Shown here piece after piece: positions 1 to 64,000 of a stretch of DNA of 64,000 bases. Each line of letters begins with the position of its first letter. Within the stretch, counting starts at the first letter, position 1. Position numbers and translations under genes: made by a program. Under the pieces are notes generated by a model. It was not told the DNA's origin. It was given only the letters and a program-made list of their open reading frames with translations, and did not search any database. The stretch is from Margaritispora aquatica (Eukaryota; Ascomycota; Leotiomycetes; Helotiales; Discinellaceae). Location of the stretch: positions 62,001-126,000 of the forward strand of contig VJWN01000016.1 of NCBI GenBank assembly GCA_007644065.1, in the 5' to 3' direction.

Positions 1-1176
1 CTGCTTCTGTCGCCTTTCATACCCATCTCGCCCAGGCCCAATCCCTTCGGGTTCTTCGAGCTCACTTTGTTTGAGTGCGTCTGAGGATTGGTCTCGACGG
101 GGAGTTCTGAGAGCAGGTCTTCAGTGTTACTATTGTTCTTGCCCTTGTTCTTGTTGGATAGTTCGATGAGGGGTGAGCCGCCGTCGAGTTCGTTCATGGG
201 GAGATGGGGCGTGTAATGGCTGTCTATCTCATGCGCTACTTCTCCCATGACGGGAACGCTATATGGTGGCGCGGGGCTAGCTGGTGTGTGAGAGTACTGG
301 TTTGAGTGCGTAGATGGTGTGATTTTGGTGGTTGGTGTGTAGTATTCTCCTGTGATTGAGGTCAACATCTGTTTTGTTCGCAACCTCTTTTCCGGAATTC
401 GCGTTCTGTTACCTACCCTTTACTCCTACCCTCTCACCATCACTCTCTTTCTCCCTGACTGGCCCACCAGGTGGCCGTCTTGAAGCCTCGTAGGCTAACA
501 TCGAGGTATCTTTCTTGTTTTGCCGTCTCCTACAAAACCAAAAGATAGCACATGCGAGTAGAGCCAAGACGAGAACCCCACCTGCAGCACCACCTGCAAT
601 AGCTGCAATTGGAGGACTAGATTGCTTCGTGGTATTTGTATTTGAGTCTGGTGCGGCAGCTTGGATGATCACTATTGTTGCTGTGGTAGCAAGGCCATTT
701 GCAGCAGTTGTGGTGTAAATATGTTGGGTGGTTTGAAGCTGATTGGCAGTACGATCTGTTGCTGTGACTGAGGAGAGGATAGTCATCGCCGACGTTGGCT
801 TTTGTGACGATCTCACTGAACTCGTTGCACCTCCAACCAAGATACTTTTGAAAGCCATAGGATGCAACTTCGCAGTTGGACAGCCATTGTTCTTACACGC
901 GTCGATCTCGCAACAGCCTTGAAACGTAGGTGATTGCACAGCACATGTATACCATAGTCCAATTGAGCATTGCACATTCGGCCAGTACGAGCCATTATTT
1001 ATGGTGAAGTCTGGTCCTGGATCGGTTCCCATGCCTGCTGCTCGAAGGTCTTTGGCGGGACAACCTACACCGTTGCATGGATCGCTTGTGCAGCAGCCGA
1101 AGAAGGTTGGCATTTGGGCTTCGCATGTCCACCAGCGACCTCCAAGTGGGCATGAGCCTTTAGGGGTTGATTCCAT
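1..1176 (-). CDS. Cys-rich single-pass membrane protein (3' end beyond window)
   Basis: Not a family I can name. The ATG at 1176 opens two similar cysteine-rich blocks (residues about 9-40 and 70-100), each with the pattern C..G.W(W/Y)TC...PTF.GCC..(D)(P/A)C..GCP. A Ser/Thr-rich stalk follows, then a hydrophobic segment at about 189-213 (IAAIAGGAAGGVLVLALLAC), stopped by CRRRQNKK. This suggests an outer cysteine-rich head, one membrane span and a cytoplasmic tail. No N-terminal signal peptide is visible, so a signal-anchor topology is inferred. The first exon runs on to a TAA at 409, but a GTAGGT donor at 416 and an ACAG acceptor at 350 define a 67-nt intron. It joins in frame to a Pro/Ser/Asn-rich tail (349 to 1) that continues past the window edge. 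A plasma-membrane or wall-sensing role is possible but not shown. Confidence 0.7.
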
Positions 1177-2801
1177 CTTAGTTATTATTATTGACGAAGT
1201 ACGAAGTCAAACTATACGATAGCGTCGTCGTCACAGAAAAGAGGACAATAAGAGAAAGACAAGATGTTTGACAAGGACTGGAGGATAAATATGCTTGCCA
1301 GGCTGGCTGGGGAAGAGATTGAGGCAGACTTATTGAGGCTTAAAGGCTAGGGTAGAAGTTCTACATGAGTGCAGTTCAATCGAGGCTCTGTGTAAGAGAA
1401 AGGAAATAGATGAGCTCGATCAACACTTGGTGTGGAGAGCGGGCGACTTAGATTCGCTGGAAATCACCTCAATCAAGCCGTGGAACGTCATTATGGGTGC
1501 ACAAGGTCAACTGCGGATTTCATATTGTTAGATTCTTGAATGAGAGATGAAACACTTCAATAAACTTGATGTACCACATAACTAAGTATTTGAACTCATG
1601 CAGTACTCCTTTTGGAGGTGTGTGTACCACTATGGATAATGAAGATGGAAGGTCTCGAAGATCGCAACGAGAGAAATATTCGAACCAAGAGAAAGTTCAA
1701 CGATCAAGAGAATAGAACTCACAGTTTGAAGTAAAACATTTCGTAATAAAATGTCGTCAGATCAGTCTTGCAAGGCGAATTATAAGTCTCGTCGGCAGGA
1801 TGAATAGGATTGCTACCATCCGGAGTTGGGGACTGAAGACTTTCAAACTCCAATGAGAACAAAATAGATGTTGTCATTCGATGCTCGCCCTGTTTCAGAA
1901 CGTACAACATACCTGTGATATCGCATTAAAATGTGAATACAATGGAAAGTATTGAGCCCAAATCTCGATTTTGGTGTCAAGTTCTCCATCAAGAGCAGGC
2001 ATCGAGATATTTCTTCAAAGGACACGGCATCTGTAGCTTCTTAGACAACTTCATGCACCTCGCCTCTCTTAACTACAAGCAGTAAGAATCAGACTGCCTT
2101 ACTGCACGATAAATACGTTGGTTGGTGGTTCGCAGTTGACGAAGGAATATTTGAAAGTCGATGTACGACGCAAACAATCATCCTCGCAACTCCTCTCTCA
2201 ACAGGGTCAGTTTGCTAGTAAAACTCATTGAATAGTATGTTCGAAATGAAAGATGAAAAAGAATGAAGATAGATGAGGCTCAAATGACTAAGTGAGGCCG
2301 AAAAACAAAGCTGGTTCAAATATCCTCAATGCGACTGTTACGCCCCATTCAATAAGCAAGTCGCTTCGATAAGCTTAACTCTAGCTCCACTTGGAGCATA
2401 TCGTGGCGAAAAGAAGTAAAAGTAGAATTTTAACATGCTCTTCAGAAACAGGAGAGAGGATCAAAAGATGAAGATATACTTTCCAGGTCACTGTAGTTAT
2501 AGAATCGATACGCGTTTCAAGATCCAAATGCCAAGCCGAGGTCACCCAAAATGGAATGGCGACGATCCTTAGCGTGTTCCTCCTGAGGAACCCCCGATTG
2601 GGAAATTGAAGTTATACGGACATCCCAACCGCCCTCAGCTCTTGTTCACGTCTTCTCCCATTTCAGATTCAAACTCGAGGATAAATCGTACTCACTCATT
2701 GTACGACCTCTGCCATTCCTTTTTTGTTCCTTTCTAGCCACGATACCCTTGCCGCGATCGATTTCGATATCAACAAATAAACAAGCAACCAAACCCCCAC
2801 G
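1177..2801. other. Intergenic, no gene recognised
   Basis: The stretch lies between the starts of two divergent genes and must hold both promoters. Only short open frames of 60-70 codons occur, without splice-linked continuity or recognisable motifs. No repeat or RNA gene is seen. Confidence 0.6.
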
Positions 2802-3792
2802 ATGCAACCCATCACCCTCCTTCTCGCAGCTGCGCCTGCACTTGTCGCCGCCAGAGGAACTCTCGGATTCGCGCTGGGCAACAAGAAGGCCGACGGAACG
2901 TGCAAGTTCCAGGTCGATTATGCTGCCGATTTCAAGGCCATCAGTGGAAGCAGCAAGTTAGTACGAGGATATTCTGCTAGCGATTGCAATACAGCCAAGG
3001 AGATTCTGCCAGCTGCAAAGGCAGCTGGTGTGCAAGTTGTTCTGGGCATTTGGTAGGTTCTACACATGCACATGAGGATGAATGGAAGGTTAACGACGTG
3101 TAGGCCAGATACCGATGATAGCTATGCCAAGGACAAAGCTGCCGTTGTAACATACGCCCCTCTGTATGCCGACCAAGTATATGCCATCACAGTTGGTAGC
3201 GAGAGCATGTACCGCGGAAACTTCACAGGAGACCAATTGCTCGTCAAGATCAAAGAAGTCAAGACCGCAACAGGCGGCAAGTTCAAGGTTGGCACGGCAG
3301 ATTCATGGAACAAATACCAAGATGGAACCGCAGACCCATTGATCAAGGGTGGTGCTGATATCCTGCTTTGCAACGCGTTTTCGTACTGGCAGGGACAGAC
3401 CATTGCCAATTCCAGTGGTAGTTTCTTTGATGATATCATGCAGGCATTTGGACATATCCAGGCTGTTGGTGGATCATCTGTTCCTGAGCTGTGGGTTGGG
3501 GAGACTGGTATGTATTTGCAACCCAAAAGGAGACAATCGTGCTAATTGATTAGGATGGCCTACTGATGGTTCCGTCTATCAATCGGCAGTGCCCACCGTT
3601 ACCAATGCGCAAACCTTCTGGTCCCACTCCATCTGTGGTATCTTGGACTGGGGCGTGAATGTCTTCTCATTCGAGGCCTTTGATGAGCCATGGAAGCCAG
3701 TCTCAGTTGGACAGGATGGAAGTGTGGCCGATGAGACGCATTGGGGTGTGATGAAGTCAGACCGAAGCGCTAAGTACTCTTTGGCATGTTAG
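2802..3792 (+). CDS. GH17 secreted beta-1,3-glucanase/transglycosylase (Bgl2-like)
   Basis: A 297-residue protein in three exons (2802-3052, 3104-3507, 3554-3792); the introns are 51 and 46 nt. Residues 1-17 form a signal peptide (MQPITLLLAAAPALVAA) and the mature protein begins RGTLGFALG. The fold matches the short fungal GH17 (Bgl2/Bgt1) family, which cuts and re-joins beta-1,3-glucan in the cell wall. The general acid/base is expected at Glu117 in the VGSES motif and the nucleophile at Glu217 in VGETGWPTDG; both are present. FEAFDEPWK near the C-terminus is also typical. There is no C-terminal hydrophobic tail, so it is secreted or wall-associated rather than GPI-anchored. Intron 2 splits the GW of the nucleophile motif in phase 1. 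Start context is CCCACGATGC. All expected residues are intact. Confidence 0.93.
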
Positions 3793-3989
3793 TTAAGTGT
3801 CCGTGCTGCCAATATGTCGATTTTCCTTTGGTGGGTGGATGATTTGGATTTGGCGATAGATTCGTACCCAGAGTGATTGTTTATATCTTCACGTTGACGA
3901 GAAGGTGATGTATGTGAGCGAGGGAGTTGATTCATAGATGAGAATGTCATATTGCTCGAGGGATATACCCTTCATGTTAGTCTGATGTC

Positions 3990-4040
3990 TTTTTTTTTTT
4001 TTTTTGAATGAATGAATGAATGAATGAATGAATGAATGAA
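3990..4040. repeat. Poly-T plus (GAAT)n microsatellite
   Basis: A run of 16 T (3990-4005) is followed directly by nearly nine GAAT units (4006-4040), about 200 bp after the GH17 stop codon. It is likely polymorphic in length. Confidence 0.95.
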
Positions 4041-4397
4041 TCGCATGCTGGAGCTGGCTCGGCTGGATATGCAGCCAGAGAGCCCTTGCAGTAACGTGGA
4101 CTCCACTTGGATAAAATAGGGTGCGGATGACAGTCCATTTCGTGCAACCTTAATTCAACAGCTCGTGAATCTGTCAAGTCCTTAGGTCGCACTTTGCACG
4201 TTCCCACCAAATTTTTCTGGCATCGATCGAATCGACCTCGCCTTCCATGTTGTGCGTGGCAGGATAGGATAGGTAGGATAAGGGGTATGTTGTGTTCAGA
4301 ATGATAGGCAAGTCTGACATATCTGAAGACTTGGTGTGCAGCAAGTACCCCTCATGTTCCCCTCGCTCCCCCTTTTCTATTCGTTTTGTATGGTACA

Positions 4398-4427
4398 CAT
4401 ATGTATATATATATACATATATATATG
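4398..4427. repeat. AT-rich dinucleotide tract
   Basis: Alternating TA/AT tract with two near-palindromic halves (ATATGTATATATATATACATAT). It could be an A/T-rich promoter or unwinding element, but no nearby start supports a function. Confidence 0.8.
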
Positions 4428-4913
4428 GTAGTTCTCTCTACCTGTGCTTAGTTGTGGTATCTGTGTTCTTCAGTACCTTCGAACCCTCGATTTGAATATC
4501 AACCACTCTCTCGAAGTGACATGGAAGATAGAATCAGCTCAACTATTTTAATCAAAATAAATAAGCGAAGTAAGTATAAATAGAGCTCCTCAACTCGAAG
4601 TCCTTTTTTTTTCTTCCAACACGCCGTTGAGATTTGAATTTCTTTCGATTTCGCATTAAAACCGAATGTTAATGTCTCTGAATACCTCCGGAAATGGATG
4701 GATGGATAATGAATGGAGACATTGGATAGGCGTTTCCAGCCAATCTTGACCCGAGATTTGCATCCACTCTTCTTTCTCCACACTTTGGTTCCAAGCCAGC
4801 AAAGCCAACAAGCCAGGGCCAGGGGGGAGAGGATCTGGAAATTATTATGGAAGGGATCTTGGGTCTTGGGGAAAGGAAGGTCTGGGTGCGTGCGACAAGA
4901 CAGGAGTTCTGGT

Positions 4914-4950
4914 TGGATAATACTGGATAATACTGGATAATACTGGATAA
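4914..4950. repeat. 10-bp tandem repeat, about 3.7 copies
   Basis: Unit TACTGGATAA repeated exactly at 4921, 4931 and 4941, with a partial copy before. Function unknown. Confidence 0.95.
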
Positions 4951-5856
4951 TCCATAGTATTGGATGAATTTCCTATGAGAACCCATACCATACCATACTG
5001 TAGACCCCATAGAAAACACCCCCCTAATCCTACCTCTCCTACCACCTCCCTATGTATAAAAATATATGTCGAACTGTTGTTGACGTGGACGTGTTAGTTC
5101 AGCAGGTTGCTGTGCATCGTGCATCGTGTGCATCGTGCATAATTCCAGCCAATCCATCAAGAATCCCTGCATTATTACTGTATTACCATATTACTGTAAT
5201 CCTCTAATCCTGTAATCCTGTAATCCTGTACATAGTCCTGTGATTTTGCTTGTGCTCGTCCTCGTCCTCGTACTTTCACTGTGCAGTCCTAACATATTTT
5301 GTGCTTGACCTTATGCTTGCACCCCCCCCCCCATCCCATTCATCCATCCCTCATCCCTGGGACATCTCGTCAAACTTCCCTTCCCGTCCCATCCATCCCC
5401 ATCTTAAGCCTTTTCAACATCGACACCTTCAAATCCATCCGACAATTCGCCCTCACCTACCCATCAACAACATCTCCTCTCGACACTCACCTCAGAAGTT
5501 TGCGATCGCATACTTCGATTCTTTGTATGCCTCTATTTTCGCGGTCTTGATCTACATGTCCTCGGCTCGTTCATCGACTTGTTAATCGTTATGTCACTCC
5601 TTTAATTCATACCCAATACTTTTTTTTAATTTTCCCCCTTGACATTCTTCTCTCGAATTCGAACGCGTCGCATCCTTCAGCAAACAATCATCAGGCCTAA
5701 GGAACTCTAGGGAGAGACTTCGGGCTTCATTTACTCGAAAGAGACACAGTGGCAGACGACTTGAGTCTCGTCTGCGCTGGTCTCGTTGCGGTGCGTTCAC
5801 ATTATTCTGGAGGGCTGTGGAAGGGGACCCCCATCAATTGTTTTCTTCGCCGCAGA

Positions 5857-5883
5857 ATGCCTCGACTGACCCTTCTCTCATGA
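5857..5883 (+). promoter_or_regulatory. uORF whose stop overlaps the main start codon
   Basis: A short frame, ATG at 5857 to TGA at 5881-5883 (8 codons), ends inside the ATGATG that begins the long protein at 5880. An overlapping stop/start (ATGA) is a layout compatible with termination-reinitiation. It applies only if this part of the leader is in the mature mRNA. Confidence 0.5.
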
Positions 5884-8800
5884 TGATAGATCCTGAAACA
5901 ATTTCTTCTTTGATTGCATCGCCTCCTCCTGCTGCACTGGCAGAGGACGGACCCAACGAGCTTCCTATCCAAAGCATAGAACAGCCAGGCTCGCCAGCTT
6001 TCTCGACAACTTCAACTGCAGACGAAGAGGGTTCATCCCCTATACTCCCCCCTCTCCCAGCTCCGAGTTTCCGCGGTCGAAATTTTGAGCATCAAAGATC
6101 AAGAACACCGTCCGAATCGCATACGGACAGTAGCTATTACTATACTGCAAGTTGGGGGTCTCCATATCAGCAACCACCAGCTTCGACGAGAGCTCGTTCT
6201 CACGCTCATACCAATACGTTGAGCAGCTTGGGTAGTGAACCAGATTCGCCTATTCATCACATTGAGTTCCACACTCCATTTTTGAGGCCAGCTCCAACTT
6301 TTGGTGCCCTACAAGCCAATCCCGAGTTTGTGTCTCAGGACGGGCTTATCAGTGCCGCCGTACTTGCCAATCGAGCTCGTCGACCAGCAACAGGCTTGAC
6401 GGAAGATTGGATACGACAGCACACAGGAGGTGAATCTGCAGAGCGAAACCACTGGCTCAGTGACGATCCAGGAGATAGTGAACACTCTTCATTGAGCGGA
6501 TCGATCTCGGGAGATAATAGAGAGTGGTTGGGACAAGAGATAGAAGCGCAAACACCGACTTTGAAGACATTCTCGGAGGCTGCTCGTCAGAGAATTCGTC
6601 CGCGACACCGACGAATTGCTACTACGGAAACGTTGAAGCAAGAAGACTTTTTGGACGATACCATCCCAGCCATGTCGCTCACGACCGAGAACGGCAACGG
6701 GGCAGTGGAAATGGATGATAGACCACCTCCACCACCACCGAAAGACGCGCGCACGGCATCAATTACTTCTCAATTCCAGACGGTACCTACTACGATGTCT
6801 CCAGCTCCAATTGCTCCACGACTGAAAAAAAAGGTTCCGTGGAAAGGGAAGAATATATTGGTTCTCTTGCCATGGGATGATGAGCGTGGCCACAAGGGTA
6901 AAGCGCCGACACCGATGTCAGAGAAAGATGTAAATGCTATGATGAAGGAGTGGGAACAGCTTGGATATGATACCACTGGGTTCAATCTGGGGCCTGAACT
7001 TTCTGATCGTCAAGAAGGAGGTCAAGGCCAGAGTCGTAGTCCATGGCCACTTGTTGAAGATATGACCAGCGAGCGGCAACAAAAGAGCTATAAAGTTAGC
7101 ATTCCTAATCGTCAAGGTAAGTCTCATTCCAACTTGTCCCTGATCAGCTTGATCGAATTTTCCAATGCTGCAGATTATGGCGCTATACTGTGGTATATTT
7201 TTGAATACTGCTAATATGTCTAGAATGGGACAACTACGTGAGAGAATTGAGTGAGGCTAAACTGCGAGCTCTGGGAGTTTCCTTTGGTGATGATGATCCC
7301 ATACCTACTATTTCACCAGCTGTATCGAACATGAACAGCAGGAGAACATCAATGGCATATCCATCATTGCCATTTTCGCCTCCACTTCCAACATCTTCAG
7401 CGAACAGTAGTCATTTAATCCACCAGCAAAACCCCTTCTCCCCTGTCATGATGCCAGGAGCAGGTTTGTCTACAAACCAGAGTTCGGTTCCAGGATCCAT
7501 TGCATCGCCAGCTTCGATGCATGCTCATATGCAAGGGAAGTATAATCCAAGGCAGTCAGTGTCATTCTCCGGTGCAGAGCATCCATTTGGTTCACCGTTC
7601 CAATATCCTCAGCAAAATTCTCCCACCGTCTGGTCGCCTCAGCAAATGTTGTATCAGCAAGGTCATCTTGGACACTCGAGAGGAGGTTCGCCTTCTGTTT
7701 CGCTACAGAACTTGGGTGCTTTGGCTTCGCCTTCCTCGCCATTCTCACAAGATGGATATTTCCCACAAAATGGAGATATGGTTGCCCAAATGCACCAACG
7801 TCAGCACATGCTTCAAACACAACTTGCACACCAGCAACAATTGCAGCTTGGTGCTCGAGCCTCGCCCAGATTACAGGAAGTTCGTGAAATCCCAGAGGAA
7901 GAGGTTTTGTCAAAGAGCCCTTCAAAGACTCCGGAAGCTAGACAGCCCAAACACAATCCTAGTAACAGCTTACAACAAGAGATTGATGATGCAGAATATC
8001 ACTTGGAGGAACAGATGCAACGCGAGCTGGAGCATGAAGATTACAGCCCCCACTCTGACAAGGAGGATGACCAATTTGCTGAAAAGCCAGTCAATACGCA
8101 CATGCGTAATTCATCTTCACTCCACAAAGGACTTGGTGGACTTGGTTCGTCGCGATATGCTGATGATGGGCCGGAAGGACCAGTTTTGCATCATCCTCAG
8201 CCACACAGCAGAGGCCACTCACTCTCCCAGCGTCCATTTCAGGACAATGAACAGAGCCCGGTTGAGTCGAATTTGGGCATGCTTGGAATTGCAGAGGCCG
8301 CAAAACCCGATCTTTCTGATATTGAGACAAACCCAAGCAACACGGGAACACCCGTGCAAGTACACTCTGGGAACGAACACAGCAGAGCTTTGTCTGTTGC
8401 CAGTAACCCTTGGGCATCGGATGTCAATCGCACCGAGGACAGCAATAAGCCTAAGCGTGGTCACGTCACGAAGGCTTCTATGTCAACCCTCAACGTTGCT
8501 GCAAAGGAGTTCAAATTCAATACATCAAGTTCTTTCAGCAAGCCAAGCCCGTTTTCCTTCAATGGAAACAACTTTCAATCTCCAATGCCATTTGGAGCCT
8601 TCGCACCACCTCCAGTCCCTACGAACTCTTTTACCCATCATGCGGCATCTGCTTCTCGGGGTTTCATCAATGTTGCGGCTCCTGTCTTCACTCCTGGTCG
8701 CAGCGAGTTCAATTTCTCGTCATCTGGACCATCATTCAGACCTGATGCACCAGCTTTTACTCCACTAAAAGCCAATTTCGCGGACTCTGTAGGCTCAAAT

Positions 8801-11800
8801 GGGGAAGCGCCTCACAGCTCAATTTTTGGTAACATTGATCTGGCTGCCATCAGTCTGTCGAAGCCAAATAAGAAATCAAAGGCTGTCCCTATCATTCGTC
8901 CTGACAGCAGTCAATCCAAGGCCATGGAAGATGACGATGTGGAAGACAAAGATGGCCGCATTACTCAAGGCGAGGGTCGGTTTAAGAGAGCTCGTGGTGG
9001 TAAAGAGGATGGTGATTCTGTGCCTCTCTTTGCTGAGCCAAGCATGCCACTAGGCGAGACGACTCGTGAGCAATCTCCTCCTAAGGAGACTCTCACCGTA
9101 GTAACCGCTCAAGCCGATAAAGAGAACTCGGCCCCCGCAGAGGAAGGAGAGCATATCTTGGAGGAAACCAGCAAAGCTCACGCTGGCCCCATTGAGAGCT
9201 CTCCCGAGAATGACAAGGATTTCGTCCCATATGAGTTCAATCAACAAAAGCAAGCAGAGGATTTCAACGCAGCAAGACCATTCACATCTCGCAGGTATGG
9301 ATCTGGTCTCCCTGCCTATGGGACATTTATTCCGTCTGCTTCAGAGGACGAGATCAGAGCAACAATTGCGGATCCTCAAAAGTCAAAGGGGCACAAAAAG
9401 AGTGGGTCTTCATTGTCGGCTACTGCAAAGCCATTTGAGTTCAAGCCAGGAGCCTTCAGTTTCAAATTTGGGGAACCTTCGGAACCAAAAACGACTCTGG
9501 TCTCTCCACCACCACTTCCAAGTGCTTCTCTCCCAAGTGCTGGATTGTCGGCTTCTAGATATGCTCGAAGTCCATCTCCCGTTGTGGATGTGACCTCGCC
9601 TGATATAGAGATGCAACCGCATGAAGAAGCACAGTTCCAAGCTTCCCTTCCAGGACCCGACAGCCCTCCAGCTTACCCATCTGAGGCAGAGGATGAAGAG
9701 CGCGAGCCTACATTTGAGGAGATTGATGCAATCATGAATCAACTTAATGAGGTTGAGCTTGAATCTGCTCCACCCGAAAGCCGATGGGCACCCAGTAGTC
9801 CAGCAAGACAGTTCCAAATGCCGGATATGGACAACGCTTCTCCCATCAGATTGCAGCCTCAGAATCTTATGCGCAGTGATGCTCCAAGCCCAAGTCCTGG
9901 CAGGTTCCAAGCATTGCCTGGACATTCCAATGTCTTTGGGCGGGTCCATGAAGATCCTTTCGTTGGACAAGAGCAAGCCAGTTTTGATTCGCCAGTCCGC
10001 CATCTCAATCACATGGACAGTTTGCCTCCCAGTGAATGGGGTTCTGTACTTAGCGAGACAGAGGAAGCTAAACTTCAACATCGTGCACAGTTTTTTGACA
10101 ACCATGTCAATGATCTGGTAGGTGGTCTCCTGGCTGAGCGTCTTGATCCAGTAGAGCGCACCTTGGAGACTATCCAAATGTCGCTCGATATGTTAGCAGC
10201 TCGTGCTCCATCAAGTCGTCGTGAGAGACGAAGCGTGTCTGGTGCATTGAGCGATGCAGATGATGAAGACGATGACAACAATATGCCACGTCGTTCTTTG
10301 AGTCCACGAAAGGACAAGAAGCTCGAAAAGATTCGCTCTATTGTTATGGAGGCTCTAAATGCTCATCAGGGATCTCGACCCTCGACTGCTACGACAGCTC
10401 TTGAACCATCTATGCCCGATGCTCGGAGCGTACTGAATGCTATCGAGGAAATGAAGGAACAGTTTGGCCAATCTATGCGTCTTGATCTTCGAAGCGAGGA
10501 CATCCGAAACATTGTTGAGGAGACGATTGAGAAACGCCTCCCTGCTTCTCCTGAGGTTGTCATTGACGAGGCTGCTGTGGCAAGAGAGGTCGAGTACAAG
10601 ACCAGGATTGCTGAGCTGGAAGAGAAGCTTTTGCGAGCCGATAGTGACATGACTTCTCGTATTACCGACCTAGAAGACAAACTCATGCGTGTTGATAGCG
10701 ATAGCACTGTGCGCCTCGCCAATTTGGAGGAAAAACATATGCGTGCCAAGAACGATAGCGCTGCACGCATTGCTGATCTTGAAGATCGTCTTCACCGTGC
10801 TGATACTTCCTGCGAAGAGGAGATCAAGACACGCCGTGCTGCAGAGGATCGCTTGGCTGAAGTTCAAAGACTGTTACGCATCTCATCCGAAGAGGAAACT
10901 AGACTTCGCGAGGCCGTGGACGAACGAGACATCAAAATACGCGAAATTGTGGACTCAAGTGACAAGAAGGTTCGAACTGCTGAGGAGCAACGAGCTAAGA
11001 CTACCATGCGTATCACATTACTGGAGGCCGCCCAAGAGAATGCTCAGAGATCCCAAATTGAGCATCAGAACCGACTCGAGTTGACCGAAACTGACCTTCG
11101 ACAAGCCCGACACGATGCCCAGAGATGGCAAATGGAAGCCGAACGAGCTCTTGAGGCTGCCAGAAGACATAGTGAGGATGCCGAACAGGCTAATGAAACT
11201 AATAAGAACCTAAGTCGTACGATCGAAAGCTTGAGGACTCAGATGGAGGAAAGTATCCGAGTCCGCGAGGGTTTCAGAGGGAAATTAATGGATCTGCAGG
11301 AGGATATGGCTTCCGCTGCCCGTGAAATCACCGAAGAGAACGCCCGCCGCGCCAAGAAGGAACAAGAGCTCATTGCCCGACAGGAGGTCCTTGACGCCAG
11401 GCTCCAGGCCGAAGCCCGAACCCGTGAAAGACTGGAAACCGAGATTGAGCGACTTGAGGCTGGTGAGAGAGAAGGTATGCGTGCTGTGAGTGAGATCAAG
11501 AAGATGGAAGTCCTTCTCTCTGAGCTCCGTATGGAGAGCCATAATGCTCAGAAAGATGCTGCTCGTTATCAACGTGAGTTCGAGGAGGCTAGAGAGTCAG
11601 GTTTGAACGAGGTCCAACGCACGAGGCATTACATGCAAGCTGAGATTGAGTCTGCCAACAACCAAGTTAACGTTGTGCGTGAAGATCTCGAGAACCAAGT
11701 CCTCCGACTGCGTGCTGAAATCGACAACATCCGACTCGAGGCTGATACCGCCAGAGCTAAGAGTGAGATGTTGATTGAGGAAGCGGATAACTCGAAGGCT

Positions 11801-13027
11801 TCGATAATTGCAGATTTCAAGACAAGACACGACGATGAATTGGAGGATATTCAAACCCGACATGAACGTCAACTTAGCGTTGCTATCGAGGATGCTCAGC
11901 GTGCTGAGCAGCTTCTACTTGAGCGACTTTCCTTGTCTGCTGCGAAGACTGAACATCTCCAAGACCGTGTTTCGCATCTTGAAGACAAGCTTGAGATTGC
12001 CAATCAAGCTGCCACTGCCGCAGCAGCTGCTGCGAAGACAGCTCGTTCCGCCTCAAGCTCCACTACTGTCAAGCACCTTGGTCGTGCTGTGGAGCTTCCG
12101 GAGAGAGTCTCGCCTCAAGCTCTTCGCGAGTCAATCATGGTACTTCAAGAACAATTGCAACAGCGTGAAAGCACCATCGAGGAGCTTGAATCCACACTTG
12201 CAAATGTGGATGTCGACGCCCCAACAAAGATTTCGAAGCGTGATGATGAGATTATGTGGCTACGAGAGTTATTGTCCGTACGCCAAAGCGACCTTCAGGA
12301 TATCGTAACCGCACTTGAGGGTGGAGAGTACGATCCAGAACGTGTTCGGGATGCGGCGATCAGACTGAGAGCAAACCTGCAAATGGAAGAGCAAGAGCGT
12401 GAACGAGCAATGAATGGAGGTTCAGCTTTGAATCTTCCAAACATCGCTGCCAGCCTTCGCGATGTTGCTGCAAGCCCCAGAATGGCACAAGCTGTTGGTC
12501 CCTTGGCTGCAGCCTGGGGCAATTGGCGAAAGGGAAGAACCGATTCGGTCACCACTCAGCCATTGTACGCGAAAAGCAGCTCTAGCACTCCCAACCGGAC
12601 CTCCAGCCCTAGCAATGCAAGCTTCCTCTCAGGTCTTCTTACACCACCAGCTTCCACCTCAAACTTGCGATCAGGTCCTCCACCTCCTAGCAATCTTGCC
12701 CGAAACAGCGAGCCACAGCCAACAGCCTTCGGTTCGACTGGTCAACGTCTGACTGCCGCTCAGCTAGCAAGTCGCCCAAGAGGCATGAGCAAGCAGTCTC
12801 AAGTCGGGCCCAGAGGGTCGCCGGCTAAGAGTTCCGCATCAGTGCCATCTACACCACCAATGATGAGGAAGAGCAGCTACGACATTGACGCAAGGGCCGA
12901 AGAGTATAGCGATGCTGGCTTCTACGATGACGAGGATGAGAGTATGGTTGAAGATGGACCGAACGCGGGGATGTACGGACATGGGCCTGGACCTGCTATT
13001 AGTGGGAAACAGGTTGGTGGCTGGTAG
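5880..13027 (+). CDS. Very large coiled-coil scaffold protein, function unknown
   Basis: Two exons (5880-7116 and 7224-13027) joined by a 107-nt intron (GTAAGT...CTAG) encode about 2,346 residues. The open frame extends back to a GTG at 5817, but the first ATG is at 5880 (MMIDPETISS), taken here as the start. Domain order: a disordered Ser/Pro-rich N-terminus; a compact conserved-looking block at about 317-440 starting VPWKGKNILVLLPWDDE, spanning the splice junction; a long low-complexity region rich in Ser, Gln and Pro with many S-P sites; an acidic helical stretch; a continuous heptad-rich coiled coil at about 1,485-2,020; and a basic, Pro/Ser-rich C-terminus with AAWGNWRKGR. This layout suits a cytoskeletal, septal, spindle-pole or nuclear-envelope scaffold, but I do not recognise the family and assign no role. 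Many S-P and basic sites suggest phosphorylation. Confidence 0.88.
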
Positions 13028-14281
13028 GAGGGATTTTTTTTGTTAGTATTTGAAAGGAGAGGTTTGTTCGACACATTGAACATTGGGGAGTGCGGGCGGG
13101 ATATAAAAAGTTGCTAGGCATAGCTCGACGCTTTCATTTGCTTGCTCTTGCTGGCGTCGCACATCACATCGGGAGAAAGGACACATGGCACCATGCCAAA
13201 CTAGGATACCCTATAGCGAAAAAGAGAGAGAGGAGGTAAAGAGATTGCGAATACCCCCATTTCTTTTGTTCAATGCGAATTTGTTGTGTTTTGTTTTGAT
13301 AATCGTTCGTTTTTGATCTTGCTTTTATATGCATCTGCATTGCTTGCGTGTCTGTATGTGTATGTCTCTCGTTTGGAAAAATAGCATAATTGTATATAAA
13401 ACTCCACGTTCGTTGGAAAGGAAGAGGGTACGATGGTAGGATAGTGAATGAGATAGATAATCAATAGTTTCTGTATATCACCTGGACTTCCTGATTTGAT
13501 CTGGTGTCTAGTGCCTAATCTCACAATCACTTTTCTCTGGTCTCTAGTGAATGTCTCTGTTGCTTAGCATGCGGTAGTGATGGTGATGGTGAATGTGAAT
13601 ATGATTGTGAGCTTGTGTACAGTTTAGTGAGTAGTTCTAGTTGTTGTTTGGGGATTTTGGAGACGTGTTTGTATAGTGTAAGTCAGGTGAAATTGAGGTG
13701 AGCAAGCACTCCGTATGTGGGAACCGTGAACATTTACTAATGATGGAATATAGTAGATTGACATAGAGCTGAACCTGAACACGACGTCTAATCTTACACC
13801 GCAACCATTGCTCATCCATACGCAACTTGAGAAATTACCAGCTATCTTCATTGATTTTCATTAAGGTGGTCATAATAAAGCGCAACACATGTACGCCTTA
13901 CGACCTACCTACCTAGGGGCCTTGCCTAAAGGTACCTTACCTACCTAAGTAAGTCCCAACCACTTCAAGATCACGAGTATTCGTGTCACATGATCGTCGT
14001 TTAGCTTTCCATTCCGACAAGAGGCTCGCTCCTAGGGAATATGGAGGTATGGTAGCTCAACAGAACAACTGCGTCTAAGCTAAATACTACCTTGATTCTT
14101 GGCACTTGGCTTATGACTGCTACTGTTACTTCATCTTGTACGGTATCAGAATCCGAGTGGAGCATACCTTACGTGTCAATGCCAGTGAGCTAGGAGTATA
14201 AATGCCAGTTGTTTCCCAGTAGACTACACTGCTGATTTCAAATCTCCTTCTTCAACTCTACAAAGACCCAAATACACAACC
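13028..14281. other. Intergenic, 3' UTR and promoter
   Basis: Contains the 3' end of the coiled-coil gene and the promoter of the next gene. A cluster of TACCTA/TAGGTA-type words lies near 13,900-13,950. There is no convincing open frame. Confidence 0.6.
14197..14203 (+). promoter_or_regulatory. TATA box
   Basis: TATAAAT 79 to 85 nt before the ATG at 14282, followed by a CT-rich leader. Confidence 0.6.
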
Positions 14282-14740
14282 ATGGCAAACCTCACCTCCA
14301 AGCGTCTTTCAACCGCAAGCGCATTCCTCAAAAGCTACAGCGCCCTCACAGCCTCGGCGCTGCTCGCCCATCTCGACGAAGACTTCACCATTGACGTGCT
14401 ACCCACCTCGCTCAAGTTCCCCACGCTGGATCGCGCTGGCTTCCAAGCCCACGCCGGGCGCATCACCGCCATCTTCAGCAAGTTCGCCATGATCCCTCAG
14501 CTCATGCTCGAGGATCCGGTCAAGAATACCGTTGTCGTGTATGCGAAGATGGAGGCTGAGTCAGTGAAGCTGGATCTGGGGCCATCGGGAGCGTGGCAGA
14601 ATGAGTGTGTCATTTTCTTGACGATGTCGGAGGATGGGGAAAGGGTCGTGCGCATGAGGGAGTTTGTTGATAGCGCCAAGGCAATGCTTTTGCAGGAGAA
14701 GATTCGGGCGAGGGGAGAGGGCGAGATGTTTAAGGATTGA
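14282..14740 (+). CDS. SnoaL/NTF2-like small protein
   Basis: Single exon, 152 residues, start context ACAACCATGG. The sequence has the layout of the NTF2-like/SnoaL-like fold: an N-terminal helix (ASAFLKSYSALTASALLAHL), a short strand carrying DEDFTIDVLPTSLKFPTLDR, a second helix (GRITAIFSKFAM) and three C-terminal strands (NTVVVYAKMEAES, NECVIFLTMSEDGERVVRMREFVDSAKA). Proteins of this fold bind small hydrophobic compounds or act as isomerases, cyclases or dehydratases. No catalytic residue can be assigned by eye. Neighbours include an anthrone-oxygenase-like protein, a flavin monooxygenase and a P450, so a role in small-molecule metabolism is plausible but inferred. Confidence 0.75.
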   Translation: MANLTSKRLSTASAFLKSYSALTASALLAHLDEDFTIDVLPTSLKFPTLDRAGFQAHAGRITAIFSKFAMIPQLMLEDPVKNTVVVYAKMEAESVKLDLGPSGAWQNECVIFLTMSEDGERVVRMREFVDSAKAMLLQEKIRARGEGEMFKD

Positions 14741-15039
14741 GAGGGATGGAGATGATACGGGAGCAGGGTGAGGGGAATGGAATGAGAGTAATGCGTGAAA
14801 ACAATGTTAATGGGTACCTCTAATTATATTTGTGTTTCGCCTAAAAATGCTTGCAATATACTTCTTCCCCCCTTCTTTCGAATGGTACCAAAAAAACACT
14901 AGAACTCAATTTGAACCAAATTAACCCAAGCGCGATAGAAGAAATCCCAAGGAAGAAAACGAAAACACACTCCAATCCTCTGTACCACCAAACTCACCCT
15001 CTGCCTATACCTCACCATTCATGTTCATTCACACATCCT

Positions 15040-15665
15040 TCAAAAAGGATGAGAAATAGCCAACGCGCCCGCAATCAGAGGCGCAATAATCCTAACCCAA
15101 TTAAACGTCGCCCACTTCCTCAAAAAGCCCTCCGCACCAGCCAAGCTCGCCGCCGCCGCCGCCGCGGGAGCACCACTCTTTCCATCGCCCGCACAACTAG
15201 CCAATTTGTCGTTCAACGGCTGCATGTTGATGGCCGAGTGCAAGATAATCACAACGTGCATCAGCGTCGCCACCGCAAACGGCGTCCACTCCGTCATGAT
15301 GTCCGTATGGTTATACTTGTAGTAGGTGCTAAACGCGTACCCGAGCGCCGCGAGGGTGCTGATGGGCCGGAAGAACACGTTGCCTGCTGTCCAGCAGATG
15401 GACCATTGGCGCCCGAGGAGGGTGGCGCGCGTGCTGAAGTCATGGAAGGTGGGTGAGGGGAACTCGACCAGTAGCGCGGGGACGGTCATGAATGATTGTG
15501 TGATGGCGTTTCCTGGGCGGAGAGGAGAGGGTGAGTTGTTGGTTTTTTTTTTTGGTTTTTTTTTTGGGAGGGGAAAATGAGGGAGGAAGAGAGGAACTTA
15601 CCTGCCAAAATGAAGGAGATGGAGATGCTGGTGCCGAGCACGATGTTTTGAAGTGTTGGAGCCAT
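15040..15665 (-). CDS. DUF1772 membrane protein (anthrone-oxygenase-like)
   Basis: Two exons (15665-15602 and 15512-15040) with an 89-nt intron (GTAAGT...CCCAG) give 178 residues, the usual length for DUF1772. The first exon gives MAPTLQNIVLGTSISISFILAG and the splice restores GNAITQSFMTVPALL, the conserved first membrane helix with S/T-x-x-PALL. Further features are R/W in the first loop (LLGRQWSICW), a second span (NVFFRPISTLAALGYAFS), a third (WTPFAVATLMHVVIILHS) and a fourth (WVRIIAPLIAGALAI). An Ala-rich loop (GAPAAAAAASLAG) separates the last two. Some fungal members oxidise anthrones in polyketide pathways; most have no known role. The coding strand faces away from the SnoaL-like gene's promoter, so the two genes converge. 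Confidence 0.88.
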
Positions 15666-18112
15666 TTGTGTAATTTGGCGAGAATTGATCGTGATAGTGT
15701 CTGGGAAAGAATCGAGTGAGTGAGTGCCTATGGACTTCTGTGATTCTTGATCTTAGCCCATAGGTATGTATATTATATCAACTCAACAGCAAAGTCGCCG
15801 CCAAATGCTTGTCCTGTCCCAAGCCAAGCCCATGATCCTCTCTTGAGCGAGCGAGGGATGTTCACGGTATGATTTGAGCATTTCCCGCAACACCTTACCT
15901 GTTTCTCAGCCCAGCTTGGTACAGTGAGACGAGACGGAGAACGGCCAAGTATGTTCCTACTTCCGTGGTGCAGCAAGCAGGCAAGCTTGACTGCTCGGTT
16001 CCTGGCGATTTTTACACGAATCATAGTTGGCTTTGGACAGAGATGCCAGCTCTGGGGAGCGTGCCGAGAGGTACTAACATCTCGTTCCTTTGAATGTAGC
16101 TTGCTCGTTTTGCGACGAATGACAGAGCGGACTCCTGCGTTATGTTGCAGTGTAGCATTAGGTCATCTTCTAGAGAACACATGATGTCCAGCATGTCTTG
16201 TAGCACAGCAGATCTCAAAACGCCATAGACCGCTCGCTAGCGGCATGGTTATTATCTTGAGGCTTCCATTTTGTAGAAGGATAATGATATGATAACGAAC
16301 TTGTCGGAAATCGGGCACGATCCTACCCGACAACCATATTGACCACCGGTGCGTCAGAGCTGGTAGTACAGTATGTGTCAGGTAGGCCAGCTGCATATGA
16401 CCTGCAGCATGCCATGACCCCGAATCACCTGCTTTTGTCACGTGTAAACTCCTGAGAAATATCCGAGGGTGTGGACGATGTGACCTCGTGCTCTGCACTT
16501 GCAAGCAGTTGTTTGGTATATTTCGGAGCGTCCATTTTACTTAGATGACATGATCTCAGCGTTACATTTACTCTTGGTGCATTGTGAGCACATCAGATAA
16601 GACTTGCCATCCAGCAAAAGATTATCTCTGGTGAGGCTAGGCGATCTTCAGCATCCACTACCTCCTAACCTCTTTCGTAGATCAGCACTTCATATGCAAG
16701 GCTGTACCACAAAATCTTGTTACCTGTCAATCTTCCCACTCGTGTCTTACCAAAGCTTTGATCGCCAACTGTCGTTGACCATGATCCAATGAACCTTTAA
16801 TTATACTTCCGGGACGGCACTGGGCAAAATGGCCGTTCGGTGCACTACTGCAATCACGGGCGGAGAATAAACTCCAAGCACGATTCGAATCGTACACATG
16901 GGTGAACTATGTGCAAGCGCCGACATCTTCCAGTGTGGCGTCAGTGTTATGTCAGGTGTGGTGTCCAGGTCAAGTCTTTTAAGCGAGCTTTCCGAGCTCA
17001 CGCGGCGAGGTGTATAACTGTACTCCGCTATGATGCTGATTTAACTGCATGACAAGATAAAGGATCATGTCTTGGCCCTTGCAAATAAAAGTGAGCATAT
17101 TTCCAATTATCAGACTGAATGTTCATTCGGGGGACTGTTCCATTGCATCAAACATCAAACCCAAAAATGGGGAAATGTTACCTACCATCTACACAAGCCA
17201 AGCACCAATTAGGGCTTAACCTTAATCTCATCCTATACACGAACCAATGCTGCGTATTCAGTTCCCACTTACCAGGCTATGCATGAAAAAGTTGAAATCC
17301 ACGGCTCGTTCATCCAAAGTTTACACTCGCTCCCGTGGAATGGTATCTAGCGCATTATGCATTATGCATCATGCACTTCTCAGCCCACCACCCACCACAA
17401 CTCCAAAACACACTACTGTGATCTCACCCTTCCCGCCCCAACTTTCCTGTCAAGCTAGGTAAGCGAAACTCTATCTCCCCACACGTGTAGGTGAACGAAC
17501 GAAGTGGGGGATATACCGTTCTTGGAGGTTCTGGAGATCTTCTTCTTAATAGCTCGGCAATCTAATATTTGCTTTTGCCTTTAGTTGAGAGCTATAGTTG
17601 CAGCTGGGGCTTGGAATCGGTATCACGGTACTTGGGAAGACCGATATTTAATACTTGAGTGGCTTTGATAGCTAGGACGAATCAGATAGCTTTAGGTAGT
17701 GACGACATCGATGTTTTAACCCAACTCACGAAAGTCACTTATCAGATCTCAGCAGACTGGTGGAATGATGATAGCGATTGAATCGTGGAAGCTGGTTTTG
17801 AAGCTGGTTGATTGAAAATCATCTTGTGCTTATTTTGAGGTTTTGTTGAGGAGATTGCACCGATCGATGACATGATGGGATGCAGAGAGTGGTAAGAGTC
17901 AAGATCCGAATCATAATCGATACTCGAACAAAAAGCATGGTAGTATGAGTTTGTAAGATCATAGAAAATCTCTGGTACTAAAGTGACATCTATCCATTAT
18001 TCTTCGTCTTCAGCTTTATCTATTCAAAATGAAAACACGAGCCTGACAGCTCAAATCCCAAACCTAAACGGATGTATCAATCCCCAAACTAGAGCCAACT
18101 CTACCCAATTCT
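15666..18112. other. 2.4-kb stretch without a recognised gene
   Basis: Begins with the DUF1772 promoter and ends at the 3' side of the flavin monooxygenase. Open frames are short, lie on both strands and show no motif or splice continuity. No terminal repeats of a transposon were found by eye. Confidence 0.5.
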
Positions 18113-19920
18113 TTAATCCAACCACACCCCCTCACCCAAGCTCGTCTCCCTCCCCTGCTTCTTGTCCTCCATAATATCCTCAATACACCAGCCGTCAAAA
18201 CGATAGCCCCTTGGATAATTCTCCTCCACGCCCTCGACGCCCTGAATGCCCAATTCCGGTCCTCCAGTAGCACCAACCATTTTCCAGTAATGCTCCTGCG
18301 CATAAACTTCCGGGTCGTGGCTCCAGATCCACTTGGGCAGCATGGGGGCCGCTTTGCGCGGGTTGAGCTTCACCTTGTCCCAGTCCGTTTGCTGCAGGAG
18401 GTCGGCGTTCGAGAAGCCAATCTTTTGTGCGCATGCGGTTCGTACAAATCTATTTTAAGCTTGAGTTAGTGTGCTGAGAAGCTAGAAGGTGATGCAGGTG
18501 TAAGTACCTCATTCTGACATGAGCTCGGACGCTGTCTGCTATTCTCTCTTTGCCGCCCATCTGCAAGCAAGTTGCTAGCGAGATGCCATCTTCAATTGCT
18601 TGGGTTGCACCGTTACCAGAAGCTGGTAAGAATGAGTGCGCTGCATCGCCACTACAACAAGGTTACTTCATGCACTCCATTGGGAAAGAAGCAAATAAGC
18701 GAGCTTTGAGGTCTCGTTTGACTTGCTTGTTGAACGAGAAGGAGTGCTTACATCTGTATGACCCTGCCGCCAGGCGATGACCAGCTTGGCTGAGGATTTC
18801 GCCAAAGCAACTCGAAGTTGATGATTGTGTTGTCTGGTGTGCACTTCACCAATTCCTTGAAGATGGGTGCCCATTTCACAGGACCGGGCATATCGTCATC
18901 CATCTCCGCGAGCACTTCTTCTGGCGAGATTGTGTCTGTCCAGGATTCAGCTGAGGTAGTTGTCGCCTTCAGAAGTCAGCTTGGATACTCTATCCGAAAG
19001 AGGGATAATTAACATCATGGTTCATGATCCAGATCATAACATCTGGTCTTGTCAACGTCAACGCGTATGTCCCCGGTCTAAATTTGGTGTCAGCAAGTTT
19101 CCACAATGGTAAATTGAAAACAAGAACACACCCAAGGAACGTCCTAACAATAGGATGTTGACCCTCGACCATATTAAAGAATTCCTTAACCTTCGGGTTT
19201 TGATCAAGACACTCAATCGGGAACGCAGCCCTCCACATCGCTCGTCCCGATGAAATAGCTCTGACTTGTCCTCCTACAATCCCCTGGGATTTGCTCCCCA
19301 CCCCATCAGCAGCAATCACCACATCTGCTTCAAATCTCTCTCCAATCTCGGTAACCACTCCCGCTCTCCCCCTATCCTCCCCACCAAGCCTCTCTTTATC
19401 CTCATAATAACCCACGACCTTCTTCCCAAACAATACCTCAATGCCGCACCTTTCGAGCTGATTAACAAACATCTTGTAAATTAGTGGCCGCATCTGGAAA
19501 GTGCCAGGTGGGGTCTTGGGATCTAGTCCCGTAGCGCGCAACCGGTCGGCGACGCGCATCGGCGGGATCATGACCTCGCCTGAGTGCTTGAACGTCTCGA
19601 TGTAGGCGTTGTGGATGGAGATTTCTTCGAATTCGGCGCGCATTTCGGGCCAATGCTTGAAGAAGCGTGTGGAGCTGAGACCCATGAAGAACATGTCTCC
19701 TATTTGGAAATGAATCTGTCAGATTTTTGAAAAGTGCAGACATGGTGTTTGGGGATGTAGCGAAGGTGGTGGACAAACCTGCTGTGTTGATGGTCGCATT
19801 TCGCTCTAATACTCGAACTCGCATGCCTTTGCGGTGACATTCGAGTGCGGCTGTTAGGCCTGCAAGTCCTGTCCCTATGACGAGAACGTCAATAGGTAGT
19901 GCTTGCTCGACTGAACCCAT
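18113..19920 (-). CDS. FAD-dependent monooxygenase (salicylate hydroxylase-like)
   Basis: Six exons (19920-19779, 19699-19132, 19077-19014, 18966-18752, 18651-18508, 18449-18113) sum to 489 residues, normal for group A flavoprotein hydroxylases. The FAD ADP-binding loop is VIGTGLAGL (Gly16, Gly18, Gly21). The DG motif is ADGVG (Asp179-Gly180), and the second FAD motif GDAAHSFLPASGNGATQAIEDG starts at Gly331. Such enzymes use NAD(P)H and O2 to hydroxylate aromatic or related substrates in the cytosol; the substrate is unknown. Introns are 79, 54, 47, 100 and 58 nt. The third uses a weak GTTAAT donor and a GAAG acceptor, and the second is 54 nt with no stop, so its retention would add 18 residues. 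The gene is divergent from the P450, with 656 bp between starts. Confidence 0.9.
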
Positions 19921-20576
19921 TGTGATAATTGAAATGTGAGACTTGAAGTGATTCTCCGTGCTGAAAAGTTTCTAAGCTGAGATCGAAAATTCTTTCAGCT
20001 TAGAAATACAAGCCCCCTTTATCTTCCCAAGACCTTCTTATAATCGAGCTGAAAACAAGCAGTTTCGGATCTCGTTCAATCGCAACCTAGTCATGCTACC
20101 TAGGTGATTTGGATCGTCGCTGTACGTGTGAAGGAGCGAGACTCGCTTAGAAGGCTTGGCCAGCTAGTCACAAGCCAAAACACCGCGATCAAAACTCCCC
20201 AAAACTCGGCTCGCTCCCCACAGTAAAACATAACGTTGCATCTGCAAGGTATCTCGGTGCTCCATCCATTTGATAGCTCGACCTCGTTCACCTCCCGCGA
20301 GAGAGGTACATGGCATGATGTATGTAAGATCTTCCCTACCTAGCTCGTCCCAGACCACGGCATCCCCAACAGCGACATAGCTCGAACACGGCGACTCCGT
20401 TGGCGAGATACCGAGAGATTGGAATGGTGTGTCTTAGACGTGTCTTGGTTTTCATGATGCGAGGTGTTGGTACCAGTATATGTAGCGGAGATGCGCAGAA
20501 ACGAAACAGTGTGAAACACCCACAGACTATTGTTGTTGTTTCTCGACCACCACAACACAGCACAGAGGCAGCCACG
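19921..20576. other. Shared divergent promoter region
   Basis: 656 bp separate the ATGs of the flavin monooxygenase (minus) and the P450 (plus). Both promoters must lie here, so co-regulation is possible. Paired TACCTAGGT-like words occur near 20,098. No clear TATA box or single regulator site stands out. Confidence 0.55.
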
Positions 20577-22494
20577 ATGATAGTCACGCCCTACTCTCTC
20601 TTCCTGCTTGGCGTAGCACTGGTATTCTACCTCACTCTCACCAGGACACGCAAAAAGTCACTTTCGCTGTCCGATGATGACGCTGCCTCCGCAACGACAT
20701 TCTACGATGGCTCTCCACGCACCGAGCTCCCAGGGCCATATCTCCTCCCTTTTATCGGACGCGTGCACGACCTCCCTATTCAATACATGTGGCTCAAATT
20801 CGCAGAATGGGCCGACATCTATGGACCCATCTACAAGACGAAGATGCTGGACAAGACCTTCATCATTGTCTCCGATGAGGCGATTGTCGAGGAATTGTTG
20901 GTGAAGAGAGCAAAGATATATTCTGATCGACCGGAGATGAAGAGTTTGTTTGATTCGAAGAGTACGACAGGAACGATGGAGTATTTGCCATTGATGGGGA
21001 AGAATAGTATGTGGTTTTTCTGTCTGAGGCATTGATGAGACGTGAATAATGCTGATTGTGGTGCAGAATATTGGGCAAGGCAGAGGAAGTTCACTCACTC
21101 GTACCTCACTCAAGCCTCTAACAACCATTACTATGGCATCATGACCTTTGAGATCAAGAGATTTCTCTTTAGACTCGTACGTATCCCTGTGACAATCCCA
21201 GTCGAGCACAATTGGCGAAACTGCCCAAATATTTCACTCGCTTAACTAACAACCCTTCTCTTAAAGGTAACCCAACCCCACGCCTTCGCCACCGACCTCG
21301 AAGACATGGCCTCCAAGATAATGTGTCTCCTAACTTGGGACGATGCCTCCTTCAGCATCTACTACTGTGCCTCTGCCTGGGGCCTCCTCACCCAGATGTC
21401 CCCAGCGGGTCCCATAAGCAACGTCCTCACGCCCCTCTGGCACATCCCCGAGCCTATCAATCCCTGGAAGCGGGCCGAGCGTCGTCGCCATGACGAGCAG
21501 CAAGCCTTCTGGATGACGCGCCTGCACGCTGTGCGTGCTGCTATGGCTAAGGGTGAAGCTCGACCGAGCTTCACGCGGCAGTACCTCGAGGGCTTGGAGC
21601 GTGGTGCGAAGGGCGGACTCGAGGGCGGCGATCATGAGGCAAGCTCTGTGCTGGGTATGATGGCGCTGGTGGGTATTTTTACGGTCGCGGGGCCATTGAA
21701 TTACTTTTTGGTTGCTATGGTGTGTCACCAGGAGTGGCTGAAGAAGTGCCAGGAGGAGATTGATGACGTTTGTGGGGACAGGTTGCCAATGCTTACAGAT
21801 TCACCAAGGTTGCCTATTTTGAGGGCGTGTATTTTGGAGACGTTGAGATGGAAGCCGAATGTGCCTACTGGTGAGACTCCCCTAGCTTGAAGGAGCAGAG
21901 CTGTACTGAGAGTATACAGGTGTCGCGCATGAAGTTGAAGAAGACAATTTCTATCGTGGTACTTTGATCGAGAAGGGAACTCGTATCCTACCGCTTGATT
22001 GGTACAGTAGCCCCCGCCTCAATGGTATATGAGGTGCTGACTCTCTCAGGAAATTCATGCGCAACCCCAAGAAGTACCCCGATCCAGAAACTTATCGTCC
22101 AGAGCGTTACCTCGAGCCCACATGGCCCACCTACCGAGAACCATTGACTCAGTACCCGACCATCAAGGGGCTTTCTTCCTTCGGCTATGGGCAACGCCAA
22201 TGTCTAGGCATGACGCTGACGCAGGATGAGTTGCTTCTCGCTTGTGGAGCACTATGTTGGGGTTTCAATATGACGAAGAAGATTGACCCGGTGACGGGGA
22301 AGGAGATTGAAATTGATTTGATGGCTTCGAATTCGTTGTTAATTATCAAGCCCAATAAGTTCCCAATGGACTTCACGCCTAGGTCTCAGGCGAGGAGGGG
22401 GCTGATGCTCGAGCAGTGGCAAGAAGCCGAGGCGAAGGATGTCAAGGAGAGAGCGGAGTTTGTTGCAAATGCTCAGAAGGAGCGAGCGGGCTGA
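20577..22494 (+). CDS. Cytochrome P450 monooxygenase
   Basis: Five exons (20577-21006, 21067-21176, 21267-21870, 21920-22001, 22050-22494) give 556 residues. The true ATG is at 20577 (MIVTPYSLFLLG); the frame is open further upstream but only from a TTG. An N-terminal membrane anchor (about residues 4-22) is followed by a proline hinge (ELPGPYLLPFIG). The K-helix ExxR is ETLR at Glu371-Arg374, PERYLEP forms the PERF-type segment, and the heme loop FGYGQRQCLG puts the thiolate ligand at Cys460. The I-helix reads VAGPLNYF (Ala321 onward) and lacks the usual acidic residue and threonine of AGxDT. It is probably an ER-bound oxidase, possibly acting with the neighbouring flavin enzyme on one metabolite (inference). 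Substrate and CYP family are not assigned. Confidence 0.92.
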
Positions 22495-24859
22495 GTTTGA
22501 TTTTGTGGAGTAAGGATAGTGATGATAGTGCGGGGGTTGGAGCTTCATGCATGCATATAAACTTCTAGTGACAATATAGCCATTTATTCTGAGACTTTGG
22601 CAGTGCCAAGCGCTGAGGATGTCGGATCTCGATATTGTATCGACCTGTTGAGGTTCAAATTATACTTCAGAAGTGCTATTAGAGCTTTCGAGGAATGTAA
22701 ACCAAACACAAAAATTACAACGAGTGACCTACATGCTTGAGACTGAGCCTGTCTAGAGATGCAAAACAAGTCTTGTGCTATGAAGACGGATCATCTCCAG
22801 GCTGTGTGTGAGTGGTGCGTATGGGCAACATCTTGCACCGAACCCTCGAGTTTGTTGATCAAATATGTAGTTTGGTTAAGCGAGACGGTGTCCCCAAATA
22901 GCAACACAACACAGTCAAGAACTAAGCAACGTGTAAGTGTTCTCAGAGAATACAAAGTGCCAGCCAGGATTCTAACCAAGCATCAAAGTATACAGTGTAT
23001 TGATTGCTGACAAGTGTTGAGATGTTGAGTGGAAAGAGCCTGACGTGTTGATCTTGAATCTGCCTGGCTGTCTGGCTGATATTGATCAAAGTAGGCGCCA
23101 AACATGTAAATAGGGTAGTATTTTGAATCCTCTGTCATCTCTAGTTTGTAGTGAAAATGATTCCAGCACTATTGAGAGGAGAGCGAGTGGCTGGTGGAAG
23201 AATTCGCTTGAATTAGAGCGGCAGCTCCATATGGCCTAAAGCGGCGGTGAATGGAAGCCGGGACGAAACCGACTTTTTCAAAACGTCAACACCAACATCA
23301 ACATCACTGGCTTGGGAGCGTCTATTTCATGTTCGCAGATCTTGTATCTATTCAAAATCGCCGTGAAAGATGTATTATTTGTTGTAATCTTTGATTTGAT
23401 ACTGCTGATACCGCTACTCGACTTCATTACGCTTCTCGAAAGTCTTTGTTCACGAAGCGCTGCAAAAGAAATGCTTTGATGCTCTGCCACACCAACCCGG
23501 ACTTCCCTGCAAATCAGATTCAACATGAATGCGAAGTCGTAACGCGCGCGTCAGCTTCGCAGGATCCTATTCTAGGCTCCTCCACCTCCTCCTCCTCCTC
23601 CTGGCAGCGCGCTGGATAAACAAACATGCAGAAGGTTGTACTTGATCAGGATGTATGGTTCCGTACCACAAAACATGAAACCGCTTGGGAGAATTCATCG
23701 CAAAGGACCAAAGTGCGAAGAAGGTGGATACATGTTGAGATGCGGAGGATCAGAGATCATGCAAAATGAATGCCATTTTGCCGTATGACCAGAGAGCCTA
23801 GGGACAATTTGTCTGGGGGTGCGCAGCTCTGCATGTGCTCTGTCCGACCAAGTGGTGAGCAGTCCGTCACATGCGCACAAAATATATCTTGCGTTCAAAC
23901 AATATCTCTGAGCAGCGTTATTTCCTCTGTCTGCTCTATTTCCGCCAAGTTCATTTTGCTTCATTCTCTATTGCTTCCTTGATCTTCGCATCGAAGCCTT
24001 CGCTTATTCCCCAGCTTCTACCGTTTTATATCTTCAGCTTCCCAGCGAGAGCATGCTCCAGACAAGCATTTTACGCCTGCATTCGATCTGAACACCAGCA
24101 TACATACACTGTGATATGAGTGGTGGAAGGGCAAAGTGCCGGCAGCCGCACTTCTACCCCCATAAAATGCCTGCATACACAGGGGCATTGCCAGCTTTGC
24201 GGGGTACAGGCCCTATTGTGGCTATGTGGATCACTATAGATGGAGATTTAATCTTTCTGAATCCCTTCAATCCCCTTTTCGATCTCGGGAATGAGATCCC
24301 CCATCTACCTCTGTATGGTTTCTGGCCGCGGGAAAATGGTCAACCAGTCATGTTACCATCACTGCCTCCCTGCTTAGACATCCTCCCCCCTCCAAATCTA
24401 CAAACTCTCACTTGTGGTTAAAGAGAAGTATAGAAAGATCGCGGTATTGTGTACCGAGTATAGCTCAGGTGACAACAAAAGTCAATTGAACATGCATCTT
24501 CTGTGGGTGCGGAAGTTAAAATGTCTTTATCCATCAACGTGGTTATGGCTGATTATGGCTGATTATGGCTCGGTTACGCCAAGGCTGATAATTTTGATCT
24601 CATCCTCTCGCCCCACACAAAGTTTCATTTTGAGAATTCTGAACTTTAAGCACTTTAAGCTCTTCCATCAATTGGCAGAATTCGCTGTAAACCCAATTAT
24701 CCATCTCCGTGAACCAGTGGGAAGACCGGAGCCGAGGGCTCAATCAAGTACCGTTAATATCAAGGGTCGCTTGCCAAATTCAAAGTATAAAGAAGCTATG
24801 CCGCATTCTAGAAATCTGTCTCAGTCTCAGACATAGGTTCTGTATTGCAATCGTTCATT
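22495..24859. other. 2.4-kb stretch without a recognised gene
   Basis: Short open frames only. The last few hundred bases are the promoter of the PL4 lyase. A tandem GATTATGGCT word occurs near 24,550. No transposon ends or RNA genes seen. Confidence 0.5.
24786..24792 (+). promoter_or_regulatory. TATA box
   Basis: TATAAAG 68 to 74 nt before the PL4 start codon at 24860. Confidence 0.5.
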
Positions 24860-26588
24860 ATGTTGCTCCTTACCTTGTTTACCTTCCTCTTTGCCTGGAG
24901 CAAGTATGTTCAGGCAATCACTGTCACCGCCGCAACAGCTTCTTACACGATCAACACTGGAAGTTCCTATGGATTCATTGCAGTTGTCAGCCGCACAACT
25001 TGTGATATCACCTCCCTGAAGTTCTACGGAACTGAGTTTCAATATGCATCAACATACAGCCACATCGCATCCGGCTTGGGAACGGGCACCACGGTTTCAT
25101 ACACCACCAGCGGTAAGCATTAGACACAATAACATGAAGATTTTCGCTAATGATCCAAGGCACCTATGTAATCGTCAAGTGTGTTCAGAGCAGCTCCGAA
25201 TTTGACCTGACTCACTACATGGTCTTTGGCGACACTCTCAACACCATCTACATGGGCACATACACCAACTCTGAACCAACTGTTGGAGAACTTCGATACA
25301 TCATGCGTCTTGCTGGTGGCTTGACCGAGACCTACCCAACATACAGCCAAGCTGATTGCTCAGATACCTCAGGAGGAACCGCTCTTGAAGCATCCGATGT
25401 CTACACCGTGAGCAGCCAAACCCGATCCAAGTTCTACTCATCCGAGCGCTTCATCGACGACGGCACATACTGCGCAACCAACTCTGATGCTTCTATTCAC
25501 GCCTGCTGGGTCCGACCAACCACCCAGCAAGGAACGGAGAAGAGTTCAGGAGGTCCTTTCTTCCGCGATATCAACCTCAACTATGGTGGTTCTTACCAAT
25601 CCACCACTTACTACATGAACTCCGGCCACGTCCAAACCGAATCTTACCGCCAAGGTTTCCACGGCCCATACATCTTCACCTTCACTCGCAGCGGCATCCC
25701 AAAGCCCAGCGATTTCGACGTCACTTTCTTCGACAACCTCGGTCTTACAGGTTATATCCCATCCACCGGCCGTGGAAAGGTTAAGGGTACCGCCTCAGGC
25801 GTCTCCACCAGCTTCCCAGTCGTTGTTCACTGGTACAACGCCAACTACCAATACTGGGCATATGCTTCCTCCCTGGCATACACCTCCCCCGCCATGGTTC
25901 CAGGAACATACACCATGAAGCTGTACCAAGACGAGCTTTTGGCTGCCACTCAATCTGTCGTTGTCACTGCCGGTGGAACAGTTACCTCCAACATCGCCGC
26001 CACCAACGCTATTATCATTGGATCCCGCACCACCATCTTCAAGATGGGTGACTATGATGGACAGCCAACCGGCTTCCTGAACGCCGACAAGCAAGCACGC
26101 ATGCACCCATCTGACTCCCGCATGTCTTCCTGGACTCCAGGAACCGTGGCATCCACCAACGCCGCTGCATGGCCCATGGCCATGTTCAAGTCCGTCAACA
26201 ATGGACAGAAGATCTCATTCACCATGTCTTCTACCCTCGCTGCGACCGCCACGCTCCGCATCGGTACCACGCTGTCGTTCGCTGGTGGAAGACCTCAGGC
26301 AACAGTTAACAGCTACGTTTGTGCTGCTCCAGCGGCCCCAACGACCATTGACAGCCGTGGTGTTACAAGAGGTGCTTACCGTGGATGGGGGGACGTTTAT
26401 ACCTGCACCGTTCCAGCAAGCACCTTGGTCAGTGGCACTAACACTGTTACGATCAATGTTATCTCTGGAAGCTCCGGAGATGCATTCTTGAGCCCTAACG
26501 TCGTAAGTTTTACTGTCTTCCAACTCGTATCCTTCTTTCACATGCTAATCAGCTCTAGGTCTTCGATTTCATAGAGCTCTACCACTAG
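24860..26588 (+). CDS. Rhamnogalacturonan lyase, PL4, secreted
   Basis: Three exons (24860-25112, 25160-26502, 26559-26588) with 47- and 56-nt introns give 541 residues, about the usual length for fungal PL4 (rhamnogalacturonase B type). The last exon encodes only ten codons (VFDFIELYH and stop). A signal peptide is expected at residues 1-19 (MLLLTLFTFLFAWSKYVQA). The catalytic N-terminal beta-sandwich is followed by a fibronectin-like middle domain (KPSDFDVTFFDNLGLTGYIPSTGRGKVKG) and a C-terminal carbohydrate-binding jelly roll that begins near IFKMGDYDGQPTGFLNADK and carries RGVTRGAYRGW. The enzyme cleaves the rhamnose-galacturonic acid backbone of pectin by beta-elimination outside the cell. 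A GH51 arabinofuranosidase, which would remove side chains of the same polymer, lies 3.4 kb away. Confidence 0.93.
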
Positions 26589-28315
26589 ATGGTGTGAGTG
26601 AGGTTGATGAACCGATCCGCCGAGCTGGTCGCTTGTATATACTTTCCAATGTCTTGAAAGACTTGTGCTGGCTGGCTCGATGGGATTGGTTTGTCGCTGC
26701 TGTGGAGGTTGATACATTGCTTCTTTGATCTTTTATGTCTATACTTTATCTACCCCAACGTCTGACCGAGTCAGCTTCTTGTATATATCTTGTTGCTTTC
26801 GTCACAAAAAAAAATGATACGATGAGCTTTGCACATACACACTTGTCCAAAGGGCATTAAGCATTCATACATACTCCTCCGTAATGTCTCATCGTAGATC
26901 CGAATCAGGGTGGACTAGTAAACCGAAGTCTCAAGTACTCGCTCGCACTAACCGAGATGTAGAAGTCTTCCAAACAAGCAGTGCAACTCACCTAAAACCT
27001 GTATACTCCCAACATGAGCTCTGAATGATAAAACAGTTTACGCAGTTCCGAAACATGCCCATGAATCAAAAGTACATAGATACATCTGTAACTCGTTTCA
27101 CAGGTCTAGGATTCTCCAAAAAGACCGAACGAAAAGATGCACAATCCCACCATCTACGTTGCACAGCAACCAGATAGACGAGGAGGCAGACTGAAAACCG
27201 CAGCTCGGCTCACATTCTTCCAAGGTCCGGACGGAATTGAGCACGACATGCTTTCTTTCCATTATCTTCGAGGCTTCTTCTGGATGAGAGGTGACTTCGA
27301 GTCCCTTCACAGCTCCCACTTTAAAGCAGTCTTAGGTTAAGGGCGATTCAAATATCCAACTCCTCTCCTTCTCTCTTTCACAACACAAGACACCGACACA
27401 TAGCTCGGTTGGCGCAATGGTAGGTAGGTAGGTAGGTAGGTAGGCGTTTGAGCTTCGAGACACGCGTGGCTGTCTTAGGGTCACGGTAGATCAACACGTA
27501 CAGATCTAACTTGGCCACAGTCATTCGCTGCCAATCGTGGACTTTAAAACACATAATGAAGTGCTGATGAGGCATTCTTGGGGAAGTCTTCGAGTTTCCT
27601 TTGCTGCAGCTGCTTCCTGGCCATTAATTACTTTTTGTGCTTCTGTGGGACAGGTTGGTGTATTAGGCGAAACAACGATGAGGTGGATGAAAGTGATTGC
27701 GGCGCGAGTGGCGCCACGAAAATCATCAATTTTCATATTCTGATGTCAGCCGGTTTTCGGTGTGGTTTTGGTTGAGTGGGGTTCTGTATTATCTTCTTCT
27801 AATTAATACTATGTTAACTCGTGATCTCGTTCTCGGGTCTTGCTCACTTGCTTGCTTGGAGGACGACTGTATGAATCTTAAGCAACTGCTCTTCTCTTTT
27901 ATTCGCCTCGAAGGTAGAGATACCTGTCTATCACCCGTTTGCTTCCAATACTCCAGTCTGCGCGGGAGGTCTCTTTACGGACAAGAATAAGCATATCAGT
28001 ACTTTATAGCCAAGGATGATATGCTAAACGAGTAATGACAAGATACAATGCGGGAGGACATGAGGAGTTGAGAGGCAATTAAATCTCGATTAAGAAGCAG
28101 AATAATGGTGAGGCGCTAAATGGTCTGGGAATTTTATTTCATTGATCATCGCAAAGTGTCGTGTATATAAGCATAAGTCATCACTCTGCGCATATTCCAA
28201 TGAGCCCAACCAAATTACAACAGCTCAGTTCATCACTTCTCGCTCACACCCATCTACACCCAACTTGCCTCAATCTCAGCACTCGATCCCATTCCCTTCA
28301 CAACTCCCCCTCCCC
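26589..28315. other. Intergenic, two converging 3' ends
   Basis: The 3' sides of the PL4 gene and of the minus-strand surface-protein gene face each other here. Only short frames and a GTAG microsatellite are seen. Confidence 0.55.
27419..27444. repeat. (GTAG)n microsatellite
   Basis: About six GTAG/TAGG units between 27,419 and 27,444. Confidence 0.9.
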
Positions 28316-28911
28316 TCACAAAAACGCACCAAGCACCAATCCCACCGCACCCACCACCACCGGTGCCGCAGTCCTCATAGGCCCCGCCGCATTCGCACTA
28401 CTACTCGGCGTGCCGACCACCTTCGCAGCCGCACTATCAATAGCGGCGACCTGATTCCTGACAGCGGTCTGCGCGCTCCCGGGGACACTTTTCGAGTACC
28501 AATCCGCGCGCGTCAGGTCGTCGTAGCGGAAGCCCGAGGCGTCGATGGAGGATTTGGCCGACGAGGGCGCCGCGCTGTAGATGGCGGACAGGGCGGACGT
28601 GTAGATGGGCGCGTTGGTCCAAGTTGATTGGACGGAGTTGAGGGCTGAGGCGAGGGAGGTGCTTGCTGCGGGGGCGATGTGTGGCGTGGAGGTTGGGTAG
28701 AAGGCTGATATTACGGAGGCGCTGGAGGCGTGTTAGATTTGCTTGTGGGTGGGATGTGATGAGGATGGAGAGATGTGTGAGGGTAGTAGGGAGGAAAGGA
28801 GGAAGGAGGAAGGGAGGATTCGAAGTGTGGGATCAAGACTTACACATTCAGGTCAGCAGCTGCAGCAAGGAAAGCACATAGTGCGAGGGAGGAAATAAGC
28901 GAAAGCTTCAT
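28316..28911 (-). pseudogene. Small GPI-type surface protein with a frameshift
   Basis: Exon 1 (28911-28844) encodes a signal peptide, MKLSLISSLALCAFLAAAAD. A 121-nt intron (GTAAGT...CCTCCAG) leads to ASVISAFYPTSTP. The continuation IAPAASTSLASALNSVQSTW, then YDDLTRADWYSKSVPGSAQTAV and a hydrophobic end (APVVVGAVGLVLGAFL), is in another frame. The two frames meet at about 28,680 (CCACAACATC on the minus strand), where one base too many, or two too few, breaks the reading. Alternative splicing can skirt the break: the same donor with an acceptor inside GCAAG gives NVTSLASAL, or a GTGTAA donor joins to a TATCAG acceptor. Both would lose the natural-looking SVISAFYP segment. The layout (signal peptide, Ser/Ala-rich body, hydrophobic tail) is that of a fungal GPI-anchored wall protein of unknown function. 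It may be a recent pseudogene or a sequence error. Confidence 0.6.
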
Positions 28912-30025
28912 GTTGCTCGAGTCTGTCCTGTGTAACTTGAATATTCGTTTTTCGACAATGTGGATTTGCTTATAGTTTTGTTCGAAATAAAGACTTGCAA
29001 GTATCAGAATTTCAAAAAGGGCGGAAAACAAAAATTTGAAGAGATCCAAGGACCTTATATATCGCTCCCAAGTTACCTACCTACCCGTACCTAGCAGAAC
29101 CAACCCAGAACCAATATCAACTAAATGCTGTGCCACCGGCCACATGTACCCAGGAAGGACCACTCCGGACGAGAGACATCGAAATAGTTTCCGTCAGAGG
29201 CGAATCGGCACCGAGTCTCACCGTCTGACATACCCGGCCGGGTACCTACCTATCCATGTCCATGTCGAGGTTATCACTCGTATTATTTTCAGTTCTCCCT
29301 TGCCAGATTCCCCATCCACGATTTCCAGAACTTCATGGATTGCTTGGCCTGCGCTCCTCCAAGCTCTCGTCTGATCCAAACCTCGTCTCGCTAACGCTAC
29401 GCCCCTCTTGTACGTGAACTCGCCTCCTCAAGCCCTTTAAATCCACACCAAGAAACACACCCTCTTTTCCTCTATTCCATATCCGTGACACCGAGTAAAC
29501 CAGTTCGACTGGGCATCCAATAGTCTTCCCCACTAGAACCATCATATGGATAATCATTGGATTCTGATAGCTGCCATGATGCAGTGGCGGTTGTAGGGTG
29601 GAGTTTGGTGGTTGCTGAGTGAGTTGTGGTTATTTTCAAACATGAGAGAAAGGGGAAATGATCGACCAGCGGGTGAATTGGTGCCTGTTTTGGCGTTCGA
29701 TGGCTTGGATGGGGAGAAAGCTTGTTTTTGGGGGGTGACCGAGGTTCCGAATGAACCTGGAATGAGGGGATACGTTAAGTAGGAAGGTCTCGTGATATCA
29801 AGTCCTGTGACTTTAAGTTGCATGATTTGAACAGAAAATAGGATGACATGGAATGAGATGACATGGGATGGTATGTGATGGGATGTGCGGATTACACTAA
29901 AATACGATCTTGGGACAGTGGTCTCCCTCTGAACTGAATTTTGTAATTCTTCACACCTGCTAAGTTCTTCACCTCCTCTTCAACTACAACACATTTCAGT
30001 CCCAACACCACATTCAGCACCCACC
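28912..30025. other. Intergenic, no gene recognised
   Basis: Holds the promoter of the surface-protein gene and the 3' side of the GH51 gene. TACCTACC-type words are frequent near 29,080 and 29,245. Two minus-strand frames of 74 and 89 codons (29,333-29,823) overlap but show no known motif and are not called. Confidence 0.5.
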
Positions 30026-32263
30026 TCACGCTGTCGTCAGCACAGCAATAACGTAGTTCGCCAGCTCAAATCCAAACTTCCCATCAGCCCCAGCAGTAAG
30101 CACACTCTCAACTTTCTTTACGGCCTCAATAACTGTACCATTAACGAGGCGACTACTCTCGAGTCCGGCACCCCTGGATCCGGGAATCTCCTCCAGCACA
30201 GTCAACTTTGCCTTCGCGCCCGCACTCACGCCCTCAAAGCTAATGTTGAATGGAACTGGCGCCGTGGCGTTGTATGTCGCAACCTTGAAGATATATTGTG
30301 GTGCTGCGGCTGTGGAATTGGACGTTGTGCCTGCGACGAAGAAGGCGGGACCGAAGGCAACATCGGAAACGACGGGTACGGTTGAGGCGATGCGGTGCGC
30401 TGGGGCGGAGAAGAGCTCGATGCCACGGTAAGAGGTCGAGAGGACTGTTTGCGCGGGGTCGGCCGTGAAGGAGATGAGATCTGGCTGCGTGGGGATCAGT
30501 ATTAATCTTGGCGTTCAAGGGGAGTCGGTAACTTACGCTCCATTCGTATGAGTCCAGGTTTTGGAGCATAGGCGCATATGCCAATCCTGCAATGACGTCG
30601 CCGTTCCTTTCGCATCCGATGGCGAAAATGGCCTCACTAACGGCTCCTACCCACATTGGATACGGGATTTTGGGTAATGCCCAGTTCGTGCCTGTAATTT
30701 GGTTGTGGAGGTTATACTGCACGTTTGCGTATTCACCGACGAATACCTTGTGCGTTCTTGGGACGTTGTCGAAGCGTTGGAAGGCGACATAGACAAAGTA
30801 ATCGGGACGAGAGTAGATGTGGTAATCGGTTGCTGATCCTGCACCGACGGCTGTGAGATCTCCCGTCGAAGAGATGATGGTAATGTTTGGGTAGAGCGGG
30901 TGAATGGCGTTGTAGAACATGTTGAACCGGTAAGAGGCATAGGAGCTGGGTCCACCTTGGATGTTGTCTTCGTTGCCGATCTCGACGTAGTTGAGCTTCC
31001 ATGGTTCTGGGTACCCGAGGGAGGCACGAAGGGAACCAAATGGAGTTGATTTATCGCCAAGAATGAATTCAAGCTCGTTGAGCGTGTCGGTCACATAAGG
31101 TGCGAGAGCAGCAGCACTAATGACCTGAATTGGGAAACATAAGTTAGCTTCTACATGTTATGCTTCGACGGAATAGATTGATGTGGAAGAAGCAGACTTT
31201 GTCGAGAAAAGCATGGAGGAACAGAACCAAAAGCACTTACATCGCTCCCTCCTAGATACATGCCCGCCCAAACAGCGAGCATTGGCTCCATATCCAAATC
31301 GGTGCACCACTGAGCGAGTTAGAACTATTCAGCAATCAAAGATTCGAGTCTTACATTGAAATACTCAATAAGACCAAGACCATCGGTATTCTGATAACTC
31401 CACGTACCAGGTCGGCCTGGGCGAGAGTTCAATGGACCAATTGTCTTATTCCATAACCAGGGATAATGAAATTTATCTCCTTCCCTATGACAGAATTAGC
31501 TGGTATTCTCGCTTACAGATGTAGTGACAAACAAGTTATTTCCACCAGGCATTCGGAAGAAACTTGGATTCAAACCCTTCATTGCCTTCATCAAATCTGG
31601 CCGCATGCCATTCTTTGTGTTCTTGTATGTTGGTGGAAAGAGGCTGATGAGATTGAAGTTCACAGCGCCGTGTCCACTGGCGAACTCGATCACCAAGCTG
31701 TTGTTGACATTTGGTGCGGCGAATCTGGGCTCCAGGGTGAACTTGTGCTCGGTCCAATTGTTAGATGAGCAGGAGGAAGAGACCTCCACGGAAGCATAGA
31801 TCCGTGAATTCAGAGTGGATTGCAGCTTGACAGTGAATTTCCCACGGTAGGAACCCAATGCCCAGAAACTTCCAACGTAGGGCTGCGATTTCACACTGAT
31901 ACCCCAGTAGCCTGGATTTGAAATACCAATAGTTCGGGAGGAGATGTTTGCCGTTGGAGAGACATTGATTGACAAAGGAAGTGCTTCAGACAGAGGTACT
32001 GAAGTGTTTTGCAGAGTCAGTGTTGCGTTGCCGACTGCTGTCCATGGTGAGATAGTTGCGGGAAACTCGGTACTTCCTTGAAAAGCTCGGTTCTGGATCA
32101 ATTCTGCATAGATACCTCCATCTCCAGAATGATTGATGTCTTCAAACATAGCACCATACATGAGTGGAGAAGAGACATTGCCACCACTGGCTGCGATGCT
32201 CAGATTGTACGCATTTGTAAGACTTCCAAAGATTGAAACTGCGACTAAAGAGAGAAACATCAT
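30026..32263 (-). CDS. GH51 alpha-L-arabinofuranosidase, secreted
   Basis: Five exons (32263-31533, 31484-31355, 31309-31241, 31124-30537, 30484-30026) give 658 residues, typical for fungal GH51. A signal peptide is visible at 1-18 (MMFLSLVAVSIFGSLTNA). Next come the carbohydrate-binding-like N-terminal region and the conserved MYGAMFEDINHSGDGGIYAE. Splicing rebuilds FFRMPGGNNLEGD, and the catalytic barrel carries EIGNED with the predicted acid/base at Glu362 and FVGEYAN with the predicted nucleophile at Glu441. A C-terminal beta domain follows. The enzyme releases terminal arabinose from arabinan and arabinoxylan outside the cell. Introns are 48, 45, 116 and 52 nt, and the third exon is only 69 nt. 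Its substrate side chains decorate the pectin cut by the nearby PL4 lyase. Confidence 0.94.
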
Positions 32264-34010
32264 GTCTGAGTATGGATGATTATCATTCCGAGACTAAAGA
32301 CCAGAAAGAAATATATACATTTCAAAATCCCAAATACCATCTCGGTATCGGTACATCAGAAACCAAGCAACGTAGAGATCTACTATTTCGCACCTATTCA
32401 CCCGAGATACGTACAGGAACAAGGTTGATATTGCGCTGCAGAGCCCCAGCAATTCGAGGATTGGAATGTCACGCCTTGGCTGTCATTGATGCGGGTGTTG
32501 GATGTATGCAAACGTATACGCAGGTACATATATATCCCTACCTAAAAGGTTAAATACGCCTGCCGATGGTAGTGGGTCACTATGCGGGGAAATCGACGAA
32601 GCCTTTTGCCCGTAGATATTCCACAATACACCGACCCGAGAGTGCTTGCTTGGTCACTCGAGGACTATCAGATCGGAATGGAGAAACTCTGATAGCCGAA
32701 GCCGGTACTATAACTTGGTGGTATGGGAGGAATGGATCCCAGTGACAACCAAATGACTGTGTGTGACCTGGAAGAATATATATCCCATCTTCGAAATCAA
32801 AGACCAACCAGAAGACTGTCTTAGTTCTGTCTCACAGATCAGTCGGTCCATCCTTTGCTACCTAGGTAGGTAATCAAGGAGCTCGAGGTATTCCAGGCTA
32901 TCACCTGACATGGCCCCTCTTATATTAAAGACCTTTGATCACCCGAAGAAGCTTCATGTTTGTAGATGTGTCAAAGACTCATAAGTAAGGTTTCTAATTT
33001 TCTCTTCATTGGCAGCATCTAATGCATCTCAAGCTTCGGCTATTGTCTCACGACTCTGCAGAGAACAGACTCCACGTTGGACAATGCGACATGTGTGCCA
33101 CAGCTTCTTTCCTTAGCATTGAAGTATTTTCCAGGATCACGACTGTAAGCAGAGCTCTTGACGATGAGCTTGAAGAAGAATCTGTTCAGTGACACTATAA
33201 GAGCTTTCGATTTGTTTGTTGTTGAAGGTTGAGAATTACTCTTGAATACCTTAGACGAGGAATCAAGATCGAGACAATTTTAGCGAGTGTCTTTGATGGT
33301 TTTCCTAGTTCTGCCCTGTGTTCTGACTGTTTCAGCTAGCTGCGGGCCGTGCCTGCCAACCGCAACCGCAGTTTGTACCGCAGCTCTCGCTCTTTCTCTC
33401 TCTGTCAGGGCAAAAAGGCCGAAAGAAGCTAGACTCCAACCCAAATTGGTCTTAGTGTTGGGCTGACTAGGCGGACTAGGCTGAATTGGTAATGACCCCC
33501 CCCCCCAGCTTCTCCATCCTCACTATCTAAAATCTGAATCCAAATCTGAATCCCCTCACTTTCTGCACTGCATCCCTCCATCATTCTACATTCTGCATTC
33601 TACCCTCTATTCACGATTTGTTTGCTTTGCTTTTGTTTGCGCATACCCTAGCATTGCATCTGTATTTCTTGTACGTATTAATGCTTTCTTTCCGTTCCTC
33701 ATTTTTGTTTGCTGAAGACTAACAACTTGCTTTTTAGCTGCAGCCTCGCCCGTCGTCCAACTCATATTAGCGCTTCTTGAGTCAAGCCCTCAAAATTCCT
33801 TACCAATTGTCCTCGGTCAACCTACCTCGTCGTCTTCTTCCTACGTACGACTTGTTTTATCGAGCATTTGCAGATTCTCTCCCCAATTTGACATGTCCGC
33901 ACGTTGAATTACGCCTCAGCCTTACCTACAACATCAATTCCAACGAGAAAACTCCATGACAGAACCTAACATCCGGGGATCGAACAAGTATCTCTATCAA
34001 ACTATTGATC
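32264..34010. other. Divergent promoter region, GH51 and RdRP
   Basis: 1.7 kb between the starts of GH51 (minus) and the RNA polymerase (plus). A TATA-like ATATATAC lies just upstream of the GH51 ATG near 32,310. The RdRP leader is pyrimidine-rich from about 33,500 and may contain an intron: a GTACGT donor near 33,672 and a TTTTTAG acceptor near 33,737. Confidence 0.5.
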
Positions 34011-34063
34011 ATGGCGCCATTTATCTCGCAATCGCCAATTCCAAGCACCCCTACCAGGCATAG
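33956..34063 (+). promoter_or_regulatory. uORF overlapping the RdRP start
   Basis: An ATG at 33956 opens a 35-codon frame that ends at TAG 34061-34063, past the RdRP ATG at 34011 and out of frame with it. Its context is poor (T at -3), while the RdRP ATG has A at -3 and G at +4, so leaky scanning is expected. A 4-codon uORF also begins at about 33,892. Confidence 0.45.
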
Positions 34064-37000
34064 TGCTTCTCGACCGGATGCAGAGCTTAATGACAGAATA
34101 TTCCGTCTCTGCAGTGCTTGGCCTCTGGGGCTTCAGCCAAAAGAAGACCACTCGCCATCCAAAAGTCAAAGGACCAAGGAGGATGAGTGTCTATTCCTCA
34201 TCAAGTGGTGTAGCCACAAGAAAGTCTTAGAAGCAGCCCTTGCAATCTTTACCGAAGAAGCAGAGGTCCTGTATTCCGGATGGGTTCGTAAGCCCAAAGC
34301 CGAACGAGGAGTCATTCCCAAGATTACGAGGAACATGCCAAAACCTGTTAGCAAGAAAGAAAGAATAGAACTTCTTGATTGCCTAATCGATCAACTCCAA
34401 AAACAGAAAAACATGCATCCGGCAAACGTACCAACACCGCGGTCCTCCAGGACTTTGAACGATCGTTTTCCCTTGACAACGCCCATCCCGTTCCCTTTGA
34501 CTCCTCGTGTGGAGATCAAACGATCTCGGGAGGGGCTCTCGCCTGATCCAGCACCGGCGAAGAAAGCCAAAGCTGGTTCATCAGAATTCATGCCCCCTCC
34601 ACCCTCGATTCTCTCCCGAATGGATGAATCACAAGGCTTCAATGCTAGTTTTGCATCTTATACATCTCGGAGCGCCAACACCAGTTTTGCCGCTTCGGAA
34701 ACCTCCTCCGTATTCTCAAGACCACCTTCGTTTCTCAACTCGACTATGACTAGTACACAGGAAACCATTCCTGCAGACGACATCTCGCCTTATAAGACCC
34801 AAGAAAACGTGATTTTAGCAGAGGAGGATGAGTTGCCAGTTCTCAAGACCCACGAGCCAGCGTTCACGACTCTTCAAGACGACAAATATAAAAGCTCGGA
34901 CTATGGGGCATCTAGTAGCTTCGAAAGAGCAGTATTGAATACTTCATTTGATGGTGATACTGGCAATGAAAGAGATAGTGACTCTGAAGGTCTTGTCAGT
35001 GAAAAGTTGTCCCAAAATCTAAGGGAAGTCAAAATCAACAATGCCATACTTGTTCCAAAAGCCATGTTGACCGAGTCTGAACGTGAATTTTTGGATGGCC
35101 TCGAAGGAATCTTCCGTAAGTTTGATGACATACTTAGCTATCAGCACTAATAAATCTGTAGCCGGAATACCTCTCTGTTTACAACGAGCATCAATCTACG
35201 TCACCTATGAGATCACGAGAGTCTTTTTGCATACAGGGGCATCGTTACAACATCTTGATGCTCCAATCAGCAAAGCTTTAGAAGATTACGAAACTCTGTG
35301 GGCATTTTTAAAATGCCTCCCACAATTACAGGGACTTTCATTCCCAGAGCGATGTGCAGGAGAAGTGTGGAAATTCGCTATTGAAAACTTACGCCGTGGA
35401 AGTCACTCTGTTGTTCTTGCTGGCCATCTTCTTCCTGGTACTGACACTGAGCCCAATTTCCGACTAAGATTGGATGCGATGAAAATTGATCACTCTCATC
35501 GTCTTGGACGTCGACTTGGCAATGATCGCTTCTTGGAGATATGTTTGCCGAGTTTGACTGACAGAAAGCTACCTAAGCCGGTATTGGACCTTGTTCGTGG
35601 CAGTGATATCTTCTATGACTGGCTTGTTGACACAGAACACTGTATACTAGGGAGAAAGTGGCAACCGTTCTACTCGAAACCGAAAGAACGCAAATCTAGG
35701 AAGAAGGATGCTAAGGATCTCGAGGCAGAAGCAACGTTTCGCCTCTATTTCTTTGCAGTGGATGGAAATAATTTCACAGATATTGGCCGAGCCACTACAG
35801 ACCAAAGCATGTTGCCTATGTCAATTCCAACGTTGCTTAACGAAATAGTACGACCGATCAAACAGAACTCTGAGCAGAGTTATTTGAAGCTCTTTTCGCG
35901 AACGACTTTAGGTGCGTGGCCCTTTGCTATATTTCTTGTTTGTAGTACTAATTAAACTAGCTCTGTCCAGAAATCGTGATACTATTCTATTGACCAATGA
36001 TCAGATCCGATTTCGCAAAGAAGACATCTTATGCAACAGAGAAGTCATGAACGATGGTGCTGGTCGAATATCACTGAATTTGGCGAACCAAGTCCGGCTG
36101 AAACTTGGACTTACATATCTTCCCAGCGCATTTCAAGGGAGACTCGGTGCTGCGAAAGGCTTATGGGTCGTCGACTCAACAACAGAAATTGGTGAAGACT
36201 GGATTGAAGTTTACCCCTCACAGCAGAAGTGGTCGCGGGATCATAAGCCTGGTGGAACTGGAGTTTCTGATGATTGGAGCCACCGCACTTTTGAGGTCCT
36301 GAAATGGTCTGGACCTTTGAAATCAGCCGATCTGAACACCCAGTTCTTACCACTACTGGTAGCTCAGTCTGTCAATGCGAGAACCATGAAATCATCCTTG
36401 GCGCAGATCCTCAAAGAAGGTCTTGCCAATGAGGTTACGGCATTAAGAGAGGCTTTTGAGCACCCCCAAGCTTTGCGGAAATGGGTTCGCGATATAAAGT
36501 CCAGCACATCAGAGCGCTTAAAATACGGTGCGATCCCATTTCGGGCGGGGATGCCAACTTCTACTGAGGAGCGAATCAACGTGATGCTTGATGCAGGTTT
36601 TAGTCCAAAAACGCTCAACTTCTTATACGAGCAAGCGAAAAACATCTTTCAGGGCCATTGTGATGTCCTGGAGAAGAAGCTTAATATTACTGTTGGCAAA
36701 TCTGCATACGCATACATGGTCCCAGACTTCTGGGGTGTACTGGAACCGGATGAAGTATACATTGATTTCTCCAGCTTCACAGACAATGATGGCTTTACTG
36801 GCGCGTTTCTCCATGGGGATCTTCTCGTAGCCCGATCGCCGGCTCATTTTGTGAGCGACATTCAGAAGGTCAAATCAGTCGTCAAAGCTGAGCTCATGGG
36901 TCTGAAGGACGTTATCGTGTTCTCGACCAAGGGAAACCCATCACTTGCCTCGAAATTATCTGGTGGAGATTATGACGGAGACATTGCTTGGGTGTGTTGG

Positions 37001-38059
37001 GAAGACAGCATTGTGAATAACTTCACAACGGCAGATATACCACCTGCTGTTGATCTGGTGAAAGAGGGCTACATTCGGAAAGATTCTACAACATATAAAG
37101 AATTGGTGAAAGGATGTTCGAATCCTACTTCATTGTTTTTGAAAAAGGCCTTCGCATTTAATATGCGGCAAAGTATGCTTGGAATTTGCACAAACTACAA
37201 AGAGAAAGTCTGTTACACGCAGAAAAGCGTCGACACCTTCCAAACACGGTACCTAAGTCAGCTTCTCAGCGATCTTGTTGACGCGCCTAAGCAAGGATTC
37301 ATCTTCGATGATGAAGCTTTTCAAAAGTTTAAGGACTTTATCAATGTCACGGTTGTTCTTCCGAAGTATATGAGTGGTGATCTAGACGGTCGTGTAGATC
37401 ATATTCTTGACCATCTGATGGTGGTTGCCCGTCAGACAATCAAGGCAGCATTAAATCAATTTTGGCATAATTTCAAATCACCGGATTACTGGGACAAGGA
37501 CCTCACCTTGTTGTACAACAATGCCACCGCACATGCTACCAATTCTAAGGAGTGGAAAGACCTACTCACACATCTACGCAAAGAATTGATGGTCATTAAA
37601 AATGAATGGGGAGTACAAGCCAATGTTGGCCCCAAGCAGAAAGAAAAGTTCCTCGCGGAGTTTCCATCCATTACTTGCGAGTTTTTCGATAAGTTCCATG
37701 CTATCCGGCCCCATGTGGATACCCCGTTCACACAAGCTCTTTGCCTGTCTTCTGGGGTTGGCGCCAATGAAGAACTTTCACCATGGTCGTTGCTGAAGGC
37801 ATCCACATTCTTTTGCTTATATTCCAAGAACTACGTTCCAAATGTGGTGTGGTGGATTGCCGGCCGCCAGCTCCTAAAACTGAAAGCCGATGCTTGTCAG
37901 GATGGATTGCATCATGTCACTGCGCCTCATATGTACATTATCCAGAGGCCAGACAATGCGATCATCAGGAGGCTATTGAGTGATGGCCAAACGGTTGTTG
38001 AGGAGGAGAGCGGCAGTGTGAGGAATGTGGAGGAGTTGGAGGATTTGTATGATGAATAG
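34011..38059 (+). CDS. RNA-dependent RNA polymerase (RNA silencing, QDE-1/SAD-1 type)
   Basis: Three exons (34011-35115, 35162-35911, 35961-38059) with 46- and 49-nt introns give 1,317 residues, normal for fungal cellular RdRPs. The N-terminal 380 residues are mostly disordered and Ser/Pro-rich after a short helical block (NDRIFRLCSAWPLGL...LFLIKWCSHKKVLEAALAIF). The double-psi-barrel polymerase core carries the catalytic motif SGGDYDGDIAW, with metal-binding Asp955, Asp957 and Asp959. It is preceded by KGNPSLASKL and by the FLHGDLLVARSPAHFVSDIQ segment. These enzymes turn aberrant single-stranded RNA into double-stranded RNA for Dicer in quelling or meiotic silencing. Which paralogue this is cannot be decided by eye. 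All catalytic residues are intact. Confidence 0.94.
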
Positions 38060-38575
38060 GGAATAAATGGGAGGTTTTGCTGAGCGAGGTATTTATGAAA
38101 TGGATGCACGGATGTGCTATGGATGGATATGATATGATACCTGGACTTGATGTTGGGCGTTATGTTGGGTTATAAATGAGTTTGGAGGTGGGATATCTCT
38201 TGAACTGTGGAAGATGGAATAATGGCTTCACTTCGGATGAATTGGATGAGTAACTGTAGATGTTAGATGACTGGATAATGTCGTTTACCTGGACCTAGGA
38301 ACTGAATTCATGTGTTTGATGCAACTACTGCAGGCTTTTTTTCAATTTGCAGCTAATCTATTTACCTAAGGTGTCTACTCAACCAACCAAAAAAACGACA
38401 TAACCGAAGTTCCTCCCCTCTCTCGTCGCCCTCCGCCTGCTCTCCTCTCTCAAAACTTCACCAGCAAACAAACAGCCTCGGGAGGGAAAAAAAAAAGGCC
38501 CAAAAAATTTAATCACAATGACAAGTTCAATGGAATCAAACCATCATGAACTTCAATCCAGTACACATATATTAC
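38060..38575. other. 3' UTR of RdRP and tRNA trailer
   Basis: No gene. A run of six A on the plus strand (38502-38507), TTTTTT on the minus strand, could stop Pol III about 70 nt past the tRNA-His 3' end. A longer A-run lies near 38,487-38,496. Confidence 0.5.
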
Positions 38576-38691
38576 TGGCGGTGCTGGGAATCGAACCCAG
38601 ATTGAAACGGGTCAGCGTAGGAATTCAAACAGGCAGGAAGAGCTGCAATGAATAACCACAACGTCACGTGCTACCATTACACCACACCACC
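38576..38691 (-). tRNA. tRNA-His(GTG) with intron
   Basis: The minus strand folds into a cloverleaf. The acceptor stem is GGTGGTG with CACCGCC (one G-U), the discriminator is A73, and the D-arm is GTGTAATGGTAGCAC. The anticodon loop starts TTGTGG, with anticodon GTG. The T-arm CTGGG-TTCGATT-CCCAG is perfect. A and B boxes are good. Between position 37 and the 3' half lies a 45-nt intron at the canonical place. The anticodon stem TGACG/CGTTT has one mismatch and one G-U, so it is weaker than usual. A at genome position -1 fits the known post-transcriptional addition of G-1 to tRNA-His. It could be a decaying copy. Confidence 0.65.
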
Positions 38692-38708
38692 TGTTTTTGG
38701 GAGGGGTC

Positions 38709-38732
38709 TGTTTGTTTGTTTGTTTGTTTGTT
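38709..38732. repeat. (TGTT)n microsatellite
   Basis: Six TGTT units, 18 nt upstream of the tRNA-His 5' end. Confidence 0.95.
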
Positions 38733-40669
38733 GGGGATTTCTGGGGAAAGTGAGGTAATGAAGGAAAGGAATGGATTTTGGAGGACTTTCTACCTTGTGT
38801 GTGCTGTGGAGTGGAGTACACTGGAGTGGAGTCATATGGAAAATGTGTCAAGCGAGGGAATTGGGATGGAGGGGGAGGGGTGGGTGACGAGCATGAGGGA
38901 TGAGGGATGAGTTACGTAAATTAGAGGAACAAGATAGTGGTTTGTATCTGGAAGGAGAGTGAGTACTTGATTTAGCAATTGTATAAAGAATGTGAGGTAT
39001 AGATGTAGGCATGCGTGGATACTTTTTCGTGGACCATCAAAAACATTGCGCGATTTCGCGATTTTGGAGGATGCGAATGGAGATTTTCGTATTTTTCGAA
39101 AATATCTCATGATTGGTGCTGAGGATCAAAAGAAGCCGGTTCTTTCACTCATTTCAGCGAGCGCTCTCTGTCATTTAAGAAGGCGTTTGCTTAGTATTGT
39201 ACGGTGATGGTAGTATGGATAGATGGATAGTTTTGTTTATCGGTATGTTATCTTGACTGGCTTTCAGGTATAACTCTATATGCGATGATTTCTAGTATGT
39301 TATAGAGTCTTCCAGATATATTGGTACTTGTTGCTTTTGAGATGCGGAATGAGGCTTTGCATTTGGACGGTAGTTAAAAGGTGGACAGGTTAAATATAAA
39401 ATGTGTTAAGACTCTGTCGCAGATGGTAGAAGAGTTATGGCTTTGATGAATCTAATAGTGATCTGTAAAAAGAGATCTTCTACGAACGTGGTCGCTAATT
39501 CTGGATACTTGTGTAATTTCTCTTCTTCAATTGAGAATAAGATGACCAGAGTAATGTCTAAAGGTCCAATATCATAACGCATGCTCGCAGATAATGACCA
39601 TAGCTCAGATTTTAACTCTACTAGCTTTTTATTCCCAGAGCGTCGAGAAGAAGCTGACAATAATGTCATTGGACATTTCCATCATTGCCTTTACGGCAAG
39701 CAAAAAAGCTAGACAGTAAATAAGCAACAATTGAAACTAGATTAACGCAAGGGAAATGAAATTGAGCTACGCCAAACGGCATTATGATGGCAACAGCCTA
39801 TAAACAGAAACAAACATAGTGCTGTGCGAAATAGCGTTCAATAGCAGCACTTGCTCTGCTTGGTGAAGCCTCTGCCTTGTTACTTTGGAAAATTATTAAA
39901 GCATCTTTAGTCTACGAATGTTGTGGAGAGATATTTCGTAGCCAGCAGACAATACTCATGATCTATCCATTCCTAAACAAGTCCAACTTCTTCCTTTGGA
40001 CTTTAAAATTGGCATGTTGGACTGGAAAATGCGTTCTACCATTTTGTTCGTCTTGGAGAAGGAGTGAATATTGCATTTGGAGATCAATATACCACCACAA
40101 AGACTGGTCGCTGAGATTGACTACATATGAAAAATAGTGCTTGAATTATGACAAATGTTTAAATTTAATGAGATTGTTGTTGTCGACTTGAAAGCAGCAG
40201 GACTCTGCCAAGATATTGAAGCAGTACGAGATACGGGTACAGTATTGGTTAACCGTTTTGGGACAAATTATCCGGTTATCGCATACCCAATCCAAACCAA
40301 CTCTCAAAAAGTATCAGGTTCCATTGCAATCCAATAACAAGTACCCACCCGTATTCGTCGTATGCGGATCGGCCTCTGGGCCAATTCGATGCATAGGGCT
40401 TTATGCTGGAATTGGTATGCAACATGGCATGAAGCTGACACCAACATCCTATCTCCAAGCTTCTCGTCCAACACTAGCCACCCACTCTACTTCAACTTCA
40501 AATCCCGAGTCAGCATTAGCGGCAGAGATACTCCAGACTGCTCTTGATACGACGTTGGTCCGACCAACATGAGCTTGTCTCCCAATGCAGACATGCAGTC
40601 CTGCTTGAGGCTCTCGAATGAGGGGTTGACACAGTGGGGTGCTGTAGGTGTACAACAGTAAGTCTATGG

Positions 40670-40676
40670 TATAAAA
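40670..40676 (+). promoter_or_regulatory. TATA box
   Basis: TATAAAA about 155 nt before the ATG at 40831. Confidence 0.5.
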
Positions 40677-40830
40677 GAGCTGCAAGTCTATAGCTCTAGA
40701 CAAGAAGAGAGAACATATCCAGCATCCACTACTCACCAATTACACTCCATCTCAACAGCAGATAAGAATATGTATGTATACTCCTTGAATTCCTGTTTGG
40801 ATCTACCATCGACTTCCAACACAGCTAACA

Positions 40831-41339
40831 ATGGGTTCCCTCATCAGCAAGACCAAAGCCAAGTCCACCTCCACACCAGAAAAGAAAATGTCAGCCTTCA
40901 CACACTTTGCGTCTGCGCAGACAGAGTTCAAGCCTCCTTTGATCGCCAACGAGAACGCATATCTCGGTGATGTTGCGTCGTCAGAGAAGAACGACCCAAC
41001 TGCTCCCATCTCGGCCGGTTTCTACAGACTCGAGAAGGGAACACCTCTTGTTTACGAGTACACGTACCACGAGATGAAGATCATTGTGGATGGAGAGTTC
41101 GATATCAGTGATGAGACCGGACAGAAGGTTCATGCTGTCAAGGGTGATGTGTTTTATTGTGAGTGTGTTGGGGAGATTATTGAGAGATCATGCTGATGTT
41201 GGATAGTCCCAAAGGGAAGCATCATCACTTTCACTACTGAGAGCTTTGGATTGGGATTCTTTGTTGGACAACGCAAGGTATGTTTTTCAATGTTGCAATT
41301 GTTGCACAAGCTAATTGGTCATAGGAGGGAGCTGCATAA
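40831..41339 (+). CDS. EutQ-like cupin protein
   Basis: Three exons (40831-41158, 41207-41277, 41325-41339), the last only five codons, give 137 residues. Introns are 48 and 47 nt. The core (GFYRLEKGTPLVYEYTYHEM, then KIIVDGEFDISDETGQKV, then GDVFYFPKGSIITFTT) is a single small beta-barrel cupin most like the EutQ domain of ethanolamine utilisation. In bacteria EutQ belongs to the eut operon. Fungi have stand-alone copies of unknown function, so an ethanolamine role is not implied. Of the usual cupin metal ligands, the Glu and His of YTYHEMK are candidates. It ends GQRKEGAA. Confidence 0.82.
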
Positions 41340-41880
41340 ATGTAATTGGAATTAGGATTTGGAGTTTAGCAATATCAATGAATTATTTTTGACCCTCTAT
41401 ATTCTCACCTTTGCTCAAATGTGAATGTAATTGCAGTGATCATACCGTCGCCGTTCAATATGCACAATATTCTTCCTCCAAAGCGTACTCGAAACCTGCC
41501 TTTATTTTATTGTAAATTGAGCCTATTGGTTAGGTCTCCAGTTCACTGATAGAAGCTATACAGAACGCTTCCACATTTCATCACATTTCGATCCTCTCGC
41601 AAGTCATGCCCTATGGATGTGAAAATAGTTAAATTCGAATACCAATCAGCTTTAACACAAAAAGATTCTTGCTTCTCAATCAACATAATTCTGCTTCGTA
41701 CAATCACCCCTCGAGCTCCATTTAACCCAGCATCAATAGCGGGGTCCTCTCCCCACTCTTGCATCCGGAATTACCCCGCCACCGGCACATTTTTCAAGAA
41801 CAAAAAAAAATAAAAAAGTGCAAGACATTATTGCCTCAATATTCTTTTAAGGAAGAAAAATGCAAAAAGTTGTTTTTGTT
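41340..41880. other. Intergenic
   Basis: 3' UTR of the cupin gene and trailer of tRNA-Tyr. No gene-like frame. Confidence 0.55.
41864..41868 (-). terminator. Pol III terminator of tRNA-Tyr
   Basis: TTTTT on the minus strand, 12 nt after the last base of the tRNA. Confidence 0.75.
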
Positions 41881-42019
41881 TCCCTCAGGCGCGAGTCGAA
41901 CGCTACATGTATCCGTTAGCGGATACCTGAGGAGGATATTGGGGTAACACATACCGCGACATTCCGGTGAGACTGATCAATTACAGCCGGACGCCATAAA
42001 CCAACTAGACGACCGAGGG
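41881..42019 (-). tRNA. tRNA-Tyr(GTA) with two intervening sequences
   Basis: Minus-strand cloverleaf. The acceptor is CCCTCGG/CTGAGGG (one G-U) with C1-G72 and A73, the known eukaryotic TyrRS identity elements. The D-arm GTCTAGTTGGTTTATGGC has A14, G18 and G19. The anticodon stem TCCGG/CCGGA is perfect, and the loop CTGTAA carries anticodon GTA at 41984-41982. A 12-nt intron (41980-41969) sits after A37, as expected since nuclear tRNA-Tyr genes carry introns there. After the variable loop ATGTC (41962-41958), the T-stem starts GCG and is then broken by a 52-nt insertion (41954-41903). It resumes CG-TTCGACT-CGCGC. Without the insertion the T-stem is GCGCG/CGCGC, five perfect pairs, and the mature tRNA is 75 nt. 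A Pol III terminator follows. Confidence 0.82.
41903..41954 (-). other. 52-nt intron-like insertion in the tRNA T-stem
   Basis: It begins GTATGT, has GCTAAC with the branch A 14 nt before the end, and ends ATGTAG. These are the donor, branch and acceptor signals of the protein-gene introns in this window, and 52 nt is within their range. It lies between T-stem positions 51 and 52; the exact cut is ambiguous by one G. It also contains a perfect 7-bp hairpin (GTATCCG, loop CTAA, CGGATAC). Upstream of that is CCTCAGG, able to pair with the 3' acceptor strand CCTGAGG. Confidence 0.75.
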
Positions 42020-42424
42020 TGAATGTGTTTGTTGAAGCACATTCGAGCAGTTTGATTTATTACCAGCAGCTGCTTGGATTTGATCACGTGAAGCGCTGGC
42101 ATCCAACTTGCATGTCCTTTCATCACTCTTAACACCACACTCTCCTTCATATATATATATTATAAGTGCGTTTATACAGCTAACTGAAAACTATTTCTTT
42201 CGGTTTACATAACCCAACTACTTGTTAGTTCTTACACAGGTAAAACACAAACAATGCATTGTGTCGGACAGGAACTCCAAGGACAACCGAGCTATCACGT
42301 TACCGCCTGGAACGCCACTTCCATTCCTCCACTTCTCATTACCTACCATTTATAGGTACTTTCTCTCCAAGTCTTTGATTTAAACCATTCTCAAACACCA
42401 AACATATAAAAAACAAAAAAGGCC
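42020..42424. other. Promoter of the 2EXR gene
   Basis: Upstream of tRNA-Tyr and of the plus-strand gene at 42425. Has an E-box-like TCACGTGA near 42,083 and an (AT)n TATA-like tract near 42,150. Confidence 0.5.
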
Positions 42425-43408
42425 ATGAGCTCCCTTTTGGAAGCTAGAACTTCCAGCCTAGCATCAACAAGCGATGATTCGAACCCCGCAATAACAACAC
42501 TCACTGCACTTCCAGCATCCAACTCTGGCACCAGCCTTCCAACCACGAATCCTCCAATATCAAACCATACTTCGAGCTTCCCAAAAACTCACAAGACATT
42601 CCCGCTTTTCCCTCGCTTTCCCGCTGAGATCCGTCTGAAGATCTTTGCCTTCGCATGCGCGGTTCCCCGTACTGTTGATATTTGGACAGATTTCAAGCGT
42701 TGCGAGGTCGACAATTCAATTTTTTACTGCCAAAGATACCTTGTCCTTCTAGCTCCACTACCGCCTCCCCACATCCTCGCTGCCTCTAAAGAATCTCGTG
42801 AGGAGGCTCTCAAGCACTACTCTCTCGAGTTTCGTACCCAAACCAACCCTGGTGCTGGACTCGCAGCTACCATGCCAGCTAAGTGGTACGTCAGCTGGGA
42901 ACATGACATTCTCATGCCTATGGCCTATTGGAATCTGGTCTCGTTCTCGGATTTCATGCAAAGATGTATCAAGAATGGGGTCAAGAGGGTGGCACTTGAT
43001 GTAAATGGAGTATTTTGGAAGGACAACCTGAGGTGTTACATCTTGGTAAAGGATGCGTGGGCTTTCAATGGAGTGCGGGAAGTGATTTTGTATGATGCTA
43101 AAGAGGATGACAATTGCAAGGGTGGCGAGTATTTGGATAAATTCCGTCGTCGTCACGGCAATACACGGCGAGTAATTAGTTTTGAGCCTGTAGAGAATCC
43201 TAGCGAGGAATTGGTTGGTGTTCAGAAGTTGCTGAACAGGTGTTTCGACCGCATCCAAGGTGTGCCGACTGGGGCTGAGACAGAGGTTGTTCTAAGTAGG
43301 AGCTATGTGGAAGACTTCTCGAGAACAGAAAAAAAGGTATTGGTTAGACCGGAGGTGAAGATGATGAAGTTGGTTTTCACGCGATCCGAAGCTGTGGTCA
43401 TCGATTAG
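42425..43408 (+). CDS. 2EXR-domain protein
   Basis: Single exon, 327 residues. The N-terminal 58 residues are Ser/Thr-rich and disordered. The segment from about residue 59 (FPLFPRFPAEIRLKIFAFAC, then PRTVDIW) matches the start of the fungal 2EXR domain, an F-box-like module with an L/F-P-x-E-I-R-x-x-I/W signature. It is followed by PHILAASKESREEALKHYSLEF, also typical of the family. These proteins are very numerous in Pezizomycotina and have no established biochemical role. The C-terminus is a mixed alpha/beta region with no motif I know. The ATG lies in GGCCATGAGC after an A-rich leader. Confidence 0.8.
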   Translation: MSSLLEARTSSLASTSDDSNPAITTLTALPASNSGTSLPTTNPPISNHTSSFPKTHKTFPLFPRFPAEIRLKIFAFACAVPRTVDIWTDFKRCEVDNSIFYCQRYLVLLAPLPPPHILAASKESREEALKHYSLEFRTQTNPGAGLAATMPAKWYVSWEHDILMPMAYWNLVSFSDFMQRCIKNGVKRVALDVNGVFWKDNLRCYILVKDAWAFNGVREVILYDAKEDDNCKGGEYLDKFRRRHGNTRRVISFEPVENPSEELVGVQKLLNRCFDRIQGVPTGAETEVVLSRSYVEDFSRTEKKVLVRPEVKMMKLVFTRSEAVVID

Positions 43409-46400
43409 GTTATGGATGGTATCTTGGTAATATCACTTGGTGGTTGGTATATAGTATAATCGTGATCGTCCTATTGTATTAACCTAGATATCATTCAATA
43501 GATGCTAGAAGAGAGTTATCCTCTCCACTACCTACTGTTTCACGTCGATTGATGAAATTTCACCTCGAACCATATACTCGGCGTTATATACCTGCATATG
43601 GCACATCTGCTATTAACCTCAAATTTGTTGTCAACAACGACAGAGCTTTACAGCTAGAGCCAGGTTGTCTTTCTCTTGGTGTTATTCCATCATGAAATGT
43701 ATGCTTCTCAAGCATATCTCAATCCTCAACATCTATTAAAACACTACCATTCATGACCCTGAACAACAAAACACCCAGACATAACCACCACATATGTTCA
43801 GCATTCTCGCAACTTCGGTCGATACAGACGAAACTCTGTTAGTCTTTGGGTATTTATAGACGACGCGAGCTTAGCCGAGAATTTCGCCTGCCTTCAAGTC
43901 CGAACTCGTTTGGTCATCACGGCCGCTTTCGGCTGTGGTCGTGATCATCCTGTTGGAATTTTGAATGGCTTGCTTGGTTGTGAGAGAGGACCGGGGAGGC
44001 GAGTGTGTGTTCGTCAAATTGAAGTTGGGGACGGGAAAGGGGAGGTATATACTCCTTGCTGCTCTGCAAGATCTGTTGGGCGTAGCTCGCACATTTTTGA
44101 ACATGGATAATACTGTATAATGGAGATATTGATGATTGCCTGTGGCTGCCTAAGCGGACGCGAGATCTAGAGAGGGGAATGACAACCGAATCGCGATCTT
44201 CGGGTCTACAAGGACTGTTTCAATATAGGATTGTAACTGTAATGGGTTGGAGTTGACAGCAAATACGCCATTTAAAGGAGTTGGCAGCAATATGTTGCTC
44301 GAGGAGTTGACAACAGTCTTTTGTACCTAATCGACTATACATTCTCTATTAAAATATTGAAGACTAAGCGAGACAATACAAGTCGATCCAGAAGAAGTCA
44401 CAAGTGTAGGTATTTAGAATATTTGCCATTTTGCATTTAGTATCTAGAACCATCTCCAACGAACACCCTCCATGCTCGGCTTTCTCACAGGAAATCCCAT
44501 TGATGAGTTCGCAAAGTCGGCGAATGGGGTGCTTTTACTTGTTGTGTGTTGAGAAAATACGTTCTTGAATTAATACGGTGATGTAGAGATTATGAGATGA
44601 AAATGAAATCTGCGTAGCTTGTAAAGTGAAGGAAATGAGAATAATGTAATCTGAAACTTAGCCATACAATATCATCACATATAAATCAGATGATGATAAG
44701 ATTTCATCCCAATCGACGTTCAAGAGGGGGCAAACCGAAAATCCCCTCGGCTAAAAAGTGACTCGAATGATAATGAACACCACTGTTTTTCATGGCAACT
44801 CGCATAAGTGAGGCTTCGAAATGGCGATTTATGTTTTTAGAAAAAAGACTCAACATCATTTTCATTTATCAAAAGACGATCAGGCTACACAATGATATCT
44901 GCGGTGGGTAGTTTCAGTGTAGCCAAGTACAGCCAGCCGTCAGGAGCATGTCTTTGTTGGCTATAGTGTATGTGAGACCCTGGACTATGACCTGTTAAGA
45001 TGTTACTAAGATTCTATGCCTGTAGCCGAAAATATAGAGCCTGTTCTATGGTTGACTGTTGGCAAGGACCGTATTGGTAGCTGTGTTTGTTATAATGGGT
45101 TTAGACAGATGCGCGATTGATTGGTTTCGCTAGAGAAGGATGCTGAAAGACTTTGCTGCTTGTCGGTGATTTAGCTACAAGAATTTATACATGATATCTT
45201 TCTCAGTGAGAGGAGATGAAGTGGGTGGGCAGAAGATAGGGGAAAATATCGGGAAACACGAAATTCAGCAGCGAAGCACTTGTCTAGTCGCTAAGAATAT
45301 CATGAGACACTCTTTATAGAAGAATATAGATTTAACTTTAGGCTCTCAGTATCTTATAGTCTGAATCTGCTACTCTGTAGATTCTGTTCATCCTTTGCCT
45401 GCATTGACTGAAATCACAAAATCTATCTATACCTCCCTACAGTAGAACCCACTCTCACCCAGCCTCTAGTCAACAACAAAAAATGCTAACAAATGCTACA
45501 AACTCAAATTCCCAACCTCACATGTTCTGCTTACCACCAATCCAAGTCAAACCATATCCTAAAGCCCATCTCTTCAGCTCCATGAAGAGATATATACAGA
45601 CGTTTCACGTCCAAAGCAATCTCATACTCAAAGGAAAAGAAGAGGCAAGGGTTCCAACTGACAGACCATTGCTTAACACGAGTGCTCATGGCTGACCTGC
45701 CATTGAGAGATACATCGCTCACCACTCTCGTTGAGTATTCACCATTCCCCCTTGCACAAATTGAGTATCATGAGTATACATGCTACAATTAACATCTCTT
45801 GCTGATTTTGCACTACAACAATTGGACTATCTATTTACTGCAAGCTCCCCGCCATGGAACAAAGAAGGAATCGCCACTAGACAGGCACTTATACGCTGAC
45901 CTACCAAGGAGGAGGAGACCCAGGATGAGATATCTGTGACTTTACTTCACGAAGTACGAGCAGACCACCACCTTAAATCTCGCCAATGACTTTTTTATCA
46001 CAAAGAGTCCACAATCATACATACACACAGCTTACCTTGATCCTCAGTCTAAACTGCTTGAACTGAAGACTTATTTCACCTCCACTTCACACTTCCCAAG
46101 CCTACACCCACACCCACCACTCAAGTTCAGCTCGATCACATCACATCACATTACATCACACTTAGTCCCACTCAAGTTCAAATCTAAAGTGATGCTTGAA
46201 TTAAAATCATTAACCATTCATTCTTATTCGTATCTTGGCGTAAATACTCCCATCGATGTAAGTACTAACTATCTAAAAACATAACACCACAAGCTAATAA
46301 ACCACCCATTCGTTCATACGCTTGTCCACTCGCTGTGAAAAGCATGAACAAAACCGTCCCTCCCGTATCAGTATTCTTACAGTATTTACCACATCATATA

Positions 46401-46958
46401 TACAATCTCCTCTCGTCGGCTCTTCTCCTATCTTCGCTGCTATATTCCCTCCTCGTCCCCAAGTCCACCCAAGAGCCAACGTCCTAATCATCAGCTCAAA
46501 TGAACGAAAAACAAAATTACACCCAGCCAAGCTTAATCGAATCCAGCCCAAAAAAACACGCTAGATACCCCCCAAAATACCCCAAAGCCGAAAGCCACAT
46601 ATAACTGGGTATAGTACTGTACCGAATAAGTGGAAACTGGTGTCCAGTTCCGTCGTAAAATATGTGTGTGTGTGCGTATGCATCGCCAGCTTGCTGAATC
46701 GAGCTCGCGTTCCCCCAAACCCAAAACAAAAATCAAATCCAAATCTCGATATTTTCATGCTGTCGACCAAAATGTCGATCGAGAATCGTGCCCACCAGAA
46801 AATCCAAAATCGTGTATATCGAATAACCAAAACGCCAAAGTACCTTGTCCATCGCTTCAGATCGCGTAGTACTGTCTGGTATCATTTCCCCGCCCTTCCC
46901 AATTACCTCCCCAATATCCACCATTACCATTCCCTCTCCACCTCCTCCCATGTATCCC
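43409..46958. other. 3.5-kb stretch without a recognised gene
   Basis: Gene-free as far as can be read. Open frames are under 90 codons and scattered. Three imperfect copies of GGAGTTGACAGCAA-like words lie near 44,250-44,320, and a short ATCACATCAC repeat near 46,135-46,160. The right end is the 3' UTR of the minus-strand gene. Confidence 0.5.
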
Positions 46959-49900
46959 TCACTGGACTCTCATCCTCTGCAGAATAACCGGCACATCTGA
47001 GAAGTCAACTCCATATTCCACACTCTCCTTCATGCTCTTCCTCGTCGCATTCCCCATCTTCCCCGTCGTCCTCACGCCCGCGCTGCCTACAAGGCCCATG
47101 CCAGGTTCATATCCATACCCCAATCCACCAGAGAAGCGATCAAGAACCAGCATCTCACTCGTGGACGTCTTGCGCTGATGGATCGTCTCTGGCAGGTACT
47201 GTGGCTGCTGATACACTGGTTCTGTGTCGTAATACTCGGGCTCGGAGGCGTATTGTTGGATATTCTCCTTGTTGTGGTGTGAATAGTCTGCTGAGCCGTA
47301 TGTGTGGTTATACTCGGGTTGGTTGTAGTACTGTTGATTCGAATTATTGTAGCCAGTATTGCTGCTCCAAGACGGCTGGTGCTGCTGAGATGTATCGAAA
47401 CTCTTGCCACCGTGTAGCATGTGTGGTCGGCTGTATTCCATACTTGGTCTTCCGCTTCCACCTCTACTCAAACTCTCGCCGTGTGATCTAGCGTCCATAC
47501 TTCGTCGACTCCTCAATTCATGTTGTTGAGAAGCTGGATGCTGAAAATCGGGTCGAGATGCCTGAGGGCGTGCCATTTCCATACTTGTTCGTGTCGATAG
47601 TGCCTCGCCAGCACTCTTCTTACGCTCTGCCCATGCTCCTGCTGTGTTCTTCCATACATCTGAGATGCTATCCTGTGGTGGGAAGGATGGAGCAGGAGGT
47701 TGAGGTGCTGTGCGATTAGGTGGAGGGGTTGGTAAGGACCTCTTGGCTATAGCTACTGCACCTTTTTGAGTCTGCATTGTGACTGGTGGTGCAGCTTTCG
47801 GTTTCTGGTATGCGAGACTAGGTTGATCTTGGATATGCTGAGTTCCATACGCTCCGTAGGATGGCAGAGATTCCCTTGAGAGAGCTTGCTGGAATGAGTA
47901 AGGTCTCCTACCATTGGCATGAGCTGAAGGTGGTCCCTTTGAACTTAAACGAGGCGCACTTCTGTTGTCACCAGACCATGGATTACTGTTTTTAATAGAC
48001 TCGTAGCTTCTTCGAGGTCTGATAACCGTGGATGCATGGGACTCTTGGCTTGCCGTTCGAGACATGATAAACCGTTGAGCAGCATCTGCTTCGAACTGAG
48101 CAGTCATAGACTTGGCTTTGTCGTTTCCAGAAGAAGCATTATTCCTAGGAAGCGTACCAAGCGCAACATCATACGGTGATCTACCAAGAGAAGACGAAAT
48201 GGCATCATAAGAGGTAATGTGAGCTTCAAATTCGGATTGCAAGTTTGCTCTACTGGTAGGAGCTGGGCTTGGATCACGAGAAGCAGGCCTTGAGAATGAC
48301 TTTCTGGGAGTCCATCCTTGGGCTGGTCCAGGGCTTGGATCACGCGCCGCTGAAGCTTGGAATGAGTATCTTATAGGCTGTGCTTGTGGTGGGGGAGGAA
48401 CTGGTTTATTAGTTTCTATTTCCTGGAACGACTTCCTTGGATTCCAGTCTTGAGCTGGGCCTGGGCTGGGAGCTCTAGAAAGGGGCTTTTGAAAAGAATC
48501 TCTTGCTCTTCGTGCTTGCAGGGGCTCAGGACTTGGGTCCCTAGTTTTGGTTTGCTGGAAAGACTTCCGAGGTGTTGGTTCCTGAGCAGAAACTTGAGTC
48601 TGAACCTTTGGAAGGGGAGTTGGCTCGTTACGAAATGATGGCAATGAGTTTCTATCCCGGCTTTGCTCGCGAGAAGCTGGCAACTGAACCGGTTTACTTG
48701 GCTTCCAATCTTCTGCTGGTGGAGGCATTGGACTTGATGCCTGAAATGTGTGTCGTTTATTGAAATCAGGTCGTGGAGCCCAGGATGTCGCTGAATCTTC
48801 CTGAATAGTCGGTTCAGTTGGAATGGCTGGCAATGCCCCTTGAAGTCTAGCAAAATTCAATTCATCTCTGACTTCTGCACTGCCAACAGAAAAGATAGTA
48901 CCAAGAGTCTCCTTGCTTGCTGTTCGTCTCAGTTGCGTGGTGCCAGATGAGGTATTTGCGAAAGTATTTACCGGAAACGACTCGACACGCTCATCTAGTT
49001 GTCGGCGAATCTCGAAAGACGGGACTGGGATTCGTAGCACTTCACTAGGGGAGCGAAACGCCTGGACTGTGAAGACTGGCTCGGGTTGTGGTTGAAAAGA
49101 TGAAGGACGGGATACTCTTTTCGTGAGCTTTTTTCGCTGCCAAATTGATGACGAAGCTGAAGATACAGACTTCTCTGATTCATCAGCACTACCATCACGA
49201 GCTTCTCGGACGTTCTTAACAACAACAGGCATGCTCTTCCTCTTGACCTCGTTTTTTGGAACTTGCAAGTGTGGTTGGGCTTGAATTGTCGCTTTTTCTA
49301 CAGATTGTCGAAGAAGAGATGAAGAAGGCAATGGTGAGACCTGTTTCGTGGTTTCCAAAACCTTCTCGACAATCCTTTCAGTGGGTATTGCAGGAAGCGA
49401 TCTTTTGCTACGGAGACTATCCTCTGGCCCGATTGACGAATTCACGGAGTAAGTGCTTGATGGTACCCGGACAAAAGTTTCGCGAATTGGCGTTGGCGGA
49501 TCTTTGGGCGGAACTGCTGGGCCATCCTTTTTGAAAGATCTGGATGAGACTATAGAGCCATAACCACTGTCTGCTTTCGCTAAAGGCTTTGGATCTTTCT
49601 CGCGCGGACCCTTGGGTTTTAGGATAGGACCTCCTTCATACGTTGAATCGAAGGAGCGAGGCATTCGTGGAACCCCTTCTAAGTTTGGGGTATTTGGCTC
49701 AGGTGCAAACAAATCATCCTCAATCGCAGTATGCTTACTAGTTGATTCCAGCCGAGGCGATGGAAATGGCGAATTATCAAATGAAAAAGGACTCGATGCT
49801 ATTTCTTGCTGATACTCATGTGCCAACTCTAGCGATTTTGTTGGAGAATGCGTGCTCTTGAACAAAATTTCTGTGGATTGAAAGTCAAATAGCGCGAATG

Positions 49901-51208
49901 AAGGGTCTGGAATGTCGATCGATAGGAATTCCGTGCTGGCGGTTTGTCGCAAGGGAGACTCGGAGCGAACAACCCATGGCGCTACCTTTCTCGCTTCAGC
50001 TGGTACTGACAGAGTATTACTTCGATGACTGAGACCATGACGCTGTTCCCTTTCAATACTTTTCCTCGGTTGTCCCGGAATCGTGTATTCATCCCCTCCG
50101 CCCAAGGAATGCGTCCTGCCATCTCGGGTAGAGGTTGGGCTTGCGGCGCCATTTGTGATTCTTAGAGATCCTAGTTTGAACGCTCCGATATGTCTGTAGT
50201 CTAAATCTGTTGGTGTCTCTGTGCGAGGTCCTGGTTCAGCAAATGCCGAATTCGGTCCAAATTCTGGAAGTCCAGTAGGTGGGAAATATTCATCATTTGT
50301 GGGGGGATAATAATGGCTTGGAAGCTCAACTGGCACCTGTATTTGCGATGGCAGCGAACGACGAGAATCTATTTCCACTGGCCTGGTAGCAATTCCATGT
50401 TGTAGCAAAGATCTCCTCCGTATCGGGCCATATCTCTCCACATCAGAACCTTTCACGGAGCCTGCAACTGATGTCCCATTGTCTGAAGGCTCATATATGG
50501 AATTCCTCCTCGATATTCCTTTAATTTCTAGGTGAGAAACCTGTTGTTGGAGGTACGGGGAGGGAAGTTCTGCGACGAGTGAAAGTCGATTCAATTGTTG
50601 TTCGTATTGCGCAGCTTGTGCTTGGTGGAACGACATCCGCGTCCGGAGTGTATGCCTGTTGAAAGTTAGTTAATTAGACAGCAGATCGCTTCGCACAGTT
50701 CTCCATACAGCTCCTCTGATATATCATATTGATGTTGCTCTACAGGTGCCACAGGAGGTTCAGTCACAAATGAAAACCCTCTTGCTCTTGGTACCGGTTG
50801 CCTCGACCATCTATGAGACGGTGCATTAACAGAACTTGGTTCAACAAACTCTGGCGCAAGCTCAGGATCTAATTCAGGCTCTCTCTCCTTTACTTTCTCG
50901 CTCCTCGAACGGAACAAACTCATTCGTCTCTTCTGAGTTGGTTCATCCTTTCGCTTTACTGGAACATCACCAGCTTCGCTTGGCAGATTACTGTCCCTCC
51001 TGTTCCTTGAAGCATGCTCATTATTGATCGATACTGAGTTTCGACGACTCGCTGGAGCTGATTTGGTGTTTAACAGATTAAGGTTCGAATTGTTGTTCGT
51101 TCTAGGTTTGGACAACTTTTTTGGGAGCTTTCGCGGTGCAGGTTCTGGGGCAGGTTCCAGCACAGGTTCATTCTCCGATTTCCGGGAGAATAATTTGGAG
51201 AACCTCAT
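46959..51208 (-). CDS. Large disordered Ser/Pro-rich protein, function unknown
   Basis: Two exons (51208-50697 and 50655-46959) joined by a 41-nt intron (GTGCGA...ATTAACTAAC...CAACAG) give 1,402 residues. The start MRFSKLFSRKSENE is the first ATG of exon 1. A short helical block at the exon junction (YDISEELYGELHTLRTRM...AQAAQYEQQLNRLSLVAELP) is likely a small coiled-coil. Almost everything else is low-complexity and rich in Ser, Pro, Arg and Gln. Between about residues 690 and 830 there is a degenerate repeat built on SPGPAQxWxPRKSFQ, five or more copies. The last 25 residues (MKESVEYGVDFSDVPVILQRMRV) look ordered and may be a conserved tail. Basic-S-x-S and S-P sites suggest phosphorylation. 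I do not recognise a family. Confidence 0.8.
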
Positions 51209-54194
51209 TACGACTTGTTGATTCCATCCATTTTCTTGCTCCAGGGTCCCAAATCTTCCTAAATGTCCAAAAAGAGAGGTGGTTGGGGAGGGGTTGCTTT
51301 GGCAGTGGGAAAGTGAGAAGACGATGAGACGAGAGTAGCTCGATATCCGTGACAATCAAGACTAGGATTTATTAGAGTTAGGTTGCAACTAGGATCTGAG
51401 GACCGGAAAGGCGAAGATCCAAATTAGTGCACCGGAACCGTGGCTTTGGTTGAACGTTTCAGGTTTTCTGTGTTGCCGGCCGCGGTTTGGACCTTGATTT
51501 CGTACCAAATCGTTTAACGACGAGATACTCAACTTGATGGAAAGACAATTGGACAGAGAGGGGTAAAGGATAGAGAAAGATAGAGGATAGGATGAGAGTG
51601 AAGAAAGAAAAGTCTCTCCTTACCCCGGCATCTGCCATAGACCGGAATAGTCTTTCTATTGAAAATGGTCAAAATGAGATGGCTTTCTGTATGTTTTGGA
51701 TTATTTTCCGAATAGAGTCTCAGTCGTTGTCCGGTTGTCCATTGGCGCATTTCCAAGGTAAACATGGTCTAAGGGGCACTAAGGGGCCGTTCATGGATAG
51801 CACAAGGGTAGAACTAGCCAGTTGCAGCCAGCTGAAGGCGCGCATCCACATGATCGACAGAGAGGGCCGGTCGCATCAACATCAAGATTCGGATACGATG
51901 TGGCTGTTAGTGGGCTGTACTCCAAAGTATCGCTTCGCTACGCCACAGTGGCTGTCTTGAAAATAACCCATGGTATTAAATGGTATATTAAATGGTAAAA
52001 TAGTATATTGGTTTTTCCGTCATGTTCAGATGACATTTCAAGATCAAGATCAAGAACTAGGAACTAGAACAAGAAAGAATAAAAGACGAATAAGAAGAAT
52101 ATCCAATCTTTGATCTTGGCGGGCACAGAAGATCCGGATGAACGATGAACGCATGGACAAGGTTAGCAAAGTCGCAAATAAGGAATTTGGAATTTTGGGA
52201 CTTTGGCGGTTGAAAGCCCACTTCTGTTGCCCTCCACTTTTGATATCCCTCCATACCTCAATACCTAGGGAAGCTGAAGAGTGAAGGCTGAAGCGGACAG
52301 CGGTGAATAACCTGAGACTCGATAAGCCATGGATACCTTGTAGATCTGAATTGGAGAGAGAAGGGAAGCAGATTGGATTGCAGCTTGAGCGAACCGAGAA
52401 GCAATGAAGACCATTCACCATTATTGTGATTGCGTGGCAGGTAGCACAGCTTATGGTATTATAACTATCTGATATTACTGTTGTATGGACGTTAAGGCCA
52501 GACGTTGAACGCATACGCATGCGCATGAAGCAAGAAACAGAGACGAGAATCAGGATATGGGGGATGCTAGTCCACGGGCTACGATAACCCTGTACTTGGG
52601 TACGGTGCTCTTCGGCGAGCACGGCTGATCATAATGAAGTATTGGACTGGATCTGCAATCGTTTGAGATCTTGCGTGTGGTTGGTTTCGAACGAGCATTG
52701 TTTTCGTGAGAAGCCCAAACTTTGAACAGTCGGACGAGCTCGAGCTTTTCTTTCTTCTTGAGCTGATATGTTCCGTTCATTCGGGCCTTGGACAAAATTG
52801 AAACTGATATCCAACGTTGGATGAATTGCGGGACGAAAATGAGACGATTCGAGGCGTTTCTCGTGATCATGATCAGCCTCACTTCTTGATGTGGAAAATA
52901 TTGATTCAACCATTTCGGGGATTGGAAGCAAGCCATGCAGTATTGGACAGGCAAGAAGTTCTTTTGTTCTGCAATGTTAGGCGGCTGATGGACTTGAAGG
53001 TTTCGAATGAAGTGGATGTATCTGAGATGAAGAAAGTGAATGTTGAGTTAGTGTCTCTCATTCAACAGACGCCGCTCAGGAGGTGTTAGAGAAAGTTGGT
53101 GGCCTCACTCAACCCAGAGTCTCAGTGCCATGCAGTAAGTGTTGCAAGTGTTGCCAGTCACGCAAAAATCGAGCTACTCCTGCGTGTTGATGTCTTACCT
53201 CACTCTTCATTGTTGACCTATCCCCCATTCCCCCATTGTCGTTCATCATACCACCTCCAGACTCCATCCTGCACATGCAAGAACGGACGTTGATACGGCC
53301 TACGAGTAGCGAAGCCCTACTATAGCTGTACTGATGTCGAGTATAGTATCACGAGATGCATTCTAGACCGATCTGCCAATGGAGATTCATGTTCGATGTC
53401 ACGATACTTCACTCTTGGCGCTGTCAGTTCTCCATTGCAGGCCGGTTTGCCTCCGGACTCAATCCACGAACTGTTCGTTATCTCTGGCCGCTCAACTGCC
53501 CGCAAATCATTGGGTCGATTCAATCCAGACGGGCGGGGATGTCCTTCACACAAACCCAAAAATTTACTAATATCAAGAACATCAGGTGTGTAATAGGTGT
53601 ATAGGCAAGAGAGAGAGGGGGTTGAGCTGCTGATGGATTGACATCACAGGTCAATGATTGAATTTGAAAAGAACACTTGAGGGTGTTTAAAGAGCTCTCA
53701 GGCGAGTCGTGTTTTATCTTTTCTCTAGACACGACACTACAGTACTGTACGGACCAGAAGATAGAAGATAGAAGATTGGTTAGAAGCTTACGAGGATCCT
53801 TAATCCTTACTTTGAAGCGATTTAACTTCAGGGACCATCGTCGCTAAAGGTTGGGGGGGGGGGGCTGACTTCGGGCACAGTCCCTTCTCTAGTCCTCTCT
53901 TGTCCTTCTCTTGTCCTTCTCTTGTCCTCTCCAGTCCTCCTCTCCAGTCCTTTCTCTAGTCTCCTCCACAATTTCCACCTGACAGACTGGGATGAATACC
54001 CAATCATAGAGATAACATTCACACCCTCCTCCTTCCCATCTGGACGTAACTCCGAGATATCGATAACAATACTATTTGGACGACACACTCTAGACTTCCT
54101 TCTATTGCAACTTCTGCAAGAAATCCTGCAAGAAACTGCTTTCAGACATTCTGTCAGGGTGCTCGTCAATGCCTCAATTTAAGAAATTGTCAAG
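51209..54194. other. 3-kb divergent intergenic region
   Basis: Lies between two divergent starts. Open frames are short and conflict with each other on both strands. A CTCTTGTCCTT-type tandem repeat and a pyrimidine-rich leader (about 53,880-53,960) precede the regulator gene, and a G-run occurs near 53,855. No gene called. Confidence 0.5.
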
Positions 54195-56788
54195 ATGGAA
54201 ACCATAACAATACCATCCCCATCTGCCTTTCTAGCTTCGCCAGTCCTCAAGCCAAATCCCGAACCACCACCTCCTCCTAAGCGCAAAGCTACCACCAGTA
54301 CAAAGGGTACGGTGACACCAAAGAAGTCAACGGGAGGAGTAAAGCCAAAGCAATCTAAAAGTCGCAATGGTATGTACTTTTTGTGTCCACTTGCCTTATC
54401 TTGACTATGATAAGGCATGATATTGCATTTGGTAGACATTAACTGATATGTCTGCAAAGGTTGTATTACGTGCAAGGCGAAACGATTAAAGTGCGATGAG
54501 ACAAAGCCAAGCTGCCAACAGTGCCACAAGAGAAGTGTAACGTGTGGAGGATATAAGAAAGATTTCAAATGGAGGCCCTTCGAAGAGACGACATTCACAA
54601 ATAAGGTTGTACCTCCGAGGTCAAAGCGAAGTACGTCCAGATACTCGGGTCTGAGAACTCTGCTAATGCATTATAGATTCTGTAGTGCTCAGTAGAGCCC
54701 CAGATCCTATTCCTGCTGCCAGTCCTTCCACCGATGGATCTTCAGCTTCCACACCAGGTGCAGAGGTCGAGCAGGATGCCTCCATGCAAGAGTCCTTCTT
54801 CCACGCAGCTGTCCCAACCCCGCCAGCTGCTGGCTTCTCTCCGATCAACTTCGCAGATATGCAGTTCGATCATGCGCCAATATTCGACATGAGTACACCA
54901 CCATTCATGCGCGAACTGCCCAGACCAAGGTTTGAGCCAGATTCGGTGACCAGGAGTTTGAGTAGTTTATTTGATGACCCAAACCCCACACCACCACAAA
55001 CGTCAAGGCCAAGTTTTTCGGGACAATCGCCGAGACTAATTGATTTGCTGTTACCAGGTTCCGAATTAAATGCAAGGCCAGGGACAGTTATCATACCTCC
55101 GGTTAGACTGCCGTCTCCTACCATGGAATTGTCGCCTATGATGCAACATAATTTCCTCCCGGATAATGAGCTGCCTCAGAAAGATTTGGAGGACGATGTT
55201 GAGGAGATCATACGAGATCCGTTGTCGTCCGATGCAGAAATGTGGATGATGAGGAGTCCTCTGAATGTATCGAGGTCAAGGACTACAACGCCAATTATTA
55301 CCAAGAATAATCCATTCAGCAAGATTTACAGACAACCGGAAGTACAAGCTGGAAGTCCAGAAATGTTGATGTTACGGTTTGATAAGCAGACTTGTGGCAT
55401 TCTATCTGTAAAAGATGGGCCAACAGAGAACCCCTGGAGAACACTAGTATGGCCTCTCGCAAGAGATTCACCTGCTCTATACCATGCAATAGCTTCCATG
55501 ACTGCATTTCATACATCCAAAGAGAAGCCAGCTCTGAGAGTTGACGGGATGGAGCACATGAGACGAAGTATTCGTTCGCTGGCAACCGGCATTGAGAAGA
55601 TGCGTACAGATACTGCTCTTGCGACCACTCTGGTTCTTGCATTCTCCGAGTCTTGGGACCAGCACATTTCCACTGGCATTGAGCATTTGAGAGGCGCGAG
55701 AATTCTGGTCAATCAGGCATTAATTTCTCACAAGAAGAGAAATCTGATAGGAGATGACCTGGCTCGCTTAAGATTTCTCTGTAATACTTGGGTATATATG
55801 GATGTCATAGCACGTCTGACTTCTGTTGACGAGGATGAGTCGAGCGACTTTGATCTTGTCATGGCACCTTTGAACTCACCTCTGCTATCAGGCAATACTC
55901 ACGAGATTGATCCTCTGATGGGATGTGCATCTAGCTTATTCCCATTAATTGGGAAAGTAGCAAATTTATGCCGCAAGGTGAGAAAGGTCGATTCAAATTC
56001 TATTGCTATAATCAGTCAAGCTATTGAGTTAAAAGAGGCGATTGTTCAGTGGTCTCCTCCACCTCTACTGTTGATTGAAAGACCCGAAGACCCAACATCA
56101 GAAATCCAACATGCATTACAAACAGCCGAGGCATATAGGTATGCCACACTACTCTATCTTCATCAAGCTGTCCCAGAAATTCCTTCATGGAGCTCGGCGC
56201 AGTTGGCAAAGAAGGTTCTCGTGTATTTGGCGACAGTGCCTCTATCATCACGGCTGGTTATTGTGCAAATTTACCCGCTCCTGGCGGCCGGCTGCGAGGC
56301 ACACGACAAGGAGGATCGACAATGGGTAGAAGAGAGATGGCAATCTATGGCAAGCAGAATGTGGATTGGCAATATCGATAGATGCTGGGAAGTCATGCAA
56401 GAAGTGTGGTCCAGACGAGATGAAGCAGAGGCTGTAAAGACGGCGATGGAGAAAGGCAAACAAAGGCCGGTGATCGAGCATTCTGAAAGCTCAAAGAGAA
56501 AATTTGAGGAAGAGCTGGCTATGGATGACATGTTCTCATTCTCGGACATGCTGAATGGTGGGTCGGCTAAGAAACAGAGAACGAGTTTCTCGGGATATGC
56601 TGCGGGAACAGGACAGCAACCGGAACGGAAACGAGTTCATGAGCCTATCGACGAAGAGATGGATAAAGATTTGACCGTCAGAGGGCGATTGCACTGGGTT
56701 GGCGTGATGAAAGATTGGGAATGGGAAAGTAAGTTGAGGTCTTCCATTTTGGGATCATATCTAATATCCGACAGTCCTGTTAGGATAA
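54195..56788 (+). CDS. Zn2Cys6 transcription factor
   Basis: Four exons (54195-54369, 54460-54630, 54677-56728, 56775-56788) with introns of 90, 46 and 46 nt give 803 residues. The binuclear zinc cluster is complete: Cys60, Cys63, Cys70, Cys77, Cys80 and Cys87 (C-x2-C-x6-C-x6-C-x2-C-x6-C). A basic Lys-rich N-terminus precedes it and GGYKKDFKWRPFEE follows it. A long acidic, Pro-rich linker leads to a fungal-specific helical regulatory domain at about 330-640 (CGILSVKDGPTENPWRT...ASMTAFHT...). The last intron splits the C-terminus, and splicing gives WEWEILLG, a short tail of the kind seen in Pro1-like regulators. The gene binds DNA in the nucleus; targets are unknown. Its 3' end lies 9 bp from the end of the next gene on the other strand. 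Confidence 0.92.
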
Positions 56789-56797
56789 ACCATTTCT

Positions 56798-57562
56798 CTA
56801 ACGACTCCTTTTGCTGAAGAATCTTCTAAATCCTCCTTCTTGAGGACGCAATATGACACCGTTACTACACGTACCCGGCCTTCTGTACGTGTCTTCGATA
56901 TCTCGAAGCCCCTCTCCGAAAGCTCCCCTCGACTTGAATGGCAATGGGACATCTGCATGTGCTCGCTCAGTCTCATGTACGCAAACTTGGTGTTGTCCTC
57001 GATCGTGCATATCTGGTCGTCTGTAAGTGTCCTCATTTTGTCGAAGTCCATGTCCAAATTCTCCTCTCTGAGATTCTTCTGGATGCAACCCGCCTACATG
57101 CCTACGCTCTTGCTCCTGCTCCCACGGCAGCGACACCCCTTGTACGCTCGACGCTGGTTGCCTATACCTATCCTCAATATCTCTGAGGCCTTGACCGAAT
57201 GCCCCGGTCCTCATCCGTTCTGGCCATGAGCATCCTACACTCCCTAGCTCTTTCTCGTCAGCTCGAATCTGACAATGTGCACGCTCCAAGTCTTGTGCTT
57301 GGTCAAATGGCGACCTCAGGATCATAACTTGACATTGTTCCTGTGGTATGTTTTCGTGGAGCGTGGAACTCATCGAGAGATTCGATATCGAAAGTCGTCT
57401 CATTTCATCAGGAAGGCCATTCTCATCTCCTGGATATGCGTATGGGTGAGAGATTTGCTTCGCCATCTCGATCAGCTTTGGGGGACCGTTGGAAACAGGT
57501 GTTAAATCGAGCTGCTCTTTCTTGAGAGCGGACTTTGATTTGAAGCGAGAGAAGAAGCGCAT
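56798..57562 (-). CDS. Three-repeat protein, function unknown
   Basis: Single exon, 254 residues, ATG at 57562. Not a family I know. Three copies of a 17-residue motif G(A/E)FGxGLRxxEDxYRxP occur at residues 120-136, 167-183 and 213-229, spaced 47 and 46 residues apart. Each is preceded by a charged E(R)(A/R)H segment, so the true unit is about 46 residues. Both ends are basic and aromatic (MRFFSRFKSKS at the start, RRFFSKRSR at the end), which could bind membrane lipids or nucleic acid. The stop lies 9 bp from the stop of the convergent Zn2Cys6 gene, so their 3' UTRs must overlap. There is no signal peptide or membrane span. Confidence 0.72.
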   Translation of the reverse strand: MRFFSRFKSKSALKKEQLDLTPVSNGPPKLIEMAKQISHPYAYPGDENGLPDEMRRLSISNLSMSSTLHENIPQEQCQVMILRSPFDQAQDLERAHCQIRADEKELGSVGCSWPERMRTGAFGQGLRDIEDRYRQPASSVQGVSLPWEQEQERRHVGGLHPEESQRGEFGHGLRQNEDTYRRPDMHDRGQHQVCVHETERAHADVPLPFKSRGAFGEGLRDIEDTYRRPGTCSNGVILRPQEGGFRRFFSKRSR

Positions 57563-59025
57563 GTTGGTTTGCGGATTTTTTGTTATGTGTTATGAAATGT
57601 CTTGCATTCGAAGCTTGCTCGGCGTAGCAGTTTAGCGGGTGTTTGGTATCGGAAAGCATGGTGTTTGGCGTTACCTTGTCCTCCTTTTGTCTCGTCCTCT
57701 TGGTTATGTTACGTCTCTCCTTCTGGAATTTGACACTTTGGCTTATGGATCGGTTTGGCGCTTCTGCTTTTGATCGGGGAAAGGAGAGGGGAAAGGGGGA
57801 AAGAGGTAGCAACATGGATTGGAGGGTACAGATTGGATGCCAAACAACCATTTCAACACAAAGTGTAGAGTACTGTGAACACTTTATATATCTAGCGATG
57901 TCCGTCTCGCTTACAGGGAGTAGCCCTCGGCTAGCGATGAATTCAATTAATTCAAGCCTTTTCAGGTAGACTCCACATGATGCCGCTCTTGCTCTTGCGT
58001 GCTTCGTTTCCGAGCGAAAGTATCGTCCGGTCCTTTTTGGTCTTGTCTGCAGTGTGTTGTGTGTGTGTTTTCCCATGCTAGATGTGGAGTCGGAATGGGA
58101 TGATGGTTGGGTATCGGGTTTTTGGCGTGGCGTGGTTATACGATGTGCTGGGAGGGAGCTTGGGGCTTGGGGGAGCGTTTATGCCTCGCCTCGCTTCGTG
58201 TTTGCTGAGTGAGGTAGTGATAAATTGATGATGCGTCTCTGGGATTTGTGAAAGGATGGAATTCGAGACGGGGAACATCGATGGGATATGATGGGAAAGT
58301 TTGATGGCAGATTTATAGTTGTCGCTGGACTAACTGTGTGAAGGATGGGCTTGCTTTGCTATTGCTATTGCATATCCTTGATATCCACCAGATGAAAATG
58401 ACTACACTTGTTTTCGGAAGCGTGAGGCCTGTTCACAGGTTTACATTTATTACATAGGCAGCTCTGCTCTACTACATGTAATCCAACGCAAAATTTTGGC
58501 TCACCTGATGAAAAGGAGTATGGTGAAGTGAGTATGGTAGTCAGTCATTCTGTTGTTGCCAAGTGGTGTGGCTGGCGGGAGGCGCGCTTAGAGTTTTGTC
58601 CTGTGTTTGCATATGGATGGAGATGGAGATCATATTGGGTGATCGGAGGAAATATTTGGTCGAAATTGAAAGAAACAGGGATGATGGGAACTAAGAATCC
58701 AGGCATATGGTGATCTTGACTCGTGGGAGGCGATGGAGCATCCATGTTGGTGTTTGGGAGTGATGAGGGCAAGGTCGTGGAAGTTTAGCGAACGGGAAGG
58801 GAGCGGAGCGGAGACAGGCGGGAATAGACAATGGAGAGTGGACGGGAGAGGTGTGGTGTCATGTGACTGACATACCGCTCCGTTTCATTACTTGATCTTA
58901 TCACATGACTTTGGTCCTGCTCAGCGGGAACTAAAATAAAGAAGACTTGGCAAACGGTTACAACTACCTCACCATCAAGTTTATCCTTCTCAATTACTTT
59001 TTATTCTTTATCTTCACTTCTCAAC
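57563..59025. other. Divergent promoter region
   Basis: 1.5 kb between two divergent starts. Inverted CATGTGA/TCACATG words lie about 45 bp apart (near 58,861 and 58,904), upstream of the ankyrin gene, and could bind a bHLH-type factor. No gene is seen. Confidence 0.5.
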
Positions 59026-62000
59026 ATGGAAATCCTGCAACCCACAAGCAGTGATAGTGGCGCTGCTCACGGCCAGCTGAGTGGAGCAACATGGGTGGGC
59101 GATCGAGCATCGCCAGCCAAGCTGATCGCAATAAGTTGGGGGCCGGATTCGACGTGGTCTCTCAGCTCAAATTTGCATGCTCAAGCTATAGTTGTGTCGT
59201 CAAACCTCAAGGTTCTGTTGACATTTGGCTGAGCCTGCAATTGAAACATTCAATGCTAGATGGATGAACAAAATGTCTCGCTGGATCCTATACCCATCGA
59301 AGGTGGAACAGATGAGGCTCTGGCTAAGCCTGACAAGACCATCATAGATGCAAAGGAGCCAGAGCCCGTTCCTGTACTCATCAAGTCACCAACAGACAAG
59401 AAAGAACCTCTAAAATTTAAAGATGCCGTCGGGAGAAAGTTCATATTTCCTTTTGAGATGGCTTCAACATGGAAGGTAAGTAGCTCCTGATGACCACAAT
59501 CCGTGAGATTCTAACACCATTAGGGAGTCCATGAACTTATTAATTCGGCCTTTTTGCATGTGGATGTCATAGGTCTTCATGTTACTGAAGGTCATTACGA
59601 CCTTATAGGTCCTAGCGGCGAGATCATTCTTCCTATGATCTGGGAGTCAGTCATCCAGCCCGGGTGGTCTATCACTATGCATATGTGGCCATTGCCAGAA
59701 CCACCACGCCCAAGACCACCACCACACATGATGAGACCACCTGGTATGCCACCACCACCACCAGGAATGAGACCTCCAGGTATGAGGGCGCAAGTGCCAC
59801 CAGGATTGTCAGAGCCCCCAGAGATACCACCAATAATGACTCATCAAGTCGCTCGCCCATCCAAACGTAGTCGGAAACGGCCTTTGAATATTACTGATCC
59901 TTTCAAACTTATCACAGCATCTGAGCCTCGAGTTATTAATTTTCCAAATTGCGCAGAGTTTGAGGGTGATAACTCGATTCATCTCGTCCTTCTGCCTTTC
60001 AAATTTACAGAACCAGTTGACGCGAAGACATGTGTTATCAAGTGCAAGCTAAATCCTCCTGTCGGTGATGATGGCACAACGACAGGATCGATCGACTTCC
60101 GCAAGATGGGATTCTTTCAGCCCGTGCAAGAGGGCCTCCAATTTGAGCAGATAAAGGATACACACGATTTGCTGGAGATCAGCTGTCAGATTACATTATA
60201 TTTCAGGAATGAATTCTACTTTGCTATTCTGGTGCAGCGTCGACGTACTGAGTCGACGGTGGAGTTTATATTTGATATGGAGGTCAGGAGTTCAGACTCC
60301 GAAGAATTTCTTGAGGCGAATTATACTCAAGTAACCGCTCAAGTAGACTCGGAACACCAAGATGGTGCCACTCCTTTTGTATGGTCTTTGACTCATCAAT
60401 GGGAAGCAGGTCTTGATTTACTCCTTCAACAACCAGAGGTTCTACATAATCAGCAAGATTTCCGTGGCCAGTCTGTTTTATCCTGGGCTGCAAGATATGG
60501 CCATCGACGAACAATTGAGATCTTGCTGGTTCAGCACAGTGAATCGGCTGATCAGGAAGATCGGTCTGGGAAAACGCCACTGTGCTGGGCAGCCGAAGAG
60601 GGCCATCTCGAAATTGTAAAACTGCTGATGTCCAGAGCCCCAGTCATTGATCCCAATCATAGGGATGATGAAGGACGAGGACCAATATCATGGGCAGCTG
60701 AGAAAGAACATGTTGATATTATCGAGTACTTGCTGAAGCAAGAAAAGCAAGTTGATGCCGACTACGCCGACAATCATGGCAAGACTCCACTGTCATGGGC
60801 CGTCGATAATAGGTGTTATGATGCCATCATAGCTTTGCTTGCCTATAGTCGTGCTCGATGGCGTGAGGGGCAAACATGTCTTGTCGTCGAAAATGACGAG
60901 GAGGTCTCTCCTATGAGGCTAGCCGCTACCATGGATGACCAGAAGTCTCTTTGTCTTTTGATTGAGGAGCATATCAAGCAATCTCAAGCATCTACATATG
61001 TAACACTTACAAGGCATGAAGGATATAAAGTGGAAGCTTTCTACTTGCACGAAGGGGCAGAAACTGGATGGCCAGATGTCATAGAGTTCCTGCTGAAGCA
61101 GCCAACTGTCACAGTCGACATGCTAGATTTGGAGCAAGAGCGGACACCACTCTGCTCGGCGGCTGAGCACGGAAATCTAGAATCTGTCATGGTTTTGCTT
61201 GAAGCAAAAGCGAATCACAATTTCGTGACTAGAACGACGAGGGATACTCCACTTGGGTTTGCAATCCGAAGTGGAGAAAAAGATGTGGTCAAGGCTTTGA
61301 TAGATGCAGGAGTGGAAAATGTGATTAGTTTGACGAATGCAAAGGGAGAAACCCCAAGGGTTCTGGCTCAGCGCAACCCAGAGATATTCAGCATGATTGC
61401 GGCTGTGGATGTGGGAGGAAAGCTTTCGGACCAGAGGGAATTACGCCCTCTTGTCGATCACGAATTTACGGCGACAATTGTTGAGATTGGTATTGATGGT
61501 GGTATCCAGGACCTCGAGGTCACTGAGGTTCGCGTGGATGAGCTACTAGCAAAACCCCGCTATCCTTTTCGAGGGCAGTGGGATCCTGATGATTCAGATA
61601 TTATGCCATCGTTAAGGTGGCTACATCTTCCAGCGAATAATGCGAGTCTTGCTTCTTATTCCGTCACGGTTGCTATGCTAACACTTCTAGATGCGATGGG
61701 TTGAGGTAAGCATTATTGATTGCTGTTTTGTGATTGAAACTAATAAAGAGTCGTTTATCAGTGTTTAGTCACGAAACTTTACAATGATGATTTAGCTTTA
61801 GCATACAATGTGCTAGAGTCTGAGCGATGGGTAAAGAGACAACATCACGGAGCAGGTCATGTTCACCATGCACGGTTCATGAGACCACATTGTCAATCGT
61901 TTCCTGCAGTCGTTTCTGGTGCGTTATACTTCGTGACACTAGTCGAGTACCACTGACTGTGACTGGTAGCGTCCTCTGATGAACATCATAGCAATATCGT

Positions 62001-63825
62001 GTTGTTTGTAAGTCTATATCTTCAGATATCAAGTCAATCCCTTACTAAGCTATAGATGCCATTTCTTCATTGGGATGTAGATGCATGGCGTAGCGCACGG
62101 CAAAAAGTCGCTCGAGAACCTACCAAACTTGATGATGCTGCATGGGACAGTGAGAAGCGACTCATGAACTCTTACCTAGCCAACGTACACCCTCCATTGC
62201 ATTTGCGTCGAACCCTCGATCAATATTATTATCACACTCTTTCAAACACTGACAAGCGAGATAGCGATCAAGTTGTCACACGATATCAGACCAACAATCA
62301 CTTACAGCCCGGCGTCATTACAATGGTCGATCAACTCTGGCTGTGGGTGCTGGAGGGTGTGGATGGTCAGCCTGACACTGTTATTAGTTGCTTCCCACAA
62401 GTTGGGAATGCTGATCCTGCCAAAGCTGGTACTGTCAGAGATCTTGATCCAGAAAGTCGGACCAACGTCTTAGAGCGTGTCAAGCATCATTTATTGGCCG
62501 AGCCGTACTCCATCGAGGGAGCGTCTGATTTGGCGGGACTGATAGCGACTACGTGCTCTAGAATCTACTTTGATCCAGGGAGTACCTTGACGGTAACTAG
62601 TGGTAGAGACATATGGGGTTTACAGTTTTCCGAGTTATACCAAACTGAAATCAGTGACATTGTAAGTAAAAGGGTATAATCATACAGCAATTACTAACCT
62701 CTCAAGGCCGAAGAAGAAGCCAATCGCTTCGAAGAATTCACTCTCACCAAAGAGAACCAAGTAGCCGACATCAAAACGGAAATTAACCTCCTCTCACGCA
62801 TCAAAGACATCCTTGATGAGCTTAACATAATGGATATGCTCTTTGATGACCAGCGCAAAGTACTCCGCTTAATGGACGACATCATTCGCTCCAGGGCTGT
62901 ATCCCAGCTTAAAGAAACGCCCAGCAACCCTCGCTCGCGCGGACGCTCACTAATCAGTGATGGAAGTGTAAGTCGGAGGTCGAGTGTAGGCACATTGGCA
63001 CGTGATCGGTCCGATGCTGGGACGGTGCAAAGTAGAAGTAATAGCGACAGCTCATCGGTTGTAGCTGAGACGCCTGTCAATAGGGTTACACGGCCCATCT
63101 GGGGCAGTCGAGACGATCATGCGGATTTCAGCTTGCCGCTTGCGATGGTGAAGCTTAATATTGGGGAAGTGAGGGCTATGATTGAAAGGGCGGAGAAGGC
63201 TAAAGAGGCTGTGGGTGTGATGTCTCTGTCAATATTAGAATGCTGCTAACGAATGCTATTAGCTTACGTTCCTGGTGGATCTGAAGCAGAAGCAGAACGA
63301 TGTGATTGATTCCAAGACATCACTCGAGCAGGGAAGAATCGTGTTGGTGTTCACTATTACGACTATTATTTTTGTAAGCTCCCCTCGTATCCATCTGGAG
63401 TCTAAATCTAACCCACATAGCTTCCCGTATCTTTCATGACCAGTTTTTTTACGATTAATATCACCGAATTCAAGAAAAACGCAGATGGGAATCTTGGGTT
63501 AGGCTATGTCTCTTACATCATTTGTAAGTTATCTCATATTTCACAACACCAGCCTGCACCATTTCACAACCTCCCTCTCTCCATGATATCTTTGTGATGA
63601 TGCTAACCTAACGATACAGTTCCAATCTCAACAGTCATCTCCGCCACGCTCATCTGGATAGCGTTCAACTACAGCACGTTGCCAAATGCGTGGCAGCGCG
63701 TGAGGAACATCGTAGAGAGGATATGGAATCCGCTTCCACCACCGGCGGGGATGGTAGACCGAGTCATTGTAGCGCGGGATGCGAGGAGCTTGAGGAGAAG
63801 TGAGGATATGCGGCTGCCTGTTTGA
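59026..63825 (+). CDS. Ubiquitin-like / ankyrin / CorA-like membrane protein
   Basis: Coding from the ATG at 59260 runs through ten exons (59260-59475, 59524-61641, 61691-61705, 61762-61918, 61970-62007, 62056-62661, 62707-63210, 63263-63373, 63421-63523, 63620-63825), giving 1,357 residues. A first exon (59026-59094, then a 165-nt intron) would add 23 residues; the CT-rich leader favours it but the donor is weak. Order: fungal ULD-like ubiquitin fold (FKDAVGRKFIFPFEM...YDLIGPSGEIILP); a Pro/Met-rich linker; an unnamed beta domain; about seven ankyrin repeats (TPLCWAAEEGHLEIVKLL and others); then a CorA-like domain with a cytosolic helical part and two C-terminal membrane spans (IVLVFTITTIIFLPVSFMTS; ISTVISATLIWIAFNY). 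The position of the CorA signature GMN reads TIN (SFFTIN). Exon 3 is only 15 nt, and the intron before it (61642-61690) starts GCGAGT, a GC-AG intron. Likely a membrane-bound sensor or adaptor rather than an Mg2+ channel. Confidence 0.88.
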
Positions 63826-64000
63826 AATGGGTGGTGGAGAAGGGGTGGAGTGAAGATGGTGGTGGTGGATAGGTATGGGTATGAATGGTAGTGATGATTA
63901 ATTGAACAGGAGGTACTATTGTGGATGAATATACGAGAAAAGAATAATGACACCAAGCGCAGTCTAGGTTAGGTAATGGTAGATGTCAAAAGGAGGGATT

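Follow-up and report, generated by a model that had tools for sequence, protein, structure and literature searches.

The window, by which we mean the whole 64,000-nucleotide stretch of DNA analysed here, carries on its minus strand a tRNA-Tyr gene with the anticodon GTA that is interrupted twice, by an intron in the anticodon loop and by an insert in the T stem (Table 1). The insert lies between T-stem positions 51 and 52 and has the arrangement GTATGT...GCTAAC...TAG; its junction can slide by one base, because the upstream exon and the insert each end in G. The original prediction had described a tRNA-Tyr(GTA) gene with a 12-nt anticodon intron and a 52-nt T-stem insert at 51/52, which matches the sequence to the base, and the three splice signals that it had named are present where it had placed them. 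Removal of both inserts was expected to restore an intact tRNA. Indeed, their excision leaves a 75-nt molecule with C1-G72, A73 and GTA, and all cloverleaf pairs tested are standard, with D-stem 13:22 set as unpaired in all three copies tested. ARAGORN, which models anticodon-loop introns only, returned zero tRNAs as run on the window.

Table 1 Features of the tRNA-Tyr(GTA) gene of the window (minus strand, 42019-41981 to 41902-41881)
Feature	Position	Strand	Basis
tRNA-Tyr exon 1: acceptor 5' strand, D arm, anticodon 5' side, GTA, A37	41981..42019	minus	Sequence, pairing
Canonical 12-nt anticodon-loop intron, 37/38	41969..41980	minus	Intron at the same place in the L003 and L004 tRNA-Tyr genes
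Exon 2: anticodon 3' side, variable region, T-stem 5' part GCG	41955..41968	minus	Sequence, alignment of copies
52-nt T-stem insert, spliceosome-type intron	41903..41954	minus	Sequence, intron-signal score
Donor GTATGT of the T-stem insert	41949..41954	minus	Same hexamer in 6 of 22 coding introns
Branch-site motif GCTAAC, 12 nt from the insert 3' end	41915..41920	minus	Best-scoring motif at 8-18 nt in coding introns
29-nt conserved 3' part of the insert: hairpin with CTAA loop at the branch site and base at the 3' splice site	41903..41931	minus	Fold, comparison of copies
Acceptor TAG of the T-stem insert	41903..41905	minus	Sequence, score
Exon 3: T stem 52-53, T loop with B-box core, acceptor 3' strand, A73	41881..41902	minus	Sequence, pairing
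CTTTTTG run downstream, putative Pol III terminator	41860..41880	minus	CTTTTTTG at the corresponding place of the L002 copy

The window also encodes an RNA-dependent RNA polymerase whose best named relatives, among the best 120 of 642 matches, are found in Cadophora, Oculimacula, Leptodontidium and comparable genera of the Helotiales, with identities of about 50%.

We surveyed the genome (42.4 Mb in 49 contigs) for tRNA-Tyr genes, and BLAST searches with either the window gene or an insert-free copy (L003) as the query returned the same four places. Two of these four genes carry a T-stem insert, namely the window gene and an unlinked tRNA-Tyr gene (L002, C2:1792.6k) whose insert, of 51 nt, lies at exactly the same site. 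The remaining two, L003 (C2:193.6k) and L004 (C47:2659k), possess the anticodon intron only and lack the T-stem insert. The comparison of tRNA-Tyr genes that had been proposed as a check thereby yielded four places with the insert in two, within this one genome. Given that a second gene carries an insert at the same site, its presence is not a matter of chance. The match between the window gene and L002 spans positions 17-195 of the 201-base query, and since it ends there, the wider flanks of the two genes are not recognisably common. About 80 bases downstream of the L002 tRNA-Tyr gene, on the other strand, the stretch GAATGTCGCG (L002 1437-1446) occurs again, similar to the one in the tRNA variable region and T stem.

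The spliced tRNAs of the window gene and L002 are identical except for two of the 75 positions, and these two make up one compensated acceptor pair (2:71, T-A to C-G). Their inserts, on the other hand, differ in 14 of 52 aligned columns, including one gap, and the rate of change was lower in the exons than in the insert (Fisher p 6e-5). Within the insert, the 5' part drifted between the copies, while donor positions +1, +2, +5 and +6 and the 3' part were kept. Relative to the insert-free gene L003, the window gene shows 13 exon differences, ten of which fall in five pairs and three at unpaired positions. The five pairs (2:71, 4:69, 29:41, 49:65 and 52:62 in standard numbering) changed on both sides with pairing kept, and we observed no one-sided pair change between the two genes. 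One of these compensated pairs, 49:65, spans the T-stem insert. Because all ten paired differences from L003 sit in compensated pairs, a pseudogene is unlikely. It had been argued beforehand that several intact tRNA-Tyr copies elsewhere, together with an absence of reads spliced at the insert, would point to a pseudogene; two of the four places are indeed free of the insert, but the other two bear it and show compensation. Such a contrast between exons and insert would be expected of a working tRNA whose insert can be removed, and natural selection appears to maintain the T-stem insert.

For comparison with spliceosomal introns, we curated a reference set of 22 introns that interrupt proteasome and Ras-family genes in this genome. 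Of 25 gaps examined, four showed no clear intron and were left out (L093, the second of L094, L102 and L110), and one further intron from L104 was added; 13 of the resulting introns came from a frame-checked script and nine were delimited by eye (L099, L101b, L104a-c, L105a-b, L109a-b). The coding introns are 46-152 nt long with a median of 54 nt, and both inserts, at 52 and 51 nt, fall within the main length class of 46-64 nt, to which 17 of the 22 belong. Their most frequent donors are GTATGT (six introns), GTAAGT (four) and GTACGT (four), and their acceptors are TAG (13), CAG (8) and AAG (1). GCTAAC stands 12 nt from the 3' end in both inserts, and the best branch motif of the 22 coding introns lies at 8-18 nt.

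We scored introns as the sum of donor, branch and acceptor, with donor and acceptor profiles taken from the 22 introns and branch weights set by hand. The insert of the window gene scored 23.4, equal to or above all 22 coding introns in a leave-one-out comparison, and only one of 127,896 52-mers on both strands of the window reached this value, namely the insert itself. The L002 insert scored 18.7, equal to or above 9 of the 22 coding introns (leave-one-out), a value that none of 127,898 51-mers of the window reached. The two donors, GTATGT and GTTAGT, differ from each other at positions +3 and +4 and are each one position away from GTAAGT; GTTAGT was the donor of none of the 22 coding introns. 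An unsupervised count of donors over 212 kb of loci, which compared hexamers followed by a branch site and acceptor with a control, recovered GTAAGT (10 vs 1) and was too weak for the donors of the inserts (GTATGT 7 vs 6; GTTAGT 0 vs 2). An origin of the insert from an introner or repeat was ruled out: the 24-nt insert core, with at most three mismatches, is found at two places of the genome, both of them tRNA-Tyr genes.

The conserved 29-nt 3' part folds into the same minimum-energy hairpin in both inserts. It consists of a 7-bp stem, GTATCYG/CRGRTAC, over the branch-motif loop CTAA, and a weaker extension includes the 3' splice site. The 29 hairpin columns contain three changes, all neutral to pairing (a compensated pair plus a U-A to U-G change), as against 11 changes in the remaining 23 columns of the insert. 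The fold energy was unexceptional compared with shuffled sequences (z -1.49 and -0.29). CTAA with a closing stem of more than four pairs occurred once among 264 cases in the window (both strands), and this was the insert's own; among the 22 coding introns, a CTNA loop was closed by five pairs at most, in a single case, and by 0-2 in the rest. The branch-site hairpin is atypical of mRNA introns. We read it as a structure that would present the branch site and prevent mispairing of the intron with the tRNA body. It could also point to another enzyme, and a 7-bp stem at the branch site, which could impede pairing with U2, speaks against the spliceosome. The fold of the whole window precursor (z -1.53, with a normal acceptor stem) is indecisive between the readings; the L002 piece used in the precursor fold and in an early comparison was a few bases off at both ends.

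On the minus strand, the insert also contains CCTCAGG (41926-41932; TCTCAGG in L002), which is exactly complementary to the 3' acceptor strand (41883-41889), and its single change between the copies tracks the acceptor change at position 71. Among 5000 shuffles each, 123 and 96 reached such a 7-nt complementarity. It may mask the acceptor strand until splicing and so delay end processing, or it may be due to chance.

A search for further tRNAs with such introns, which had been suggested together with the original prediction, recovered only the two known tRNA-Tyr genes among the places and matches inspected. The pattern of T loop, AG and CTAAC matched 54 places of the genome, compared with 251 for a reversed control; all 54 were read, and two were the known insert-bearing genes. 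Two others, L122 and L128, have T-loop-like letters, but ARAGORN finds no tRNA in them. In a scan with the tRNA model RF00005, 62 of 1722 candidates were scored, giving 67 matches, 61 of them over the cut-off. ARAGORN fitted 21 of the 22 matches of at least 94 nt, the exception being L142, and Infernal alignments of 10 of 20 long matches revealed intact T arms. The scan is an incomplete inventory, since even the insert-free tRNA-Tyr genes L003 and L004 are missing from its list. The matches of this genome to U6 (2), U3 (3) and SRP RNA (1) cover the full model at about model length, with no room for such an intron, so that further non-coding genes of this genome lend no support to splicing of this kind. 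As expected, the tRNA pattern gave no match in viral contigs and prokaryote genome contigs.

The scan brought up several further observations. One candidate, L142 (G000:C25:111021-111118), scored 27.6 bits, below the Rfam cut-off, and covers model positions 7-64 only; it has T-loop letters and a long insert on the anticodon side, is not called as a tRNA by ARAGORN and is perhaps a decayed tRNA gene. Two tRNA genes (L042 155-299 and L050 153-306) contain anticodon-loop inserts of about 70-85 nt, the longest among the RF00005 matches inspected, and the anticodons that ARAGORN calls for them look unreliable. Four 60-nt tRNA matches (G000:C47:1231118, C9:65528, C46:373427 and C1:2107147) all scored 26.3 bits, below the cut-off, and perhaps represent a tRNA-derived repeat. 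Contig C38 of the same genome (G000) holds dense clusters of organelle-type tRNAs and is apparently mitochondrial; its stretch near position 5-7 kb is found again near 39-41 kb, which fits the overlap of a circular map.

Judged from sequence, the window probably contains a functional nuclear tRNA-Tyr gene that combines a tRNA-endonuclease intron at 37/38 with a U2-type spliceosomal intron at 51/52. Among the three options left by the original prediction, i.e., a spliceosomal intron, a second endonuclease intron or a pseudogene, the spliceosomal intron fares best, with genome-like signals kept and compensatory changes in the exons. We also lean towards the further proposal that maturation of this tRNA would obligatorily involve two independent machineries, the tRNA splicing endonuclease TSEN removing the anticodon intron and the spliceosome the T-stem intron. 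The latter intron would carry a hairpin under selection that displays the branch site, and half of the tRNA-Tyr genes identified here would be spliceosome-dependent.

The gene structure, the second copy, the compensatory evolution of the exons, the genome-like intron signals and the conserved branch-site hairpin form the basis for this reading, from which we infer transcription of the gene with the T-stem intron, spliceosomal removal of that intron, the role of the hairpin and an order of events. The precursor is probably a Pol III transcript that depends on the internal A and B boxes. The spliceosome would then remove the T-stem intron, with the conserved hairpin holding the branch site in a loop near the 3' splice site, and only afterwards could the T arm form. 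The intron at 37/38 would be taken out by the tRNA endonuclease as usual.

An alternative, which we regard as unlikely, is that the insert is a second TSEN intron at an ectopic site in the T arm, cut at a fold resembling a bulge-helix-bulge (BHB), as in the red alga Cyanidioschyzon merolae. The T- and D-arm introns of this alga are treated in the literature as BHB-type. A passage of PMC9602550 describes a T-arm intron at 53/54 in a nuclear tRNA of C. merolae, and PMC3978253 speaks of BHB-mediated disruption and of many ectopic introns without a defined BHB in the nucleomorph of Guillardia theta. In our two copies, a relaxed geometry can be drawn with 4-nt bulges and an ATGT/ATGT helix containing two G-U pairs. 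It was matched by 26 of 2000 shuffles for the window gene and 242 of 2000 for L002, and, judging from the positions, this helix would require an opened anticodon stem and T loop. A strict 3-4-3 BHB does not form at the junctions of the T-stem insert, where 2 or 3 of the 4 central pairs are available in either register of both copies. This says little against TSEN, because the genuine anticodon introns of the four tRNA-Tyr genes fail the same geometry with 1, 1, 2 and 2 of 4 strict central pairs, and we dropped the absence of a strict BHB as an argument against the endonuclease. The case against a second TSEN intron rests instead on the spliceosomal anatomy and on what the copies kept, as it leaves the series GT...CTAAC...TAG and the retained donor positions unexplained.

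It is also conceivable that the insert killed the gene and that both copies are pseudogenes derived from one duplication, a loss that could be tolerated in the presence of two insert-free tRNA-Tyr genes. The low number of exon changes relative to the insert (2/75 against 14/52, with the exon changes forming one compensated pair), the compensation of 5 out of 5 changed pairs relative to L003 and the retention of donor and branch site make this very improbable. We give a similarly slim chance to another RNA enzyme that would read the hairpin and cut, such as an Ire1-like or RNase III-like activity acting together with tRNA ligase. Conservation of the hairpin beyond the splice signals, including one compensated pair, is in its favour; however, the insert junctions, compared by eye, do not fit the HAC1 loop motif, which is CNG/CNGN, and the spliceosomal signals would have to be a coincidence. 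Finally, the insert might stay in an RNA with a non-translational role, given that the whole precursor of the window copy folds with a normal acceptor stem. We find this scarcely credible, as the compensated T-stem changes and the tRNA-Tyr identity elements point to a mature tRNA, and a 52-nt bulge in the T arm should obstruct the elongation factor and the ribosome.

If the reading as a spliceosomal intron is true, the spliceosome can process the precursor of a tRNA in the absence of mRNA capping and of coupling to Pol II, and a tRNA gene interrupted in the T arm can still be transcribed and its product restored. The supply of a tRNA can then depend on the activity of the spliceosome, and tRNA finders limited to anticodon-loop introns can overlook functional genes.

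Nuclear tRNA introns are usually ascribed to the tRNA endonuclease. An ordinary intron of this kind at 37/38 is present as the first intron of the same gene, from which the T-stem insert differs in position, length and signals. No spliceosomal intron in a tRNA appeared in the titles and opening lines of abstracts of open-licence papers among the matches listed. Like the tRNAs with T- and D-arm introns of C. merolae, the present gene is a nuclear tRNA gene split in the T arm and the anticodon loop together; unlike them, it is split at 51/52 instead of 53/54, and the passage on the alga, which notes that little is known of the processing of these introns, describes no GT-branch-AG anatomy (PMC9602550). 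Spliceosomal introns in non-coding RNA have likewise been reported for ascomycete rDNA and Rhodotorula U2, according to titles cited in PMC2586383, where the hosts are rRNA or U2 and not tRNA. The U3 snoRNA of fungi resembles our case in having canonical splice signals inside a small structured RNA, with a typical branch-to-acceptor distance of 15 nt; in contrast to the T-stem insert, the U3 introns are nearly confined to the 5' stem-loop of the snoRNA, and according to the same excerpt, from 2017, frequent interruption is known among small structured RNAs for U3 and U6 alone (PMC5832005). With fungal U6, as far as the source excerpt describes it, the tRNA-Tyr gene would share an mRNA-type intron within a short Pol III RNA, whereas the host here is a tRNA that also has an intron of a different class, and U6 itself belongs to the spliceosome. 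An excerpt of PMC10484740 reports that U6 snRNA has an mRNA-type intron in Schizosaccharomyces and in other fungi, and that its presumed origin is reverse splicing near the catalytic nucleotides; the T-stem insert of tRNA-Tyr, if spliceosomal, bears on the ways, such as reverse splicing, by which non-coding RNAs gain introns.
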